From: Caproiciproducens faecalis
GTDB lineage: Bacteria > Bacillota > Clostridia > Oscillospirales > Acutalibacteraceae
Length of the DNA stretch: 64,000 nucleotides
Reading direction: 5' to 3'
NCBI RefSeq assembly: GCF_019448085.1
Contig: NZ_JAGFNZ010000006.1
Coordinates: 1-64,000 of the forward strand
Every line of letters starts with the position of its first letter. Position 1 is the first letter of the stretch. A program made the position numbers and the translations under genes. The notes beneath the pieces were generated by a model. That model made no database searches, was not told the origin of the DNA, and worked only from the letters and a program-made list of their open reading frames with translations. Positions 1 to 64,000 of the stretch are shown here, one piece after another.

Positions 1-1271
<1,271 letters not shown>

Positions 1272-1500
1272 ATTGTATATAATCGCCCGAAGGCGTTTAT
1301 ATCGTAATACTCAGAGTTTTTGAAGAGCTCTAAATACGATACACTAACGTGTATTCTTTGTTGGCTTTTTTGAAGAGCGCCAACCCTCTTTGTCCGAAAG
1401 TACATTTAAACTCTCTATAATTACGGGTTCCTTAATTCTTCTTCGTTGTTTAATTTTCAAGGTCCTGGTCTCCGTCAAACTACACAGGAGAACGCTTTGA

Positions 1501-1529
1501 AGTTTATCACATTTCGGTGGACTTGTCAA
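1501..1529 (-). promoter_or_regulatory. rRNA promoter, proximal (P2)
   Basis: On the minus strand TTGACA (1524-1529) and TAAACT (1501-1506) are separated by exactly 17 bases, a sigma-A layout pointing at the 16S gene. The roughly 230-nt leader that follows is AT-rich and contains the CTTGAAAATTAAACAACG-like stretch common in Firmicute rRNA leaders and spacers. Confidence 0.75.
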
Positions 1530-1561
1530 GCATTTTGTTCCCGTTTTTCGACGGCTTCACT

Positions 1562-1590
1562 ATAATACCACTTCCATTATACATTGTCAA
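1562..1590 (-). promoter_or_regulatory. rRNA promoter, distal (P1)
   Basis: On the minus strand TTGACA (1585-1590), a 17-base spacer and TATTAT (1562-1567) form a near-consensus sigma-A promoter about 60 bp upstream of the proximal one. Tandem promoters are usual for rrn operons. An AT-rich stretch (from 1591) lies upstream where an UP element would sit. Confidence 0.75.
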
Positions 1591-1635
1591 CGCTTTTTTC
1601 ACTATTTTATGAAACTTTCAATATTTTGTGGTATA

Positions 1636-1664
1636 TTGCAGGATTTATAGATGTTTGGTATAAT
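1636..1664 (+). promoter_or_regulatory. metA promoter
   Basis: TTGCAG (1636-1641), a 17-base spacer and TATAAT (1659-1664) sit directly upstream of metA. Only about 30 nt separate the -10 from the start codon, so no SAM riboswitch or T-box can fit in the leader. Confidence 0.7.
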
Positions 1665-1698
1665 AAATCCATGTTTCTAATAACAGGGAGGGCAAAGC

Positions 1699-2622
1699 AT
1701 GCCAATTAAAATACAGGAAAATCTTCCGGCGGTGGAAGTGCTGGAGTCTGAAAATATATTTGTGATGACGCAGCAGCGTGCGATTACACAGGACATCCGT
1801 CCGCTGAAGATCGTAATCCTTAATCTAATGCCCACCAAAATTGATACGGAAACCCAGCTTCTCAGGCTTCTGGGCAACTCGCCTTTACAGGTGGACGTGG
1901 AACTGATGCAGATGGCAACACATGTTTCAAAAAATACATCTTCTTCTCATCTTAACACGTTTTATAAAACTTTTGATGATCTAAAGGATGATAAATTCGA
2001 CGGAATGATTATCACGGGGGCTCCTGTCGAAAATCTTCCCTTTGAGGAAGTCGATTATTGGGAAGAGCTCTGTAAGATCATGGCCTGGAGCAAACGAAAT
2101 GTTTATTCGACGCTGCATATCTGCTGGGGCGCACAGGCCGGCCTTTATTATCACTTCGGGGTACCGAAATATCAGCTGCCCGAAAAGCTCTCCGGCGTAT
2201 TTCTTCACCGTCTGCTCGACTGCCGGCATCCGCTGGTTCGCGGCTTCGATGATAATTTCTTCTCTCCGCATTCCAGAAATACCGAAGTCAGAATAGAGGA
2301 TATTGAAAAAATCGAGGAACTGATTGTTTTGACCGCTTCCGAAGAGGCGGGCGTTCATATCATTGCCAGAAAAAACGGCAGGCAGTTCTTTGTCACTGGT
2401 CATCTGGAGTATGACTGCAACACACTTGCCCACGAATATTTCAGAGATCTGAAAAAAGGAATCCAGCCAAATATTCCGAAACACTATTTCCCGAATGACG
2501 ACGTTACACGGGAACCGCCCTTTGTATGGCGCAGCCACGCGAACCTCTTGTTCATCAACTGGCTGAACTATTATGTATACCAGCAGACACCGTATGACCT
2601 GAAAGATCTTACCGATAACTGA
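1699..2622 (+). CDS. metA: Homoserine O-acetyltransferase (MetA family)
   Basis: Activates homoserine by O-acylation, the first committed step of methionine synthesis in the cytoplasm. The 307-residue length is normal for the family. The catalytic triad residues are visible: Cys142 in HICWGAQA, and His235 and Glu237 in TGHLEY. Residue 111 is Glu (APVENLP). Structural work on MetA ties Glu111 to acetyl-CoA use and Gly111 to succinyl-CoA use, so acetylation is predicted. The start is supported by AGGGAGGG at 1685-1692, 6 nt upstream. It is a single-gene unit, transcribed divergently from the 16S gene and ended by a strong hairpin. No other methionine synthesis gene is adjacent. Confidence 0.96.
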
Positions 2623-2656
2623 AAAGAGCTCTCCGCTGCAGCGGAGAGCTCTTTTT
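2622..2656 (+). terminator. Bidirectional terminator between metA and sigF
   Basis: A near-perfect inverted repeat (AAAGAGCTCTCCGC / GCGGAGAGCTCTTT) overlaps the metA stop codon and is followed by a T run on the plus strand, with a matching A/T flank on the other side. It can terminate metA and the convergent sigF operon. Confidence 0.9.
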
Positions 2657-2666
2657 ACACTGAAAC

Positions 2667-3317
2667 TCATGACAATTTTGCGCGCAGCTGGTTAAGAATG
2701 ACTTTTTCGCGTCGGGAAACCTGTACCTGCGTCATTCCGAGCGCTTCGGCGGTCTGTGTTTGTGTTTGGCTTTTAAAATAACGGAAAACAATGATGCTTC
2801 TGTCTTTGGGTGGGAGCTCCGTAACAACCTGCTTCAAGGAAATCAACTCCGCGATTTTGTCGTCGCCGCTTTCCACACTGACGTCAATCTGTCCTCCGCC
2901 CTCTTCCGGGGAAGCGGTGAGCGAAAGTGGAAGCTGGGAAGCCCCAATTGCCTGAGCTGCCTCTGCAGGTTCCACATTCAGAAGCTCTGCCAGTTCACCG
3001 ACTGTCGGCGAACGGCCCTCCCGCTCGCTGAACGCGGCCGATTCCCGTGAGGCGCGCATGGCCAGCTCTTTCAGTCCCCTGCCGACCTTGATTGCGCCGC
3101 CGTCACGGAAGAGACGCCTGATTTCCCCCAGAATAACCGGGACGGCATAGGTGGAAAACTTCACGCCGCGCTCGCTGTCAAAGTTGTCCACCGCCTTGAC
3201 AAGGCCCAGACAACCGGCCTGAAAAAGGTCGTCGTATTCTACCCCGCGTCCTTTAAAATGCTTGACGCAGGCGTGTACAAGACCAATATTGTCATTGATT
3301 GTTTGCTCTCTGTCCAT
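2667..3317 (-). CDS. sigF: RNA polymerase forespore sigma factor SigF
   Basis: Sporulation sigma factor that turns on early forespore genes. It is called SigF rather than SigG because it is the third gene of a spoIIAA-spoIIAB-sigF operon. Region 2 is clear (YDDLFQAGCLGLVKAVDNFD, then RGVKFSTYAVPVILGEIRR), as is the region 4 helix-turn-helix (TAEALGMTQVQVSR). At 216 residues it lacks roughly the first 40 residues of Bacillus subtilis SigF and starts almost at region 2.1. The ATG lies one base after the spoIIAB stop (TAA T ATG), so translational coupling is likely; the SD is weak. No spoVA genes follow; a terminator does. Confidence 0.93.
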   Translation of the reverse strand: MDREQTINDNIGLVHACVKHFKGRGVEYDDLFQAGCLGLVKAVDNFDSERGVKFSTYAVPVILGEIRRLFRDGGAIKVGRGLKELAMRASRESAAFSEREGRSPTVGELAELLNVEPAEAAQAIGASQLPLSLTASPEEGGGQIDVSVESGDDKIAELISLKQVVTELPPKDRSIIVFRYFKSQTQTQTAEALGMTQVQVSRREKVILNQLRAKLS

Positions 3318-3318
3318 A

Positions 3319-3768
3319 TTAATGGTTCTTTTCCGTCCGGCGGCGCTGGATGGTTTTACTCATGGTAACCGATGTTCCTTGTCCCGGTTTGGAGGTCACT
3401 CTCAGAACATCCATAAAACTCTCCATGACAGCAAAACCCAAGCCCGCGCGTTCTTCGTCTTCAGAAGTACTGAACAGCGGCTGCATGGCCTGTTCTATAT
3501 CTTCTATGCCACAGCCCTTGTCGCGGATGCGGATGCTGATTCTGCCGTTCTCGTATAATTTACAGGTTATGTATATGATTCCTATGGTATTGCGGTAGGC
3601 GTGGACAATACAGTTGGTAACCGCCTCTGAAACCGCTGTTTTAATATCACTCAGTTCATCAATGGTAGGGTCAAGCTGTGCTGCAAACGACGCGATCGCC
3701 GCTCTGCTGAAGGATTCGTTTGCCGAACAGCTCGGGAAGGAAACGGACATTTCATTAATTGGCTTCAT
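3319..3768 (-). CDS. spoIIAB: Anti-sigma F factor and protein kinase SpoIIAB
   Basis: GHKL-fold serine kinase that holds SigF inactive and phosphorylates SpoIIAA. The ATP-binding boxes are present: N-box EAVTNCIVHAY (about residues 48-58), G1 DKGCGIED and G2 ERAGLGFAVM. The 149-residue length is typical. It overlaps the spoIIAA 3' end by 14 bp and abuts sigF, the classic partner-switch operon order. Confidence 0.95.
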   Translation of the reverse strand: MKPINEMSVSFPSCSANESFSRAAIASFAAQLDPTIDELSDIKTAVSEAVTNCIVHAYRNTIGIIYITCKLYENGRISIRIRDKGCGIEDIEQAMQPLFSTSEDEERAGLGFAVMESFMDVLRVTSKPGQGTSVTMSKTIQRRRTEKNH

Positions 3769-4087
3769 GAATCTTCACATCCTTTACAATACTGCATAGC
3801 TGGTTCAACCCGGCAAGCGAGACAATTTTTTCAATTTTAGGCTGCAAATTTGCAATCCTGACGCTGCCGCCCCAGATCTGCAACAGCTTGCAGCGTCCCA
3901 TAATCAGCCCTACGCCGGAACTGTCCATAAACTGAACCCCCGAAAAATCGAGCGTTAACAGCTTCGGTTTTACTTTAGACGCCGCTTCATCAATAGCACC
4001 GCGGATTTCCCGTGCGGAATGATGGTCGATTTCACCGCTCAGTACGGCGGTCATTTCGCCCTCCCTGAGTATTAATCTGACACCCAT
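3755..4087 (-). CDS. spoIIAA: Anti-anti-sigma factor SpoIIAA (STAS domain)
   Basis: Single STAS domain (110 residues) that frees SigF by binding SpoIIAB. The phosphorylation loop MDSSGVGLIMGR is at about residues 54-65; Ser56 or Ser57 corresponds to Ser58 of the Bacillus protein. The SD GGAGGG is at 4094-4099, well spaced from the ATG. A sigma-H promoter is expected for this operon. A GAAT -10-like element lies at about 4144-4147 on the minus strand, but a convincing -35 was not seen, so no promoter is annotated. Confidence 0.96.
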   Translation of the reverse strand: MGVRLILREGEMTAVLSGEIDHHSAREIRGAIDEAASKVKPKLLTLDFSGVQFMDSSGVGLIMGRCKLLQIWGGSVRIANLQPKIEKIVSLAGLNQLCSIVKDVKIHEAN

Positions 4088-4161
4088 GCGGATCCCTCCA
4101 TGATATATGTAATCATATTAGTTTTGGCAGATTGAAGATCTTTTATTCAGATTATTGCAAT

Positions 4162-4194
4162 AAAAAAGCCCTTATCTATAAAGATAAAGGCTTT
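4162..4194 (-). terminator. folC terminator
   Basis: Inverted repeat AAAGCCTTTATCTTTA / TAGATAAGGGCTTTT followed by a T run on the minus strand, about 40 nt after the folC stop. It separates folC from the spoIIA operon. Confidence 0.85.
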
Positions 4195-4233
4195 CCTGTA
4201 AAATTTTACTCGAAATTTGCGGACAGGCTGTTT

Positions 4234-5526
4234 TTATTTTGTATGGAGCAGCTCCAGAACGCGCGGCCGGATGTCGCCCGCGAGATACAGCGAACCGCAG
4301 ATCAACAGCGCGCTGTCCGCATTAAGCAGAGAAAGCGCCTTCGCAAGGGCGGCATCCGCGTTTTCCGTCGGTTCCGCGTTCGCTCCAATGCTCTGAAACT
4401 TTTCCGCAAGAGCTTTTGCGTCCAGTGCGCGCGGACTGTTCGGGGCAAGCGTAAACACCCGGGAAAACAGACCCGTAAAATTGCCGACAGCGCCCGAAAC
4501 ATCCTTATCGGCAAGCATACCGGCAATCGCAATGATTTTTTTGTTTCCAAGGTATTTTTTGACCGCACCGGCCAGCGCCGCGGTACCGTCGGGATTGTGC
4601 GCGCCGTCGAGCACAATCAGCGGGTCGGCGGACAAAACCTCCATCCTGGCCGGAAAGCTTGCTGAGGAAAACCCTGCCTCGATGCTGTGGTCGGCAATAT
4701 GGTACCCCATTTTTTTCAGTTCTTCAATAACCGCAAGCGCAGTTACCGCGTTTTTGATCTGGTGCTCTCCGATAAACGGCAGGCTGACCAGAAGCCCGCG
4801 GTACTCCAGCCCCGTTCCGCTGATATTCATGGACAGCACTTCCACGCTGTCCGTATCAGCTATAACAAGACGGTTTTTACGTTCTTCCGCTGTACTGCGG
4901 ATCACCGCAAGCGCCTCCGGATTCTGGCCGGGATAGCAGACGGTCACGCCGTTGTCCTTGATGATCCCGCATTTCTCATAGGCGATTTTTGCAAGTGTAT
5001 CGCCCAAAATGGCGGTATGGTCAAGGGAAATGGAAGTAATAACGGACACTAACGGTGTGGAGATCACATTTGTGGCGTCCAAACGGCCGCCAAGTCCCAC
5101 CTCCAGCACGACGACGTCACACTGCTCCTGTGCGAACCACTCCATTGCCAGCGCGGTAATCAACTCAAACTCCGTGATAATTTCCCCGTTTGCGGCCATT
5201 TGCTCCACCAGGGGGAATATTTTTTCCACCAGGGCGCTCAGCTCCTCATGGCCGATCATTTCCCCGTTGATCTGCATTCTTTCGCAGAAGTCGGTAACAA
5301 AAGGAGAGATAAACAATCCCGTTTTATACTGGGACTTCTTCAATACCGACGCAACCAGCGCACAGGTGGAGCCTTTCCCGTTGGTACCAGCCACATGGAT
5401 AAATTTCAGCTTGTCCTGCGGATTTCCGAGCAGGGACAGAAGCTTTTGCACCCTATCCAGACCCGGTTTAGAACCGAAACGGAGCAGACTCTCTATTTTT
5501 TTAAGTGCTTCCTCATAAGTCATCAT
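4234..5526 (-). CDS. folC: Folylpolyglutamate synthase / dihydrofolate synthase
   Basis: Mur-ligase-family enzyme that adds glutamate to folates, and in many bacteria also makes dihydrofolate. The P-loop GTNGKGST is at about residues 47-54, with a following SPFVTDFCERMQING segment and the FolC-type ELITALAMEWFA and EVGLGGRLDATNV motifs. The 430-residue length fits. A doublet ATG ATG is at the start; the upstream SD is modest (GGTAGGTG). It follows valS but a terminator hairpin lies between. valS-folC adjacency is common in Firmicutes. Confidence 0.95.
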   Translation of the reverse strand: MMTYEEALKKIESLLRFGSKPGLDRVQKLLSLLGNPQDKLKFIHVAGTNGKGSTCALVASVLKKSQYKTGLFISPFVTDFCERMQINGEMIGHEELSALVEKIFPLVEQMAANGEIITEFELITALAMEWFAQEQCDVVVLEVGLGGRLDATNVISTPLVSVITSISLDHTAILGDTLAKIAYEKCGIIKDNGVTVCYPGQNPEALAVIRSTAEERKNRLVIADTDSVEVLSMNISGTGLEYRGLLVSLPFIGEHQIKNAVTALAVIEELKKMGYHIADHSIEAGFSSASFPARMEVLSADPLIVLDGAHNPDGTAALAGAVKKYLGNKKIIAIAGMLADKDVSGAVGNFTGLFSRVFTLAPNSPRALDAKALAEKFQSIGANAEPTENADAALAKALSLLNADSALLICGSLYLAGDIRPRVLELLHTK

Positions 5527-5552
5527 TTTACACCTACCATTCTAAAAGATAG

Positions 5553-5578
5553 AAAAGGCGGACAGATTGTCCGCCTTT
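5553..5578 (-). terminator. valS terminator (valS-folC gap)
   Basis: Inverted repeat AAAGGCGGACA / TGTCCGCCTTT followed on the minus strand by TTCTATCTTTT. The T run is imperfect, so read-through into folC is possible. Confidence 0.75.
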
Positions 5579-5583
5579 CGTCA

Positions 5584-8208
5584 TTATTTTAAAGCTTCAA
5601 TGCCGGACTGAATCAGTGCAATGTGGTCGCTCAGTTTGGCGGCGTTCTGTCTGACGCCCTCCACAACGTTTGCAGGAGCCTTCGACATAAATTTCTCGTT
5701 GGCAAGCTTCTCCTGCGCATTCTGATACTGCTTCTGAGCGGATTCCAGTTCCTTGGTCAGACGCTCGAGTTCGGCCTTTTTGTCCACCAGCTCGGACATG
5801 GGGATATACAGCTTCGCGTTGGCCGTGACAATCGTCGCCGCACCCTCCAGCTGAAAGTCCTCGCCGATTTCCACTTCGGTGGCATAGGCCAGCTTCTTCA
5901 TGATCTCTTTCCCCGCCTCGTACATAGCGGCATCGTTTGTGGCTATATAGAGATGGGTTCTGCGTGAAGGCGGCACGTTCATTTCCGAACGGCGGTTGCG
6001 GACGGCGCGCACGGCATCCATGATGCTGCACATATTATCCGCGGCCTGCGGGAAGCTGTGGCTTTCCTCGTACTGCGGCCAGCGGGAGACCATGATGGAT
6101 TCCCCCTCATGGGGAAGCGTCTGCCAGATTTCCTCCGTGATGTACGGCATAAACGGATGCATCAGTTTCAGCGTTCCGCTCATGACCCACACCAGCACCT
6201 GACGCACACCCTGCGCGGTTTCCTGATTGTCGGAATTCAGGCGGATTTTCGCAATTTCAATATACCAGTCGCAGAATTCATCCCACAGAAAATCGTAAAG
6301 CTTCTGTACGGCGATGCCGAGCTCGAAATGCTCCAGATTTTCCGTGATTTCCTTTGTCACGCGGTTGAAGGAATCAATAATCCACTGATCTTCCACCGCG
6401 AGGTTCGCGGGAAGCTCATTCTTTACGTCATGACCGTCGATATTCATGAGAATAAAGCGGGAGGCGTTCCAGATCTTATTGGCAAAATTCCGGCTGGCCT
6501 CCACCTTCTCGTCGGAAAACCGCATGTCATTTCCGGGGCTGTTGCCCGTTGCGAGGGTAAAGCGGAGCGCGTCCGCGCCGAATTTTTCAATAATTTCCAG
6601 CGGGTCGATTCCATTGCCCAGCGATTTGCTCATTTTTCTGCCTTTAGCGTCGCGGACAAGGCCGTGAATCAGAACGGTATTGAACGGAACCTCTCCCATC
6701 TGCTCAATGCCGGAGAAGATCATGCGCGCCACCCAGAAGAAAATGATGTCGTAACCGGTAACAAGGGTATTGGTCGGATAGAAATATTTCAGATCTTCGG
6801 TTTTATCCGGCCAGCCAAGGGTGGAAAACGGCCAGAGTGCGGAGCTGAACCAGGTGTCGAGGGTATCCTCGTCCTGTTTTAGATTTTTGGAGCCGCATTT
6901 CGGGCAGGTATGGGGCTCGTCGCGGGAAACAATCATTTCCCCGCAATCCGCGCAGTACCACGCTGGGATACGGTGCCCCCACCAAAGCTGGCGGGAAATA
7001 CACCAGTCCCTGATATTTTCCATCCAGTGGTCATAAATTTTTTCAAAACGGTCGGGAACAAATTTCACTTTCCCGTCCTTTACTTCCTGAAGAGCGGGCT
7101 CTGCCAGCGGCTTCATTTTTACGAACCACTGTTTGGAAACGCGCGGTTCCACCACGGTGCCGCAGCGGTAGCAGGAGCCGACGTTGTGTTTGATCGGTTC
7201 GACCTCAACAAGGAATCCCTCTGCCTTGAGGTCCTCCACAATCTGTTTGCGGGCCTCCATCGCTGACATTCCGGCGTATTTTCCGGCGTTTTCATTCATA
7301 TTGCCGCCGTCATCCATGACATTGATGATCGGCAGATCATGCCGCAGACCGACCTCAAAGTCGTTCGGGTCGTGAGCGGGGGTGATTTTCACCACGCCGG
7401 TTCCGAAATCACGCTCGACGTAAGTATCGGCTATGACCGGGATTTCCCGGTTTACCAGCGGGAGAACCAGTGTTTTCCCTACCATGGCCGCGTAGCGTTC
7501 ATCTTCGGGATGTACCGCCACCGCGGTATCGCCCAGCATGGTCTCCGGGCGGGTCGTAGCCAGTTGAATATAGCCGCTGCCGTCCTTAAAAGGATAGCGC
7601 AGATGCCAGAAGAAGCCGTCGTGCTCACTGAACTCCACTTCCGCGTCGGAAATAGAGGTGCGGCAGTGCGGGCACCAGTTGATGATGCGCTCGCCGCGGT
7701 AAATCAGCCCTTTTTCGTACAGTCTTACAAAAACCTCTTTGACCGCTTTGGAGCAGCCTTCGTCCAGCGTAAAGCGCTCGCGCTCCCAGTCGCAGGAGGA
7801 ACCTAATTTTTTCAGCTGCTCAATAATTCTGCCGCCGAATTTTTCCTTCCATTTCCACGCGCGTTCCAGAAAAGCCTCTCGCCCGATCTCTTCTTTGGTA
7901 ATGCCTTCTTTACGCATTGCCTCAACGATTTTCGCCTCTGTGGCAATGGAAGCGTGGTCGGTACCCGGCAGCCAGAGCGCCGAATACCCCTGCATCCTTC
8001 TCCAGCGGATGAGAATGTCCTGCAGCGTTTCGTCCAGTGCATGTCCCATATGGAGCTGACCGGTAATGTTGGGGGGCGGAATCACAATGGTATATGGCTG
8101 CTTCTCGGGGTCCGGTTCGGCGTGAAAATAGCCGCCGGAAAGCCAGAAGTCATAAATTCTGTCCTCCACTTCCTGTGGGTCATAAGTTTTTGCAAGTTCC
8201 CTGCTCAT
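5584..8208 (-). CDS. valS: Valyl-tRNA synthetase
   Basis: Class Ia aminoacyl-tRNA synthetase charging tRNA-Val. The HIGH motif appears as HMGH in [12 protein letters not shown] (about residues 44-55) and KMSKS in [12 protein letters not shown] Cys4 zinc-ribbon-like pair (CADCGEM, CPKCGS) lies before KMSKS. An editing domain and the C-terminal coiled coil ([16 protein letters not shown] region) are present. The 874-residue length is normal. The start is fixed by AGGAGG 8 nt upstream. The roughly 150-nt leader lacks a recognisable T-box consensus. Confidence 0.98.
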
Positions 8209-8360
8209 ATATTTTCCTCCTGAATTTTATCCCTTTTTGTTAGCGCCAAGCAATAACGGTGTCAGGTATCAATCGAATTGATGTTTTATAATTACAAATG
8301 GAATTACTGTATAAAAGGTCTGTATATTCATTGATAAGGCCACTGTAAAACAACTTGTTT

Positions 8361-8389
8361 ATTATGGCATTCCATGGGTTATTTGTCAA
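8361..8389 (-). promoter_or_regulatory. valS promoter
   Basis: Minus-strand TTGACA (8384-8389), a 17-base spacer and CATAAT (8361-8366) lie just downstream of the neighbouring gene's stop. They give a leader of about 145 nt before the valS ATG. No T-box antiterminator sequence was recognised in it. Confidence 0.75.
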
Positions 8390-8394
8390 TTTTT

Positions 8395-8886
8395 TCAGCT
8401 TGCCGGAATCGCTTTGGGGGAGCCGCCGATGACGGTGCTGTCAAGGATGACGGCAAAGCAGAGACACAGCAAGACATTGGACTGGTTGGCGATGTCTACG
8501 GCGAAGCAGTCGCCGTTTTCGTTCCAGCAGCGGCCGTGCGTCATGACCACGGCGGAATCCAAGTCTATCAGATCATAGGAACGGGTCAGCAAATCACCGC
8601 GGAATTTCCAGCTGACCCCTTTGATTTTTATGGGCTGCTTTGACGCGGCAAGATTCAGCGTGACGCGCGCGCGTTCCTTGTCGCCGATCGAAATGGAATA
8701 CTTGCTCATAGCGGAAATTCCAAGGCTGAAGATTCGGGCCGCCTCATTTTGATTGTTGTCTATCAGATAAACCTTGCTGCCGATGGACAACGAATCACCG
8801 GTAACGCTGTAGACAGACTGACCAAGAGCATCTATTACGGTAAAAAGAGCTTCCGTACCGGTGCTCTGTTTAATGTAGAACTTCAT
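8395..8886 (-). CDS. LURP-one-related (tubby-like) family protein
   Basis: 163-residue protein with the beta-rich pattern of the LURP-one/YxjI family (short strands, N-terminal MKFYIKQ, then G-x-S-L-x-I-G repeats and a long C-terminal hydrophobic strand or helix around FAVDIANQSNVLLCLCFAVIL). Members have a tubby-like barrel fold; their biochemical role in bacteria is not established. It is monocistronic, with GGGAG upstream of the ATG. The assignment rests on overall pattern, not on catalytic residues. Confidence 0.7.
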   Translation of the reverse strand: MKFYIKQSTGTEALFTVIDALGQSVYSVTGDSLSIGSKVYLIDNNQNEAARIFSLGISAMSKYSISIGDKERARVTLNLAASKQPIKIKGVSWKFRGDLLTRSYDLIDLDSAVVMTHGRCWNENGDCFAVDIANQSNVLLCLCFAVILDSTVIGGSPKAIPAS

Positions 8887-8996
8887 GCGCCAGTCTCCCT
8901 TTCAAAATAAATTATCAATGCTTATCATATCATTTTTACACCGTGTAGGCAACTGCCTTTCCGTATAAATATGGAAAACACAAAGTGCAAATTCCA

Positions 8997-9025
8997 TTGA
9001 CGTGCGTGTGTGAATATACTACAAT
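8997..9025 (+). promoter_or_regulatory. Promoter of the DUF3810-type gene
   Basis: TTGACG (8997-9002), a 17-base spacer and TACAAT (9020-9025). It lies downstream of the first in-frame ATG (8985), which argues that translation starts at the TTG at 9048. Confidence 0.65.
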
Positions 9026-9047
9026 AAACGGGATTGGAGGTGCCGCT

Positions 9048-10154
9048 TTGAAAACGCTGCTGCATTTCAGGCGGATCTGGCTTTTTGCGTTTGCGCCGGC
9101 CGCCCTGCTGCTTATTTTTACCGCACAAAACCATCCCGATTTTGCGGAGTGGTATGCCAATACCATTTATTCTGTTTTATCCCGCGGGGGAAACCGCGTT
9201 ACTTCACTGATCCCGTTTTCCTTAATGGAAGTCCTGATTGTACTGCTCAGTGCGGGCGCTGTTTTTTATATGATTTTCTTTATTGCCAAAATCATACATA
9301 ACCCCGGGAAACGAAAAAGGATATTTTCTTTATTTGTACTAAACCTGCTTTGCACCGCCAGCGTGCTTTATTTTTTGTTTGCTGTTTCCTGCGGAATCAA
9401 TTATTACCGCTATCCCTTTGCGCAGACCTGCGGGCTGGACATCCGTCCCTCTTCCAAAGCGGAACTGACGGCACTATGCACCAGCCTTGCCGCAAGGGCA
9501 AACGAGCTGCGGGAAGGGGTGAAAACCGACCAGGATTCCGTCATGCGGCTAAGCACGGAAAACACGTTGCTGACAGCGAAAAAGGCTCAGGCGGCGTTCG
9601 ATTCTATCAGCGTAGATTATCCGCTGCTGCGCGCGGGGTACGGTCAGCCGAAGCCGGTACATTTCTCTCGGGTAATGTCCTACTTAGACATCACGGGGAT
9701 CTTCTTCCCGTTTACCTTTGAAGCAAATGTCAACGTCGATATCCCGGATTATTCCATCCCGTCAACCATGTGCCACGAGCTCTCCCATTTACGCGGGTAT
9801 ATGCGCGAGGACGAAGCCAACTTCATCGGCTACCTTGTCTGTGAAAAAAGCGGGGACGCGGATTTCCGGTATTCCGGCGTAATGCTCGCCTATATCTACG
9901 CGTCAAACGCGCTTTACAGCACGGACCCGGATCTGGCCGGTCAAATTTCCGGTACCCTGAGCGACGGGGTCAGGCGCGATCTTGCCAACAATTCCGCTTA
10001 CTGGAAACAGTTTGAAGGTCCGGTTGCCACCGCGGCGGATCATGTAAACGATTCCTACCTAAAAGCCAACAAACAGCAAGACGGCGTAAAAAGCTACGGC
10101 CGGATGGTCGATCTGCTGCTTGCCGAATACCGCACAAAAAAAGGAGCCGAATGA
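9048..10154 (+). CDS. DUF3810-type membrane protein with HExxH motif
   Basis: The protein has three N-terminal hydrophobic segments (about residues 7-25, 50-77 and 92-115) followed by a soluble domain carrying HELSH in MCHELSHLRGYMREDEAN, the HExxH plus downstream Glu arrangement of zinc metallopeptidases. This matches the DUF3810 family. The substrate is unknown. The TTG start at 9048 is chosen over the ATG at 8985 because GGAGG lies 7 nt upstream of the TTG and the promoter lies between the two. It gives 368 residues. A terminator overlaps the stop codon. Confidence 0.8.
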   Translation: MKTLLHFRRIWLFAFAPAALLLIFTAQNHPDFAEWYANTIYSVLSRGGNRVTSLIPFSLMEVLIVLLSAGAVFYMIFFIAKIIHNPGKRKRIFSLFVLNLLCTASVLYFLFAVSCGINYYRYPFAQTCGLDIRPSSKAELTALCTSLAARANELREGVKTDQDSVMRLSTENTLLTAKKAQAAFDSISVDYPLLRAGYGQPKPVHFSRVMSYLDITGIFFPFTFEANVNVDIPDYSIPSTMCHELSHLRGYMREDEANFIGYLVCEKSGDADFRYSGVMLAYIYASNALYSTDPDLAGQISGTLSDGVRRDLANNSAYWKQFEGPVATAADHVNDSYLKANKQQDGVKSYGRMVDLLLAEYRTKKGAE

Positions 10155-10168
10155 AAGGCTCCTTTTTT
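10136..10168 (+). terminator. Terminator overlapping the end of the DUF3810-type gene
   Basis: AAAAAGGAGCC / GGCTCCTTTTTT hairpin with an 8-nt loop containing the stop codon, followed by T's. The A-rich left arm could also serve the convergent kinase-like gene. Confidence 0.85.
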
Positions 10169-10207
10169 CATCAATATTTCATTCTTGTTCGCAAATCTCC
10201 GCCGCAT

Positions 10208-11908
10208 TCAGGGAGCTGAGGAATCCCCTCCGGAAACGCTGCCCGGCGCCGGGCCTTTGCTCACAACAATGACAACCTGAGAGCCGTAGGCCATCTGGCT
10301 GCCTTCCTGTACATCCTGATAGCCCACTACCAAACCTTTATCCACATTGGAGTTGTATTCCTCCGTTTTCGTAGGCGTGAACCCGGCTGAGGTAACCGCC
10401 TGCGAAGCCTCCGCAAGCGTCTTCCCCGTAATCGGCGGCAAGGTGCGCACGGCGGCGCCTTCGCTGACAACGACGACGATTGCCGTCCCTTTTGCCATTT
10501 TGGTACCCGCCGCGGGTGACTGGGAGATAATGGAGCCTTCGGGAATGGTATCGCTGAATTGCTTGCTGGACAAGAGTACCTGATACTCCTGATTGGAAGA
10601 GGACTCCCCGGAATTGTTCTGTTCCTGATAAACCTGACCGACCAGATCCGGCGCTTCGATCAGGCTGGGGTCCGTGGACTCCATGGATTCCACGGAATCC
10701 ATGGTCATTTCGAGGGAATCCGCCGCCGCGGAATCCACCTGGGAAGTTTCAGAGGCAAGCGTCGGCGTCTCATTCCTTCCAGTGTTGGAAATCCAGATGA
10801 TTCCTACAATTGTGAACACAATCAGCGCTGAAACACAGGTCAGGATCACCCACACAAAATTGGGCACGTTCTTTTTGCCGTCCTCTTCCTCCGGCTCGGG
10901 AGCCGCAGTTCTGTGGATTCTCTGGGTATCTTCAATGGTGGCGGTGACGGTCGGCGCGGCGGAAAGCTCCGCGCGGAGCCGCTCAAAGCTGGGAGTGCGC
11001 TTATCGGGTGAAACCTGCAGGGCGTTGGCCATTGCCGACACCACATGCGGCGGCAGGCTGCGCATGATGCTGGTCGGAATCAGAAGCCGCATATCGTTGC
11101 GCCGTTTCAGGGCGTCCTGCGGGATGGTTCCCGTCAGGGCAAAAAACAGGGACGCGGCAAAGCCATAGACATCGGTCGACTCATTCGGCGTATAGTTCAT
11201 GACATACTGTTCGATGGCGGCACAGCCCGGAACCAAGTCGGGGGGCAGATCGGTATCCATACGGCGGACGGCGCTGATGCAGAAGCTGCCGAGCTTCATT
11301 TTTCCGTCCTGCATGATGTTAAGGGTGTCGGGAGAAATGCCAAGATGCCTGATTCCCGCCGCCTGCATTGCGCTGAGGGCGGACAGAACCGGCATGAAAA
11401 GCTGCCGTGCGGCGTTCCAGCTGAGGTTGCCGCCGCTGCGCTCCACAAAATAGCGGAGCGTAATGCTTTCGTTCCACTCGGAAACGGTATAGGCCGTATG
11501 ATTCTCTTCAAAGATATCGTATATCTGTATGATGGCAGAAAGCTCGCGCATGTGCGCGATTTCTCTGGAATAATTTAGAAAAGCGGCCAGACATTCGTCA
11601 AAGATAATCTCACTGCCGCCAATCACACGGATGTCCGTCCCGGCGGCGGGCCTTTCACACAGGGTCTGCGGAAAGAACTCGCGCAGCTCAATCGGTATGT
11701 TCAGAACCGTATCATAGCCGATATAGGTGATTCCTTCGCCGTTGCTCTTTTTCGCGCGTCCGACGATATACCGTTTCTGCAGTCTGGTTCTATACGGAAG
11801 CGCGTGGCGCATTTGTGGCTCGGCAGAACTGAAACCGCAATTGGAACATTCGGTTTTGCCGTTTGTATCGGACATACAGTTCATACATAGATTGTCAAAG
11901 CCAGTCAT
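10208..11908 (-). CDS. Membrane PASTA-domain pseudokinase with N-terminal zinc ribbon
   Basis: 566 residues. Order: Cys4 ribbon (C8, C11, C21, C24); Ser/Thr-kinase-like domain (about 45-315); one membrane helix (about 350-373); linker; two PASTA repeats (about 419-484 and 489-553) outside the cell. The kinase core is recognisable but the key residues are changed: VAIKEFFP is IELREFFP (Lys to Arg76), HRDISPDN is HLGISPDT (catalytic Asp to Gly190), and DFG is SFC (208-210). Catalysis is therefore doubtful and a scaffold or peptidoglycan-sensor role is inferred. The start at 11908 is preferred over the ATG at 11929 because GGAGG precedes it by 7 nt. Confidence 0.88.
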   Translation of the reverse strand: MTGFDNLCMNCMSDTNGKTECSNCGFSSAEPQMRHALPYRTRLQKRYIVGRAKKSNGEGITYIGYDTVLNIPIELREFFPQTLCERPAAGTDIRVIGGSEIIFDECLAAFLNYSREIAHMRELSAIIQIYDIFEENHTAYTVSEWNESITLRYFVERSGGNLSWNAARQLFMPVLSALSAMQAAGIRHLGISPDTLNIMQDGKMKLGSFCISAVRRMDTDLPPDLVPGCAAIEQYVMNYTPNESTDVYGFAASLFFALTGTIPQDALKRRNDMRLLIPTSIMRSLPPHVVSAMANALQVSPDKRTPSFERLRAELSAAPTVTATIEDTQRIHRTAAPEPEEEDGKKNVPNFVWVILTCVSALIVFTIVGIIWISNTGRNETPTLASETSQVDSAAADSLEMTMDSVESMESTDPSLIEAPDLVGQVYQEQNNSGESSSNQEYQVLLSSKQFSDTIPEGSIISQSPAAGTKMAKGTAIVVVVSEGAAVRTLPPITGKTLAEASQAVTSAGFTPTKTEEYNSNVDKGLVVGYQDVQEGSQMAYGSQVVIVVSKGPAPGSVSGGDSSAP

Positions 11909-11956
11909 CTTGCTTCCTCCATGTTTCACAAAATATGGAAAAACTTTCTATTATTG

Positions 11957-12697
11957 TTAGTCATCCATATCGGGATTATCCCAGTTATGCCAAACATTTT
12001 GCACATCGTCGTTGTCCTCAAGGGCGTCGAGCAGCCGCTGCATTTTGGTAACGGATTCTTCGTCAGTCAGCGTGGTGTAGGTGTTTGGAACCATCTCCAC
12101 CTCTGCGGAAACAAATTCGTAGCCCTTCTGCTCCAGGTCGTCGCGTACGCCGCTGAAATCTTCCGGCTCGGTATAAATTTCAAAAACATCCTCATCCGCC
12201 TGAAAATCGGACGCGCCCGCTTCCAGACTGTCCTCCATGACCTTGTCTTCCTCCAGACCCTCTCTTTCAATCACAATCAGGCCTTTTTGAGCAAACATAA
12301 AAGAAACACAGCCGCTGGTACCGAGGTTGCCGCCGAATTTGTCAAAGTAATGGCGGACATCACCGGCGGTGCGGTTGCGGTTGTCGGTCAGCGTTTCCAC
12401 AATCACCGCGATGCCGTTCGGGCCGTATCCTTCGTATGTAATGTTCTCATACTTGGTATCGTCCCCGTCTCCGGCAGCTTTTTTGATAATGCGTTCAATA
12501 TTGTCATTAGGAACATTGTTGGCTTTCGCCTTGGCAATGCAGTCCTTCAATTTTGAATTGGTGTTGGGGTCCGGGCCACCGCCCTCTTTTACCGCTACGG
12601 CAAGCTCACGACCGATTTTTGTAAACACCTTAGCCTTGGCGCCGTCTGTCTTCTCTTTTTTACGTTTAATATTATTCCACTTTGAATGGCCAGACAT
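11957..12697 (-). CDS. yebC: YebC/PmpR family protein
   Basis: 246 residues starting [18 protein letters not shown], the hallmark of YebC. Other conserved parts are [23 protein letters not shown] and the [21 protein letters not shown] segment. The family binds DNA and has also been linked to ribosome function at difficult sequences; which applies here cannot be read from sequence. The SD GGAGG is 7 nt upstream of the chosen ATG, excluding the ATG at 12712. Confidence 0.95.
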
Positions 12698-12736
12698 ATT
12701 TTTTCCTCCCAAATAATAAGGTTACATTTTATAATA

Positions 12737-13336
12737 TCACAATTCACACGCTATGGCAAGCGCCAGCTCCCGTGCGGAATTACGCGCCGTTTCAAACGTT
12801 TCGCTCCCTGCTTCAAAATCCGTTCCCGTCCAAACGGCCGTTCCGGTCAGAGAGGTATTCATAACGGAAAACATCAGCTTCAGCTGACGAGCAATGATTT
12901 CCGCCCCCTCGCAGTCCTTGGAACCGCAGGTAATAAGAGCCGCGGCCTGCTTATGCTTTTTCACCGGATTGCGGATACCGAGGGAAAACCGCGCCGCAAA
13001 ATACCGCTGTGTACGGTCTGCAATCGCCTTGAGCGGCGCGGGCAGACTCAGGTTATAAACCGGCGTGGCAACAACAATGACGTCCGCTTCACGGATCAGC
13101 GCGTCAATCCCGTCAAAGTCCGGCTGAGAGCATCTTTCTTCCCCGGCACAGACGTTGCAGGCAATACAGGGCGCTATGTTTCGTTCGTATGCGTTGACGG
13201 TTTCAATTCGCATATTTTCTTTCAGCGGGTTCAGGAACTCGTTCAGAAGCTTTGCGGTTGTTCCGCTTTTACTGGGCGAACCGAAAAAGACAAGCACCAG
13301 CTTTTTCTGTTCGGAACTCTCTCTTTCAATTTCCAT
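12737..13336 (-). CDS. NADPH-dependent FMN reductase-like flavoprotein
   Basis: 199 residues with a flavodoxin-like fold: the FMN phosphate loop FGSPSKSGTTAKL (about residues 18-30), the iron-sulfur-flavoprotein-like IACNVCAGEERC segment, and the ATPVYNLSLPAPLKAIADR loop that contacts the flavin. It belongs with NAD(P)H:FMN/quinone reductases and iron-sulfur-flavoprotein relatives. The compact Cys motif (CIACNVC...C) may ligate a cluster or simply be a substrate loop. It has its own promoter. The physiological acceptor is unknown. Confidence 0.82.
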   Translation of the reverse strand: MEIERESSEQKKLVLVFFGSPSKSGTTAKLLNEFLNPLKENMRIETVNAYERNIAPCIACNVCAGEERCSQPDFDGIDALIREADVIVVATPVYNLSLPAPLKAIADRTQRYFAARFSLGIRNPVKKHKQAAALITCGSKDCEGAEIIARQLKLMFSVMNTSLTGTAVWTGTDFEAGSETFETARNSARELALAIACEL

Positions 13337-13442
13337 AGACAGGAACCCCTTTCACAAACCGTCGAAGTCCGACGCTGCTCAGTCCCGGCAGCCGCATGAC
13401 AAGCCCGGATCATGCTAGCATCCATTAGAAGTAGTAAAGTAT

Positions 13443-13471
13443 ATTGTATCATCTGACGGAAGGAATAACAA
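13443..13471 (-). promoter_or_regulatory. Promoter of the flavin reductase gene
   Basis: Minus-strand TTGTTA (13466-13471), a 17-base spacer and TACAAT (13443-13448), pointing toward the gene starting at 13336. It shares the 361-bp divergent gap 13337-13697 with the dehydratase activase promoter. Nothing else clear was seen in that gap. Confidence 0.55.
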
Positions 13472-13619
13472 TGTTTAGCATTCTATTTTCATAATGATAC
13501 CATGCAGCGCCGCCGACAGTATGAGCGCCCCTGTCGAATTCCGCGCTGTACATGAGGCAGGTGGAAATTTTCACTGACGGACAGGCTCGACAGGAGCGAA
13601 GATTTATAAAGTCTGTCGC

Positions 13620-13649
13620 TTGACAATGTGGAGTATTTTGGGCTAAAAT
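13620..13649 (+). promoter_or_regulatory. Promoter of the dehydratase activase operon
   Basis: TTGACA (13620-13625), an 18-base spacer and TAAAAT (13644-13649), about 50 nt upstream of the activase start codon. Confidence 0.65.
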
Positions 13650-13697
13650 GTATTATTATCGTTCACGGAATAATATAATCAGAAACGGTGGCATTTT

Positions 13698-16592
13698 ATG
13701 AAAATCGGCTTAGATGTCGGTTCCACTACGATCAAATGCGTAGTGCTGGACGACAGCAATCAAATTTTATATCAGTCTTATGAGAGGCATTTTTCCCAGA
13801 TTACGCAAAAAATGGCGGAGCTTCTCACAAGAATCAATAACGATATCGTCAAAGGCTCGAAGGCCCAGCTTACGGTTTCGGGTTCGGCCGGAATGGGAAT
13901 TTCGCAGTCCTGCAAGCTGCCGTTTATTCAGGAAGTTTACGCCACGCGCGTCGCGATAGGCAAACTGATTCCCGACGCGGACGTCATTATTGAACTTGGC
14001 GGAGAAGACGCAAAAATGCTGTTTTTATCCGGCGGCATGGAAGTCCGCATGAACGGCTCCTGTGCCGGAGGCACCGGTGCTTTTATAGACCAGATGGCAA
14101 CTCTGCTGAATATCTCTCTGGATGAGATGGATCAGCTTGCCGAACAGTACGAGAAAATATACACGATTGCCTCGCGCTGCGGCGTGTTCGCAAAATCGGA
14201 CGTTCAGCCCCTGCTGAATCAGGGTGCGCGCAAAAGCGATATTTCCGCGAGCATTTTCGCCGCCGTGGCAAACCAGACAATTGCGGGGCTGGCACAGGGA
14301 CGCAAAATAGCCGGTAAAGTGATTTACCTGGGGGGACCCCTCACCTTTTTGCCGCAGCTTCGTTCAAGCTTTGACCAGGCGCTGAAAACGCAGGGCATCT
14401 GTCCCGAAAATTCACTGTACTATGTGGCAATGGGCGCCGCGCTGAGCTGTGACGCTGAAACAGATCTAAGCACCGCTCTGGAGCGCATTGGCGACTACGG
14501 GAAGACTGCGAACTTTCTCTCCATTTCCCCGCTGTTTGAAACGCAGGAGGATTATGACTCCTTTACCCGCCGCCACGCACAGTGCAAGGCCCCGCGGGGC
14601 AACGCTCAGGCCTACACAGGGGAAGCGTATCTCGGTATTGACGCGGGTTCCACCACGGTAAAGGCCGTTTTGCTGGGCAGAGACGGCGAGGTGCTGGATT
14701 CCATCTACCGCAGCAATTCCGGAAACCCGGTTCCGATCATCCGGGAATACCTGCTCAGCCTTTCCAACCGGTTCCCGAAAATCCAGATTGCCGCTGGCGC
14801 CGTCACGGGCTATGGTGAGGAACTGCTGAAAAACGCATTTAACATCGACTTCGGCATTGTGGAAACGGTGGCGCATTTTACGGCGGCCAAATGTTTTCTG
14901 CCCAACGTCGATTTTGTCATCGATATCGGCGGGCAGGATATGAAATGCTTTAAAATCCGCGGCGGAGCAATCGACAACATATTCCTCAACGAGGCCTGCT
15001 CCTCTGGCTGCGGTTCTTTTTTACAGACCTTTGCCAACACGCTTGGCTATGGAATTGAGGATTTCGCGAAGATGGGCCTGTTTGCGAAACACCCGGTGGA
15101 TCTGGGTTCACGCTGCACCGTGTTCATGAACTCGCAGGTCAAGCAGGCGCAGAAGGACGGCGCGACCACAGAGGATATTTCCGCCGGTCTTTCCGTCAGC
15201 GTGGTGAAAAATGCGATTTACAAGGTGATCCGCGCGGCTTCTGCGGAAGAACTGGGCCGCAGCATAGTGGTACAGGGCGGCACCTTCTTAAATGACGCGG
15301 TACTGCGCGTCTTTGAAAACGAACTGGGCGTGAACGTTTCCCGTCCGGACATTTCCGGACTGATGGGCGCTTACGGCGCCGGTATTTACGCCAAAGCCCA
15401 TTCAAAAGGACAGAGCTCCCTGATCGGCAGAGAGGAGCTGGAAAACTTCCAGCACGACGTTAAGGTCACCTCCTGCGGGATGTGCAACAACCACTGCCGG
15501 CTGACCATTAACATTTTCGGCGGCAACCGTCGCTTCATCGGCGGCAACCGCTGTGAAAAGCCGGTGACCAAACGCACGTCGGAAGATGAGCTGAATATGT
15601 ACGCCTATAAGCTCGGCGAACTGCGCTCCTACCAGCCCGTACCGGGCAAAAGAGGAAAAATCGGAATTCCGATGGGGCTGAACCTGTACGAGCTTCTTCC
15701 CTTCTGGCACACCTTCTTTACCCGCCTTGGCTTTGAAGTCACGCTCTCTCCCCTTTCCAGCAGGGAACTGTACATTGAAGGGCAGACCACGATTCCTTCC
15801 GACACGGTGTGTTTCCCCGCCAAACTGATGCACGGACATGTGCAGGCTCTCATTGACGGGGGCGTTAAAAATATCTTTTACCCCTGCATGTCCTATAATT
15901 TTGACGAGGGGTTGGGCGACAATCACTACAATTGTCCCGTGGTCGCCTATTATCCGGAAGTCATTTCCGCGAATATGAGCATGCCGGAGGGATTCCGCTT
16001 TATCCACGATTATGTGGGAATCCACAGGAAACGTGATTTCCCGAAAAAGATGCACGGCATTCTTTCCGAATATTTCAGCGACATTTCCCTTTCTGAGGTA
16101 AAAGAAGCGGCAAAAGCCGCGTACCTGGAGTACGACGGCTACCTGACGAAGATACACGAAAAGGGCGATCAGATCATTGCGGAAGCCCAGAAACAGCAGA
16201 AACAGATTATCGTCCTGAGCGGAAGACCGTACCACCTTGACCCGGAAATCAACCACGGCATCGACAAGCTGATTGTCAGCCTGGGCGCGGCGGTCATTTC
16301 GGAAGACGTGCTGAGCAGCAAGGTCAAACGCTTCCAAACCAAGGTTCTGAACCAATGGACTTACCACGCAAGACTGTACGCGGCCGCCGAATACATTGGC
16401 GACAAGCCCGACATGAACCTTGTCCAGCTTGTTTCGTTCGGCTGCGGCGTGGACGCAATCACCACCGACGAGGTGCGCAGCATTCTGGAAGCAAAGGACA
16501 AAATTTACACACAGATTAAGATAGACGAAATTACAAATCTCGGCGCGGTAAAAATCAGGCTGCGCAGCCTGTTTGCCGCACTGGAAAAATGA
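13698..16592 (+). CDS. 2-hydroxyacyl-CoA dehydratase activase-like protein, double ASKHA domain
   Basis: 964 residues. Two BcrAD/BadFG (HgdC-type) ATPase domains lie in tandem: the first opens IGLDVGSTTIKCVVL (about 3-17), the second LGIDAGSTTVKAVLL (about 312-326). Each carries the Cys pair used for a bridging [4Fe-4S] cluster in HgdC (CAGGTGAFID and SRCGVF; CSSGCGSFL and SRCTVF). A DUF2229-type C-terminal part follows (CGMCNNHC, GGNRCEKPV). HgdC proteins inject an electron into radical dehydratases at the cost of ATP. The substrate of this larger family is not known. The second gene 9 bp downstream supplies the remaining part. Confidence 0.88.
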   Translation: MKIGLDVGSTTIKCVVLDDSNQILYQSYERHFSQITQKMAELLTRINNDIVKGSKAQLTVSGSAGMGISQSCKLPFIQEVYATRVAIGKLIPDADVIIELGGEDAKMLFLSGGMEVRMNGSCAGGTGAFIDQMATLLNISLDEMDQLAEQYEKIYTIASRCGVFAKSDVQPLLNQGARKSDISASIFAAVANQTIAGLAQGRKIAGKVIYLGGPLTFLPQLRSSFDQALKTQGICPENSLYYVAMGAALSCDAETDLSTALERIGDYGKTANFLSISPLFETQEDYDSFTRRHAQCKAPRGNAQAYTGEAYLGIDAGSTTVKAVLLGRDGEVLDSIYRSNSGNPVPIIREYLLSLSNRFPKIQIAAGAVTGYGEELLKNAFNIDFGIVETVAHFTAAKCFLPNVDFVIDIGGQDMKCFKIRGGAIDNIFLNEACSSGCGSFLQTFANTLGYGIEDFAKMGLFAKHPVDLGSRCTVFMNSQVKQAQKDGATTEDISAGLSVSVVKNAIYKVIRAASAEELGRSIVVQGGTFLNDAVLRVFENELGVNVSRPDISGLMGAYGAGIYAKAHSKGQSSLIGREELENFQHDVKVTSCGMCNNHCRLTINIFGGNRRFIGGNRCEKPVTKRTSEDELNMYAYKLGELRSYQPVPGKRGKIGIPMGLNLYELLPFWHTFFTRLGFEVTLSPLSSRELYIEGQTTIPSDTVCFPAKLMHGHVQALIDGGVKNIFYPCMSYNFDEGLGDNHYNCPVVAYYPEVISANMSMPEGFRFIHDYVGIHRKRDFPKKMHGILSEYFSDISLSEVKEAAKAAYLEYDGYLTKIHEKGDQIIAEAQKQQKQIIVLSGRPYHLDPEINHGIDKLIVSLGAAVISEDVLSSKVKRFQTKVLNQWTYHARLYAAAEYIGDKPDMNLVQLVSFGCGVDAITTDEVRSILEAKDKIYTQIKIDEITNLGAVKIRLRSLFAALEK

Positions 16593-16601
16593 GGTGATTC
16601 T

Positions 16602-17891
16602 TTGGCGGAACTCAAATTCAGTAAGGACGGACGCCTGCTTTTTACAAAGGAAATGAAGAAGGAATATACCATCCTGTGCCCCATGATGGCGCCTATCCAT
16701 TTTCAGCTGATTGTAAACGTCCTGAACAACTGCGGATACCATATAGAACTTTTAACGAATGACGGCCCGAATGTGGTGCAGGAGGGCTTGAAATATGTAC
16801 ATAACGACACCTGTTATCCCGCTTTGCTGGTCATCGGCCAGTTTATTGACGCGCTGCATTCCGGGAAATACGACCTTGACCGCACCGCGCTGATTATTAC
16901 CCAGACGGGCGGCGGCTGCCGTGCGTCCAACTATATCCACCTTTTGCGCAAGGCGCTGAAAAAAGCGGGACTGGAGCGGGTTCCGGTCGTTTCCCTCAAC
17001 ATGTCCGGACTGGAAAGCAACCCCGGATTCACCCTGACTTTACCGATGCTTCGCAAATTCATTGCCGCTCTTGTCTACGGCGACGCTCTGATGCTGCTGG
17101 ACAACCAGACAAAAGCATATGAAGAAATTTCCGGTGAAAGCGGAAGGATGGTCAAAAAGTGGACGGACGCTCTGACGAAGCAATTCAACAACGGACAGGG
17201 TTTATCCCTGAAACAGCTGAAGGAAAATCTGCATCAGATCGTTCACGATTTTGCGCAGATTAAAGTGAACCGCACTCCGAAAATTAAGGTCGGCATTGTC
17301 GGTGAGATTTATGTGAAGTATTCCGCGCTGGGCAACAACCATCTTGAGGACTTTCTGGCGGAGCAGGACTGTGAGGTCAACGTACCGGGCATCTTGAATT
17401 TCGGTCTTTTCAAGGTTGACAACCGTCTGGAGGACATTAAGCTATACGGCGGAAACAAGGCGAAATATGTGGTTGTCAAGGCGTTGATGGATTATCTTTT
17501 AAAGATGCAGGAGATTCTGATTCATGCGGTAAAAACAGAGCCCCGGTTTCTGGCGCCGGAGCCCTACGCCCACACCAAAAGCCTTGTGAAAGACGTCATC
17601 GGCTACGGCAACAAAATGGGTGAAGGCTGGCTTTTAACGGCGGAAATGCTGGAGCTGGTCGAGCAGGGCTATGAAAATATTGTGTGCACACAGCCGTTCG
17701 GCTGCCTGCCGAACCACATCTGCGGCAAGGGGATGATCCACCGGATTAAAGCGGTGGATGAGCGCTCCAACATTGTTCCCATCGACTACGACCCCAGTGC
17801 CACTCGCGTTAATCAGGAAAACAGAATCAAGCTGATGCTGGCCGTCGCTAGGGAAAAGCTTACACCGAGACAGACGGAGAAAAATTTATGA
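16602..17891 (+). CDS. 2-hydroxyglutaryl-CoA dehydratase-like (HgdB/DUF2229-type) protein
   Basis: 429 residues. Cysteine-containing segments ([43 protein letters not shown]) match the dehydratase-like half of the long activase-related proteins found in many Firmicutes, where the two parts can be one polypeptide of about 1,400 residues. Here they are separate genes. The start is TTG with GAGGTGA 5 nt upstream. The cysteines presumably bind a [4Fe-4S] cluster. It overlaps mscL by 4 bp, so the three genes are one transcript. Confidence 0.85.
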
Positions 17892-18295
17892 GAAAATTAA
17901 TCACTGAGTTTAAAGAGTTTGCCATGCGCGGAAACGTCATGGATATGGCGGTCGGCGTTGTCATAGGCGCTGCGTTCGGGAAAATCGTGTCCTCGCTGGT
18001 TGCCGACATCATTATGCCCGTCCTTTCCTTGATTACCGGCAGAATTAATCTGACCGCGCTGACAATGACCATTCCCGCCGCGCTGGAGGGCGCGAAACCG
18101 ATTACCATTACCTACGGGAATTTTCTGCAGACGGTACTGGATTTTATCGCGATCGCTTTTTCAATCTTCCTCGTTATAAAGGCGGCGAACCGCCTGAAGC
18201 GGAAAAAGGAAGCGGCTGCACCCGCCGCCCCGGAGATCAGCCGGGAAGAGGCTCTGCTGACGGAAATCCGCGACCTGCTGAAAAAAGAAAACTGA
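17888..18295 (+). CDS. mscL: Large-conductance mechanosensitive channel MscL
   Basis: 135 residues, typical for MscL: N-terminal amphipathic helix, first pore helix ([29 protein letters not shown], shown here by its start [17 protein letters not shown]), a short periplasmic-type loop, a second helix (about 78-98) and a charged C-terminal helix. It releases solutes on hypo-osmotic shock. The ATGA overlap with the upstream dehydratase-like gene indicates co-transcription; a functional link is not implied. Confidence 0.96.
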
Positions 18296-18318
18296 AGTAA
18301 AAATACTTCATAAAACGT

Positions 18319-18352
18319 ATCCCCAGCCGACAGAAAATATCGGCTGGGGATT
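18319..18352 (+). terminator. Bidirectional terminator, mscL / beta-CASP nuclease
   Basis: ATCCCCAGCCGA / TCGGCTGGGGAT stem with a 10-nt loop and T-rich flank on the plus side, lying between convergent genes. Confidence 0.85.
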
Positions 18353-18372
18353 ATTATTTTACCTTTACTGGA

Positions 18373-19977
18373 CTACCGGTTCCATTTTTCACTCAGCGCG
18401 TTGATCTGATCTGCAAATTTGGCAAGATCCTTGTTCGCGCCGCCTTCGTTTCTCTGAATTATCTGCATCAGCCGTTTTCCGGCCTCCATCAGGCGGGCAA
18501 ACGATGCCGAGAATTTCTTGCCCTTCTCCTCTCTGCGCGGGCTGCGCAGTTCGGGCGCGATACCCTCCTCCACAACGCTGTTTTCCGCCAGATCAAAGGA
18601 GGTTTCAAAATTGGGGACAAGGGCATTGTATCCCAGCTGCCGCAGAGTGTCGCCGAACATCTCGCTGACCTGCAGTTCGCCGTGCACCACGAACACGCGT
18701 TTCGGCTTTGACTCAAACGCCTGTATCCACTGAATCAGGCCCGAACGGTCGGCGTGTGCGGAAAGAGCCCGGAAATTGTAAATATGCGCCTGTACCGTAA
18801 TTTCTTCACCAAAGAGCTTTACCTGATCGATCCCGTCGACCAGCATCCTGCCCAGAGTGCCGTTGGCCTGATACCCGACAAATACAACCGAGCATTCCGG
18901 GCGCCACAGATTATGCTTGAGGTGATGGCGGATTCTTCCGGCTTCACACATGCCGCTGGAAGAAATGATGACCTTGGGTACGTTATCCATATTCAGCGCC
19001 TTGGACTCCTCCACGCTGGCGCAGATGTTCAGGTTGGGAAAATCGATGGGCTTGAATCCGGCCCTGATGACCTTTACGGCGGCATCGTCGGCGTAGCCGT
19101 CCAGATTGCCGCTGTAAATTTTGGTCGCTTCCGCCGCAAGCGGGCTGTCCACATAAACCGGGAAATCCGGATTGCTTTTAACAAGGCGGCGCTCTTTCAT
19201 TTCTCGGATATAATAAAGCAGCTCCTGTGTGCGGCCGACCGCAAAGCTGGGGATCACCACATTCCCCCCGGCGGAAAGGGTTCTGTCGAACACCTCGGCA
19301 AGCTTCGGGACATAGTCGTCCATCTTCTCATGGTCCCTGTCGCCGTAAGTGGATTCCATCACGACATAATCCGCTTCCCGGATATACTGCGGATCACGGA
19401 TAATCGGCTGATTTTTATTGCCGATATCACCGGAAAAAACAATTTTTTTGGTTTTGCCGTGCTCCGTCAGCCACATTTCCACTGCGGCGGAACCGAGAAG
19501 ATGACCGGCGTCCGTAAAACGGAAGCGTACCCCTTCGCAAAGCTCCACCATTTCCCCATAGGAATACGGAACCAGACGGTTCAGCGTTTCCTGCGCGTCC
19601 TCGACGGTGTAAATCGGCTCCTCCGGCTCACGGCCGGCACGTCTGCCCTTCCGATTCTCGTTCATTGCATCTATTTCCTGAATATGGGCGCTGTCGCGCA
19701 GCATAACGGAAAGCAGTTTGCAGGTGGCCCCGGTAGCGTACATTTTTCCGTCATAGCCGTTCTTAACCAGAAGCGGCAGCCGCCCGCTGTGGTCAATATG
19801 CGCGTGTGTAACAATGACATAATCAATCTGGGACGCATAAAAAGGCAGTTTATGGTTGTCGTCCTCATCCGCACCCTGCTGCAGGCCGCAGTCAATCAGA
19901 ATTTTTCTTCCGTTCACCAATAAGCAGTGGCAGCTGCCGGTTACCTCTTTATCCGCGCCGTAAAATATCAGTTGCAT
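18373..19977 (-). CDS. Metallo-beta-lactamase / beta-CASP ribonuclease-like protein
   Basis: 534 residues. An N-terminal MBL domain has the zinc motif THAHIDHSG (about 58-66), DAGHLLGSAAVEMW and FSGDIGN. A beta-CASP insert has PSFAVGRTQELLYYI and SSSGMCEAGRIRHHLKH. An RMMBL part follows with VQAHIYNFRALSAHAD and VHGE. The set is typical of CPSF-type exonucleases acting on RNA. It is distinct from RNase J by its order and N-terminus. The start overlaps the end of the exonuclease III gene by 10 bp, so the two are co-transcribed. Confidence 0.9.
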   Translation of the reverse strand: MQLIFYGADKEVTGSCHCLLVNGRKILIDCGLQQGADEDDNHKLPFYASQIDYVIVTHAHIDHSGRLPLLVKNGYDGKMYATGATCKLLSVMLRDSAHIQEIDAMNENRKGRRAGREPEEPIYTVEDAQETLNRLVPYSYGEMVELCEGVRFRFTDAGHLLGSAAVEMWLTEHGKTKKIVFSGDIGNKNQPIIRDPQYIREADYVVMESTYGDRDHEKMDDYVPKLAEVFDRTLSAGGNVVIPSFAVGRTQELLYYIREMKERRLVKSNPDFPVYVDSPLAAEATKIYSGNLDGYADDAAVKVIRAGFKPIDFPNLNICASVEESKALNMDNVPKVIISSSGMCEAGRIRHHLKHNLWRPECSVVFVGYQANGTLGRMLVDGIDQVKLFGEEITVQAHIYNFRALSAHADRSGLIQWIQAFESKPKRVFVVHGELQVSEMFGDTLRQLGYNALVPNFETSFDLAENSVVEEGIAPELRSPRREEKGKKFSASFARLMEAGKRLMQIIQRNEGGANKDLAKFADQINALSEKWNR

Positions 19978-20756
19978 TCTTTTTCTCCGATCTGTGTATT
20001 TTCAGTGGACAGGATAAGCTCTACCGGGCAGTGATCGCTGCCCATTACCTCAGAGTGGATATTGCTGGCCTTTACCTGGTCACGGAGCGAGTCGGACACC
20101 AGAAAATAATCGATGCGCCATCCCGCATTTTTCTCCCTGGCCTTAAACATATACGACCACCAGGTGTAGGCGCCTGTCTCCTCCGGATGCAGGTAGCGGA
20201 AAGTGTCCGTAAAGCCTGCCGCGAGAAGCTCCGTCATTTTTTCGCGCTCCTCAAAGGAAAAACCGGCGTTGCCGACATTGGTTTTTGGATTTTTCAAATC
20301 AATCTCATTGTGCGCCACGTTCATGTCCCCGCACACAATCACCGGCTTTTTTGCGTCAAGCTGTTTCAGGTACGCTCGGAAAGCATCCTCCCACCGCATC
20401 CGGTACTCAATGCGCACCAAGTCTCGCTGGGAATTGGGCGTATACACCGTTACAAGGTAAAAATCTTCAAATTCCAGCGTGATGGAACGACCCTCTCCGC
20501 TATGCTCCGGATCGCCAATATCATAACCGACCCAAAGGGGTTCCATTCTGGTAAAAACCGCCGTGCCGGAATAGCCTTTCTTTTCCGCGGAATTCCAGTA
20601 CTGCCGGTAACCCGGTAAAATAATTTCCGCCTGATCGGGCTGCATTTTTGTTTCCTGAAGACAGACGGCGTCGGCGTCCACCGATTGAAAATAGTCCATA
20701 AACCCTTTGTTCAGACAGGCACGCAGGCCGTTCACATTCCAAGATATCAGTTTCAA
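19968..20756 (-). CDS. exoA: Exodeoxyribonuclease III / AP endonuclease
   Basis: 262 residues. It carries all landmarks of the ExoIII family: SWNVNGLRA (4-12), LQETK, YTPNS, GDMNVAHNEIDL, RIDYFLVSD and the final SDHCPV. It nicks DNA at abasic sites for base-excision repair. The start codon follows a weak SD (ATGGGGGATGA region). Confidence 0.96.
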   Translation of the reverse strand: MKLISWNVNGLRACLNKGFMDYFQSVDADAVCLQETKMQPDQAEIILPGYRQYWNSAEKKGYSGTAVFTRMEPLWVGYDIGDPEHSGEGRSITLEFEDFYLVTVYTPNSQRDLVRIEYRMRWEDAFRAYLKQLDAKKPVIVCGDMNVAHNEIDLKNPKTNVGNAGFSFEEREKMTELLAAGFTDTFRYLHPEETGAYTWWSYMFKAREKNAGWRIDYFLVSDSLRDQVKASNIHSEVMGSDHCPVELILSTENTQIGEKECN

Positions 20757-20938
20757 TCATTCATCCCCCATTTTCCGTTGTGCCCCGGTTCACCGGAGAA
20801 ACCAATCATTGATTTGCGGAAATTCTTTTGGTTATTATATCATATTCATACAGAAAATAGTAAATAATTTTCCTTGGAGTTTTATGAAAAAGCATCACAA
20901 GGACGAAAGCGCAATACTTCTTCTATCAAAAATATGCC

Positions 20939-20967
20939 TTGAATGAAGCTCTCATTCCCGCTATAAT
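20939..20967 (+). promoter_or_regulatory. Promoter of the cyclophilin-ABC pair
   Basis: TTGAAT (20939-20944), a 17-base spacer and TATAAT (20962-20967), about 37 nt upstream of the cyclophilin ATG. Confidence 0.7.
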
Positions 20968-21004
20968 AGGGATATGACTTTTTACAGAACTATGGAGGAA
21001 GATT

Positions 21005-21520
21005 ATGAAAAATCCAATTGTTACCATTCAGACAGGCAGCGGCACGATGAAAGTCGAGCTATATCCGGAAATTGCCCCCAACACCGTAAGGAACTTTATT
21101 TCCCTTGTGAAAAAAGGATTTTATGACGGAACCATCTTTCACCGGGTGATTCCTGGATTCATGATTCAGGGCGGCGACCCGGAAGGAACCGGAATGGGCG
21201 GCCCCGGTTACAGTATTAAAGGCGAATTCCGTTCCAACCGTTTCCAAAACGACCTGAAGCACACAAAAGGCGTCCTTTCCATGGCGAGATCCATGAGCCC
21301 GAACAGCGCCGGGTCCCAGTTCTTTATTATGGTGGACGACGCGCCGCACCTTGACGGGGAATACGCCGCGTTCGGCAAGGTGATTGAAGGGATGGAGGAA
21401 GCCGAGCGCATTGTTTCGGTTCGCCGCGACTACAGGGATAAGCCGTATGAAGATGAAATCATGAAGAGCGTGACCGTGGACACGTTTGGAGAGGACTACG
21501 ACGAACCCGAAAAGCAGTAA
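21005..21520 (+). CDS. Peptidyl-prolyl cis-trans isomerase, cyclophilin type
   Basis: 171 residues. The conserved active-site stretches are FHRVIPGFMIQGGDPEGTG (about 41-59), GSQFFI and the Phe of AAFGKVIEGM. There is no signal peptide, so it is a cytoplasmic prolyl isomerase. The SD GGAGGA lies 6 nt upstream. The ABC transporter gene follows after 27 bp. Confidence 0.95.
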   Translation: MKNPIVTIQTGSGTMKVELYPEIAPNTVRNFISLVKKGFYDGTIFHRVIPGFMIQGGDPEGTGMGGPGYSIKGEFRSNRFQNDLKHTKGVLSMARSMSPNSAGSQFFIMVDDAPHLDGEYAAFGKVIEGMEEAERIVSVRRDYRDKPYEDEIMKSVTVDTFGEDYDEPEKQ

Positions 21521-21547
21521 TTGATTGAGTGATATAGGGAGCAGGTA

Positions 21548-23284
21548 ATGTCCATCTTTAAAAAATTTATAAGATACTATCAACCGTACCGCGGAATGTT
21601 TTATTTTGACATGTTCTGCGCGCTGGTTGTGTCTGCGGTTGACGTTGCATTTCCGCAGATTCTGAACTTTCTGACCAAAGGCCTCTTTACGGAGGGCACC
21701 CGCACGATTCTGAGAAGCCTGCCGTGGATTGCGGCGGCTCTGCTGGTAATGGAGCTGGTTCGCCTCGGCTGCCAGTATTACATTACCAGCTGGGGCCACG
21801 TCATGGGCGCCAGAATGGAAAGCGATATGAGGCAGGATCTTTTCGACCACCTGCAGCGGCTTTCCTTTTCGTATTATGACCGCAACAACACCGGGGAAAT
21901 GATGAGCAAGCTTGTGTCCGACCTGTTTGACATCAGCGAGCTTGCCCACCACGGGCCGGAAAACATTTTGATTTCTCTTTTGAAAATTTTGGGAAGCTTC
22001 GCGCTGATGATGATGATTAATGTGCCGATGACCTTGATCTTGCTGGGTCTGACGCTGATTATGATTGTTTTCAGCATTCATCAGAACCGGAAAATGCGCG
22101 CGGTGTTCATGGATAACCGCAAAAAAATTGCGGGAGTCAATTCTCGAGTTCAAGATAGTCTTGCCGGTATCCGCGTGGTGAAAAGCTTTGGCAACGAAGA
22201 GCTGGAGCAGGCGAAATTCACGGAAAGCAACCTGAAATTTCTGGATTCCAAAGAGAGCAGCTACCGGATCATGGGAAGCTTCCGCGCAGGCACCTCTTTT
22301 TTTGAAGGTCTCCTATTTTTGACCGTACTGGTCAGCGGCGGCCTGTTTATCGCTCGGGGTTCGTTGCACGTTGCCGATCTGGCGGTTTACGCTCTGTACA
22401 TCAATATTATTATCAATCCGATCGACATTCTCATTGAATTTACCGAGCAGTTCCAGAAGGGCTACTCCGGCTTTAAACGGTTTATTGAGGTAGTGGAAAC
22501 GCAGCCGGATATTGAAGACCGTCCCGGCGCAGTCGAGCTGAAAAGCGTAAAAGGAGACCTCCAATATCAAAACGTTTCCTTCAGCTATGATTCCGCAAAC
22601 GACGTGCTGGAAAATATTAATATTTCTATCGAGGCAGGAAAAACCGTGGCGCTGGTCGGGCCTTCCGGCGGCGGAAAAACAACGCTTTGTTCTCTTTTGC
22701 CCCGTTTTTACGATGTGACCGGCGGAAGTGTAAAAATCGACGGTACGGATGTGCGGGACATCAAGCTGAAATCACTGCGCAGCGCAATCGGCATCGTCCA
22801 GCAGGACGTCTACATGTTCGCGGGCAGCATCAAAGAAAATATTGCCTACGGTAAACCGGACGCGACGGACGAGGAGATTATCACGGCGGCAAGGAATGCC
22901 AATATTCATGATTTTATCGCAGGGCTTGACGACGGCTACGACACTTATGTCGGGGAACGCGGCACACGTCTTTCCGGCGGCCAGAAACAGCGTCTGGCAA
23001 TTGCGCGCGTCTTTCTGAAAAATCCCAGAATTCTGATTCTGGACGAAGCGACCAGCGCACTGGACAATGAAAGCGAGCGCCATATACAAAATTCGCTGGA
23101 AGAGCTGTCCAAGGACAGAACCACTATTGTCATTGCCCATCGTCTCAGTACCATCCGCAACGCGGATGAAATCATTGTTATCGGGGACGACGGGATTGAG
23201 GAACGCGGCACCCATCAGGAACTGATTGAGAAAAACGGTATTTACTCAAAATACTACAACATGCAGTTTGAGGGTCTGGACTAA
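21548..23284 (+). CDS. ABC exporter (fused membrane and ATPase domains)
   Basis: 578 residues. A six-helix exporter-type membrane domain (about 15-310) is followed by an ATPase domain with Walker A GPSGGGKTT, Q-loop, signature RLSGGQKQRLAIARV, Walker B LILDEATSALD and the H-loop IAHRLSTI. It works as a homodimer or with a partner, but no second half-transporter is adjacent. The substrate cannot be read from the sequence; MsbA/multidrug-like relatives are the closest class. Confidence 0.92.
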   Translation: MSIFKKFIRYYQPYRGMFYFDMFCALVVSAVDVAFPQILNFLTKGLFTEGTRTILRSLPWIAAALLVMELVRLGCQYYITSWGHVMGARMESDMRQDLFDHLQRLSFSYYDRNNTGEMMSKLVSDLFDISELAHHGPENILISLLKILGSFALMMMINVPMTLILLGLTLIMIVFSIHQNRKMRAVFMDNRKKIAGVNSRVQDSLAGIRVVKSFGNEELEQAKFTESNLKFLDSKESSYRIMGSFRAGTSFFEGLLFLTVLVSGGLFIARGSLHVADLAVYALYINIIINPIDILIEFTEQFQKGYSGFKRFIEVVETQPDIEDRPGAVELKSVKGDLQYQNVSFSYDSANDVLENINISIEAGKTVALVGPSGGGKTTLCSLLPRFYDVTGGSVKIDGTDVRDIKLKSLRSAIGIVQQDVYMFAGSIKENIAYGKPDATDEEIITAARNANIHDFIAGLDDGYDTYVGERGTRLSGGQKQRLAIARVFLKNPRILILDEATSALDNESERHIQNSLEELSKDRTTIVIAHRLSTIRNADEIIVIGDDGIEERGTHQELIEKNGIYSKYYNMQFEGLD

Positions 23285-23300
23285 AGACAGAACATAGACG

Positions 23301-23331
23301 AAGGCGGGAAGCGCAATTGCTTCCCGCCTTT
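23301..23331 (+). terminator. Bidirectional terminator, ABC exporter / pdp
   Basis: AAGGCGGGAAGC / GCTTCCCGCCTT hairpin with a 6-nt loop between convergent genes, T-rich on the plus side. Confidence 0.88.
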
Positions 23332-23336
23332 TATTT

Positions 23337-24659
23337 TCAGTATTTTTCCACACCGTCCGCGGTCACTCTGCCGTGAACAATCGGAACAAACTCAGGCTTT
23401 TCCGGGTGGATGAAAACCGCGCTCTCAAACAGTTTTTCCGCTTGTTTGCATTTATCCAATGAAGAAGAGTAAAACTCCGCGATCACTTCGCCTCTTTTCA
23501 CATAATCGCCGATCTTTTTGCGAAGTAGGATACCCGCGCTGAAATCGATGGAATCCTCTTTCTTCTCGCGCCCCGCCCCCAGCTCCACGGAAGCAATGCC
23601 GCACTGCTCCGTATTCATGGAGTAAAGAAATCCCTCGCTGAGAGCCGGAACGTCATATTTGACCTTTGCCTGTTCAAATTTCGTACTGTCGTCCAGAACG
23701 GAAGTGTCGCCGCCCTGCGCCGCGACCATTTCCTTCAGCTTCGCAAAAGCCTCGCCGTTGTCAATCTGGCGTCTGGCCAGCTTTTTACATTCCTGCATAC
23801 CTCCCTTACCCGCCAAAAACAGCATATTGGCGGCAAGCTCCAAACAGATTTCCGTCAGATCTTCCGGCCCTTGACCCTTTAAAGTCCGGCAAACCTCCAT
23901 AATTTCCAGCGAGTTGCCGATTGCGTTTCCGAGCGGGCGGTCCATATCGGTAATCAGCGCGATGGTTTTGCGGCCTACATGCTCGCCGATTGCCACCATT
24001 GCCTGTGCAAGGCGGATAGAATCGTCCACGGTTTTCATAAAGGCGCCACTGCCGGTTTTTACATCCAGCAGAATACAGTCGGAGCCGGCCGCAATTTTTT
24101 TGCTCATGATGCTGGACGCAATCAGCGGAATGCTCTCAATCGTCGCGGTAACGTCGCGCAGGGCATAGAGTTTTTTGTCCGCCGGGACCAGATTGCCCGA
24201 CTGACCGATGACGCTGACGCCGACCTTTCGCACAATATCAAAGAATTTTTCACGGTCAATAGAGGTCTGCATCCCCGGAACTGCCTCCATCTTGTCTACC
24301 GTACCGCCGGTGTGACCCAATCCGCGCCCGCTCATTTTCGCGACGCGCACCCCAAGGGATGCAACAATCGGGGAAATAATCAGCGTGGTTTTGTCGCCTA
24401 CTCCTCCGGTGCTGTGCTTATCCACCTTAATTCCGTCTATGGAGGACAAATCCACTGTTTCACCGGAATTGGCCATGCACATGGTCAGGGAAGCCGTTTC
24501 CCTGTCCGTCATCCCCTTGAAATAAATGGCCATCAGCAGAGCGGATACCTGATAATCAGGGATTTCCCCCTTGACATAGCCATTGATAAAGAACTGGATT
24601 TCTTCATCCGAAAGCGTACCGCCGTCGCGCTTTTTCGCGATGATATCATACATCCTCAT
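23337..24659 (-). CDS. pdp: Pyrimidine-nucleoside phosphorylase
   Basis: Cleaves uridine or thymidine with phosphate to base plus (deoxy)ribose-1-phosphate. 440 residues with the family signature KVDKHSTGGVGDKTTL (about 78-93), the SGRGLGHTGGTVDKMEA stretch and the phosphate/nucleoside-binding KTGSGAFMK. It is the last gene of the nucleoside salvage run, 12 bp after the HAD phosphatase gene. The sugar phosphate produced feeds DeoB and DeoC encoded in the same locus. Confidence 0.96.
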   Translation of the reverse strand: MRMYDIIAKKRDGGTLSDEEIQFFINGYVKGEIPDYQVSALLMAIYFKGMTDRETASLTMCMANSGETVDLSSIDGIKVDKHSTGGVGDKTTLIISPIVASLGVRVAKMSGRGLGHTGGTVDKMEAVPGMQTSIDREKFFDIVRKVGVSVIGQSGNLVPADKKLYALRDVTATIESIPLIASSIMSKKIAAGSDCILLDVKTGSGAFMKTVDDSIRLAQAMVAIGEHVGRKTIALITDMDRPLGNAIGNSLEIMEVCRTLKGQGPEDLTEICLELAANMLFLAGKGGMQECKKLARRQIDNGEAFAKLKEMVAAQGGDTSVLDDSTKFEQAKVKYDVPALSEGFLYSMNTEQCGIASVELGAGREKKEDSIDFSAGILLRKKIGDYVKRGEVIAEFYSSSLDKCKQAEKLFESAVFIHPEKPEFVPIVHGRVTADGVEKY

Positions 24660-24671
24660 TTTCAGTCACCT

Positions 24672-25298
24672 TCATACGATCATTTTATCCAGCAGGAAGA
24701 TTCCGTTTTCCTGAAGAGCCGTACGGAGCACGTCCGGATCCCCTTCGTAGCAGTGCCCTTCCATGCCGAGCTTTTGTCCCGCTTCCACATTTGCCGCGCG
24801 GTCATCAATAAAATAGCATTCCCGCGGATTCAGTGAAAATTTCTCAAAAAACTTTAAGTATATCTCCTCATCCGGCTTTATGTAATGGACGTCCGCCGAA
24901 AAAAAGATGCCGGAAAAATACTGCAGCGCCGTAATTTTCGGTGTAAAGCTGTGAATTCGCTTTCCTGCGTTCGACAGCAGATAGAGCGGATAGCCGTTTT
25001 CTTTGAGTTCACGCACCAGCGGCAGAATGTTGTCCATGGTCTGCATATGATCCATCCAGTGAAGCAGCAGTTCTGTCGCGGCAGCGTGCAGCCGCTCCGG
25101 CAAAACGGAACAGGCCGGTTCAATCAGGTCTTCTTCCGTAATGGTGCCGCGGTCAATCTCTGTCCAGCGGCTTGTTTCAAACACCGCGGAACGGATCCGG
25201 CGAATATCTTCCGGATCTTTTGCGTAGTGGCTGATAAAAAAGTCCGGATTAAAATCCACCAATACCTGGCCCATGTCGAATACAATATTTTTAATCAT
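24672..25298 (-). CDS. HAD-superfamily hydrolase (YihX-like)
   Basis: 208 residues. Motif I is FDMGQVLVDFN with the nucleophile Asp near residue 7, motif II is YLLSNAG, and the C-terminal acidic motif is CYFIDDRAANVEA. The pattern resembles YihX-type sugar-phosphate phosphatases. Given its position between cdd and pdp, a nucleotide or pentose phosphate substrate is plausible but unproven. The start at 25298 is chosen because GGAGG precedes it; it overlaps the cdd 3' end by 8 bp. Confidence 0.85.
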   Translation of the reverse strand: MIKNIVFDMGQVLVDFNPDFFISHYAKDPEDIRRIRSAVFETSRWTEIDRGTITEEDLIEPACSVLPERLHAAATELLLHWMDHMQTMDNILPLVRELKENGYPLYLLSNAGKRIHSFTPKITALQYFSGIFFSADVHYIKPDEEIYLKFFEKFSLNPRECYFIDDRAANVEAGQKLGMEGHCYEGDPDVLRTALQENGIFLLDKMIV

Positions 25299-25719
25299 GC
25301 TTTTCCTCCATGTTTTTCCGGCTGAACCCAAGAGGAAGCAAATCCTTTAACGTATAGACATCCCACTGCTCCGGGCCTTTTCCCAGAATGATCTGAAACG
25401 TGGCGGGATCACAGAACTCCATCATAACCTGGCGGCAAACGCCGCAGGGCGGGCACGGCTCGCTGACGGGTTCCCCTTTTCTGCCGCCCACAATGGCAAT
25501 GCACTGAAACTCCGTTTCCCCGTCGCTGACCGCCTTAAAAAAGGCGGTGCGTTCCGCGCAGTTGGTCGGCGTTAACGTCGCATTTTCAATGTTGCAGCCT
25601 TTATAGATTTTTCCGCTCTTTGTGAGCAGCGCCGCACCCACTCCAAAACCCGAGTAGGGGATGTAAGCCATCTCTCTGGCGGAAATAGCCGCCGCAACCA
25701 GTTCTTTATAATTTTCCAT
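25291..25719 (-). CDS. cdd: Cytidine deaminase
   Basis: 142 residues. Zinc site: NCAERTAF (Cys and catalytic Glu) and PCPPCGVCRQ. The N-terminal YIPYSGFGVGAAL is typical of the small homotetrameric form. It converts (deoxy)cytidine to (deoxy)uridine, the substrate of the phosphorylase encoded downstream. Confidence 0.96.
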   Translation of the reverse strand: MENYKELVAAAISAREMAYIPYSGFGVGAALLTKSGKIYKGCNIENATLTPTNCAERTAFFKAVSDGETEFQCIAIVGGRKGEPVSEPCPPCGVCRQVMMEFCDPATFQIILGKGPEQWDVYTLKDLLPLGFSRKNMEEKHD

Positions 25720-25746
25720 CTTATCACCTGTTTTTCCGGATAAAAT

Positions 25747-25773
25747 TGAGGAACGACTTTACGCCGCTCCTCA
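25747..25773 (-). terminator. Hairpin between deoC and cdd
   Basis: TGAGGAGCG / CGTTCCTCA stem followed by ATTTTATCC on the minus strand. It may act as a partial terminator that lowers expression of cdd, the HAD gene and pdp relative to deoC. Confidence 0.5.
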
Positions 25774-25799
25774 GATTTTTTATATTCGCCGGGAGCCGG

Positions 25800-26465
25800 T
25801 CAATATCCGTGCGCCTCTTCATTTTTTATGATTTTAATGATTCTGCTCGTACCGAGCCGGGACGCGCCAAGAGAAACGAATTTCTCCGCGTCGTCCATAG
25901 TCTTGATGCCGCCGGCCGCCTTGATTCCGACATTCGGCCCAACGTGGGCGGCAAAAAGAGCGACATCCTCAAACGTAGCGCCCGCCGTTGAGAATCCGGT
26001 GGAGGTCTTGATAAAATCCGCGCCGGATTCGGTCACTACCTCACACATTTTTATTTTTTCTTCCTCTGTCAGCAGGCAGGTTTCAATAATGACCTTTAAG
26101 ATGTGAGTGCCGCAGGCGGCCTTTACCTGTCTGATTTCATCCAGCTGCAAATCGTAAAGCCCGTCTTTGATGTAGCCGATATTGACGACCATATCGATTT
26201 CATCGGCGCCGTTCTCAAGAGCGTCTTTCGTTTCAAACACTTTGGCCGCCGTGGTGGAATAGCCGTTTGGAAACCCGATTACGGTGCAAACCGCCATTTT
26301 GTCGCCTACATATTCCTTTGCCCGCTTCACATACGCGGCGGGGATACAGACGGACGCAGTACGGTACTTAACCGCGTCGTCGCAAATTTGTTTGATCTCT
26401 GCCCATGTTGCGGTCTGTGTCAGCAGAGTATGATCCACTTTTTCAAGTATTTCCTGGTGATCCAT
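25800..26465 (-). CDS. deoC: Deoxyribose-phosphate aldolase
   Basis: Splits deoxyribose-5-phosphate to acetaldehyde and glyceraldehyde-3-phosphate. Schiff-base lysine context: KTSTGF (Lys of FIKTSTGFS); the partner residues are in [10 protein letters not shown] and IKAAGGIKT. About 221 residues. Three nearby in-frame ATGs exist (26492, 26471, 26465). The AAGGAG at 26475-26480 fits the 26465 start best (9-nt spacing). DeoB, encoded upstream in the same locus, makes its substrate. Confidence 0.95.
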
Positions 26466-26504
26466 TTTCATGATCTCCTTTTTATTTTTCAATACCTTAT
26501 TCTG

Positions 26505-27425
26505 TTACCTTACGCCCTTTTCATACGGTTCGCCGTCTGCTTTCGGTGCGACCGAACGGCCGACAAACAGAATCAGAACCACAATGGTCAGAATGTACGG
26601 CAACATTGCGAGAATCTGGGACGGAACGGCAAAGTCGCCGCCGCCCAGCACAATGGTCAACGCCTGTGCAAAGCCGAAAAGCAGGCACGCACCGTAGGCG
26701 CCGAACGGAGTCCATTTTCCGAAAATAACGGCTGCCAGCGCGATAAAGCCCTGCCCGCTAATCGCGGTCGGCGTAAACTGAGAGATAATGGCAAGCGTCA
26801 TGGAAGCGCCGCCGAAACCGGCAAGAATACCGGATGCAAACACACAGAGGTAGCGAACACGGCTTACATTAATGCCCAGTGTATCGGCTGCGGCAGGATG
26901 CTCACCCACAGAACGGACATGAAGTCCCCATTTTGTCTGATAAAGGAAAAACCACATAGCAGCGGAAACGGCAAGCGCAAGCACAACCGTAACGTCCACG
27001 TTCAGGTTTTTCAGCGGGCTGTCGGCAAATCCGCTTTCCCCAAACAGCTTCGGCAGTGTTTTTGCCGGCATCGTCATGGTCGCGTCGTCAAACATCAGAC
27101 GGCAGAAAAAGAGCGCCAGTCCGGGGCCAATCAGATTGATGGCAATACCGGAAATGGTTTGATCCGCCTTAAAGGTTACGGAAGCAACCGCATGCAGAAG
27201 AGAAATCAGGCCGCCCGCCGCACCGGCCGCAAGCAGGCCGAGCCAGGGATTGCCGGTGAAATAGCTGACTGCGGCCGCCGTGAACGCGCCCACCGTCATC
27301 ATGCCCTCAATCCCGATGTTGACGACGCCGGAGCGCTCCGAAATCACGCCGCCCAGCGCGCCGAACACCAGCGGGGTCGAATACATCAGTGTAATGCCAA
27401 GCAGCAGAAGAATTTTACTTAACAT
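26505..27425 (-). CDS. nupQ: Nucleoside ABC transporter permease (NupQ/YufQ-like)
   Basis: BPD_transp_2-type permease of about 306 residues with eight or more hydrophobic segments and the ISERSGVVNIGIEGMM motif typical of BMP-family nucleoside importers. The start at 27425 has GAGAGGTG upstream and overlaps the preceding permease gene by 11 bp. It pairs with the product of the upstream permease gene to form the channel. Confidence 0.9.
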   Translation of the reverse strand: MLSKILLLLGITLMYSTPLVFGALGGVISERSGVVNIGIEGMMTVGAFTAAAVSYFTGNPWLGLLAAGAAGGLISLLHAVASVTFKADQTISGIAINLIGPGLALFFCRLMFDDATMTMPAKTLPKLFGESGFADSPLKNLNVDVTVVLALAVSAAMWFFLYQTKWGLHVRSVGEHPAAADTLGINVSRVRYLCVFASGILAGFGGASMTLAIISQFTPTAISGQGFIALAAVIFGKWTPFGAYGACLLFGFAQALTIVLGGGDFAVPSQILAMLPYILTIVVLILFVGRSVAPKADGEPYEKGVR

Positions 27426-28542
27426 GATGAGCACCTCTCTTTTCCAGCCTGTCGGCAAGTGACGGCACTATTTTCGTCAGAGCCACAAAAAATACGATGG
27501 TGCCGATCATGATATTGATAATCTCCGTCGGAGCGCCGACATCCTGCTGCACACTCTGGCCGCCGTAAAGCAGTCCGCCGAACAAAAGTCCGGCAAAGAT
27601 GCAGCCAATCGGAGAAGAACCGGCAATCAGCGCGACGGACAAACCGTTGAAACCGTTGTTTTCAAAAGCGGCCATCTGGGAAATTTTGTGAGGGGAGGTA
27701 CCCGTAATCGCCAAAGCGCCCGCAAGACCGGCCAGAGCGCCCGCAATCAGCATGGCCTGCGTGATATTGCGGCCAACGTTGATTCCGGCGAATTCAGCGG
27801 CGTCACGGTTAAAACCGACGGCGCGCAGCTCGTAGCCCTTAGTGGAACGGTAAAGCAGAAACCAGATGACAATCGCCATCAGAACCGCAATGAGGATGCC
27901 AAAATTCACATCCGTTTTCAGCATCATCTCATACAGCCATTTGTTCGGTTTCAGAGCTGCCATGCCCGCTTTGGAAGCCTTCCAGTTTGGCAGGAGCATA
28001 GTAAAGCTTGATTCATTGACCGCATAGGAACTGGTGGAATTCGGCTGATGATAAACCGCCGTATTGACCACAAAGTTGGAAAGATACAGGCCGATCCAGT
28101 TCAGCATGATACTGGTGATTACCTCATGAATGCCGAACTTTGCTTTCAGGTAGCCGATAATCCCGCCGAAAGCCGCACCGGCAAGAACACCGGAAAGAAC
28201 AACAAGCGGAATCTGAATCACGGGCGCAAAGTTAAACTTGACGCCAACGCAAACAGCGGCAATGGTTCCCGCTATGTACTGGCCCTCTGCGCCAATGTTG
28301 AACAATCCGGTTTTAAAGGCAAACGCAACGCTCAGTCCGGTTAAAATAATCGGCGTTGCCTTGATAATGACGTTGGAGATGTATTTGGGCTTTGCGAAAA
28401 TGCCGTTGAACAGCGCCCCGAAAGACTGCCAGGGATTGTACCCCGCGAATACAAGTACCACCGCGGCGACAAGAAAACCGAACAGAATCGCGATGAAGGT
28501 TGATGTAATCGGTTTTTTAAGAATTTTGACTGTCGTTTTCAT
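27415..28542 (-). CDS. nupP: Nucleoside ABC transporter permease (NupP/YufP-like)
   Basis: 375 residues. One N-terminal helix, an extracytoplasmic stretch, then a multi-helix BPD_transp_2 domain with FKTGLFNIGAEGQYI, the signature of this branch. The true start is the ATG at 28542 (GGGAGGG upstream), overlapping the ATPase gene by 26 bp. Confidence 0.9.
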   Translation of the reverse strand: MKTTVKILKKPITSTFIAILFGFLVAAVVLVFAGYNPWQSFGALFNGIFAKPKYISNVIIKATPIILTGLSVAFAFKTGLFNIGAEGQYIAGTIAAVCVGVKFNFAPVIQIPLVVLSGVLAGAAFGGIIGYLKAKFGIHEVITSIMLNWIGLYLSNFVVNTAVYHQPNSTSSYAVNESSFTMLLPNWKASKAGMAALKPNKWLYEMMLKTDVNFGILIAVLMAIVIWFLLYRSTKGYELRAVGFNRDAAEFAGINVGRNITQAMLIAGALAGLAGALAITGTSPHKISQMAAFENNGFNGLSVALIAGSSPIGCIFAGLLFGGLLYGGQSVQQDVGAPTEIINIMIGTIVFFVALTKIVPSLADRLEKRGAHHVK

Positions 28543-30067
28543 CAAGTTTCCCTCCCGCCATTAAAAGTCCGATGGTTTTTTCGTCAACCTCACCCTGTTT
28601 GAAGCTGTCGACAATCGTTCCCGCGTAAATCACATCGATGGTATCCGCTACATTCATAACCTCGTCAAGTTCCAGGGAAATCAAAAGGATTGCCCTGCCC
28701 TTGTCCCGCTCACGCACCAGCGTTTTGTGAACATATTCAATCGCGCCAACGTCCAGTCCGCGGGTGGGCTGCACGGCAATCAGAAGATCCGGCTCGTTGG
28801 AGATTTCGCGGGCCAGAATCACCTTCTGCTGATTTCCTCCGGAAAGTCCGCGCACCGGATGGCCTTCGCAGTTATCCGGGCGAATATCGAATTCCTTAAT
28901 CAGACCCTTGGTATAGGAAAGAATTTCGCTTCTGTTGAGCATACCGCTCTTGCTGTACGGCTGGCTGCGGTATTTTTCAATGACCATATTTTCCGCCACC
29001 GTAAACGGAAGGATCAGTCCGCGCTTCTGCCGGTCTTCATGTACCGTGGATATTTTATGGTCGATGACGTTGCGCGGGGACGTGTTCTGAATTTCCGCCC
29101 CGTTGATTTTAATGGTGCCGCTCTCCGCTTTTGTCAGGTTGGTAATCGCTTCAACCAGCTCTTTCTGGCCGTTTCCGTCTATACCGGCCACACCGACAAT
29201 TTCGCCCCTGCGCACCTTCAGAGACAGATTTTTGACCGCGTCCAGCTTCCGTTCGTCCTTAACCGTGAGATTGTCGATTTCAAAGACGACTTCGCCCGGG
29301 TTGGCCGGGGATTTTTCGACTACAAGCTGGACGGCATGGCCGACCATCTTGGTGGCGAGCTCTTCCTGATCCACGTCGGCAACTTTCACCGTGTCGATAT
29401 ACTCGCCGCGGCGGATAATCGTGCAGACATCGGAAGAGGCTTTGATCTCTTTGAGTTTATGAGTAATGATAATGATTGTTTTACCATCCGCGATCAGATT
29501 ATGCATAATCTGAATCAGGTCATCGATTTCCTGCGGAGTGAGCACCGCCGTGGGCTCGTCGAGAATGAGCAGGTCGACTCCGCGGTAGAGTGCCTTTAAT
29601 ATTTCAACACGCTGCTGCATGCCAACGGAAATATCTTCTATCTTTGCATCCGGATCTACTTCAAGACCGTATTTCTTTACGATTTCAAGAATTTCCTCGC
29701 GTGCTTTTTTCATATTTAATACGCCGAACTGACTGGTGACTTCATTGCCCAGAATAATATTCTGGGTAACCGTAAAATTATCTACCAACATGAAATGCTG
29801 ATGAACCATGCCGATTCCGTGTTCAATCGCAATATTGGGGTTTTTAATATTGACCTTTTCCCCATTTAAAAAAACTTCTCCCGCTTCGGCCTGGTACAGG
29901 CCGTACAGAACATTCATCAATGTACTTTTTCCGGCGCCATTCTCGCCCAATATGGCATGAATTGTACCCTTTTTAACATCCAGATTGACGTCATTCAGAG
30001 CGCAAAAGGAGCCGAACATCTTTGTAATACCGTGCATCTGCACCGCGTATTCCCTGTTGACTTCCAT
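28517..30067 (-). CDS. nupO: Nucleoside ABC transporter ATPase, two NBDs (NupO/YufO-like)
   Basis: 516 residues with two nucleotide-binding domains. NBD1: LGENGAGKST, SVGMQQRVEIL, LLILDEPTAVL. NBD2: degenerate Walker A GIDGNGQKE but full signature LSGGNQQKVILARE. This asymmetry is normal for sugar/nucleoside ATPases. The start at 30067 is preferred; the more upstream ATG at 30130 lies inside the hairpin at 30103-30144. Confidence 0.92.
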   Translation of the reverse strand: MEVNREYAVQMHGITKMFGSFCALNDVNLDVKKGTIHAILGENGAGKSTLMNVLYGLYQAEAGEVFLNGEKVNIKNPNIAIEHGIGMVHQHFMLVDNFTVTQNIILGNEVTSQFGVLNMKKAREEILEIVKKYGLEVDPDAKIEDISVGMQQRVEILKALYRGVDLLILDEPTAVLTPQEIDDLIQIMHNLIADGKTIIIITHKLKEIKASSDVCTIIRRGEYIDTVKVADVDQEELATKMVGHAVQLVVEKSPANPGEVVFEIDNLTVKDERKLDAVKNLSLKVRRGEIVGVAGIDGNGQKELVEAITNLTKAESGTIKINGAEIQNTSPRNVIDHKISTVHEDRQKRGLILPFTVAENMVIEKYRSQPYSKSGMLNRSEILSYTKGLIKEFDIRPDNCEGHPVRGLSGGNQQKVILAREISNEPDLLIAVQPTRGLDVGAIEYVHKTLVRERDKGRAILLISLELDEVMNVADTIDVIYAGTIVDSFKQGEVDEKTIGLLMAGGKLDENDSQNS

Positions 30068-30102
30068 TACAGTAGACCCCCTGCCCGTTAATAAGTCTTT
30101 TG

Positions 30103-30144
30103 AAGCACAACGGGGCGCAATAAAATCCATGCGCCCCGTTGCTC
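30103..30144 (-). repeat. Stable intercistronic hairpin between nupN and nupO
   Basis: AGCAACGGGGCGCA / TGCGCCCCGTTGTGCT pairs almost perfectly around a roughly 10-nt loop. No T run follows on the minus strand, so it looks like an mRNA-stabilising or attenuating structure rather than a full terminator. It would favour high receptor-to-transporter expression. Confidence 0.7.
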
Positions 30145-30167
30145 AAAAAAAATAGAAAAATGATTAA

Positions 30168-31256
30168 TTATTTGAGTCCTTTTTCGAATTCAGCGAATTC
30201 AGCTTTGTTTGCCGGAGGAGTGATGGTCTTGTCTTTAATCTTGGCTTCGAGCGCAATTGCTGCGTTATAGGTGTCGTCACCCATCAGCTTGTGCTCTTCC
30301 GGAATACCGACAGCGTCTTCGGTCAGGCCGTAAGTGTAAGTCTGGCCGCCGATTTCCTTGCCGTCCATTGCGTCCTTGGAAACGAGTTCAACTGCCTGGT
30401 TAACAAGTTTCAGAGCAGAAGTAAGAACGTTTTCAGGTGCAAGATAAGCCTGGTCACGGTCAACACCGATCGCGTATTTCTTGGCTTCTTTGGCTGCTTC
30501 AATAACGCCAACGCCTACGCCGCCGGCAGCATGGAACACAACATCGCATCCATTGGAGAACATCTTGGTGGCAATAGCCTTGCCCTTAGCGGAATCTGTG
30601 AAGCTTTCAGCATACTGAGAGTCAACGGTAATGGTTTTGCCGAGCTCTTTCGCTGCGTATGCAACACCCGCTCTGTAGCCGTACTCAAACTGGTCGATGA
30701 TGGCGCTGGTCATACCGCCGACAAAACCGACTTTGTTTGTTTTTGTTGTTTTAGCTGCAATGTAGCCGACCAGGAAGGAAGGCTCCTGAGCGCGGAACAT
30801 TACGCCGGTCACGTTTGCTGGGGTTTTCTCATAAGCATTATCTACGATTGCGTAGTTGATGTCAGGATTCTGTTTTGCGGAATTAAGGATGGCGTCGGCC
30901 ATTGCAAAGCCGATACCCCAGATCAGATTGTTGCCGTCGTCGGCAGCCTTATCCAGGTTCGTCGCGTAGTCGGATTCCTGCTTGGACTCGGAATACTTGA
31001 CTGTTACGCCGGTATCCTTGGAAAGCTTCTGCAAACCTTCCCATGCGGACTGGTTGAAGGACTGGTCGTTGACACCGCCGGTATCAGTCACCATGCCGAT
31101 TTTAAAATCGGACGCTGCTGCGGATTCCGCTTTGCTTTCGGCAGCTGAACTGGCTGCTGCTGGTGCTGCGCTGGATGCCGCAGGGGCATTGGAAGAGCAG
31201 GCGGTAACAGAAGCGGTCATCATAACTGCAAGAAAAAGTGCTACAATCTTCTTCAT
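30168..31256 (-). CDS. nupN: BMP-family nucleoside-binding lipoprotein (NupN/YufN-like)
   Basis: 362 residues. It has a lipoprotein signal peptide with lipobox VTAC, an Ala/Ser-rich linker, then a Bmp (PnrA-like) domain: KIGMVTDTGGVNDQSFNQSA, AKGKAIATKMFSNGCDVVFHAAGGVG and GVDRDQAYLAPENVLTS. PnrA-type proteins bind purine and pyrimidine nucleosides. The start at 31256 is fixed by AGGAGG 8 nt upstream; the ATG at 31301 is too early for a signal peptide. Confidence 0.95.
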   Translation of the reverse strand: MKKIVALFLAVMMTASVTACSSNAPAASSAAPAAASSAAESKAESAAASDFKIGMVTDTGGVNDQSFNQSAWEGLQKLSKDTGVTVKYSESKQESDYATNLDKAADDGNNLIWGIGFAMADAILNSAKQNPDINYAIVDNAYEKTPANVTGVMFRAQEPSFLVGYIAAKTTKTNKVGFVGGMTSAIIDQFEYGYRAGVAYAAKELGKTITVDSQYAESFTDSAKGKAIATKMFSNGCDVVFHAAGGVGVGVIEAAKEAKKYAIGVDRDQAYLAPENVLTSALKLVNQAVELVSKDAMDGKEIGGQTYTYGLTEDAVGIPEEHKLMGDDTYNAAIALEAKIKDKTITPPANKAEFAEFEKGLK

Positions 31257-31345
31257 TAATTTTTCCTCCTGATTATTTTTTTTGGATATATGGAATACCA
31301 CGAAAACCGTGATATTGATCCCGTTCTCTATTTATGCCGAAAAAT

Positions 31346-31374
31346 ATCTTACTTTATTTCACCATGTTTTGCAA
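31346..31374 (-). promoter_or_regulatory. Possible internal promoter for nupNOPQ
   Basis: Minus-strand TTGCAA (31369-31374), a 17-base spacer and TAAGAT (31346-31351) in the 134-bp gap before nupN. A short dyad CACG-AAAAC-CGTG follows at about 31302-31314, in the transcribed leader. Its role is unknown and it does not match the LacI-type operator upstream. Confidence 0.5.
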
Positions 31375-31390
31375 GGGCTTTTCAAGAAAG

Positions 31391-32101
31391 TCAGGCGATG
31401 TCCAAAGCGATTTCCATCATCTGGGTAAAGCCGGTCTGTCGCTCCTGGGCTGAGAGGGATTCACCGGTAAACGGGCAGTCAGAGATGGTAAGAAGGCAAA
31501 GCGCGTTTTTATTTGCCCTTGCGGCATTCATGTACAAAGCAGCGGCTTCCATTTCCACCGCCAGAACGCCCATTTTCTTCCACGACGCCAGCGCGTTTTC
31601 GTCGTCGCCGTAAAAAACGTCTGAAGAAAGAACGTTTCCCACCATTGTGTGAACGCCGAGTTTCTCGGCGGAAGTGACCGCTCGTCTGAGCAGGTCATAG
31701 CTGGCAATCGGCGCGAAGGTACCCGGAAGATGATACTGAGACGCGTAATTGGAATCTGTGCAGGCGCCCATACCGACAACAACGTCACGAACATGGACGC
31801 TGTCGGCGATCCCGCCGGCGGAACCGATGCGGATGATGTTTTCCACTCCGTAGAAATTGAAAAGCTCATAGGTGTAGATGCCGACGGAAGGCATTCCCAT
31901 ACCGCCGCCCATTACGGATACGCGCTTGCCCTTGTACGTTCCCGTGTAACCGAGCATATTGCGCACAGTGTTAAAGCACACCGTGTCAGTCAGATAGGTT
32001 TCAGCGATAAATTTGGCACGGAGCGGGTCACCCGGCATCAGGACGGTTTTTGCAATTTCTCCCTCTTTGGCTCCATTGTGGGGCGTTGGTACGTTAGACA
32101 T
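31391..32101 (-). CDS. deoD: Purine nucleoside phosphorylase, DeoD type
   Basis: 236 residues of the hexameric NP-I family. Motifs: [13 protein letters not shown] (phosphate loop), [33 protein letters not shown] and ISD (catalytic Asp in [10 protein letters not shown]). It splits purine (deoxy)nucleosides with phosphate. The start at 32101 has GAGGAG upstream. It lies 13 bp after deoB. Confidence 0.95.
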
Positions 32102-32114
32102 AAGTTTCTCCTCT

Positions 32115-33284
32115 TCAGTCGACAATATTTTTCAGTTGGGAAGTACCGGTAATTTCCGGCTTTACCCCGAAATAATCAAGAATCGTGGCAGCGATATCGG
32201 CAAAGGTCGGCAAAGTGCCCAGATTGGCCCCGGCTTTCACATGTTTGCCGCAAATCACCCACGGCGTGTACTCCCGAGAATGGTCGGTAGAAGGCGTAAT
32301 CGGGTCGCAGCCGTGATCCGCCGTAATCATCAGCAGGTCGTCTTCCCGCAGTCCCGCCAGAATTTCCGGCAGTTTTTCATCAAAATAGGTCAGCCCTTTT
32401 GCGTACCCGTCCACATCGTTCCGGTGACCGTACAGCATGTCAAAATCAACCAGATTGATAAAGCACAGGCCGTCAAATTCTTCTTTGGTCAATTCGATGG
32501 TCCGTTCAATTCCTTCCTCGTTGCCCTTTGTCCTCATAAAACGGGTAATTCCCTTGCCGGCGAAAATATCGTTGATTTTCCCGACTGCGATTACGTCGTG
32601 ACCGCCCTCCTTGAGCTGATCCAGCATGGTTGTCTTCGGCGGCAGCAGGGAAAAGTCGTGACGGTTCGTTGTGCGGGTATAATCAGGATAGGTTCCGACA
32701 AACGGCCTTGCAATGACCCGGCCGACGCCGTGTTCGCCCACCAGCAACTCTCTGGCAATCTGGCAGTAGCGGTAAAGCTCCTCTACGGGAACAAGTTCTT
32801 CATTTGCCGCTATTTGAAAGACGCTGTCCGCAGAAGTGTAAACAATAAGCGCGCCCGTTTCGGCGTGTTCTCTGCCGTAATCACGAATAACATCGGTACC
32901 GGAATAGGGCTTGTTGCAGATGACCCTGCGGCCCGTCTTTTCCTCAAACGCGCGGATAACCTCCGGCGGAAAACCATCCGGATAAGTCGGCAGCGGCTTT
33001 GGAGAATTGATCCCCGCAATTTCCCAGTGGCCGATGGTGGTATCTTTCCCCTTGGAAACTTCCCTCAGACGCGCAACCGCGCCCGCGGGATGCTCTACCC
33101 CCGGGCGGCAGGTAACACCGTCAATGTTAAAAAGCCCCAGCTTCCGCATATTGGGCATAGTAAAATAACTGCTTGTCGCGGCGGCCGCGAGCGTGTTGCT
33201 TCCCACGTCGCCATACTCAGCGGCGTCCGGCTCTTCCCCGATACCGACACTGTCAAGCACAATCAAAAAAACGCGTTTATTCAT
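32115..33284 (-). CDS. deoB: Phosphopentomutase
   Basis: 389 residues of the alkaline-phosphatase superfamily. N-terminal metal site [12 protein letters not shown], substrate-site segment [13 protein letters not shown]-terminal metal site ITADHGCDP with DHSREYTPW. It interconverts (deoxy)ribose-1- and -5-phosphate, linking DeoD/PyNP to DeoC. The SD AAAGGCGG is upstream of the ATG. Confidence 0.97.
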
Positions 33285-33302
33285 AATTTCCGCCTTTCTT
33301 TC

Positions 33303-34298
33303 TCAACCGGGAATTCTTGTTGTCTGCCCCATTTGCAGGGAAACAGGCAAAACATTTTCTCTGGAACTAATCTTCCCATTTGCTACCTGATCTATTATCA
33401 ATTTTGCCGCAAGACGGCCGATTTCTTCAATCGGCTGTACCACAGTGGTCAGTGCCGGCGTCATCAGTGAGCTGAGCTCAATCCCGTCGTATCCCACGAT
33501 CATGATGTCGTCCGGAACTTTTCTGCCCTGTTCGAACAGTACCTTGTAAAGAGACATTGCGGTCATATCGCTTAAAGCCAAAATTCCATCCACATGCGGA
33601 AAACGTTTGAGAAGCTCCCGCGAGCTTTCCCTCACATCCGCGCTGTACTGACTTTCCATAAACAGCGGCTGAATCCCGTGTTCGTTGCAGGCATCCACAT
33701 ACCCCAAAAAGCGCTGGCTTCCGCTGGAATACTTCTGCGGCCCGCGCATGAGGACAATATGGCGGCACCCGCACTCAATCAGATGCTCGGTGGCAAGCCG
33801 CCCGCCCGAGTAATTATCGGACTGAACCACGGCGGTGTAGCGGCTGCCCGCGTCTTTGTCCAGGGCGACAACCGGCAGCGGACAGTTCCGGATTTCCTCA
33901 TCCAGATTGTCGTTGTTCGCGGTAATAATAATGCCGTCCGCATTCATGGCGGTCAGCATATTGATATAGGCGACTTCCTTCTTTGGATTTTCGTCTGAGT
34001 TGCACAGAATCATTTTATAGCCGTTCTGAAACGCCTCATCTTCAATTGCCCGACCGATCTCAGTCAGAAAGACGTTCAGGATGCTCGGCACAATATATCC
34101 GATAATTTTGGAAGATTTTTTGTAGAGCGAACGCGCAATTTCGTTCGGTTTGAAACCGGTTGCTTCTATCGCTTCCAAAACGCGTTTCACTTTTTCTTCG
34201 CTTACCCTTGCCGTCCCGTTGATGACACGAGACACTGTTGCCGACGACACACCGGCCAATCTCGCCACATCGCTGATCTGAGCCAAAATCATCACCAT
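33303..34298 (-). CDS. LacI-family transcriptional regulator
   Basis: About 331 residues. An N-terminal helix-turn-helix (ISDVARLAGVSSATVSRVING) and hinge YKKSSKIIGYIVPSI precede a periplasmic-binding-like effector domain. As first gene of the nucleoside locus with an operator over its own promoter, it very likely represses the locus and itself and responds to a nucleoside or pentose. Several Met codons lie near the start; 34298 has AGGAAAG 2-6 nt upstream and begins just before the HTH. Confidence 0.9.
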   Translation of the reverse strand: MVMILAQISDVARLAGVSSATVSRVINGTARVSEEKVKRVLEAIEATGFKPNEIARSLYKKSSKIIGYIVPSILNVFLTEIGRAIEDEAFQNGYKMILCNSDENPKKEVAYINMLTAMNADGIIITANNDNLDEEIRNCPLPVVALDKDAGSRYTAVVQSDNYSGGRLATEHLIECGCRHIVLMRGPQKYSSGSQRFLGYVDACNEHGIQPLFMESQYSADVRESSRELLKRFPHVDGILALSDMTAMSLYKVLFEQGRKVPDDIMIVGYDGIELSSLMTPALTTVVQPIEEIGRLAAKLIIDQVANGKISSRENVLPVSLQMGQTTRIPG

Positions 34299-34348
34299 AA
34301 CTTTCCTGTTAAAAAATGCGGTTGAAAAAATCTCTTTTGACACTATTT

Positions 34349-34364
34349 ATGAAACCGGTTTCAT
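34349..34364. promoter_or_regulatory. LacI-type operator (16-bp perfect palindrome)
   Basis: ATGAAACCGGTTTCAT is a perfect dyad with the central CG expected of LacI/GalR operators. It sits about 10 bp downstream of the -10 box, over the expected transcription start of the regulator gene, so binding would block initiation. Confidence 0.88.
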
Positions 34365-34373
34365 AATATTTTC

Positions 34374-34402
34374 ATTTTACATCTTAGCTTTTAAAATGTC
34401 AA
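34374..34402 (-). promoter_or_regulatory. Promoter of the nucleoside salvage locus
   Basis: Minus-strand TTGACA (34397-34402), a 17-base spacer and TAAAAT (34374-34379), directly upstream of the palindromic operator. Confidence 0.8.
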
Positions 34403-34549
34403 TATTTTTCCAGTATAAGACTGTTTTTTTGTTTACAATGAACATGGAACGCCGTATTTTTCTGTGCGAAACCTGTCTTAATAATCATTATTATATTACA
34501 ATAAGCAAAATACTTCCAGTGCTTTCCTGAAATAATTTCAAAATCTTCT

Positions 34550-35455
34550 TTATAATATCTTTTTCTTTTTGAAAAAAAGAATGCAGACGATCACAACAGC
34601 CACCGAAAGCCCCGCGGCAAAGGCGTACCCGTACGGCCACTGAAGTTCCGGCATATATTTAAAATTCATGCCATACCAGCCGACCAAAAGGGTGAGGGGA
34701 AGAAAAATGGCGGTAATCACGGTAAAAAGCTTCATAATGGCGTTCAGCCCGATGTCCACCTGGGACTGATATGCCTCCCTTACCTGAGTGATATAATCGC
34801 GCAGGTTCAGAACGCTTCGGTTCAGGCGGTCCACGCGAGCCGTAAACATCTTAAAGTAGCGCAACGCGCCGGACGTTAAAATCCCGTTGGCGTTTTCTTC
34901 AATACTCTCCGCGACATCCAGCAGCTGCTCATAGTATTTTTTATAGAACATCAGCCTTTTCCGCAATCCAATGATATCTTTAATAAAATCCTCGTTCGCG
35001 CCTTCCATCACCCCTTCTTCCAGAGCGGAGATTTCCTCTTCCAGCGCTTCCAGTTCTTCAGAATCATGAATGGTCAGGTTATTAAAAAATGCATAAAGGA
35101 TCCTCGTAATATTCAAATTGGAGGTTCTGTTGCTGGCGAAGGTATCCAGCACATCCTGTACCGCGCGGTTTTCCCGGTTGCTGACAAAGACAATCTGATT
35201 CGGCATGATATACAGCCCGATCCGATGGGTCAGATACCGCTCGCCCTCATTGACCACATTCAGCAGAATAAAGTCGTACCCGTCGTACGCCTCCAGTTTG
35301 GCGGGTCCCGGATTCGCGCACTCGTCAAAGGTGTGGGGCGCCGCGGAAAAATGACCGGCGTGCAGCTCCTCCGGCGTACAGACACAAACGGTATCCGGCG
35401 CAAACGGAGTTTCCGCTGCCTCAAGAATTTCTTTTGTAATTCGATAGCACTTCAT
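34550..35455 (-). CDS. corA: CorA-family magnesium/divalent cation channel
   Basis: About 301 residues. A soluble N-terminal domain and long helices are followed by two C-terminal membrane helices. The signature YGMNF precedes the loop and the last helix, which ends in a lysine-rich tail (FFKKKK). The ATG at 35455 is preferred over 35461 because AGGGG is only 1 nt from the latter. Monocistronic. Confidence 0.93.
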   Translation of the reverse strand: MKCYRITKEILEAAETPFAPDTVCVCTPEELHAGHFSAAPHTFDECANPGPAKLEAYDGYDFILLNVVNEGERYLTHRIGLYIMPNQIVFVSNRENRAVQDVLDTFASNRTSNLNITRILYAFFNNLTIHDSEELEALEEEISALEEGVMEGANEDFIKDIIGLRKRLMFYKKYYEQLLDVAESIEENANGILTSGALRYFKMFTARVDRLNRSVLNLRDYITQVREAYQSQVDIGLNAIMKLFTVITAIFLPLTLLVGWYGMNFKYMPELQWPYGYAFAAGLSVAVVIVCILFFKKKKIL

Positions 35456-35560
35456 AGCCATACCCCTATTCTTTCAATTCCCACTCGACGGCGGTCTCTC
35501 CGCACACGGGTTTGACAAATTAATACCATTGTAGCAAAATACACCCTTTATTTCAACGCC

Positions 35561-35595
35561 AAAACACCTGTACGGAAAAACCGTACAGGTGTTTT
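35561..35595 (-). terminator. metNIQ terminator
   Basis: AAAACACCTGTACGG / CCGTACAGGTGTTTT perfect stem with an AAAAA/TTTTT loop, 17 nt after the metQ stop. Confidence 0.9.
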
Positions 35596-35611
35596 AGGCA
35601 ATTGTTTTCGC

Positions 35612-36463
35612 TTATTTTACGGGAACAACAGCTCCATTAAACGTATTGGTAATAAAGGTTTTGATTTCATCGCTCTTGAGAACCTCGATCAGAGCCTTGA
35701 TGTCCTCACGGCTTTCGTCGCCCTCACGGACGGCGATAATGTTGGCGTAGGTGGCCGCGGCAAGAGAATCGTTCGCTTCCACTGCGAGCGCGTCGGTAAC
35801 CTTCAGGCTGCCTTCCAGCGCATAGTTGCCGTTAATAACAGCCAGATCCACGTCAGGCAGGGTGCGCACGAGCTGCGCGGCTTCAATCTCCGTAAACTTC
35901 AGGTTCTTCGGATTCTCTGCAATATCCTTCTGGGTGGCGGTGATGCCCGTGCCGTCCTTCAGTTTAATCAGTCCCTGGTCCTGAAGCAATAAAAGCGCTC
36001 TGGCTTCGTTGGAAGTATCGTTCGGAACCGCGATGGTCGCGCCGTCCTTCAGATCGGCAAGAGCCTTGGTTTTTCCGGCGTAAATGCCGAACGGCTCGTA
36101 GTGAATGGAGCCCGCGGAAACAATCTTGGTTCCGTTTTCCTTATTGAACTCATCCAAATACGGCTGATGCTGGAAATAGTTGGCGTCCAGATCCTTGCTT
36201 TCCAGAGCGGTGTTCGGAAGAACATAATCGGAGAATTCTCTGATTTCAAGATCGTAGCCCTTTTCTTTCAGAAGCTTGGCGGCCTCCTTCAAAATAATAG
36301 CGTGCGGAGTCGGGGATGCGCCAATCACAATTTTCTTGGCAGCCGCCGTGCTTTGCGCGGTGCTTGCAGCGGCAGCGGAGGACGCGGCTCCGGATTTTGC
36401 ACAGCCTGTGAATACGGAAACGGATATTGCCGCGAGTAATAATATAGATAACAGTTTTTTCAT
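35612..36463 (-). CDS. metQ: Methionine ABC transporter substrate-binding lipoprotein
   Basis: 283 residues. Lipoprotein signal with lipobox FTGC (Cys21), then a NlpA/MetQ domain: KIVIGASPTPHAIIL, YFQHQPYLDEFN, VPNDTSNEARAL and NGNYAL. It delivers D/L-methionine to MetNI. Gene order metN-metI-metQ supports the assignment over other NlpA proteins. Confidence 0.95.
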   Translation of the reverse strand: MKKLLSILLLAAISVSVFTGCAKSGAASSAAAASTAQSTAAAKKIVIGASPTPHAIILKEAAKLLKEKGYDLEIREFSDYVLPNTALESKDLDANYFQHQPYLDEFNKENGTKIVSAGSIHYEPFGIYAGKTKALADLKDGATIAVPNDTSNEARALLLLQDQGLIKLKDGTGITATQKDIAENPKNLKFTEIEAAQLVRTLPDVDLAVINGNYALEGSLKVTDALAVEANDSLAAATYANIIAVREGDESREDIKALIEVLKSDEIKTFITNTFNGAVVPVK

Positions 36464-36491
36464 GATAAACCCCCAAATTTAAATAGTAAAA

Positions 36492-37154
36492 TTATTTCTT
36501 CCTTTTATCGCTCAGCCCGGCGGCTTTCATGCCGATGCCCTGAAGCACCTGCACAATGACGACCAGCAGAACCGTAGCGATCAGCATCATCTCGCCCTGC
36601 CAGCGGTAAAGCCCGTAGTTGATGGCAATGGTGCCCAGTCCGCCGCCGCCGACAACGCCGGCCATGGCGGAATACCCCAGAATGGTTGTGACCGCAATGG
36701 CACAGCCAACAATCAGGGACGGCTTTGATTCCGGAATCAGAACCTTCCAGATAATCTGGAAGTCGGACGCGCCCATGGACTGAGCGGCTTCGATCACGCC
36801 GATGTCGATTTCCTTCAGTGAAGACTCTACCAGCCTTGCGATAAAGGGCGCCGCCGACAACGTCAGCGGAACAATCGTCGCTGTGGCGCCGATTGCAGTC
36901 CCCGCCACCAGCCTGGTAAACGGGAAGATAGCAATCATCAAAATCAGGAACGGGATGGAACGGGTCAGATTGACGATTACATCCAGTACCTTATATACGG
37001 AAGCGTGCGGGCGGATCCCGTCCTTTGCGCTGGTGAACAGCAGGATTCCCACGGGCAATCCGATCAGATAGGCGAACAGTGTAGACGCCAGTACCATATA
37101 CAGGGTTTCACCAATACCCTGCACCAACATGCTCAGCGTTGACTCATCCCACAT
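36492..37154 (-). CDS. metI: Methionine ABC transporter permease
   Basis: 220 residues with five hydrophobic segments and the EAA coupling loop EAAQSMGASDFQIIWKVLIP. It overlaps metN by 11 bp, typical of the MetNIQ importer. Confidence 0.95.
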   Translation of the reverse strand: MWDESTLSMLVQGIGETLYMVLASTLFAYLIGLPVGILLFTSAKDGIRPHASVYKVLDVIVNLTRSIPFLILMIAIFPFTRLVAGTAIGATATIVPLTLSAAPFIARLVESSLKEIDIGVIEAAQSMGASDFQIIWKVLIPESKPSLIVGCAIAVTTILGYSAMAGVVGGGGLGTIAINYGLYRWQGEMMLIATVLLVVIVQVLQGIGMKAAGLSDKRKK

Positions 37155-38157
37155 AACCGTTCACCTCCTCTGCGGACAGACCTTTCGCGCGTACATAGGC
37201 AAACATTTTCTGCGCCAGAGCCTCATCCTGCGGCAGTTGAACCACCATTTGGCCAAATGCCTTACCGTCTATGTCTTTGGTGTCTGCGTACATAATGTTC
37301 ACGGGAGCCTTGCAGTCGAGAACCATATTCGCAATGATCGGTTCAAAAGAAGAATTCCCGTCAAACACAATCCGCATACATCGCTTGCTTATCATTTTAT
37401 CGGAAAGCTTCCCCTCCGGATAAACCAGCTTTTGCGCCGCCGCCGTCTGGGGCCGGTGGAAAATATCCTCCACTGCGCCGAATTCGGCGATCTGACTGTT
37501 GTCAATAATCGCGACGCGATTGCAGATTTCTTCTATTACGCTCATCTGGTGCGTAATAATCACAATCGTAATGCCCATACGGCGGTTGATATCTTTCAGC
37601 AAAGCCAATATGGACGTCGTGGTGGTCGGGTCGAGTGCGCTGGTGGCTTCGTCGCATAAAAGCACCTTTGGATTCGTCGCGAGTGCGCGGGCAATGGCCA
37701 CACGCTGTTTCTGACCGCCGGAAAGCTGCGCAGGGTAAGCCTGCGCCCTGTCGGTCAACCCGACAAGCTCCAGAAGTTCTTTGGCTCTTTTCCTTGCAGA
37801 AGTCTTATCCACACCCGCAAGTTCCAACGGGAAACAAATATTCTGTTCCGCCGTACGCTGCATCAAAAGATTGAACTGCTGGAAAATCATTCCCATGGAA
37901 CGCCGCACCTTGCGCAAATCCTTGCTGCTCAGGCTGGAAAGATCGTGCCCGTCAAACAGCACGGTTCCTTCCGTGGGCTTTTCCAGCATATTGATACATC
38001 GCACCAACGTACTCTTACCGGCGCCGCTCATACCGATAATGCCATAAATATCGCCTTTTTCAATCGTCAGATTAATATTGTTTAACGCGCGCACCTCAGA
38101 GTCCTTTGTGCGGAAGGTCTTGCTCAGCGATTGAATTTCGATAATAGCCTCGCTCAA
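37144..38157 (-). CDS. metN: Methionine ABC transporter ATPase with NIL domain
   Basis: 337 residues. Walker A GMSGAGKST (42-50), signature LSGGQKQRVAIARAL, Walker B LLCDEATSALD, then a C-terminal NIL ferredoxin-like domain (about 260-337) that senses methionine and inhibits transport. The start codon is TTG at 38157 with GAGGGGGTG upstream. Confidence 0.95.
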   Translation of the reverse strand: MSEAIIEIQSLSKTFRTKDSEVRALNNINLTIEKGDIYGIIGMSGAGKSTLVRCINMLEKPTEGTVLFDGHDLSSLSSKDLRKVRRSMGMIFQQFNLLMQRTAEQNICFPLELAGVDKTSARKRAKELLELVGLTDRAQAYPAQLSGGQKQRVAIARALATNPKVLLCDEATSALDPTTTTSILALLKDINRRMGITIVIITHQMSVIEEICNRVAIIDNSQIAEFGAVEDIFHRPQTAAAQKLVYPEGKLSDKMISKRCMRIVFDGNSSFEPIIANMVLDCKAPVNIMYADTKDIDGKAFGQMVVQLPQDEALAQKMFAYVRAKGLSAEEVNGYVG

Positions 38158-38195
38158 ACCGGCACCCCCTCAAATACATTACTAAACATATAGGA

Positions 38196-38224
38196 ATTAT
38201 ATTAAACATTGAATAATTTGTCAA
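38196..38224 (-). promoter_or_regulatory. metNIQ promoter
   Basis: Minus-strand TTGACA (38219-38224), a 17-base spacer and TATAAT (38196-38201). It is consensus at both boxes. Only about 38 nt lie between the -10 and the start codon, too short for a SAM riboswitch, so control must come from a protein or the NIL domain. Confidence 0.85.
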
Positions 38225-38253
38225 TGCATATTGCAAAAATAAATAAAATTAAC

Positions 38254-38916
38254 TTAAAGATCCGTCTTCCGCGCGACAAGCGCCTTGATTTTAATCCCTT
38301 TTTCCAGAAACATTTTCTCATGCTCCGTCAACACATTCCCCTGCTGCCCGCCGGCGTGAAGGTCATAGGTGATTGACAGGATCTCGAACCCGCTTTCTTC
38401 AAAATACACCAGCGAGTCGTCAAAAAGGGCGTCGTCGTCCGTTTTGAAGTGGATCTCCCCGTTTTTCGTCAGAATCTGCCTGTAGTTTTCCAACTGGCGG
38501 GGATAGGTCAGACGCCGTTTGTGGTGCTTGGCCTTCGGCCACGGATTGCAGAAATTAATGTAGATTCTTTCCACCGTATCGTCCGCATTCATCACCGTCA
38601 GAATCCGCTCAATATCCTGTGCGATCAGCACGACGTTGTCGGGCTTTGCGTTTTTCTCTTGAAACGCCTGTTCGATATATCGTTTTGCCGGACCGAGCAC
38701 GGTATCTTTCAGATCAATGCCCATATAATTAATCTGCGGATTTTCCGGAGCAAGCCCGGCGATAAAAAGCCCCTTTCCACAGCCAAGCTCCAGATGGATG
38801 GGCTGCTGCCTCTGAAAAAAGCTGTGCCATTTACCAATATACTGTGCGGGATCGCGGACAAAAAAATCGCACGCGTCCAGTTCCGGCGCGGCCCACGGTT
38901 TATTGCGCATTCTCAT
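38254..38916 (-). CDS. trmB: tRNA (guanine-N7)-methyltransferase
   Basis: About 220 residues. The start MRMRNKPWA is the conserved N-terminus of TrmB, so 38916 is chosen over the TTG at 38925. SAM site LELGCGKGLFIAGLA (about 42-56), then IYINFCNPWPKAKHHKRRL, the catalytic/tRNA-binding signature. It makes m7G46 in tRNAs. It lies just after the YbaK-like gene. Confidence 0.95.
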   Translation of the reverse strand: MRMRNKPWAAPELDACDFFVRDPAQYIGKWHSFFQRQQPIHLELGCGKGLFIAGLAPENPQINYMGIDLKDTVLGPAKRYIEQAFQEKNAKPDNVVLIAQDIERILTVMNADDTVERIYINFCNPWPKAKHHKRRLTYPRQLENYRQILTKNGEIHFKTDDDALFDDSLVYFEESGFEILSITYDLHAGGQQGNVLTEHEKMFLEKGIKIKALVARKTDL

Positions 38917-38928
38917 GATTTCCAACCC

Positions 38929-39417
38929 TTATCCTTTTTCTTGCGAATCCTGCCAGTTTTTGCAGACATCGACCCATTTTACACTTTCCGATACCTTGAA
39001 CAGCTCGTCGCAGCTCAGTTCCACACAGGAGCTGGCGCTGCCGCCCGCCGGATAGATTGTGGCGAACCGCTTCAGCGACTGGTCGCAGTAGACTTTGGCA
39101 CAGGGCGGATTTCCAAAGGGACAGACGCCCCCCACACGGTACCCGGTCAGTATTTCCACTTCATCGGGAGCAAGCATTTTGGCCTTTGTCTGGAATTCAG
39201 CCTTGAATTTCGCGTTATCCACCTTGGCGTCTCCTGCCGCAACAACGATCACGCACCCGCCGTCACTGTGGAAAGAGATTGACTTGGCTATACGCGCTTC
39301 CTCTACGTTCAGCGCCTGTGCGGCCAGTTCCACCGTTGCGCTGGAAACCGAAAATTCGCGCAGCCGGTCTTCCATGCCGTATTTCTTTAAATAATCCCTT
39401 ACTTTTTGAACCGACAT
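38929..39417 (-). CDS. YbaK/EbsC-type aminoacyl-tRNA deacylase
   Basis: 162 residues. The YbaK domain is recognised by the conserved Lys in IAKSISFHS, GDAKVDNAKF, and the GGVCPFGNP loop with Gly-Gly and Pro. These proteins hydrolyse mischarged tRNAs (often Cys-tRNA-Pro). Which substrate applies cannot be told. Co-transcribed with trmB. Confidence 0.9.
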   Translation of the reverse strand: MSVQKVRDYLKKYGMEDRLREFSVSSATVELAAQALNVEEARIAKSISFHSDGGCVIVVAAGDAKVDNAKFKAEFQTKAKMLAPDEVEILTGYRVGGVCPFGNPPCAKVYCDQSLKRFATIYPAGGSASSCVELSCDELFKVSESVKWVDVCKNWQDSQEKG

Positions 39418-39523
39418 TTTTTCCTCCGATTTGATAGGGAAATCATCCCTGTTTTAAGAGATAATGGCATTTGAATCAGCAGGATTTCCCTGCTGTATTC
39501 TGATGAATTCCTGAATTCTTTAT

Positions 39524-39529
39524 AGTATA
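39524..39529 (-). promoter_or_regulatory. Extended -10 promoter for the YbaK-trmB pair
   Basis: Minus-strand TGCTATACT provides an extended -10 (TATACT at 39524-39529); the -35 is weak. The leader contains a small CAGCAGG/CCTGCTG hairpin (about 39477-39495). The 435-bp divergent gap 39418-39852 holds otherwise only AT-rich DNA and a possible rightward promoter. No riboswitch was recognised. Confidence 0.4.
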
Positions 39530-39769
39530 GCATACTGTGTGAAAGTAAAAAGTATTTTTATTCAAATTTGTAATAAGACACAAAATTGTCCAAATTTCAT
39601 ATTGGTTTTATGTATCTGTTTTCTATTAGGAATACATTGCTGTCTTTATTCTGCCGCCGGGGGATACCGGACAGGCTTTCAGCATAATCCCTTTGGTATC
39701 CGCATAAAAATGGAAAAAGAATATTGTAATATTAGTATTTTATGATAATTATTTTTATGAAATAAATCG

Positions 39770-39798
39770 TTGTGCGCAGAATTGAAATAGTGTATATT
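39770..39798 (+). promoter_or_regulatory. Possible promoter of the diguanylate cyclase gene
   Basis: TTGTGC (39770-39775), a 17-base spacer and TATATT (39793-39798), about 55 nt upstream of the favoured GTG start. The -35 is poor, so this is tentative. Confidence 0.35.
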
Positions 39799-39852
39799 TT
39801 ATTTATGAACAGCCGCTGCTTTCAATATCCGGAGCGGAAAGGACGTGAGCAT

Positions 39853-42141
39853 GTGAAAATCGGTCCAAAGCTGAGAACCGTTTTGATTCTAATGATTTCC
39901 TGCTCTGTTCTGACCACCTCTTTTACTGTTTTCTCCTTTTGGCTGAAAAAGGATATCCGAACTGATATGGATCAGGAAATTAAAGAAAGGGAACAGCAGA
40001 ATGCTACGGCTCTGGCAGGAAAATTTGACGGACAGTTTTCTGTCCTGACCTCTTTGGCCGCCTTTGCCGGCAGCAGAGAGGTGTTAAACGACCAAAGCGC
40101 GGCGGAAGCGCTAAGTTCCTTCGCTAAAAGCGGCGCCTTCGTACGGACCGCCGTTGCAGACAGGAACGGGGACTGCACTTTGGACAGCGGCGAAAAAAGC
40201 AATATAGCGGAATACGATTTCTTTAAAAAATCCCTGAATGGGAAGAACGTCGTTTGTGATTCCTGCTCCTTCACTTTCTATGGAAAAAAGAGTTTGCTTT
40301 TTTCCGTCCCGATTTACCGAAACCGTTCTATAACCGGTGTAATCATGGGAATTTCGGATATCGGTTCGATGCGGAGCGCCTTGAATTCACCCGTATACGG
40401 CGGTGCGGGGTTCCGTTTGCTCATCGACCGGAACGGCAGCGTCATCCTTCAGTCGGACACGCCGTTTAACAACACGGACGAAAACCTTTTTTCCTCTTTA
40501 CTGAGCATGAATCAAGCCAATCGGGACAGCATCGACCGCATCCGAGGCATCATTAACCGTTCGGAAAACGGTACCGTGGAATGCAGGGACAAAACATCCT
40601 TGCGTTATCTTTATTTTACCCCTGTTGCCGGAACAGACTGGTATCTGGCGGCAGTATTTCCCGCCGATGCAATGCTTTTGAAATTCAGGCATATTCTTTT
40701 GCTCTGCGGGATTCCTGTGCTTGGCACCGCAGCAACCTTCCTTCTGCTTGGGGTTTACGCGGTCATTCTGCTGCGCCGGAAAAATTCCGATGTAAAGAAA
40801 GGAATTCAGGAGCTGAAAGCGCTGACCGCCAATATACCCGGCTGTGTGCAGCACTGCAAATACGACAGTACCCTCACGATTGTATACTGCAGCGTCGGCT
40901 TTCTGCAGCTGACCGGATATACGTTGGAAGAAATTGAGCGGCAGTTCCGCGGCCAGTTTATCCGCATGATCTATGAACCCGACCGCGAGGGCATCCGCCG
41001 CAGTATTGACGCTCAGCTCCAAACCGGCAGAGTCATAGACGTTCAGTACCGTCTGCTCCGGAAAGACGGCTCTCTGATCTGGGTTCTTGACAAGGGGCAA
41101 TTAATGGCCGAAAGCGGTACGGAGCCGGAGCTTTACTGTCTGCTGACAGACATTACCGACCAGCGTGCGGTTATTCAGGAGCTGGAAATCAGCAATGAAC
41201 GTTATCAGATTGTGCTGGACCAGTCGGACAGCATGATCTTCGAATATGATATCCTCAACAGTACGATATCCAACAGCACCAGCAGCCTGTATATGTTCGG
41301 CAGCAGTCAAACAGGCAGCCGGAACGTCATCGCGAATTTCCCGGAAAGCATACTGAAAAGCGACATCATCCATCCGGACGACCTCAGCATATTCCGCTCC
41401 ATGTTTGTCAGTGTCAGCAGCGGAGCGCACAGCGCGGAAGGCGAATGCAGACTGAAAGACCAAAACGGTTCCTACCTCTGGTACAGCATCAAGATTACTA
41501 CCATTTTTAATGAAAACGGAGAACCCGTTCGGGCAATCGGGAGAATCAGCGATATCACCTGCCAGAAAGAAGCCACGCAAAAGCTGGTGCAGAGCGCCCA
41601 GCGGGACGGGCTGACGGGGCTGCTGAACAAATCCGCCACAAAAGCATACATAGAGCAGGCGCTGGTCGGCAGCGAGCTTTGCGCGCTGTATATCATCGAC
41701 ATCGACCATTTCAAGGATATTAATGATAACCTTGGCCATATGTTCGGCGACGCCGTTCTGGCGGAAATCGGCAACAAGCTGAAAAAACTGTTCCGTACCT
41801 CCGACGTGGTGGGGCGTGTGGGCGGAGACGAATTTATGGTACTGCTGAAAAGCCTGAATAATCTGTCGCTGATTGTTGATAAAGCCACAGCCATTCACCA
41901 AAGCCTTCAGCAAACTTTTGTTAACAGCTCCAAAAATTATTCCGTTTCCGGCAGTATTGGAATCGCAGTCTATCCGAAAGACGGCATGACCTATGCGGAT
42001 TTATACAAAAAGGCCGACGCCGCCCTTTACGAGGCCAAACGCTGCGGCAGGAGCCAGTTTGTGATTTTTGACAGCAGCCTTCAAATGCTTGGGGACCTGA
42101 ATGATCCTTCCGGTTTGTTTGATTTTCCGATCCCACGATGA
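39853..42141 (+). CDS. Membrane sensor diguanylate cyclase (Cache-like, PAS-PAS-GGDEF)
   Basis: 762 residues from a GTG start preceded by AAAGGA; the ATG at 39772 is less likely because it overlaps the apparent -35. Order: membrane helix (about 8-30), extracytoplasmic Cache-like sensor (about 35-278), second helix (about 280-306), two PAS domains (about 325-445 and 455-580), GGDEF domain. The active motif GGDEF is intact at 657-661, and RTSD five residues earlier matches the inhibitory I-site RxxD. There is no EAL domain. It should make c-di-GMP in response to an external signal. It lies just upstream of the apbE-rnf genes but has its own terminator. Confidence 0.9.
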   Translation: MKIGPKLRTVLILMISCSVLTTSFTVFSFWLKKDIRTDMDQEIKEREQQNATALAGKFDGQFSVLTSLAAFAGSREVLNDQSAAEALSSFAKSGAFVRTAVADRNGDCTLDSGEKSNIAEYDFFKKSLNGKNVVCDSCSFTFYGKKSLLFSVPIYRNRSITGVIMGISDIGSMRSALNSPVYGGAGFRLLIDRNGSVILQSDTPFNNTDENLFSSLLSMNQANRDSIDRIRGIINRSENGTVECRDKTSLRYLYFTPVAGTDWYLAAVFPADAMLLKFRHILLLCGIPVLGTAATFLLLGVYAVILLRRKNSDVKKGIQELKALTANIPGCVQHCKYDSTLTIVYCSVGFLQLTGYTLEEIERQFRGQFIRMIYEPDREGIRRSIDAQLQTGRVIDVQYRLLRKDGSLIWVLDKGQLMAESGTEPELYCLLTDITDQRAVIQELEISNERYQIVLDQSDSMIFEYDILNSTISNSTSSLYMFGSSQTGSRNVIANFPESILKSDIIHPDDLSIFRSMFVSVSSGAHSAEGECRLKDQNGSYLWYSIKITTIFNENGEPVRAIGRISDITCQKEATQKLVQSAQRDGLTGLLNKSATKAYIEQALVGSELCALYIIDIDHFKDINDNLGHMFGDAVLAEIGNKLKKLFRTSDVVGRVGGDEFMVLLKSLNNLSLIVDKATAIHQSLQQTFVNSSKNYSVSGSIGIAVYPKDGMTYADLYKKADAALYEAKRCGRSQFVIFDSSLQMLGDLNDPSGLFDFPIPR

Positions 42142-42157
42142 CAAAATTCGAAATAAG

Positions 42158-42207
42158 TGGAAGCCAGTTTTCCGGCATTTGGGCCGGCAGACGGCTTCCA
42201 TTTTAAA
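42158..42207 (+). terminator. Terminator after the diguanylate cyclase gene
   Basis: Outer stem GGAAGCC / GGCTTCC with an inner CCGGC / GCCGG stem, followed by ATTTTAAA. Confidence 0.6.
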
Positions 42208-42213
42208 TACAGC

Positions 42214-42241
42214 TTGAATTAACCCCGAATCGTGATATAAT
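42214..42241 (+). promoter_or_regulatory. Promoter of apbE-rnf
   Basis: TTGAAT (42214-42219), a 16-base spacer and TATAAT (42236-42241). The ATG at 42240 lies inside the -10 box, so translation must start at 42270. No separate clear promoter was found in the 148-bp gap before rnfC. Confidence 0.65.
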
Positions 42242-42269
42242 GCTAGACAGTTATTTTATGGAGGAAAAA

Positions 42270-43334
42270 ATGAATAAACACAAAAAAATCGTTTTAATGC
42301 TCAGTGCTTTGCTGGCTGCCATCATTATTTGCCTTGCTTTCCTCTGGATCAGATTTGGGCAGCGCACAAAAAGCTATGAATGCACGAACTTTGCAATGGA
42401 CACCTATGTCCAGCAGACAGTCTACGGAAAAAATGGGGAAACCGCGGCCGCCGCGGCGGCAAAAAAAATAGGAGAACTGGAAGATCTGATTTCCTGGAGA
42501 ATCACAGATTCCGATATTGATAAACTGAATCAGTCCTCCGGTTCCGACTGGGTCAGTCTTGACGCAAGAACAATTTCCGTGCTTCAGAAAAGCCTTGATG
42601 TCGCGCAAAAATCCGGCGGAGCTTTTGATCCCACGATTTTACCGATTACTTCCCTTTGGGATTTTGAAGGAAGCAATCAGCATGTTCCGTCAAAGGCAGA
42701 AATAGACAAGTATCTAAAATATGTGGATTATAATCAATTAAGAGTCAATGCAAAAGATTCCACTGCATCGTTAAAGCTGCACTACACCGCGGTTGATCTG
42801 GGTGCCATTGGAAAGGGCGCCGCCTGCGACGAAGCGGTTGCAGCTTACCGGCAGGCCGGCGCGGATTGCGGGATCATTGCCGTGGGCGGCAGCGTGGGTG
42901 TATTTGGCGTTAAGCAGGATCAATCCCCCTGGCACGTCGCCGTGCGCGACCCGCGCAGCTCGGAAACGCAGAGTGCTTCCATGGGGACAATTGACCTGAC
43001 CTCCGGTTTTGTTTCCACTTCCGGTACCTATGAAAAGTTTTTTACGAAGGACGGCATTACCTACCATCATTTGCTGAACCCGAAAACGGGTTACCCCGAA
43101 AACAACGGTCTGATTTCCGTTACGGTGGTCTGCGACAACGGTGCGCTGAGCGATGCGCTTTCCACTGCGTGCTTTGTATTGGGAACGGAAAAGGGAACTG
43201 CTCTTTTACAAGAATATAACGCCGGGGGAATATTTATTGATACAAACAATCAGGTATTTATAACAAATAATCTAAAAAATTCATTTAATATTGTTGAAAA
43301 GCAATATACTATGACTAACGATGATGTAAAATAA
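42270..43334 (+). CDS. apbE: FAD:protein FMN transferase (ApbE), membrane-anchored
   Basis: 354 residues. An N-terminal hydrophobic helix (about 7-26) without a clear lipobox; then the ApbE domain: AMDTYVQQTVYG, ISWRITDSDIDKLNQ, VDLGAIGKGAACDEAV, GGSVGVFG, TSGTYEKFF, YHHLLNPKTGYP. ApbE attaches FMN through phosphodiester bonds to Thr/Ser of RnfG, RnfD and related proteins. Its place directly before rnfC suggests that RnfG and RnfD are its clients. GGAGG lies 6 nt upstream of the chosen ATG. Confidence 0.95.
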   Translation: MNKHKKIVLMLSALLAAIIICLAFLWIRFGQRTKSYECTNFAMDTYVQQTVYGKNGETAAAAAAKKIGELEDLISWRITDSDIDKLNQSSGSDWVSLDARTISVLQKSLDVAQKSGGAFDPTILPITSLWDFEGSNQHVPSKAEIDKYLKYVDYNQLRVNAKDSTASLKLHYTAVDLGAIGKGAACDEAVAAYRQAGADCGIIAVGGSVGVFGVKQDQSPWHVAVRDPRSSETQSASMGTIDLTSGFVSTSGTYEKFFTKDGITYHHLLNPKTGYPENNGLISVTVVCDNGALSDALSTACFVLGTEKGTALLQEYNAGGIFIDTNNQVFITNNLKNSFNIVEKQYTMTNDDVK

Positions 43335-43387
43335 GAAATTATCACCCTTCTTCTTAGTAAAATCCCGGTTACTGCAACTTTACGTAC

Positions 43388-43424
43388 AGCACGCCTGCGG
43401 ACAAACTCTGCGGGCTTGTTTTAT
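43388..43424 (+). terminator. Possible attenuator between apbE and rnfC
   Basis: GCCTGC / GCGGGC stem (one G-U pair) followed by TTGTTTTA. It is weak, and read-through from apbE into rnf is likely. Confidence 0.35.
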
Positions 43425-43482
43425 AGATATCAAAGCCAGAAGGTATTGATAGCAGATTGAGTAAGTAATGGAGGACAAAAAC

Positions 43483-44823
43483 ATGGAATTAGTATTTCCG
43501 ACCAAGCCATTTAAAACGCATGGCGGAGCGGACGTTCCCCACAACAAAAACACGGCACAGACTGAGTCAGCCGTGATGTCGCCTCCGGCACAGGTGGTGC
43601 TTCCCATGCAGCAGCATGTGGGCGCTCCCTGCACTCCCCTTGTCAAAATAGGCGAAACCGTTCTTGTGGGACAAAAAATTGCGGACAGCAGCGCGTTTAT
43701 CAGTGCCCCGATTCACGCAAGCGTTTCGGGTAAAGTCAGCGCAATCAAAAAAATCATGCTGCCCGGAGGACAGTACACCGATGCAATCGTGATTGATTCC
43801 GACGGTGAAATGACTGTTTCTCCGGACGTAAAGCCGCCGGTGGCAGAAGCACTGGAAGACTTTATCAAAGCGATCCGGGAATCCGGACTGGTGGGCCTTG
43901 GCGGCGCGGGCTTTCCGGCTCATGTAAAGCTGAATGTCCCGAAGGACAAAAAGCTGGACACGATGATTGTCAACGCCGCGGAATGCGAACCGTACATAAC
44001 CGCGGACAACCGCGAAGCAATTGAGAATTCCTGGGATGTATTTTCGGGAATTTACGCTGTACTCGACCTGCTGAAGCTGGAACGAGTCATAATTGCCGTT
44101 GAGGACAACAAACCCGACGTAATTGAAATTCTGAAGAAAATTGCAGACAGTAAAACCAATGACCCTGAAGACCGCGTTCGCATACTTCCTTTGCATGCAC
44201 GCTACCCGCAGGGCGCTGAAAAAGTTCTAATCAAAGCCTGTACGGACCGTGAAATTCCGATGGGAAAACTTCCGGCCGACGTAGGCTGCCTTGTGATGAA
44301 CATCACCTCTGTCGCGTTTATCGCAAAATACCTGAAAACAGGAATGCCGCTTGTCACAAAGCGGGTTACCATCGACGGTTCCGCCATCCGCAACCCGCAG
44401 AACGTCATTGTTCCAATCGGCACAAAGATTGCGGACATTATTGAATTCTGCGGCGGATACCAGTCGGAGCCGAAAAAGATTCTGATGGGCGGCCCAATGA
44501 TGGGACTTGCCCTTGCCAGCGATGAGCTTCCGGTTCTCAAACAGAACAACGGCATCCTCGCGTTTGGCGAAAAGGAAGCCAGACTGCTTGAGCCGACCGC
44601 CTGCATCCGCTGCGGCCGCTGTGTGGAAGGCTGCCCGATGAATCTGATCCCGACTCAGCTTGAAAAATATTCCAATGCCAAGGATGTTGAAAAGCTTCAG
44701 GAGTATGACGTAATGGACTGCATGGAATGCGGCACCTGCTCGTTTAACTGCCCCGCGGGCAGACCTCTTGTTCAGGCAATCCGGCTCGGCAAGGGATTGG
44801 TAAAAGCAGGAGGTAAAAAATAA
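43483..44823 (+). CDS. rnfC: Rnf complex subunit RnfC (NADH/ferredoxin-side flavin/FeS subunit)
   Basis: 446 residues. N-terminal barrel-like domain; NADH/FMN-binding region with GLGGAGFPAHVKL and NAAECEPYITAD; C-terminal 2x[4Fe-4S] ferredoxin domain CIRCGRCVEGCP and CMECGTCSFNCP. RnfC carries NAD+ reduction in the ferredoxin:NAD+ oxidoreductase that pumps Na+ or H+. GGAGG precedes the ATG at 43483 by 8 nt. The operon order C-D-G-E-A-B is the usual clostridial one. Confidence 0.96.
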   Translation: MELVFPTKPFKTHGGADVPHNKNTAQTESAVMSPPAQVVLPMQQHVGAPCTPLVKIGETVLVGQKIADSSAFISAPIHASVSGKVSAIKKIMLPGGQYTDAIVIDSDGEMTVSPDVKPPVAEALEDFIKAIRESGLVGLGGAGFPAHVKLNVPKDKKLDTMIVNAAECEPYITADNREAIENSWDVFSGIYAVLDLLKLERVIIAVEDNKPDVIEILKKIADSKTNDPEDRVRILPLHARYPQGAEKVLIKACTDREIPMGKLPADVGCLVMNITSVAFIAKYLKTGMPLVTKRVTIDGSAIRNPQNVIVPIGTKIADIIEFCGGYQSEPKKILMGGPMMGLALASDELPVLKQNNGILAFGEKEARLLEPTACIRCGRCVEGCPMNLIPTQLEKYSNAKDVEKLQEYDVMDCMECGTCSFNCPAGRPLVQAIRLGKGLVKAGGKK

Positions 44824-45776
44824 TGGCAGATAAATTGATTGTATCATCCTCTCCTCATATCAGAAGCGGGGTTACAACCCGCAAAATCATGCTGGACGTC
44901 ATCCTTGCGCTGACCCCGGCGGCCATTGCTTCCGTGATTATTTTCGGATTCAAGGCACTGGTGCTGATCGTCTGCTCCGTTGCTTCCTGCGTGCTCAGTG
45001 AATACGTCTGCAGGAAAGTCATGAAGCGTGAAAACACCATCGGCGACCTGAGCGCCGTCGTGACAGGCATTCTGATTGCATTTAATGTTCCGGTGGGCGT
45101 CAGCCCGTTCATTGTTATTTTCGGCGGAATTGCCGCCATCGTTGTAGTAAAGCAGATGTTCGGCGGAATCGGACAGAATTTCGTAAACCCGGCTCTGACC
45201 GCGCGCATCATTATGATGTCCTCGTTCCCTGCCCCGATGAGCAGCTGGAACACCCCGTTTTATTATCTGCATCAAACCGACGCCGTCACTACCGCTTCCC
45301 CGCTCGGTATCCTAAAGGAAGGCTCCAGCGGCACAATGCCGACCCTGCTGAACATGTTTGTCGGCGTCCGCGCCGGATGCCTCGGTGAAACCTGCGCCAT
45401 CGCGCTGATTTTGGGCGGAATTTATCTGGTGGTCCGCAAGGTCATCAGCCCGGCCATTCCTCTGAGCTATGTCGGCACAGTAGCTGTGATTTCCCTGATT
45501 GCGGGCAGAAATGTTCTGTTTGACATTCTGGCCGGCGGTCTGCTGCTGGGCGCCATTTTCATGGCGACCGACTACGCAACCTCCCCCATCAATCTGAAGG
45601 GCAAAATCGTCTTCGCTGTTGGTGCGGGCGTTATCACGATGCTGATCCGTCTGTTCGGTCAGCTTCCGGAAGGCGTATCCTTCTCCATTATCTTAATGAA
45701 TCTTTTGGTGCCGCACATTGAGCGTTTGACACGCCCGCTGGCATTTGGAAAGGAGCGTGTTAAAAATGAAAATTGA
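44823..45776 (+). CDS. rnfD: Rnf complex membrane subunit RnfD
   Basis: 317 residues with about nine to ten membrane segments. It carries covalent FMN in studied Rnf/Nqr complexes. The acceptor motif here reads DAVTTASPL, with Ser159 at the position usually occupied by Thr. Overlaps the rnfC stop by one base. Confidence 0.95.
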   Translation: MADKLIVSSSPHIRSGVTTRKIMLDVILALTPAAIASVIIFGFKALVLIVCSVASCVLSEYVCRKVMKRENTIGDLSAVVTGILIAFNVPVGVSPFIVIFGGIAAIVVVKQMFGGIGQNFVNPALTARIIMMSSFPAPMSSWNTPFYYLHQTDAVTTASPLGILKEGSSGTMPTLLNMFVGVRAGCLGETCAIALILGGIYLVVRKVISPAIPLSYVGTVAVISLIAGRNVLFDILAGGLLLGAIFMATDYATSPINLKGKIVFAVGAGVITMLIRLFGQLPEGVSFSIILMNLLVPHIERLTRPLAFGKERVKNEN

Positions 45777-46320
45777 TTCAAAAGAAGTACTCATCCCTAC
45801 CATCACGCTGTTTATCATCTGCCTTGTTACCTCGGTACTGCTGGCAGCAACCAATCTGATGACACGCGATAAGATTGTGGAGATCAACAAGCAGTCGGAA
45901 TCCGAATCCCGCCAGCTTGTGCTTCCCTCCGCAAAGAATTTTGAAGACTCTGAGGACGGCACCTACGCTGTCGGTAAAAATGGTAGCGAGCTTGCCGGAT
46001 ATGTATTCACTACCAAGACAAAGAGCTACGGCGGCGATCTAAAGGTGATGACCGGAATTGACAAGGAAGGCAAAATCACCGGCGTTGTCCTTTTGACGAT
46101 CAGCGACACCCCGGGTCTGGGGCTAAACGCGCAGAAGGAAAGCTTCCGCGATCAGTACAAGAAAGCAGCACCGGAAAACGGATTTGAGGTCATCAAATCG
46201 GGCACTGCCTCCGACACGCAGATTGAGGCAATGACGGGCGCCACGATTACCAGTAAGGCCGTCACTACCTGTGTCAATGACGCGGTTAAAGAATATCAAA
46301 AAGTAAAGGGGGGCAAATGA
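45766..46320 (+). CDS. rnfG: Rnf complex flavoprotein subunit RnfG
   Basis: 184 residues: one N-terminal membrane helix (about 9-29) and an FMN_bind domain outside the membrane. The flavinylation site is EAMTGATITSKAV, with Thr160 as predicted FMN acceptor. The start at 45766 has AAAGGAG upstream and overlaps rnfD by 11 bp. Confidence 0.96.
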   Translation: MKIDSKEVLIPTITLFIICLVTSVLLAATNLMTRDKIVEINKQSESESRQLVLPSAKNFEDSEDGTYAVGKNGSELAGYVFTTKTKSYGGDLKVMTGIDKEGKITGVVLLTISDTPGLGLNAQKESFRDQYKKAAPENGFEVIKSGTASDTQIEAMTGATITSKAVTTCVNDAVKEYQKVKGGK

Positions 46321-46321
46321 G

Positions 46322-47011
46322 ATGGCAAAAACTCCATGGCAGGAATTCAGTAAAGGCATTATTAAAGAAAATCCCGTTCTGCGCCTTGTCCTTGGCACCT
46401 GTGCCACACTGGCGCTGAGCACCTCTGCCAGCAACGCAATTGGTATGGGCCTTGCCACTACTTTTGTTCTGGTGGGTTCCAATACGGTCATCTCTCTGCT
46501 GCGCAAGGTAATTCCGGACAAGGTTCGTATCCCCTGCTATATCACTTTGATTGCAGGTTTCGTTACCATTGTACAGATGCTGATTGAAGCGTATTCCCCC
46601 AGTCTGAAAGCGGCTCTGGGAATTTACCTTCCCCTGATCGTTGTAAACTGCATCATTCTGGGCAGAGCCGAGATGTTCGCCAACAAAAATAAGGTTCTTC
46701 CGTCCATTCTGGACGCGCTGGGCATGGGTGTAGGGTTTACCGCCACACTGCTGGTGATGGGCATCATCCGCGAGCTGCTGGGTGCCGGAACCGTTTTCGG
46801 CTTGCCGATCACTGCCGGATTTGTATCCCCCATTATCATCTTTTTACTCCCTCCGGGAGGCTTCTTCGTATTTGGCATGATGATTGCTTTAGCGAACAAG
46901 CTGGCAACTGAAAAAGGCGCCGAACCGGCCGAGCTGGGCTGCCAGAACTGTCCACTCTGCGGGAGCTGCTCCATGATGAGTGAAAAAGAAAAGGAGTGTG
47001 CTAAGAAGTGA
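46322..47011 (+). CDS. rnfE: Rnf complex membrane subunit RnfE
   Basis: 229 residues, six membrane helices, with the half-helix Cys motifs (GTCATLAL, VVNCIILGRAE) that help hold the [2Fe-2S] cluster shared with RnfA. The C-terminal tail is cysteine-rich (CQNCPLCGSC), an addition beyond the membrane core. It begins one base after rnfG. Confidence 0.95.
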   Translation: MAKTPWQEFSKGIIKENPVLRLVLGTCATLALSTSASNAIGMGLATTFVLVGSNTVISLLRKVIPDKVRIPCYITLIAGFVTIVQMLIEAYSPSLKAALGIYLPLIVVNCIILGRAEMFANKNKVLPSILDALGMGVGFTATLLVMGIIRELLGAGTVFGLPITAGFVSPIIIFLLPPGGFFVFGMMIALANKLATEKGAEPAELGCQNCPLCGSCSMMSEKEKECAKK

Positions 47012-47616
47012 TAAAAGGATTAGTCGCCATCTTTTTGGCTGCCATACTGACCGAAAACTATATTCTGAACAAATTTTTAGGCATCTGCCCTTTTCTGGGC
47101 GTTTCCAAAAAACTGGACACCGCAACCGGAATGAGTATCGCGGTAACCGTTGTTATGGTCATCTCTACGGCCGTAACATGGCCGATTTACACCTTTGTGC
47201 TGGTTCCGATGAATCTTGCTTATTTGCAGACAATCGTGTTTATTCTGATTATTGCGGCACTTGTCCAGTTCATTGAGACAGTACTCAAAAAATACATTCC
47301 TTCTCTCTACAATGCGCTGGGAATCTATCTTCCGCTTATTACCACGAACTGCGCTGTGCTCGGCGTGACGATGCTGGTAATTGAAAAAGGCCAGTCCGAT
47401 CCGACTTTCGGCTTTATTCAATCCCTTGTAAACGCATTTGGTTCCGGTATCGGCTTCCTGGTCGCCATGGTCATTTTCGCGGGAGTGCGTGAGAGAATTG
47501 AAAACAACGATATTCCAAAATCCCTTCAGGGTTTGCCGATCACACTGGTTGCCGCGTCTCTGACAGCCGTGTCGTTTCTCGGCTTTCAGGGCCTTGTTGA
47601 CGGCATGCTGGGTTAG
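47008..47616 (+). CDS. rnfA: Rnf complex membrane subunit RnfA
   Basis: 202 residues, six membrane helices with Cys motifs FLGICPFLG and TTNCAVLG that pair with those of RnfE. The start is GTG, overlapping the rnfE stop by 4 bp. Confidence 0.95.
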   Translation: MIKGLVAIFLAAILTENYILNKFLGICPFLGVSKKLDTATGMSIAVTVVMVISTAVTWPIYTFVLVPMNLAYLQTIVFILIIAALVQFIETVLKKYIPSLYNALGIYLPLITTNCAVLGVTMLVIEKGQSDPTFGFIQSLVNAFGSGIGFLVAMVIFAGVRERIENNDIPKSLQGLPITLVAASLTAVSFLGFQGLVDGMLG

Positions 47617-47627
47617 GAGATGCAGAT

Positions 47628-48422
47628 ATGAATGAAATATTGACTCCGGTTCTGATTGTGGCCGGTATCGGCCTCTTATCGGGCCTCATCCTTGCAATCG
47701 CATCCATTGTTATGGCAGTTCCCAAGGACGAAAAGGCGGAAGCAATCCGTGAGATGCTTCCGGGTGCCAACTGCGGTGCCTGCGGATTTTCCGGCTGCGA
47801 CGGATACGCGAAGGCGCTGTCCTCCGGCGAAGCAAAGCCCGGGCTCTGCCCGGTGGGCGGCGCAGCGGTCGCCAAAACCATTTCCGAGTACCTTGGCTGT
47901 GACACGGGCGATGTCGAAGCGAAGGTTGCTCTGGTTCATTGCCTTGGAAGCTACGACAACACAACCGACAAGGTAGAGTACGAAGGAATCGCGACCTGTG
48001 CCGGTGCGGCGATTGTCGCCGGCGGCGTTGCAAGCTGCCAGTACGGCTGTATGGGACTGGGGGATTGCGTGAGAGCCTGCCAGTACGATGCCATCAGCGT
48101 CTGCAACGGCGTGGCAAAAATCGATCCGATCAAATGCAGAGGCTGTTCCATGTGCATCAAAGCCTGTCCGAAACACCTGATTACATTTGTCCCCGCAACA
48201 AAGCAGGCCGTCGTTCGCTGCAGTAACTGCGACAAGGGTGCTCAGACAAACAAAGTCTGTAAAGTCGGCTGTATTGGCTGTATGAAATGTGAAAAAACCT
48301 GTCAGCATGACGCCGTTCACGTTGTAAACTCCCTGGCTGCCGTAGACCCGGCCAAATGTGTTGGCTGCGGTGATTGCGTTGGTGTCTGCCCAAGGCACTG
48401 CATCACCATGTTCGAAGTATAA
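47628..48422 (+). CDS. rnfB: Rnf complex ferredoxin-oxidising subunit RnfB
   Basis: 264 residues. An N-terminal membrane helix is followed by a Fe4S4 domain CGACGFSGCDGYA and several ferredoxin-like clusters (CQYGCMGLGDCVRAC, CRGCSMCIKACP, CIGCMKCEKTC, CVGCGDCVGVCP). It takes electrons from reduced ferredoxin. Last gene of the operon, followed by a terminator. Confidence 0.96.
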   Translation: MNEILTPVLIVAGIGLLSGLILAIASIVMAVPKDEKAEAIREMLPGANCGACGFSGCDGYAKALSSGEAKPGLCPVGGAAVAKTISEYLGCDTGDVEAKVALVHCLGSYDNTTDKVEYEGIATCAGAAIVAGGVASCQYGCMGLGDCVRACQYDAISVCNGVAKIDPIKCRGCSMCIKACPKHLITFVPATKQAVVRCSNCDKGAQTNKVCKVGCIGCMKCEKTCQHDAVHVVNSLAAVDPAKCVGCGDCVGVCPRHCITMFEV

Positions 48423-48440
48423 CCCCTCCAGAAACAGAAT

Positions 48441-48486
48441 ACAGGGCGCAAACCGGATTTTCGGGGTGCGCTCTGTTTTTATTTTA
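48441..48486 (+). terminator. rnf operon terminator
   Basis: ACAGGGCGCA...CC / GG...TGCGCTCTGT stem (one G-U pair) followed by TTTTTATTTTATT. Confidence 0.88.
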
Positions 48487-48509
48487 TTCGACTTTCCTGC
48501 AGGTTTATG

Positions 48510-48538
48510 TTGATTTTTTTCTCAGTTTATTATATAAT
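48510..48538 (+). promoter_or_regulatory. tRNA-Leu promoter
   Basis: TTGATT (48510-48515), a 17-base spacer and TATAAT (48533-48538), placing the start about 10 nt upstream of the tRNA. Confidence 0.75.
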
Positions 48539-48554
48539 ATAACTCGTTGTTCAT

Positions 48555-48641
48555 GCCGGTGTGATGGAATTGGCAGACGTAGTGGACTCAAAATCCACCG
48601 GTAGCGATACCGTGCCGGTTCGAGTCCGGCCACCGGCACCA
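48555..48641 (+). tRNA. tRNA-Leu (anticodon CAA)
   Basis: Class II tRNA, 87 nt with encoded CCA. Acceptor arms GCCGGTG / CACCGGC; anticodon stem GTGGA / TCCAC around loop CTCAAAA, anticodon CAA (reads UUG); long variable arm; T-arm with GGTTCGAGTCC. Confidence 0.97.
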
Positions 48642-48675
48642 AAACAGGGACTACCCGATGGGTAGTCCCTGTTTT
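48641..48675 (+). terminator. tRNA-Leu terminator (part of repeat unit A)
   Basis: AAAACAGGGACTACCC / GGGTAGTCCCTGTTTT starts at the last base of the tRNA and ends in TTTT. A near-identical hairpin recurs at 48812-48846. Confidence 0.85.
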
Positions 48676-48811
48676 CGCGTTGATGGCTCCATTCCTCAAA
48701 CCGCGGTACAGGTTGGGAGAACCACAAAAGGTTCGAATCTTTCCAAGATAAACGCAGGGAATCGCGGAACGCGGGTACAGCGTGCCAACACCCGAGTCCG
48801 CCACCGGCACC
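48641..48811 (+). repeat. tRNA-linked tandem repeat, unit A (171 bp)
   Basis: Starts with the terminator hairpin, continues with a non-coding stretch (GCGTTGATGGCTCC...), and ends with a copy of the tRNA-Leu 3' end (CGAGTCCG-CCACCGGCACC, one base missing versus the tRNA). It is about 95% or more identical to unit B by eye. Any reading frame through it is not credible as protein. Confidence 0.9.
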
Positions 48812-48983
48812 AAAACAGGGACTACCCAATGGGTAGTCCCTGTTTTCGCGTTGATAGCTCCATTTCTCAAACCGCGGTACAGGTTGGGAGAACCATAAAA
48901 AGTTCGAATCTTTCCAAGATAAACGCAGGGAATCGCGGAACGCGGGTACAGCGTGCCAACACCCGAGTCCGGCCACCGGCACC
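48812..48983 (+). repeat. tRNA-linked tandem repeat, unit B (172 bp)
   Basis: Second copy of the unit. It differs from unit A at a handful of positions (ACCCGATGGG versus ACCCAATGGG; GATGGC versus GATAGC). It ends CGAGTCCGGCCACCGGCACC, identical to the tRNA-Leu T-arm and acceptor end. No D-arm or anticodon arm is present, so it is a fragment, not a second tRNA. Confidence 0.9.
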
Positions 48984-49014
48984 ACTACGAATGACCCTCG
49001 AGTGGTCATGACGA

Positions 49015-49048
49015 CAAAAACCAGCTGATTATTTATCAACTGGTTTTA
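49015..49048 (+). terminator. Terminator-like hairpin after the repeats
   Basis: AAAACCAG.TGAT / ATCA.CTGGTTTT stem followed by ATTTG, at the boundary between the repeats and the redox genes. Confidence 0.6.
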
Positions 49049-49121
49049 TTTGTGTGTCCGATTGATAATTATTATTCTGGTATGAAAAGAACCAGAAATG
49101 TGATTATCAAATATATAGGAT

Positions 49122-49157
49122 AAAAACGCCAGTCATTTTCTGTAGAAAATGGCTGGC
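49122..49157 (-). terminator. Terminator of the padR-polyferredoxin-flavodoxin operon
   Basis: GCCAGCCATTTTC / GAAAATGACTGGC stem with a 4-nt loop, followed by GTTTTTA on the minus strand, about 30 nt after the flavodoxin gene. Confidence 0.85.
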
Positions 49158-49187
49158 CACAGTTATGCAGTGGTTAAATTCGTCCGA

Positions 49188-49670
49188 TTAGATAGTCCGG
49201 AGACCATCTGCCCATTTGACAGCTTTGTTGGAACTTTCCTCAGAATTTTTCTTGGGTTCTAAAAAAGCCATCTCACCGATGAACTTATTCCCCGGAAGCG
49301 CTGCCTTCAACTTTGCAAAGCACTTTTCGGCTCCGTTTCCTCCGTGGCAGGCAAACAGTGCTATCCGTTTGCCTTGAAGCTTGTATTGCCTGATAAAACT
49401 CTTTATTGGCGGCGTATATGATCCTGCCCAGACTGGCGTTCCGATAAATACTGTTTCATACCGATTGAAATCAATACTGTCGTTTATCAGTTTCGGCTTT
49501 TCACCAAAAATTACGCTCTTTCCTCCCCAAAAGTACTTCGAAAATCCCTCCGTCGGGTATTTCTTGCTCGATTTTAATTCGATAATATCTGCGTTTATTG
49601 TTTCAGCAATCTTTTCCGCAATGAATTTTGTGTTGCCGTCAAATGAAAAATATACAACTAAAGTGCCCAT
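49188..49670 (-). CDS. Flavodoxin-family protein
   Basis: 160 residues. FMN phosphate loop YFSFDGNTKFIAE (about 7-19) and the GTPVWAGSYTPPIKSFI loop (about 74-90) place it in the long-chain/FldA-like flavodoxin set. It is the third gene of the padR-polyferredoxin-flavodoxin run. The start at 49670 is set by AAGGAG 7 nt upstream; an upstream open frame of 37 codons overlaps the polyferredoxin gene and is not used. Confidence 0.88.
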   Translation of the reverse strand: MGTLVVYFSFDGNTKFIAEKIAETINADIIELKSSKKYPTEGFSKYFWGGKSVIFGEKPKLINDSIDFNRYETVFIGTPVWAGSYTPPIKSFIRQYKLQGKRIALFACHGGNGAEKCFAKLKAALPGNKFIGEMAFLEPKKNSEESSNKAVKWADGLRTI

Positions 49671-49702
49671 AACCATTCTCCTTAATGTTATTATACTTGT
49701 AA

Positions 49703-50416
49703 TTACTGCCGTTTCCGGCATATTCCAAAACCAATTGCTTTCTTGGGGCATCCATCGACGCATTCGAGACAGTTTATACATTCAACAGAATCCATGTTTC
49801 CTGATTTAACCATATCAGATATGCTCAGACCCATAGGACAGTTCCCGCTGCATTTTCCACAGGAAACGCAGTCGTCAGGTTTTGCTTTCAGCCTGAATCT
49901 CGGGATGTGAAGCAGATCTGCAAGCTTTTCGCCGATAACCATGAATGGAGCCATCCAGCAGAGACTGTGGCACATTCCGCGTTTGCCGGTCAAAAGCGTG
50001 AACAAGTAGATTACAGTCATAACAATTGCATAAATGATAATATACTGCATATCAATGTTCACTAAATACAGGAAATCTCCTTTGAGTGGCCCGTTATGTA
50101 CCCATAGAAATACAATGAACGAAAACCAAACCGCCCAGATAATGTATTTAGAGAGGTTTTTTCCTTTACTGTTCCAACTGCGATTGTTGGCACTGGAAAC
50201 ATAGTCCTGTACCGCGCCGCCTGGACAAAGCCAGCCGCAGAACAGACGGCTGCCGACGATTGAAAACAGCAGGAGCAGCCCAAAAATCACTGCGCTTCCA
50301 TTCAGCATCCCTTTTTCCGCAGACAAAATGATCACCATAGGCGATAAAAAGAAAAATGTTATCGGGAACATCAGCGCGGAAAAAGCCAATAGACCTTTAC
50401 GAACCCTCTGTCTCAT
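49703..50416 (-). CDS. NapH/CcoG-like membrane polyferredoxin
   Basis: 237 residues. About four membrane helices; a cytoplasm-facing FCGWLCPGGAVQD motif after helix 2 (typical of NapH/RdxA proteins), a CHSLCWMAPF motif after helix 4, then two [4Fe-4S] sites CVSCGKCSGNCP and CINCLECVDGCP. It moves electrons across or along the membrane. Together with the adjacent flavodoxin this suggests a small electron-transfer module. The start overlaps the padR stop by one base (TAATG). Confidence 0.88.
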   Translation of the reverse strand: MRQRVRKGLLAFSALMFPITFFFLSPMVIILSAEKGMLNGSAVIFGLLLLFSIVGSRLFCGWLCPGGAVQDYVSSANNRSWNSKGKNLSKYIIWAVWFSFIVFLWVHNGPLKGDFLYLVNIDMQYIIIYAIVMTVIYLFTLLTGKRGMCHSLCWMAPFMVIGEKLADLLHIPRFRLKAKPDDCVSCGKCSGNCPMGLSISDMVKSGNMDSVECINCLECVDGCPKKAIGFGICRKRQ

Positions 50417-50979
50417 TACAAATCAGTTCCTTTTTCTGAAATTATTTTTTTTGCCTCGACAGCCCAATCTTTCATTGCAGAATAGATATAAACACCGCAG
50501 AGCGCAGTTAGCTGGCTATAGGTGCAGTCTGTGTCCTGCTCTTTGAGTTGGTCAAAAAGCTCGATATAACCATTCATGTCCTTGACCAGCTTTTCATTTC
50601 TTCTGATAAAATTGTCCAGATGCCCGAGCAGTACCTCTGGCTCAGTATTTTCGCCGAAGGAAACCTTGAGAAGTATTTCATATCTGAGTTTCTCAATCTC
50701 AGGCTCCTCACGCAGCCAATCCGAAAGCTCTTTCCTGCCGGCGTCAGTTATGCTGTATACGATCTGCCCGCGGCCATTGCCAGTTTCGGTATCGTCGGAA
50801 CTGACGGCAAGACCCTCGGCAACCAGTTTTTTGAGAGTAGGGTATATCTGACCGAAACTTTCCTGCCAGAAATGACTATATTCTTGCTCGATCCATTTTT
50901 TTATTGTATAGCCTGTTTGCGGCATACGCGCCAGCATTCCCAGTACTACATATTTGGATTTTCCTGTATTTTCCTTCAT
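50416..50979 (-). CDS. PadR-family transcriptional regulator
   Basis: 187 residues. N-terminal winged helix (YVVLGMLARMPQTGYTIKKWIEQ, best seen as LGMLARMPQTGYTIKKWI; SFGQIYPTLKKLVAEGL; GRGQIVYSITDAGRKEL wing) and a C-terminal Vir-type helical dimer domain. As first gene it probably controls itself and the two redox genes, in response to an unknown ligand. Confidence 0.92.
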   Translation of the reverse strand: MKENTGKSKYVVLGMLARMPQTGYTIKKWIEQEYSHFWQESFGQIYPTLKKLVAEGLAVSSDDTETGNGRGQIVYSITDAGRKELSDWLREEPEIEKLRYEILLKVSFGENTEPEVLLGHLDNFIRRNEKLVKDMNGYIELFDQLKEQDTDCTYSQLTALCGVYIYSAMKDWAVEAKKIISEKGTDL

Positions 50980-51012
50980 GAGTGCATATCTCCGTTTCTT
51001 TTATATATCTTT

Positions 51013-51041
51013 ATGATATAACATTAAGATACATATGTCAA
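51013..51041 (-). promoter_or_regulatory. padR operon promoter with dyad
   Basis: Minus-strand TTGACA (51036-51041), a 17-base spacer and TATCAT (51013-51018). The self-complementary ACATATGT overlaps the -35/spacer junction (51031-51038) and is a candidate PadR site. Confidence 0.7.
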
Positions 51042-51263
51042 GTCAATTGCAAAAGTATATTCGGGTTCCCGAGTTTGTCGTTATGAACACTCGCACATCA
51101 ATATGTACGCCAATTTCCACGGTGAAAGATCCGCCGGAATTGCCGTATAGAACAATTTCTAAATCAAGGAAAATCAGTTTTTTATTTGCTTTTTTATAGA
51201 AAATAAACTGCCAAATGTTATGTTATAATCTCCGAGTAACTAAAAAGGGAAAAGAGGAGTTTT

Positions 51264-51590
51264 ATGGGAAATTATAAGATTACAACGGGCAGCCAAACCA
51301 TCGATATCATTGTTGAGGGTCTATTTACTTCAAATGATGCGCAAGCTTATTTAAAAGATTTTAACAAGGCAGTGTCAGGGATTGTTCCCTCCAATTTTAA
51401 ACTGGTTTTAGATTGTACGAAGCTTTCGGTATCGCCAGTCGAAATGCAACAAATGCTAAAAGGATGCTTGGAACTTTATAAAGAACTGAACTTTAAATCG
51501 GTAATTCTTAAATCAGGTTCCAACGCAGTTCTGAAAATGCAGATGCAGCGTCTTTCAAGTTCCGTAGGATTAAATAGCGTTATCGAGTAA
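51264..51590 (+). CDS. Small STAS/SpoIIAA-like protein of unknown function
   Basis: 108 residues, no signal or membrane segment. The strand-helix alternation (DIIVEGLFTSNDAQAYLKDF, FKLVLDCTKLSVSPVEMQQML, FKSVILKSGSNAVLKMQ) resembles SpoIIAA-like/STAS folds, but the STAS phospho-Ser motif is absent. The GAGGAG SD and a TATAAT -10 (weak -35) support expression. Function unknown. Confidence 0.65.
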   Translation: MGNYKITTGSQTIDIIVEGLFTSNDAQAYLKDFNKAVSGIVPSNFKLVLDCTKLSVSPVEMQQMLKGCLELYKELNFKSVILKSGSNAVLKMQMQRLSSSVGLNSVIE

Positions 51591-51601
51591 ACAAATTGCC
51601 G

Positions 51602-51628
51602 GCGCCGCTGATTAATAACCAGCGGCGC
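51602..51628 (+). terminator. Terminator of the STAS-like gene
   Basis: GCGCCGCTG / CAGCGGCGC stem with a 9-nt loop, followed by TATTTTAT. Confidence 0.85.
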
Positions 51629-51727
51629 TATTTTATGCCTAATCAGCATCTTGCTGAATTTGATATGCTACCCCAGAGTAGACAGAGTAATTTAGTGTTT
51701 TTCCACAGTTCTTTCATCGTTAATTGA

Positions 51728-51750
51728 GAGCGCGGTTAAACCGCGCTCTT
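51728..51750. terminator. Orphan terminator-like hairpin
   Basis: AGAGCGCGGTT / AACCGCGCTCT perfect stem followed by TATTTTG, with no gene directly upstream on the plus strand. It may be a remnant of a lost gene. The gap 51591-51877 holds nothing else recognisable. Confidence 0.6.
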
Positions 51751-51877
51751 ATTTTGTCTGGATTCACCTTTTTTCCGCTATTCTCTTTATGTGGGATTGG
51801 GCAGAGGTACAGGAACAAAAACACTGACCGAAATACAAAAGCCGCCGCGAAACGCAGCGACTCCATAAAAAAATCTA

Positions 51878-52441
51878 TTAGCGCGAAAACTGTTTCAAGA
51901 TTCCATCAGCCATATAATCAGCCATCATCAAAGCCTGATCTTCAATTGCGTCGTATAGTGCCACATCTTTTGCATATTGGCCAGATAATCTTTCAACTGC
52001 TTCTTCTTCCGTTATCTTTAGATGGTCATGTAACATAAGAGTCCATCGAGCTTTTGACCAATAAGGGTTAAGGCCAGCCAGAAAATCGGCGATTTCATCT
52101 GCATTCGAATACCATTTTTTGCGTTCCTCATTAACCGTTTCAGTATTTCCCGCCTTTGCAGCATTGACCAGCTGAGCGGCTATCATAAGATGCTGTGTCA
52201 GTAAGTCGCTGAATCGTTTCGCCTTGTCCTCCCCATAAATTGGTCCGAGCACATTTGCAAAGTCCATCGGATTGCGCAGCAGGCGAGCTGTGACTGCCTG
52301 AAGATCTCCCAAATTCGCTGCGGTGCTAATAATAAAGGAACGGGTCCACATGACATGTTGCGTCCAAAGTTTTCGGAAGGTTGCGAATATATCTATCATT
52401 ACTTTGCATTTTTCAAAATTAATGGTTGAGCTCTGATTCAT
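51878..52441 (-). CDS. Helical protein of unknown function
   Basis: 187 residues, all-alpha pattern, no signal peptide. Notable stretches: WTQHVMWTRSFIISTAANLGDL, and HDHLKITEEEAVERLSGQY; several His/Glu/Asp are spread over the helices (for example QHVMW, TQHLMIAA, MLHDHL), which would suit a metal or cofactor site, but no known motif is complete. The start at 52441 follows AAAGGAG; the longer open frame to 52795 overlaps the copper-protein gene and is not used. I recognise it only as a type of conserved clostridial hypothetical. Confidence 0.7.
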   Translation of the reverse strand: MNQSSTINFEKCKVMIDIFATFRKLWTQHVMWTRSFIISTAANLGDLQAVTARLLRNPMDFANVLGPIYGEDKAKRFSDLLTQHLMIAAQLVNAAKAGNTETVNEERKKWYSNADEIADFLAGLNPYWSKARWTLMLHDHLKITEEEAVERLSGQYAKDVALYDAIEDQALMMADYMADGILKQFSR

Positions 52442-52655
52442 CTCCGTTAGCTCCTTTAAATCAATTAACGATATTATAATATGCTCCAAAAAATGAGGCG
52501 TACATTGTCTGTGAGTAGAATACGGAGGCCGATTCTGCTTTTTCTTTTGAGCAGTCCGTCGCAGCAGAATTAACCATATCGCTAATTCGATCCATATACG
52601 CCCGCAAGGGCTATACAGGAGGGAGCTCAAATATATGTACGGCGGGTTATCCCGC

Positions 52656-52994
52656 CTATTGCATCGACTGACATTCTTGCGCACATTTTTTGCATTGTGC
52701 AGCACATTTAGCACAATGATCGTCTTTAAACGCTCCACATTCTTGAGCACATTCGTCGCAGATAGTTCCGCAAAGTTTACATAAATTTGTAGCATGGCAA
52801 GAATCCATAATCATAAATTTTGCGGATTCATGGCAAATAGAGATACACTCGTTTAGTTTGGCAATACACTTCTTTCTATTTGCTACATCAGGTTCTTCAA
52901 GACACATTTTCATACATTCAAGACACGCCTGTGCGCATTTGTTACATTCATCAATGCAAGTTTGATTTTTATTATTCATATTCACAATTCCCAT
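52656..52994 (-). CDS. Four-helix-bundle copper-binding protein (Csp/DUF326-like)
   Basis: 112 residues with about 20 cysteines in CxxxC/CxxC spacings on predicted helices (CIDECNKCAQACLECMKMC, CKLCGTICDECAQECG, CAKCAAQCKKCAQEC). This is the pattern of copper storage proteins that fill a helical bundle with Cu(I)-thiolates. No signal peptide, so a cytosolic form. SD AAGGAAG is upstream. The next gene downstream is the helical protein, 214 bp away; co-transcription is possible. Confidence 0.9.
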   Translation of the reverse strand: MGIVNMNNKNQTCIDECNKCAQACLECMKMCLEEPDVANRKKCIAKLNECISICHESAKFMIMDSCHATNLCKLCGTICDECAQECGAFKDDHCAKCAAQCKKCAQECQSMQ

Positions 52995-53051
52995 GTTGAA
53001 CTTCCTTTAAGAATTTATTTTCAATATGTTTACCTGAATAATAGAAACTAT

Positions 53052-53140
53052 GCAAAACAGGGGCTGCCCGAAAAGGCAGCCCCTGTTTTCACGTCGTTGG
53101 TTCCGTTTCTTAAACCGCTGTGCAGATGAGGAAAACCACG
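53052..53140 (-). repeat. Degenerate copy of the tRNA-linked repeat
   Basis: The hairpin AAAACAGGGGCTGCC / GGCAGCCCCTGTTTT (53054-53089) and the following text (CG-GTTGG-TCC-TTTCT-AAACCGC-GT-CAG) match the first about 85 bases of units A and B, at roughly 70% by eye. A CCACCGGCAC string, as in the tRNA acceptor end, follows at 53163-53172 inside the permease gene. On the minus strand the hairpin could terminate the permease transcript. Confidence 0.7.
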
Positions 53141-53144
53141 TTTG

Positions 53145-53900
53145 TCATTTGAGCGGCGTGCTCCACCGGCACAGCAGACCGGAAAGCAAATCGATAGCAA
53201 CAAACAATGCAAAACCCACAATGGAAATCACAACAATTCCAATATACATATCAATATAGTCAATTCTTGACCACGCGTCCAAAATATAATATCCCATACC
53301 GTACTTCGTTCCGTAACCCTCCACAAAGAACAGGATGGACACCGCGGTTCCAAGCGAAACCCGGACGCTGGTGAGCAATTCCGGCAAAATGGCGGGAAGG
53401 GTGATATGGCGGATAATCTGCGCACGACTTGCCCCGGCGCTTACCGTTACAAGATATACCGAAGGGTCAATATTGCGCACGCTGTCCCTTGCGGAAACAA
53501 TCACCTGAAATACGACAATAAGAAAAATAATGGCGACCTTGGAACCGTCCCGCATACCCCAAAGCATCATGGCAACCGGCAGAAGCGCGGTCTTTGGGAT
53601 GGGATAACTGAAATAGATAAGAGGATACAGGATCTTATTGGCATTTTCCGAATACGCCATTAAGATTCCAACGGGAACCCCTACCGCGAGCGAAAGCGCC
53701 AGGCCGGCTCCGATTCTTTTTAAACTAAATAGAATATGGATAAAAATTTGACTTGCGAAAACAGTTCCGAAATTCTGATAAATCGTAATCGGACTTGGAA
53801 TCACGGTCGTTCTCATGATCGCAAATGCCAGATACCAAATGATGTTTAAAAGAAGAAATCCCTGCAAAAAGATCAGGCATTTATTCAGCAGTCTGTTCAA
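53145..53900 (-). CDS. SsuC-like ABC importer permease
   Basis: About 251 residues from a TTG at 53900 with GGCGGGG upstream (an ATG at 53918 without SD is the alternative). Six hydrophobic segments and an EAA-like loop (SAGASRAQIIRHITLPAILPE) mark the nitrate/sulfonate/taurine importer class. The last codons overlap tRNA-like sequence of the degenerate repeat, so the C-terminus may have been altered by that event. It completes the ABC importer at the end of the EET/quinone gene run. Confidence 0.85.
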   Translation of the reverse strand: MNRLLNKCLIFLQGFLLLNIIWYLAFAIMRTTVIPSPITIYQNFGTVFASQIFIHILFSLKRIGAGLALSLAVGVPVGILMAYSENANKILYPLIYFSYPIPKTALLPVAMMLWGMRDGSKVAIIFLIVVFQVIVSARDSVRNIDPSVYLVTVSAGASRAQIIRHITLPAILPELLTSVRVSLGTAVSILFFVEGYGTKYGMGYYILDAWSRIDYIDMYIGIVVISIVGFALFVAIDLLSGLLCRWSTPLK

Positions 53901-54672
53901 TCCAGCCCCGCCTTTCATCGTCCGGCTTTAATTTCTCATGTAAGGTTCGTTTAGCCGCAAGGTAATCTACAGATTCCGGGTTTGAGTTCCCGAAGTAGGG
54001 ATTCTTCATCCGATACTGAATTTCACCGTGAGAAGTCCCCATAACCACAACCGTATTCCCCAGATACAGCGCTTCTTCAATGCTGTGGGTCACCAGAACC
54101 GTGGTGGGCCGGTTCCGGTTCCATATGCGCAGAAAAAGTTCCCGGGCATCCTGACGGGTAATGGCGTCCAAAGCGGAGAAAGGTTCATCCATCAACAACA
54201 AATCCGGATGAAAAACGAATGCCCTTGCAAGCGCGGCGCGCTGAACCTGTCCGCCGCTCAGCTGCGCGGGGTACCTTTGCAGCAGCTGTGAAACGTCCAG
54301 AGCCTCATAAATATCGCTTATCTCCCGTTCCCGCTCTTCGGTTATCGGTTCTCTGCGCAGTTTCAGCGGAAGGAGGCAGTTGTCCCTGACGGTTTTCCAC
54401 GGCAGCAGCCCACAGTTTTGGGGGATCACTCCGATTTTATGCGTTTTCGGGTTCAGCGGCTGCCGCCCGTTTTCTGTGACGAAATCCGCGCTGCCGCTGT
54501 CGATTGGGAGCATTCCCGCCAGAACGTTGATTAGCGTTGACTTACCGCATCCGGAAGGCCCGAGCACGGCAAGGACTTCCCCCTGTTCCATTTGCAGGGA
54601 AAGCCCGTCAATAACCGGCACTCTTCCTTTTTTCGTTCTGTAGCTGACCGATAAATTCTCTATTACAAGCAT
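53881..54672 (-). CDS. SsuB-like ABC importer ATPase
   Basis: About 263 residues. Walker A LGPSGCGKST, signature QLSGGQVQRAALARAF, Walker B LLLMDEPFSALD, H-loop VTHSIEEAL. It belongs with the SsuB/TauB/NrtD group. The ATG at 54672 has GGAG 6 nt upstream. Overlaps the permease gene, so the two products form one importer. Confidence 0.92.
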   Translation of the reverse strand: MLVIENLSVSYRTKKGRVPVIDGLSLQMEQGEVLAVLGPSGCGKSTLINVLAGMLPIDSGSADFVTENGRQPLNPKTHKIGVIPQNCGLLPWKTVRDNCLLPLKLRREPITEEREREISDIYEALDVSQLLQRYPAQLSGGQVQRAALARAFVFHPDLLLMDEPFSALDAITRQDARELFLRIWNRNRPTTVLVTHSIEEALYLGNTVVVMGTSHGEIQYRMKNPYFGNSNPESVDYLAAKRTLHEKLKPDDERRGWIEQTAE

Positions 54673-54696
54673 CTTTTTCTCCATGAAATTCTGCTG

Positions 54697-55665
54697 TTAC
54701 GATCCGGAATAAACGTCGTACACCATCTGGTCATACTGCAGCGTTGGTTTACACAGACCCTTTTTGCTTGCCCACTGAACGGCGGCCTCGACCTCCTGTT
54801 TTTGGGGAAGCTTGCTGGTGCGGAAGGGTTTCACCGTGATTTTCCCGATCATTTCTTCCGGGTAGCCTACGGCCTTGATTACGGTTTTCTCATACTTGCG
54901 GATATCAGTATGATTCATATAGTCCACGGCTTCGTTATAGGCTTTGTAAAGATTGTGAATCGCGGCGGACTTGCTGTCCAGCGCGGTCTTGGAAAACGCG
55001 GAAACCGCCGGGTACAGACCGAACTGATTGGCGCTGCCCAGACGGACGGCGCCGTCGTTCAGTGCGAGGGTGGCAAAAGGCTCCGGCAAAAGCCCGAGGT
55101 CGATCTTGTTGTTGCGCAGCAGTTCAAGACGATCCGGAATCTTCGGCACAATCTCTTTCACCACATCATTGCCGGTCATGTTATTATTGCTTAAAATATC
55201 TTCCAGCGTATATTCAATCAGCGTTTTTTCAGAAATCGCAATGCTTTTCCCTTTAATCTGATTAATATTTTTAATGCCCGTGTCTTTGCCCGCGACAAGG
55301 ATGTAATCCCCGTCGGTAATACCGGTAATTTTCACATCCAGCCCGGCGTTCTGGTACATGCACACGCCGATCAGGTCGGTCAGCACGCCGTCCAGTTCCC
55401 CTGCCTGCAAAGCGGCGTCCCTGTCCTTTGCGGAGGTGAACACCTCCAGATCAAGCTGGAAACCGTATTTGTCGGCAAGCTTGTTTTCATTGATAAGAAC
55501 ATAAGGAATCACATCAGAAGACGACATCATCCCGATGCGGATCACCGGTTTTTCGGGATTGCCCGAGGAGCTGCCCGCGGCGCTGCTCACAGCACTCTGA
55601 GGGGCGCACCCTGTCGCCAAAACCATTATTAGAAGAACAAAAACTGCTATTATTTTATTTTTCAT
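54697..55665 (-). CDS. ABC importer substrate-binding lipoprotein (NMT1/SsuA-like)
   Basis: 322 residues. Signal peptide with lipobox LATGC (Cys20), Ser-rich linker, then a two-lobed NMT1/SsuA-type domain (KPVIRIGMMSSSDVIPYVLI, AGELDGVLTDLIGVCMYQ, LLPEPFATLAL). These receptors bind small anionic or aromatic molecules; the ligand here is unknown. Because the gene overlaps ubiX by 11 bp and follows the ubiD-ubiA genes, an aromatic quinone precursor is a reasonable guess. MqnA, a futalosine-pathway enzyme, shares this fold, but it lacks a lipoprotein signal. Confidence 0.9.
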   Translation of the reverse strand: MKNKIIAVFVLLIMVLATGCAPQSAVSSAAGSSSGNPEKPVIRIGMMSSSDVIPYVLINENKLADKYGFQLDLEVFTSAKDRDAALQAGELDGVLTDLIGVCMYQNAGLDVKITGITDGDYILVAGKDTGIKNINQIKGKSIAISEKTLIEYTLEDILSNNNMTGNDVVKEIVPKIPDRLELLRNNKIDLGLLPEPFATLALNDGAVRLGSANQFGLYPAVSAFSKTALDSKSAAIHNLYKAYNEAVDYMNHTDIRKYEKTVIKAVGYPEEMIGKITVKPFRTSKLPQKQEVEAAVQWASKKGLCKPTLQYDQMVYDVYSGS

Positions 55666-56242
55666 GGTTTCCTTCCCACCTTTGATAACAATTATTTTCG
55701 ATTTCCAGACTGTCCAGCACTTTCCCCGCGACAAAGCCGAGGATTTCGTCCAGCGTCTGCGGATGCCCGTAAAACCCCGGCATAGCCGGTAAAATCGTTA
55801 CGCCGAGTTCTGAAAGTTCGGTCATCCTTCTGAGATGCAATGTGGACAGCGGCGTTTCCCTTGGAACCAGCACCAGCTTTCGCCGTTCTTTTATCATAAC
55901 GTCAGCCGCACGGGTCAAAAGCGTTTTGGTAATGCCGCAGGCGATTTCAGCCACAGTGGACATGGAGCACGGCAGAACCGCCATGGCATCGCAGCGGTAG
56001 GAACCGCTGGCAACCGGGGAAAACAGGTTTTCGTTATCCTCGAGAATAATATCGGCTTTGCTTTTGTTCCAGAGCTGAGTCTGTTCCTCCAGAATCACCC
56101 CGGTTTCGTACGTCAGCACCTTCCGGCCCTGCTCGGAGGCAATCACATGGATTTCCAACTCCTGCTGCGCCAGCGTTTCCATCACGCGCAGAAAATACGC
56201 GCTGCCGCTCGCCCCTGTAATTCCTACTATGATTCTTTTCAT
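55655..56242 (-). CDS. ubiX: UbiX-family flavin prenyltransferase (MqnM-like)
   Basis: 195 residues. GITGASGS (8-15), the PCSMSTVAEIA loop and the VPRETPLSTLHLRRM signature are all present. UbiX joins dimethylallyl phosphate to FMN, making the prenylated FMN cofactor of UbiD. It sits in the same run as ubiD and ubiA; the set matches the late steps of the futalosine menaquinone route. Confidence 0.95.
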   Translation of the reverse strand: MKRIIVGITGASGSAYFLRVMETLAQQELEIHVIASEQGRKVLTYETGVILEEQTQLWNKSKADIILEDNENLFSPVASGSYRCDAMAVLPCSMSTVAEIACGITKTLLTRAADVMIKERRKLVLVPRETPLSTLHLRRMTELSELGVTILPAMPGFYGHPQTLDEILGFVAGKVLDSLEIENNCYQRWEGNHEK

Positions 56243-56253
56243 TTTGTGCCTTT

Positions 56254-57123
56254 CTAAACAAAAGCATCCAATAGCCCGAACACCAGCAATACAATGCTGA
56301 CAAGCTGGTTTACGCTGTAGGACGCAATATTAACGTTAGTCAGATTCGTCGGCGAGACCATGCGGTACTCCGTGACAAACAGAGCGGCAATGATCGCTAC
56401 GCCCACATCATAAATAAAACCGAACTGCGGAACAAGAAGCCCGATGATGACCAAACAAATCAGCGTGACGGTATGAAACAGCATGGCGATGCGCAGGGCA
56501 TTCTTCACACCGAACGTGACCGGAATGGAGTGCAGCCCGTTTTTTGTGTCAAAGTCATAATCCTGAGAGCCGTAGATAATATCGAATCCGGCGACCCACA
56601 GGGTGTTGGCGGCGCCCATAAAGAGCGGAACCAGCTCCAGCTTTCCCGTTACGGCCAGCCACGCGCCCACCGGCGCACAGGCACAGGTAACGCCAAGAAT
56701 CAGATGACACAGAAAGGTAAACCGCTTGCAGTACGAGTAAATAATCAGTAAAAACAGAGCGACCGGCGACAGGGCAAAGCAGACCCAGTTCAGGCGATAC
56801 GCTCCGTAAAGCATCACGAGGAAGCAAACGGCCGTAAATACGACCACCTCGCCCGTTTTCATTTCTCCTTTGGGAATTTGGCGGCCGGCCGTACGGGGAT
56901 TCTTTGCGTCGATCTTTGCGTCGATTACGCGGTTGATTGCATTCGCGCCGGTACGCGCGCCCAGAAAACAGACCACAATCCAGAAAACCGTAGAAATGCT
57001 CGGAAGGCCGTTTGCAGCCAGCACCATGGAGACCAGCGCGAAGCTGAAGGAAAAAATCGTATGCGAAAACATTACCAGTTTTCCGTATGATCGAATCTTT
57101 TCAATCAATTTAGTCAATGCCAT
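56254..57123 (-). CDS. UbiA-family prenyltransferase, MqnP-like
   Basis: 289 residues with about eight or nine membrane helices. Two Asp-rich sites: NAINRVIDAKIDAKNPRT (61-78) and DIIYGSQDYDFD (181-192). The RTAGRQIPKGE stretch is typical of the 4-hydroxybenzoate-type branch, which includes MqnP. It prenylates an aromatic acid in the membrane. Its 5' end overlaps ubiD by 14 bp. It differs clearly from the MenA/DmkA-like enzyme encoded at 62026-62928. Confidence 0.92.
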   Translation of the reverse strand: MALTKLIEKIRSYGKLVMFSHTIFSFSFALVSMVLAANGLPSISTVFWIVVCFLGARTGANAINRVIDAKIDAKNPRTAGRQIPKGEMKTGEVVVFTAVCFLVMLYGAYRLNWVCFALSPVALFLLIIYSYCKRFTFLCHLILGVTCACAPVGAWLAVTGKLELVPLFMGAANTLWVAGFDIIYGSQDYDFDTKNGLHSIPVTFGVKNALRIAMLFHTVTLICLVIIGLLVPQFGFIYDVGVAIIAALFVTEYRMVSPTNLTNVNIASYSVNQLVSIVLLVFGLLDAFV

Positions 57124-58810
57124 ATTCGTTCCACCTTTTGTCGACCTGCCGCTTCATGGCGCCCGTCATGACAATGTCATCCGGCCACTCCCGGGTCAGG
57201 CCCTCCTGCTTCCATTTTTTTGTTGCGTCCACACCGATTTTAAAATCGATGACTGCAATGTCTCTTTTTGCGTCTATATTGTTAAACACCTTCCACATGA
57301 CGGTGGAAAGGTCTCTGGAATCCACTTCCTCATCCACCACGATCACAAATTTGTCCGGGTGGTTCCACAGGTAATTTTCGACTAGCTCCCTGCCCTTCCA
57401 TGCGCGGTCCTTGCGGATGCGCAGGATTTTAAAGGTATTCGTCACTTCTTCATTAAATCCCCTAGTAAGGCTGGCAGCGTCAATGCCCAGCCGGCACCCA
57501 AAAAGCGGCCGGTTGGAGGAATGGTCCAGTGCGTCCAGCGGGCCCTCCGAAAAAAGCAGGCTCTGAGTCCCGTTGACATTTTTGAGCACCGCGTCCCGCA
57601 CGGCGGCAAGGTCCTGCACGTCCACCGATTCGTCCACCGTGACGATCAGCTTGGTGTACATCATCTGCCCCATGCCCCAGATGGCGTTCATCACTTTGCG
57701 CGCACAGCCGGGGTATTTGTTTTTAATCGAAACAATGGCGCAGTTATGAAAGACCCCTTCCAGCGGCAGGTTCAGATCCACCAGCTCCGGAATCTGCATC
57801 CGCAGCAGCGGCAGAAAAATACGTTCCGTCGCCTTTGCCATGTAGCAGTCCTCCATCGGCGGTTTCCCGACAACCGTGGCGGGATAGACGGCTTCCCGTT
57901 TATGGGTGATGCAGGTCACATGGAACTTCGGATAATAGTCCGCAAGGGAATAGTACCCGGTATGGTCGCCGAACGGTCCCTCCAGAACGGGTTCCTCCGT
58001 GGGATCGACATAACCCTCCAGCACAAATTCGGCGTCCGCGGGAACGTATATGTTATTCGTAACGCATTTGACCATTTTTACTCCGGATTTGCGCAGCCAG
58101 CCAGCCAGCATCATTTCATCCAGCATTTTCGGCAGCGGCGCGGTAGCCGCGTAGGTAACCGCGGGGTCGCACCCCAGAGCCACCGAAACGGGCATCTTCA
58201 GGTTCTGCTCCGCGTAGCCGCGGTAGATTTCGGAGCCGTCCTTATGTTTGTGCCAGTGCATGGCGGTGGTGGTGCTGTCAAGGACTTGAAGCCGGTACAT
58301 TCCGCAATTTTGCCGTTTGGTTTTCCGGTCGCGGGTAAAGACAAGGGGCAGGGTGATAAACGGCCCCGCGTCCTGCGGCCAGCATTTCAGTACGGGCAGG
58401 GAGGATAAATCCACGAATTTTTCCACAACCTGCTGGCATTCTCCCCGCAACAGGCTTTTTCGAGGAAATACGCTTAAGAGACGGAGCAAACGGGGAACAC
58501 TTCTTAACAGCCCCAAAACGGACAGGTTATCGGCGATATCCAGATACTTCTGGATATCGTCCGCAATATCGTCCAGCTTTTCCGCACCCAGAGCCATGCT
58601 CATCCGCTTGTAGCTTCCCATTGCGTTCATCAGAACGGGATATCGTGAGCCGTTTACCTCCCGGAAAAGCAAAGCCGGGCCGTTGGCCTTGGAAACACGG
58701 TCGGTAATTTCCGTAATTTCTAATTCCGGCGATACGGGAGCTTCAATGATTTTAAGCTCCCCGCTTGTTTCCAATTTTCTGATAAAACTCTGAAGGCCTT
58801 TGTATGCCAC
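57110..58810 (-). CDS. ubiD: UbiD-family decarboxylase, MqnL-like
   Basis: 566 residues. prFMN/metal-site residues are visible: NCGMYRLQ (Asn168...Arg173), and EGPFGDHTGYYS (about 277-288) with the catalytic Glu/Asp/Glu set. It decarboxylates a prenylated aromatic acid. The start is GTG at 58810, giving the family-like N-terminus (M)AYKGLQSFI, with GGGGA upstream; the GTG at 58825 has no SD. Needs the UbiX product encoded two genes downstream. Confidence 0.92.
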   Translation of the reverse strand: MAYKGLQSFIRKLETSGELKIIEAPVSPELEITEITDRVSKANGPALLFREVNGSRYPVLMNAMGSYKRMSMALGAEKLDDIADDIQKYLDIADNLSVLGLLRSVPRLLRLLSVFPRKSLLRGECQQVVEKFVDLSSLPVLKCWPQDAGPFITLPLVFTRDRKTKRQNCGMYRLQVLDSTTTAMHWHKHKDGSEIYRGYAEQNLKMPVSVALGCDPAVTYAATAPLPKMLDEMMLAGWLRKSGVKMVKCVTNNIYVPADAEFVLEGYVDPTEEPVLEGPFGDHTGYYSLADYYPKFHVTCITHKREAVYPATVVGKPPMEDCYMAKATERIFLPLLRMQIPELVDLNLPLEGVFHNCAIVSIKNKYPGCARKVMNAIWGMGQMMYTKLIVTVDESVDVQDLAAVRDAVLKNVNGTQSLLFSEGPLDALDHSSNRPLFGCRLGIDAASLTRGFNEEVTNTFKILRIRKDRAWKGRELVENYLWNHPDKFVIVVDEEVDSRDLSTVMWKVFNNIDAKRDIAVIDFKIGVDATKKWKQEGLTREWPDDIVMTGAMKRQVDKRWNEYGID

Positions 58811-58853
58811 TCGCGCATTCCCCACTTGCTAATTAGTTTTTGAATCCGTGAAT

Positions 58854-59900
58854 TTAATTTTTAATATATTTTTCCTGGAAATGGTCACTGTATTTGATCT
58901 CACCGTCCGGAAAAACCCATAGCGCCTCTGTATTCGGAAGGGTTCTGAGATAGGCCAGCCCCTGCTCATACGGCACGTTGAAAATCAGCTTGCAATAGAT
59001 GTCCGCCATACCGGAATCGGGGGTGATAATGGTAACAGCTTTAAAATAAGTTGACGGCATCAGCGTTTTCGGATCAATGATATGGTGGTAGGTCTTTCCG
59101 TCCACGGTATAATACCGCTCATAAATCCCGCTGGTCACAACAGATTCATCCTGAATGTTGATCGTACAGAGGGATTTTTTGTCGCTTCCCTTATCCGGAT
59201 TCTGAATTCCCACATTCCATTTCTCATTATTGACGCCCTTGCTGCCAATGGCCCGCACATTGCCGCCCACGCTGAGGAGCGCGGATTTGTAGCCGTGTTC
59301 CATTGCGATTTTGGCGACCTGCTCCGTGGCGTAGCCCTTAGCGATTCCGCCGACATCCAGGCTCATTTTCGGGTCCTCAAGGTACACCGTGGAGGCTTTT
59401 TCATCGATGATGACCTTATTGATATCTGTGTGCGTCATGGCCTCTTTCAAGTCGGCCATCGGGGGCAGCGCAGCGTTTTCCGGATCGTCTATCCCCGCTT
59501 CCCTGTATTGATGCCAAATTTTCAGCACCGAACCAAGCGCAATATTGAAAGCGGCGCTGTCGCTGGCGCTCTCCTTTTTGCCCAGAAGAAGCATATCAAT
59601 AATTTTCTTATCTACTTTGACAGGCTTTTTCCCCGCATTGTCATTAATCGTCTTAATGTTGTTGATGCCAGGGTAGTCGTTATAGATATCGTAAAGCTCA
59701 TGGTAAACCTTTAAGTTATTATAAATCAAATTGGAAAGGTTTGTAAACTCTTCTTTGGTTTCCGTATAAGCCACAATTTGCGTCATTGTGTCAAAAAGCT
59801 GTAAGAATTGAGCTTCATAGCGTGTTTTCTTGCTGGTATTGCAGGCCGGGAGCTGAAGCATCAGCGCAACGGCAAGAATCGCAGAAATCAGTCTTTTCAC
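58854..59900 (-). CDS. apbE: Lipoprotein FAD:protein FMN transferase (FmnB/ApbE)
   Basis: 348 residues. Lipobox LPAC (Cys20) places it outside the membrane. ApbE domain: LFDTMTQIVAYT, MSLDVGGIAKGYATEQV, GGNVRAIGS, TSGIYERYYTVDGKTYHHIIDPKTLMP. It should attach FMN to PplA, encoded just upstream in the run. GTG start with GAGGTGG upstream. This is the second ApbE in the window; the first (42270-43334) belongs with Rnf. Confidence 0.94.
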   Translation of the reverse strand: MKRLISAILAVALMLQLPACNTSKKTRYEAQFLQLFDTMTQIVAYTETKEEFTNLSNLIYNNLKVYHELYDIYNDYPGINNIKTINDNAGKKPVKVDKKIIDMLLLGKKESASDSAAFNIALGSVLKIWHQYREAGIDDPENAALPPMADLKEAMTHTDINKVIIDEKASTVYLEDPKMSLDVGGIAKGYATEQVAKIAMEHGYKSALLSVGGNVRAIGSKGVNNEKWNVGIQNPDKGSDKKSLCTINIQDESVVTSGIYERYYTVDGKTYHHIIDPKTLMPSTYFKAVTIITPDSGMADIYCKLIFNVPYEQGLAYLRTLPNTEALWVFPDGEIKYSDHFQEKYIKN

Positions 59901-59914
59901 CAGTTTTCCACCTC

Positions 59915-59948
59915 AAAAAATGGAGAGGTAGAAATGAATCTACCTCTC
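59915..59948 (-). terminator. Attenuator-like hairpin between the PplA-like gene and apbE
   Basis: GAGAGGTAG / CTACCTCTC stem, followed by CATTTTTT on the minus strand. It sits in the 77-bp gap after the lipoprotein gene and would make the upstream lipoprotein transcript more abundant than the downstream part. Confidence 0.7.
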
Positions 59949-59977
59949 ACGAATCACTTTGTCAATTGAAGTTCCGA

Positions 59978-61045
59978 TTATTTCGCGCTGGAAACAGCCT
60001 CATCAATGATCTTGATAAAGTCGCCGACATGTACGGTAACGGAAGCAGTCAGTTCCTTATCGGTTGCTTTGCCTTCAGAGTCAACAGCAATGCCCTTGAC
60101 TTCGTCCAGAGTTTTGCCAACTACATACTTAGCAAAAGATGCAGCCTCTTCGTTCCACTCTTTGCCGATCTTGGAAGCCTTCTTCATGCCGTAAGCATCG
60201 CCCAGCTCGTTCTTTGTCTTCTGCTCTGCTTTCAGGTCAGACGTAATCTTGCCCGCTTTGGAGAAGTTTACGTTGGTCTGAGAAGCGTCGATGATGCAGC
60301 TGGTGATTTTGCCGTCAGCGCCGGTTGTGGTAACGGTGTAGTAGGAATAAGCCTGTGCAAGGCCGTCCTTGTCACCGGCATCTTTGGAGCCGGAAATGCT
60401 GGTCTGGATACCGAGGCCCAGTTTGTCGTCTGCTTTTGCACCGTTGTCAGCTGCGTTGGCAACTGCCTTCTCAACGCCGGCAATGAAATCGCCTACATGG
60501 ATAGTAACGGAAGCGGTCAGTTCCTTATCGGTTGCTTTGCCTTCCGCGTCAACGGCAATGCCCTTGACTTCGTCTGCGGTTTTGCCGACTACATAGCTTG
60601 CGAAAGCGTCAGCCTGCTCGTTCCATTCCTTCTTGATGCCGGAGGCTTTGCCCAAACCGTACTCTGCGCCGAGTTCCTGCTTGGACTTCACAACGGTGTC
60701 AAGCGGAGTCGTAATTTTGCCTGCGTCGGAGAAGTTTACTTTGCTCTGTACTGCGTCGATGAGGCACTTTACGATTTTGCCGTCCTTGTCAACCGCAACG
60801 GCGACGACGGTGGAATCTGCCTCTGCAAGGCCTTTTCCGTCTTTTACATCTGTGGACTTCGCGATAGAGGTAATGACAGCCAGACCTGTTTTCAATGTAC
60901 CGGTTGCTGCGGCAGATTCAGCTGCCTTTGAGCTTGCTGCCTGAGAGGCCGGTGCGGCGGAACTGGCAGTGGTAGATGAGCCGCATCCCGCAAAGCTGAC
61001 TGCGGTGAGTGCTGCGGCTAAGAATACTGCTAATGCTTTTTTCAT
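59978..61045 (-). CDS. pplA: PplA-like extracellular lipoprotein, two flavinylation domains
   Basis: 355 residues. Lipobox FAGC (Cys21), Ala/Ser-rich linker, then two tandem repeats of about 145 residues (51-196 and 209-352), each with GLA-x-AxS, (K/Q)T(N/K)VNFS-x-AGKIT, K-x-ELG-x-YG, and KEWNEx-A. Each ends with DKELTASVT(I/V)HVGDF (173-187 and 329-343), where a Thr or Ser is the likely FMN acceptor. In Listeria PplA carries two FMNs and passes electrons to extracellular iron or flavin. Start at 61045 with GGAGG upstream. Symbol by analogy. Confidence 0.85.
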   Translation of the reverse strand: MKKALAVFLAAALTAVSFAGCGSSTTASSAAPASQAASSKAAESAAATGTLKTGLAVITSIAKSTDVKDGKGLAEADSTVVAVAVDKDGKIVKCLIDAVQSKVNFSDAGKITTPLDTVVKSKQELGAEYGLGKASGIKKEWNEQADAFASYVVGKTADEVKGIAVDAEGKATDKELTASVTIHVGDFIAGVEKAVANAADNGAKADDKLGLGIQTSISGSKDAGDKDGLAQAYSYYTVTTTGADGKITSCIIDASQTNVNFSKAGKITSDLKAEQKTKNELGDAYGMKKASKIGKEWNEEAASFAKYVVGKTLDEVKGIAVDSEGKATDKELTASVTVHVGDFIKIIDEAVSSAK

Positions 61046-61066
61046 ATTTTCCTCCAAAATTTTTAT

Positions 61067-61612
61067 TTATTTACTTAAGCCGACCTTTTTTAGTGCCGGC
61101 AGAGTAACCTTGAGTAATGTTGATGTCGCTGCGCCCGCAATAATGCCGGAAATCAGCAGTACCGGGGCATAGGCCCACAAAAACATATTGGTATATAAAA
61201 CGGAAACTGCAGCCATCTGCCCGATATTGTGAAAGACTGCGCCCAAGATACTAATCATCAGATAAGAGATTCTTTCCTTGAAGAGAAACAGAAACAGGAC
61301 CATGCCCAGCACGGAAAGCAGTCCGCCGCAAAAACTCAGCAGTGCCGCGACTGCGCCCCTGGTCAGAAAGACAAAGAGCGATTTCAGCACCGCCAGAAGC
61401 AGCGCCTCCCTTTTTTCAACAAAGAAAAGGGAATACATCACCACGATGTTTGACAGCCCAAGCTTCACGCCGGGAACGGGCACGGGAATCTGCAGCTGGT
61501 TCTCTACCACAGACAGGACAAGAACCACCGCAAACAGAAGGCCCGTCAGAACCATCCGCTTAATCCGCAGAGAGTTGATTTCACGTTTTGTCAGGTTTTT
61601 TTCTTCAGCCAT
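61067..61612 (-). CDS. Gx-transporter/EetB-like membrane protein
   Basis: 181 residues, five to six membrane helices. The VPVPGVKLGLSNIVVMYSLFF segment (PVPGVKLGLSNIVV) and the FHNIGQMAA motif are typical of the Gx transporter family, also annotated as heptaprenyl diphosphate synthase component I and related to ECF S-components. It always accompanies the NusG-II protein in flavin-based EET loci; the molecular role is unsettled. Confidence 0.88.
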   Translation of the reverse strand: MAEEKNLTKREINSLRIKRMVLTGLLFAVVLVLSVVENQLQIPVPVPGVKLGLSNIVVMYSLFFVEKREALLLAVLKSLFVFLTRGAVAALLSFCGGLLSVLGMVLFLFLFKERISYLMISILGAVFHNIGQMAAVSVLYTNMFLWAYAPVLLISGIIAGAATSTLLKVTLPALKKVGLSK

Positions 61613-61621
61613 TCTGTTTCC

Positions 61622-62011
61622 TCATCCAATCACGGCATCCAGATCGTCGGAACTGCGCTGATCCTTCGCCACTATTTTCATCACGATACCGTTCGGCAGA
61701 CAAGCGGCGCTTTCACCGATGGTGTGAAGCCTGCCCGCATGTATGCAGATTTTATCGGGGCAATTGGATTCCTCAAAGCAGATGCTACCGTCCTTAAAAA
61801 CGTGAAAAACCACATTTCTATTTTGCTCAATTGAAAAGTGCTTATCCACTCCCGCCGTCAGATCAACCGTTTCCACCAGTTCTGATTTGTAAAAGATTTC
61901 GGCTTTCGCCGCTTTCTTTCCGGCAATGGTCTGGTAGGTAAACCACGCGGCCACACAAAGGACGACCGCAACGGCAAGAATAATAAGATCGGTTTTTTTG
62001 ACAAATTTCAT
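61622..62011 (-). CDS. NusG domain II membrane protein (EetA-like)
   Basis: 129 residues: one N-terminal helix (about 8-27) and an external NusG-II domain with the conserved EESNCPDKICIHAGRL and CLPNGIVMKI stretches. It pairs with the neighbouring membrane protein in EET loci. The two Cys (in NCPDKIC) could form a disulfide. Confidence 0.88.
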   Translation of the reverse strand: MKFVKKTDLIILAVAVVLCVAAWFTYQTIAGKKAAKAEIFYKSELVETVDLTAGVDKHFSIEQNRNVVFHVFKDGSICFEESNCPDKICIHAGRLHTIGESAACLPNGIVMKIVAKDQRSSDDLDAVIG

Positions 62012-62025
62012 TTATATTTCCGCCT

Positions 62026-62928
62026 TTAGCTTAAAAAACCGCCGACAAATATCAGCAGGCTGTTGGTACCCACAAGTATAACATAATTCTGAACCGAAAG
62101 GACAAACGTTTCTTCTTTTCGCTGTTTCTTTCTAAACCGGTCAATATGATTTCTGATGGGTACAATCGTCAGCAGGGTTAACAGACAGACAGAAGGCAGA
62201 ATTTTCAAAAGGACCATCAGGATAACCGAGAGATACGAAAGGTAGTACAGCCCGGCAAATACGGGCAAAGCGTTTTTGCCAAGGTAATATGGAAGGGTAT
62301 ATCTTTTCACCTGAATATCCTTTTCCAGATCGCAGAGATTGTTAGCGAGCATGATGTTCGCGGTCGCACAGGCCGGCAGAACCGACAGCAGCACGAGAGA
62401 AACAACCGGAAAAAGATTTACATCCAGATGAATCGTTTGAAAATCAAACGCAAATGTAAAGAATGTCCCCGCGGGCATATTGATGTAAAGCAGAAGAAAA
62501 GGGATGAATAAACCGTAGAACACGCCGGAAAAGAGCTCCCCAAGCGGCTGATGTGACAGCGGAAGCGGGCCCCAGGAATAGAGCAGACCGAACAGAAAGC
62601 ACAGTCCGCCGAAAAGCAGCACCGCCGCGTCAGTCAGGAAAGCCAGCGTCAGCCCCAGAGCGGTACTGACTGCGAAAAGCAGGTAAATCATCGCTTTCGC
62701 CGTTGAACGGCGAAACGGCAGTGTTTCCCCCGCCGACTTGGCACCTTCATAGTTGTTGATTGCCGTAGCGGTCAAATCAAACAGGAGCATGGCACCGAAA
62801 AAGAGCAGAGTCAGTTTCCAGTTGACCGGCTGCTTTCTGTAAAAAAGATACGCAAGCGCCGTCAGAAAAGCAAAGACACTGGTTATTTTCGTCCGCAGTT
62901 CCACAAAATTCAAAAATCTTTTCAGCAT
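62026..62928 (-). CDS. MenA/DmkA-like 1,4-dihydroxy-2-naphthoate prenyltransferase
   Basis: 300 residues, about nine membrane helices, UbiA superfamily. First Asp/Asn site DLTATAINNYEGAK (about 51-64), second NLCDLEKDIQVKRYTLPYYLG, which is typical of the MenA branch. In Listeria DmkA makes a demethylmenaquinone used by Ndh2 for EET. Lies 5 bp after the polyprenyl synthase gene. Confidence 0.9.
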   Translation of the reverse strand: MLKRFLNFVELRTKITSVFAFLTALAYLFYRKQPVNWKLTLLFFGAMLLFDLTATAINNYEGAKSAGETLPFRRSTAKAMIYLLFAVSTALGLTLAFLTDAAVLLFGGLCFLFGLLYSWGPLPLSHQPLGELFSGVFYGLFIPFLLLYINMPAGTFFTFAFDFQTIHLDVNLFPVVSLVLLSVLPACATANIMLANNLCDLEKDIQVKRYTLPYYLGKNALPVFAGLYYLSYLSVILMVLLKILPSVCLLTLLTIVPIRNHIDRFRKKQRKEETFVLSVQNYVILVGTNSLLIFVGGFLS

Positions 62929-62933
62929 TGCTT

Positions 62934-63914
62934 TTATAACCCGCGGTGAGCTTTATTCAGAATGAACATCAGCCTTTCTTTCTTACTGTCGGAAGCGCTG
63001 AGCTCCCGGATAATTTTAAAGGCTTTGTCGTAATATTTTTTAGAAACCGCTTTCGTGTAATCCAGGCCGCCGGTTTGTGTGACAGCGGAGTTGATTTCCT
63101 CTCTGGAGACTTTCTCTTCCCTCGCCTTTTGCTTGAATGCGGTAAGATTCTGCAGCGCATAAATCAGAGGAAGGGTGATAACCCCCTGCTCGTAATCCGA
63201 CTGAACCGGCTTTTTAGCCAGCTGAAGCGGCGCCTCAAAATCAATGCAGTCGTCGGTAAGCTGAAAGATCATGCCGATCAGGTGACCGAGACGCATATAT
63301 TTCTCCACCGAATCCTTTTCCTCTTCGCAGAGGATTGCCCCGGCGTAAAAGGAAGCCTCGAAAAGAGCCGCAGTTTTCCCGGAGATAATTCTGAGATAAC
63401 TTGCAACGGAAAGATCCAGATTGTAATTATTCTGATTCTGTCTTAATTCTCCAAGACAAATTCTGGTCATGTAATCGGGAATATTGAAATCCACATAATC
63501 CCTTTTGTTCGATATGGAAGAAGCCTGCTCCAGAGCCAGACAGAACAGATAGTCCCCGCAGATAACAGCCGTACGTTTTCCGAATTTTTTCTGGAGAGTG
63601 ACAAAGCCCCTGCGGAGATCGGCATTGTCAATCACGTCGTCGTGAACCAGAGTGGCAAGATGCAGAATTTCAATCGCAGACGCAAACTTGACTGCGTTTG
63701 GATGGATCTGCCCTTCCCTGTTTTCGGCACAGGCAAGCAAAGCGTGAGAACGAAGGAACTTACCCCAGGAATGAGTCAGGTGCTGAGTATAATTGCGGAT
63801 GGGTTTAGGAGAGGCAGACAGTAATCTGCCCACCTCCTGTTTTACACATTCCACCGCGTCGTCATAAGTGAGGAACTCAACCGCGGCATTCTCTGTAGCA
63901 AGTTCATTAATCAT
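62934..63914 (-). CDS. Polyprenyl diphosphate synthase (DmkB-like)
   Basis: 326 residues. First Asp-rich motif LVHDDVIDNADLRRG (about 90-104), second QLTDDCIDF (about 218-226), with the GKTAALF stretch between. It makes the isoprenoid chain for the prenyltransferases encoded next to it. The ATG at 63914 overlaps the end of the upstream gene by 8 bp; the SD (AAGGAAG) is 13 nt away, so translation is probably coupled. Confidence 0.92.
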   Translation of the reverse strand: MINELATENAAVEFLTYDDAVECVKQEVGRLLSASPKPIRNYTQHLTHSWGKFLRSHALLACAENREGQIHPNAVKFASAIEILHLATLVHDDVIDNADLRRGFVTLQKKFGKRTAVICGDYLFCLALEQASSISNKRDYVDFNIPDYMTRICLGELRQNQNNYNLDLSVASYLRIISGKTAALFEASFYAGAILCEEEKDSVEKYMRLGHLIGMIFQLTDDCIDFEAPLQLAKKPVQSDYEQGVITLPLIYALQNLTAFKQKAREEKVSREEINSAVTQTGGLDYTKAVSKKYYDKAFKIIRELSASDSKKERLMFILNKAHRGL

Positions 63915-64000
63915 TGTAAATATATAGCTTCCTTACAAATTTAACGTTTTTCCAGTGTTTCTTCAGATACGGCATTGCATAATAGTCCAGGCCAAAGACT
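63907..64000 (-). CDS. C-terminus of a probable Ndh2-type NADH dehydrogenase (partial)
   Basis: The last 31 codons of a gene entering from the right edge read ...GLDYYAMPYLKKHW... and end LYIYND. A basic, aromatic C-terminal tail like this is what I expect for the EET-type Ndh2, which has extra membrane helices, and gene order in EET loci supports it. The fragment is too short to prove the family. Confidence 0.45.
   Translation of the reverse strand, partial: VFGLDYYAMPYLKKHWKNVKFVRKLYIYND

Follow-up and report, generated by a model that had tools for sequence, protein, structure and literature searches.

A conserved ubiD-ubiA-ubiX-ssuABC cassette in clostridial EET loci and its probable role in naphthoate salvage

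Gene content and organization of the locus

The window, i.e., the whole 64,000-nucleotide stretch of Caproiciproducens faecalis DNA that was analysed, ends in 13 minus-strand genes with the order ndh2, dmkB, dmkA, eetA, eetB, pplA, apbE, ubiD, ubiA, ubiX, ssuA, ssuB, and ssuC (Table 1). All 13 genes listed in the first-pass annotation were found in that order, and their description as overlapping or closely spaced holds, with spacing that ranges from a 38-bp overlap to a 77-bp gap. The ndh2 gene is complete just beyond the window edge (L011 908-2974, 688 aa). Purifying selection acts on each of the 13 genes (dN/dS 0.04-0.15).

Table 1. Genes and RNA-level features of the locus
Feature	Position	Strand	Assignment or evidence
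ndh2, 3′ end	63907..64000	-	type II NADH dehydrogenase with C-terminal membrane part
dmkB, polyprenyl diphosphate synthase	62934..63914	-	PF00348 1e-53
dmkA, MenA-type prenyltransferase	62026..62928	-	MenA-like
eetA, NusG domain II	61622..62011	-	PF07009 2e-21
eetB, ECF-like membrane protein	61067..61612	-	PF07456 1.8e-36
pplA-like lipoprotein, two internal repeats	59978..61045	-	locus position and homologues
Terminator-like hairpin with T-run, pplA/apbE gap	59915..59948	-	kept in five genus members
apbE/fmnB flavin transferase	58854..59900	-	PF02424 1.7e-66
ubiD, MqnL-like decarboxylase	57110..58825	-	TIGR03701 632 bits, cut-off 496
ubiA, MqnP-like prenyltransferase	56254..57123	-	PF01040; MqnP_DT 291 bits, ubiA_proteo 123 bits
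ubiX, MqnM-like flavin prenyltransferase	55655..56242	-	NF004685 222 bits, cut-off 188
ssuA-like substrate-binding lipoprotein	54697..55665	-	PF13379 (NMT1_2), SsuA_fam; TIGR01728 under cut-off
ssuB-like ABC ATPase	53881..54684	-	PF00005 6e-31
ssuC-like ABC permease	53145..53918	-	PF00528 1e-16
Strong intrinsic terminator, 3′ of ssuC	53054..53087	-	

The flavin-based EET gene set is complete in this one locus: Ndh2 with its membrane part, EetA, EetB, PplA, ApbE/FmnB, DmkA, and DmkB. PplA has no match to any Pfam or NCBIfam model and is therefore named by its locus position, its lipoprotein start, two internal repeats, and the homologues that occupy this place in other EET loci. DmkA carries an altered Asp in motif 1, which reads NNYEGAK against the expected NNYxDxK.

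The hairpin that separates pplA from apbE has a perfect 10-bp stem followed by the T-run and is present in all five genus members. The operon may thus be split or attenuated at this gap, which weakens the earlier proposal of a single transcription unit. A search for RNA families near seven loci linked none to the cassette, and an FMN riboswitch was not found there.

Late quinone enzymes

In the late steps of the futalosine route, 1,4-dihydroxy-6-naphthoate is predicted to be prenylated and decarboxylated by MqnP, MqnL, and MqnM, which are homologues of UbiA, UbiD, and UbiX (Ravcheev and Thiele 2016, PMC4746308). The UbiD of the locus lies above the cut-off of TIGR03701, the equivalog model for the MqnL menaquinone biosynthesis decarboxylase, which all 16 cassette UbiDs match. 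It falls far below the cut-off of the ubiquinone-type model PRK10922 (390 bits, cut-off 788). The C-terminal segment of UbiD is duplicated, as judged from alignments, one of them to E. coli UbiD.

The UbiA sequence has both Asp motifs and lies under the cut-offs of all MqnP models, the best score being 291 bits against a cut-off of 430; all three MqnP scores are nevertheless well above that of ubiA_proteo.

The ABC importer

SsuA, SsuB, and SsuC share with SsuABC/TauABC/PqqT-type importers the fold and the set of binding lipoprotein, ATPase, and permease. Unlike those systems, the cassette importer reaches none of the curated cut-offs set for sulfonate, taurine, nitrate, or similar transport and is tied to quinone genes rather than sulfur genes. 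SsuA scores 93 bits with SsuA_fam (cut-off 163.5) and SsuC 69 bits (cut-off 347), which does not qualify the subunits as an SsuABC sulfonate importer. The AlphaFold model of SsuA has a pLDDT of 89, and the nearest solved folds bind organic anions, including the PQQ-binding PqqT. In sequence and structure searches, the nearest proteins are SsuA, TauA, PqqT, and Thi5, at identities below 20% that do not decide ligand specificity.

Absence of ring-making enzymes

The first-pass annotation had proposed a genome check for mqnA-E and menA-I. As carried out, it covered MqnA, MqnD, and MenD; none of the three enzymes was found. The genome holds no convincing MqnA/MqnD (PF02621). Its lone 21.7-bit match was rejected as an ABC binding protein adjoining a permease (L001). 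The MenD model likewise reaches at best 73 bits against a cut-off of 244, and its matches are acetolactate synthases.

The same pattern extends to other genomes. In the class sample, 21 genomes have this SsuA, and their top PF02621 score comes from a single 47-bit match; among 38 named genomes outside Negativicutes the top score is 33 bits, and nine Negativicutes give 190-244 bits in the same search. MenD is absent from all 24 further cassette genomes examined, or 25 with the window's own. The lack of both MqnA/MqnD and MenD makes it very likely, on gene content, that the naphthoate comes from outside the cell.

Distribution and co-occurrence of the cassette

The genes ubiD-ubiA-ubiX-ssuA-ssuB-ssuC form a six-gene cassette whose gene set is conserved in numerous clostridial families and also in two Bacilli. 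Among 80 named loci with relatives of SsuA, UbiA occurs in 66 and UbiD in 60; beyond the cassette itself, the functional neighbours seen most often are dmkB, ndh2, apbE, eetA, and eetB. The EET locus and the cassette also occur together in four further genomes of the genus; three keep the 13-gene order, and one lacks dmkA. The arrangement is therefore conserved in relatives and not due to chance, which goes against the refuting condition set in the first-pass annotation, a lack of such conservation, and the idea of one extended locus that joins EET genes, Mqn-type late quinone enzymes, and an importer is supported in its gene content.

Across 80 sampled Clostridia, SsuA is present in 20 of the 21 genomes with an MqnP-type prenyltransferase and in 1 of the 59 without, at an SsuA score threshold chosen after the data were seen and with counts uncorrected for shared ancestry. 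When every SsuA match is counted, MqnP occurs in 20/30 SsuA genomes vs 1/50 others.

The cassette is frequently found alone, apart from EET genes, a feature absent from the earlier description. EET genes are missing within about 10 kb in 45 of the 67 cassette loci with UbiA, and EET is thus only one use of the cassette.

Within EET loci, the cassette tends to replace dmkA. By tblastn, with which dmkA may be hidden in the most divergent loci, dmkA is found in 5 of the 29 cassette-bearing EET loci vs 13 of the 14 that lack the cassette, in counts likewise uncorrected for shared ancestry. Caproicibacter fermentans (L122), Acetivibrio ethanolgignens, and Anaerotruncus massiliensis are among the cassette species that have no dmkA. 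In the genus mate G004 (98% complete, one contig), dmkA is deleted with a C-terminal remnant left, and the sole UbiA-family gene is MqnP. Another genome, G027, has an EET locus without dmkA and the cassette elsewhere. The dmkA of the window is still constrained (omega about 0.10-0.14); its reading as a pseudogene was rejected, decay being unproven. Because this gene is kept under purifying selection, quinone in the window's genome need not come from the cassette alone.

Proposed function

The cassette is probably a salvage system that turns a naphthoate from outside the cell into demethylmenaquinone for Ndh2/PplA. The likeliest substrate is 1,4-dihydroxy-6-naphthoate, with which the head part of the futalosine pathway ends. 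We infer the imported molecule, the order of the reactions, their product, and its delivery to EET as follows. The lipoprotein SsuA would bind the soluble naphthoate released by other bacteria, and SsuB/SsuC would import it. The MqnP-like UbiA would then attach the polyprenyl chain supplied by DmkB, and the MqnL-like UbiD, using prenylated FMN made by UbiX, would remove the carboxyl group to yield demethylmenaquinone. The quinone may serve flavin-based EET here and in many other Clostridia by passing electrons from Ndh2 to EetA/PplA, with the cassette backing up or replacing DmkA in EET loci.

The same salvage could act on another ring, such as 1,4-dihydroxy-2-naphthoate, a soluble derivative, or an aromatic acid, e.g., 4-hydroxybenzoate, and lead to another prenylated (hydro)quinone or phenol. 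The free 2-naphthoate is known to be exchanged as a precursor and to sustain EET in a quinone auxotroph (PMC10746273). UbiA, besides its sub-threshold MqnP scores, is also similar to families that carry the annotation 4-hydroxybenzoate prenyltransferase (PRK12888, 276 bits). However, UbiD belongs with the menaquinone-specific rather than the ubiquinone-type model, and ring hydroxylases, which a prenylphenol would need on the way to a quinone, are missing from the cassette. Because MenA-type enzymes process the 2-isomer with no need of UbiD/UbiX, the extra decarboxylase would be pointless for that substrate. Another ring is thus unlikely, though it is the most serious competitor to 1,4-dihydroxy-6-naphthoate.

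An importer of riboflavin or of a flavin/thiamine precursor in the manner of RibXY/ThiXYZ, which would supply FMN for UbiX and ApbE and be linked to naphthoate by its neighbourhood only, is quite improbable. SsuA does belong to the NMT1/THI5-like superfamily, and both UbiX and ApbE require flavin. Nevertheless, the importer tracks MqnP and not the EET flavin genes: of the 59 sampled genomes that have Ndh2 and no MqnP, 58 are devoid of a strong SsuA, and apbE is not near most cassette loci. A catabolic UbiD/UbiX pair that decarboxylates aromatic acids with no quinone role is scarcely credible, for although VdcBCD-type decarboxylases occur among these families and UbiX scores 208 bits with VdcB, UbiD reaches 247 bits with VdcC, far under the cut-off of 650, a prenyltransferase adjoins UbiD/UbiX in nearly all loci, and the cassette is associated with ndh2 and dmkB.

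Beyond naphthoate salvage as such, the balance is even on a fuller reading. The cassette may be a dedicated, modular 1,4-dihydroxy-6-naphthoate salvage system and the first recognised menaquinone-precursor importer. It would allow many Clostridia without ring synthesis to run quinone-dependent electron export on material from futalosine neighbours, and it would be taking the place of DmkA in EET loci; within the window's genus, dmkA would be in decay or already deleted.

Relation to known systems

The FLEET locus of Listeria monocytogenes and Lactiplantibacillus plantarum has ndh2, dmkA, dmkB, eetA, eetB, pplA, and fmnB/apbE in common with the window. In contrast to FLEET, the locus continues with ubiD-ubiA-ubiX-ssuABC (a comparison made via relatives, not the Listeria sequence), and EET loci related to it have the cassette in place of dmkA. 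The cassette shares its UbiA, UbiD, and UbiX homologues with the late futalosine steps; mqnP/L/M were confined to Mqn-pathway genomes in the earlier survey (PMC4746308), whereas here they occur without MqnA/MqnD and adjoin an importer.

Gut and environmental anaerobes need exogenous quinones or their precursors. L. plantarum is a quinone auxotroph that uses exogenous DHNA (PMC9888254, PMC10746273), and the incorporation pathway was still to be identified in a study of its EET (PMC10746273). Genes for menaquinone-precursor transport likewise “remain to be annotated” (Ravcheev and Thiele 2016, PMC4746308). Published work thus holds that such importers should exist, and they are so far undescribed. 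No description of the cassette was found in the literature searched, which covers subscription journals and preprints thinly.

The cassette provides candidate uptake genes in cultured species. Naming these genes opens to direct test how the precursor is taken up, whether futalosine producers cross-feed EET users, and how precursor supply controls anaerobic respiration. If the salvage reading is true, many Clostridia unable to make the ring run electron export on a precursor from futalosine neighbours. The assignment also corrects the annotation of cassette genomes, which would otherwise be scored as having partial futalosine pathways or sulfonate importers.

Locus Organization

The ubiD-ubiA-ubiX-ssuA-ssuB-ssuC genes form a real, conserved salvage cassette. 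It is made up of known families and adjoins a flavin-based EET locus of known kind. The cassette is apparently undescribed so far, as a literature search found no description of it. Its assignment to quinone-precursor salvage has strong genomic support; the substrate is putative.

Gene calls and family assignments bear out the 13-gene set and order of the first-pass annotation, with ndh2 being whole beyond the window edge. The ubiD/ubiA, ubiX/ssuA, and ssuB/ssuC pairs overlap by 14, 11, and 38 bp, respectively, and 28 bp separate apbE from ubiD. A strong terminator follows ssuC, and a hairpin with a T-run, present in 5/5 genus members with the locus, splits pplA from apbE. Because of this conserved element, the single transcription unit proposed in that annotation is only possible, via read-through. 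L030, an EET locus without an adjoining cassette in a related genome, has another strong hairpin at the same position.

Compared with the related locus L015, ssuB and ssuC have dS values of 0.34–0.46 (most of the locus, ~0.6–1.3), which suggests recombination in the importer genes. Beyond the locus, genes for a NapH-like Fer4 membrane protein with a PadR regulator and for a Csp1-like Cys-rich protein are possibly redox or metal related.

Coordinates of features in the window and in L011, the stretch carrying the whole ndh2
Feature	Coordinates	Remark
ndh2, 3′ end	63907	
dmkA	62026-62928	NNYEGAK motif
Hairpin and T-run	59948-59915	10-bp hairpin inside 77-bp pplA-apbE gap
ubiD	57110-58825	C-terminal duplication
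ssuB and ssuC	53145-54684	low dS
Strong terminator	53087-53054	3′ of ssuC
Region beyond the locus	49703-53000	
Csp1-like Cys-rich protein	52656-52994	
NapH-like Fer4 membrane protein and PadR regulator	49703-50979	
Ndh2 (L011)	908-2974	insert in membrane part

Distribution of the Cassette

Conservation of the neighborhood in relatives, on which the earlier reading depended, is observed within the genus: of its 11 genomes (the window's own counted), five have both Ndh2 and an EET locus, each with the cassette in the same place, and neither was found in the remaining six.

An SsuA profile search matched 33 genomes among 391 Clostridia. Most of the strongest SsuAs adjoin ubiA, ubiX, or ubiD, and some have them several kilobases away. 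A scan of the named genomes yielded 80 loci (of 270 relatives), which take in Clostridium, Herbinix, Sedimentibacter, Geosporobacter, Caproicibacter, Anaerotruncus, Acetivibrio, Ruminiclostridium, Caloramator, Thermoanaerobacterium, Fervidicola, and Oceanirhabdus as well as the Bacilli Natronobacillus and Amphibacillus. Neighbor clustering of all open frames in these loci, without EET genes as reference, gave SsuA in 80, SsuB in 68, UbiA and SsuC in 66 each, UbiD in 60, and UbiX in 56, followed by aminotransferase-like and peptidase-like frames that accompany a subset of loci. EET-type neighbors were dmkB (21), ndh2 (20), apbE (16), eetA (11), eetB (10), and pplA (7). By tblastn, UbiA occurs in 67 loci, 22 of which have EET genes within ~10 kb.

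Co-occurrence was assessed in 80 class-sample genomes (78 bearing Ndh2 plus the cassette genomes G255 and G277). PF01040 scores split the UbiA family into an MqnP-like type (178–204 bits) and a MenA-like type (≤116 bits). The former is present in 21 genomes, 20 of which have a strong SsuA vs 1 of the 59 others, at a threshold chosen after inspecting the data; with all SsuA matches counted, MqnP occurs in 20/30 SsuA genomes vs 1/50 others. In G201, which has a strong SsuA and no MqnP-like protein, ubiX adjoins SsuA at a contig edge, and G330, with the MqnP-like type and no listed SsuA, carries part of an SsuA at the edge of its contig. The MqnP-like type is alone in eight genomes, and some UbiA-family protein is present in 64/64 genomes at least 90% complete.

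Ring Synthesis

The genome check for ring-making genes proposed by the first-pass annotation was run in part, for MqnA/MqnD (PF02621) and MenD; neither target was found in the window's genome (97.4% complete). Among 21 class-sample genomes picked by SsuA match, six have one PF02621 match each (22–47 bits), and matches in 38 genomes outside Negativicutes reach at most 33 bits. Nine Negativicutes served as positive control, scoring 190–244 bits. MenD was not found in any of 24 further genomes searched.

In Negativicutes, an SsuA relative occurs without UbiD/A/X, alone or with SsuBC (L160, L167, L179, L183-L189). Where searched, these have a single strong PF02621 gene; a second strong one (MqnD) was not found. 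In Sporomusa and Propionispora, the strong gene is flanked by radical-SAM genes that look mqnE- and mqnC-like by sequence.

Replacement of dmkA

EET loci with a nearby cassette have dmkA in 5 cases (four from the genus of the window, the fifth an Oscillospiraceae MAG) and lack it in 24, vs 13 and 1 for loci without one (Fisher p = 3 × 10−6, shared ancestry ignored). The latter exception is G027, from another genus of the family, whose cassette lies on a separate contig and whose MqnP-like gene is the sole UbiA-family gene found (assembly 83% complete). Scoring was by tblastn, which a divergent dmkA in the most distant loci could escape; a family search across whole genomes detected none of MenA-like type in G228, G330, G368, G401, or G004. 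In G261 (ndh2-eetA-eetB-dmkB-ubiD-ubiA-ubiX-ssuB-ssuC), the cassette immediately follows dmkB.

Within the genus, all that is left of dmkA in G004 is a C-terminal piece lying between dmkB and eetA, and the single UbiA-family gene of that genome is MqnP-like; G000, G002, G008, and G010 each carry two such genes, dmkA and one of the MqnP-like type. In the window and in two other genus members, the DmkA motif NNYxDxK reads NNYEGAK (Asp to Gly); the Asp is kept in G008 and every other EET DmkA examined. Purifying selection still acts on dmkA (ω ~0.10 vs 0.06–0.07 for ubiA in window comparisons), so that an inactive DmkA can only be suggested. Together with the one deletion, the substitution points to possible decay of dmkA, or a possible shift in its role, in the presence of the cassette (L012, L013, L014, L015).

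Proteins and Proposed Mechanism

The cassette UbiD scores above the menaquinone decarboxylase model's cut-off, and the Arg, Glu, and Glu aligned to E. coli UbiD, which are catalytic positions in the family, are invariant in 16 cassette UbiDs. A duplication of the C-terminal segment of UbiD, with copies near residues 392 and 492, is shared by the genus and the nearest cassettes (L084-L086); other cassette UbiDs do not have it. Both Asp-rich motifs occur in UbiA. From its sequence, SsuA is a lipoprotein, and its AlphaFold model (pLDDT 89) matches sulfonate, taurine, and PQQ (quinone cofactor) binding proteins.

The cassette substrate would have to come after the ring-making steps that are missing here, and it would need prenylation and a separate decarboxylation, which makes 1,4-dihydroxy-6-naphthoate the simplest candidate. 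MqnP/L/M were predicted by Ravcheev and Thiele, in whose survey they were confined to genomes that have the Mqn pathway (PMC4746308), whereas here they occur without MqnA/MqnD. The same authors expected soluble-precursor importers to exist and noted that these still awaited annotation. Fenn et al. reported quinone dependence in gut bacteria, with no transporter known. L. plantarum draws on exogenous DHNA for EET, incorporating it by a route that is yet to be identified, and its dmkA is largely dispensable (PMC9888254, PMC10746273).

The C-terminal membrane part of Ndh2 contains an insert with DATSSATTT and DAISSATT, which resemble ApbE flavinylation motifs. Similar motifs occur in Ndh2 of relatives, and Ndh2 may itself be flavinylated.
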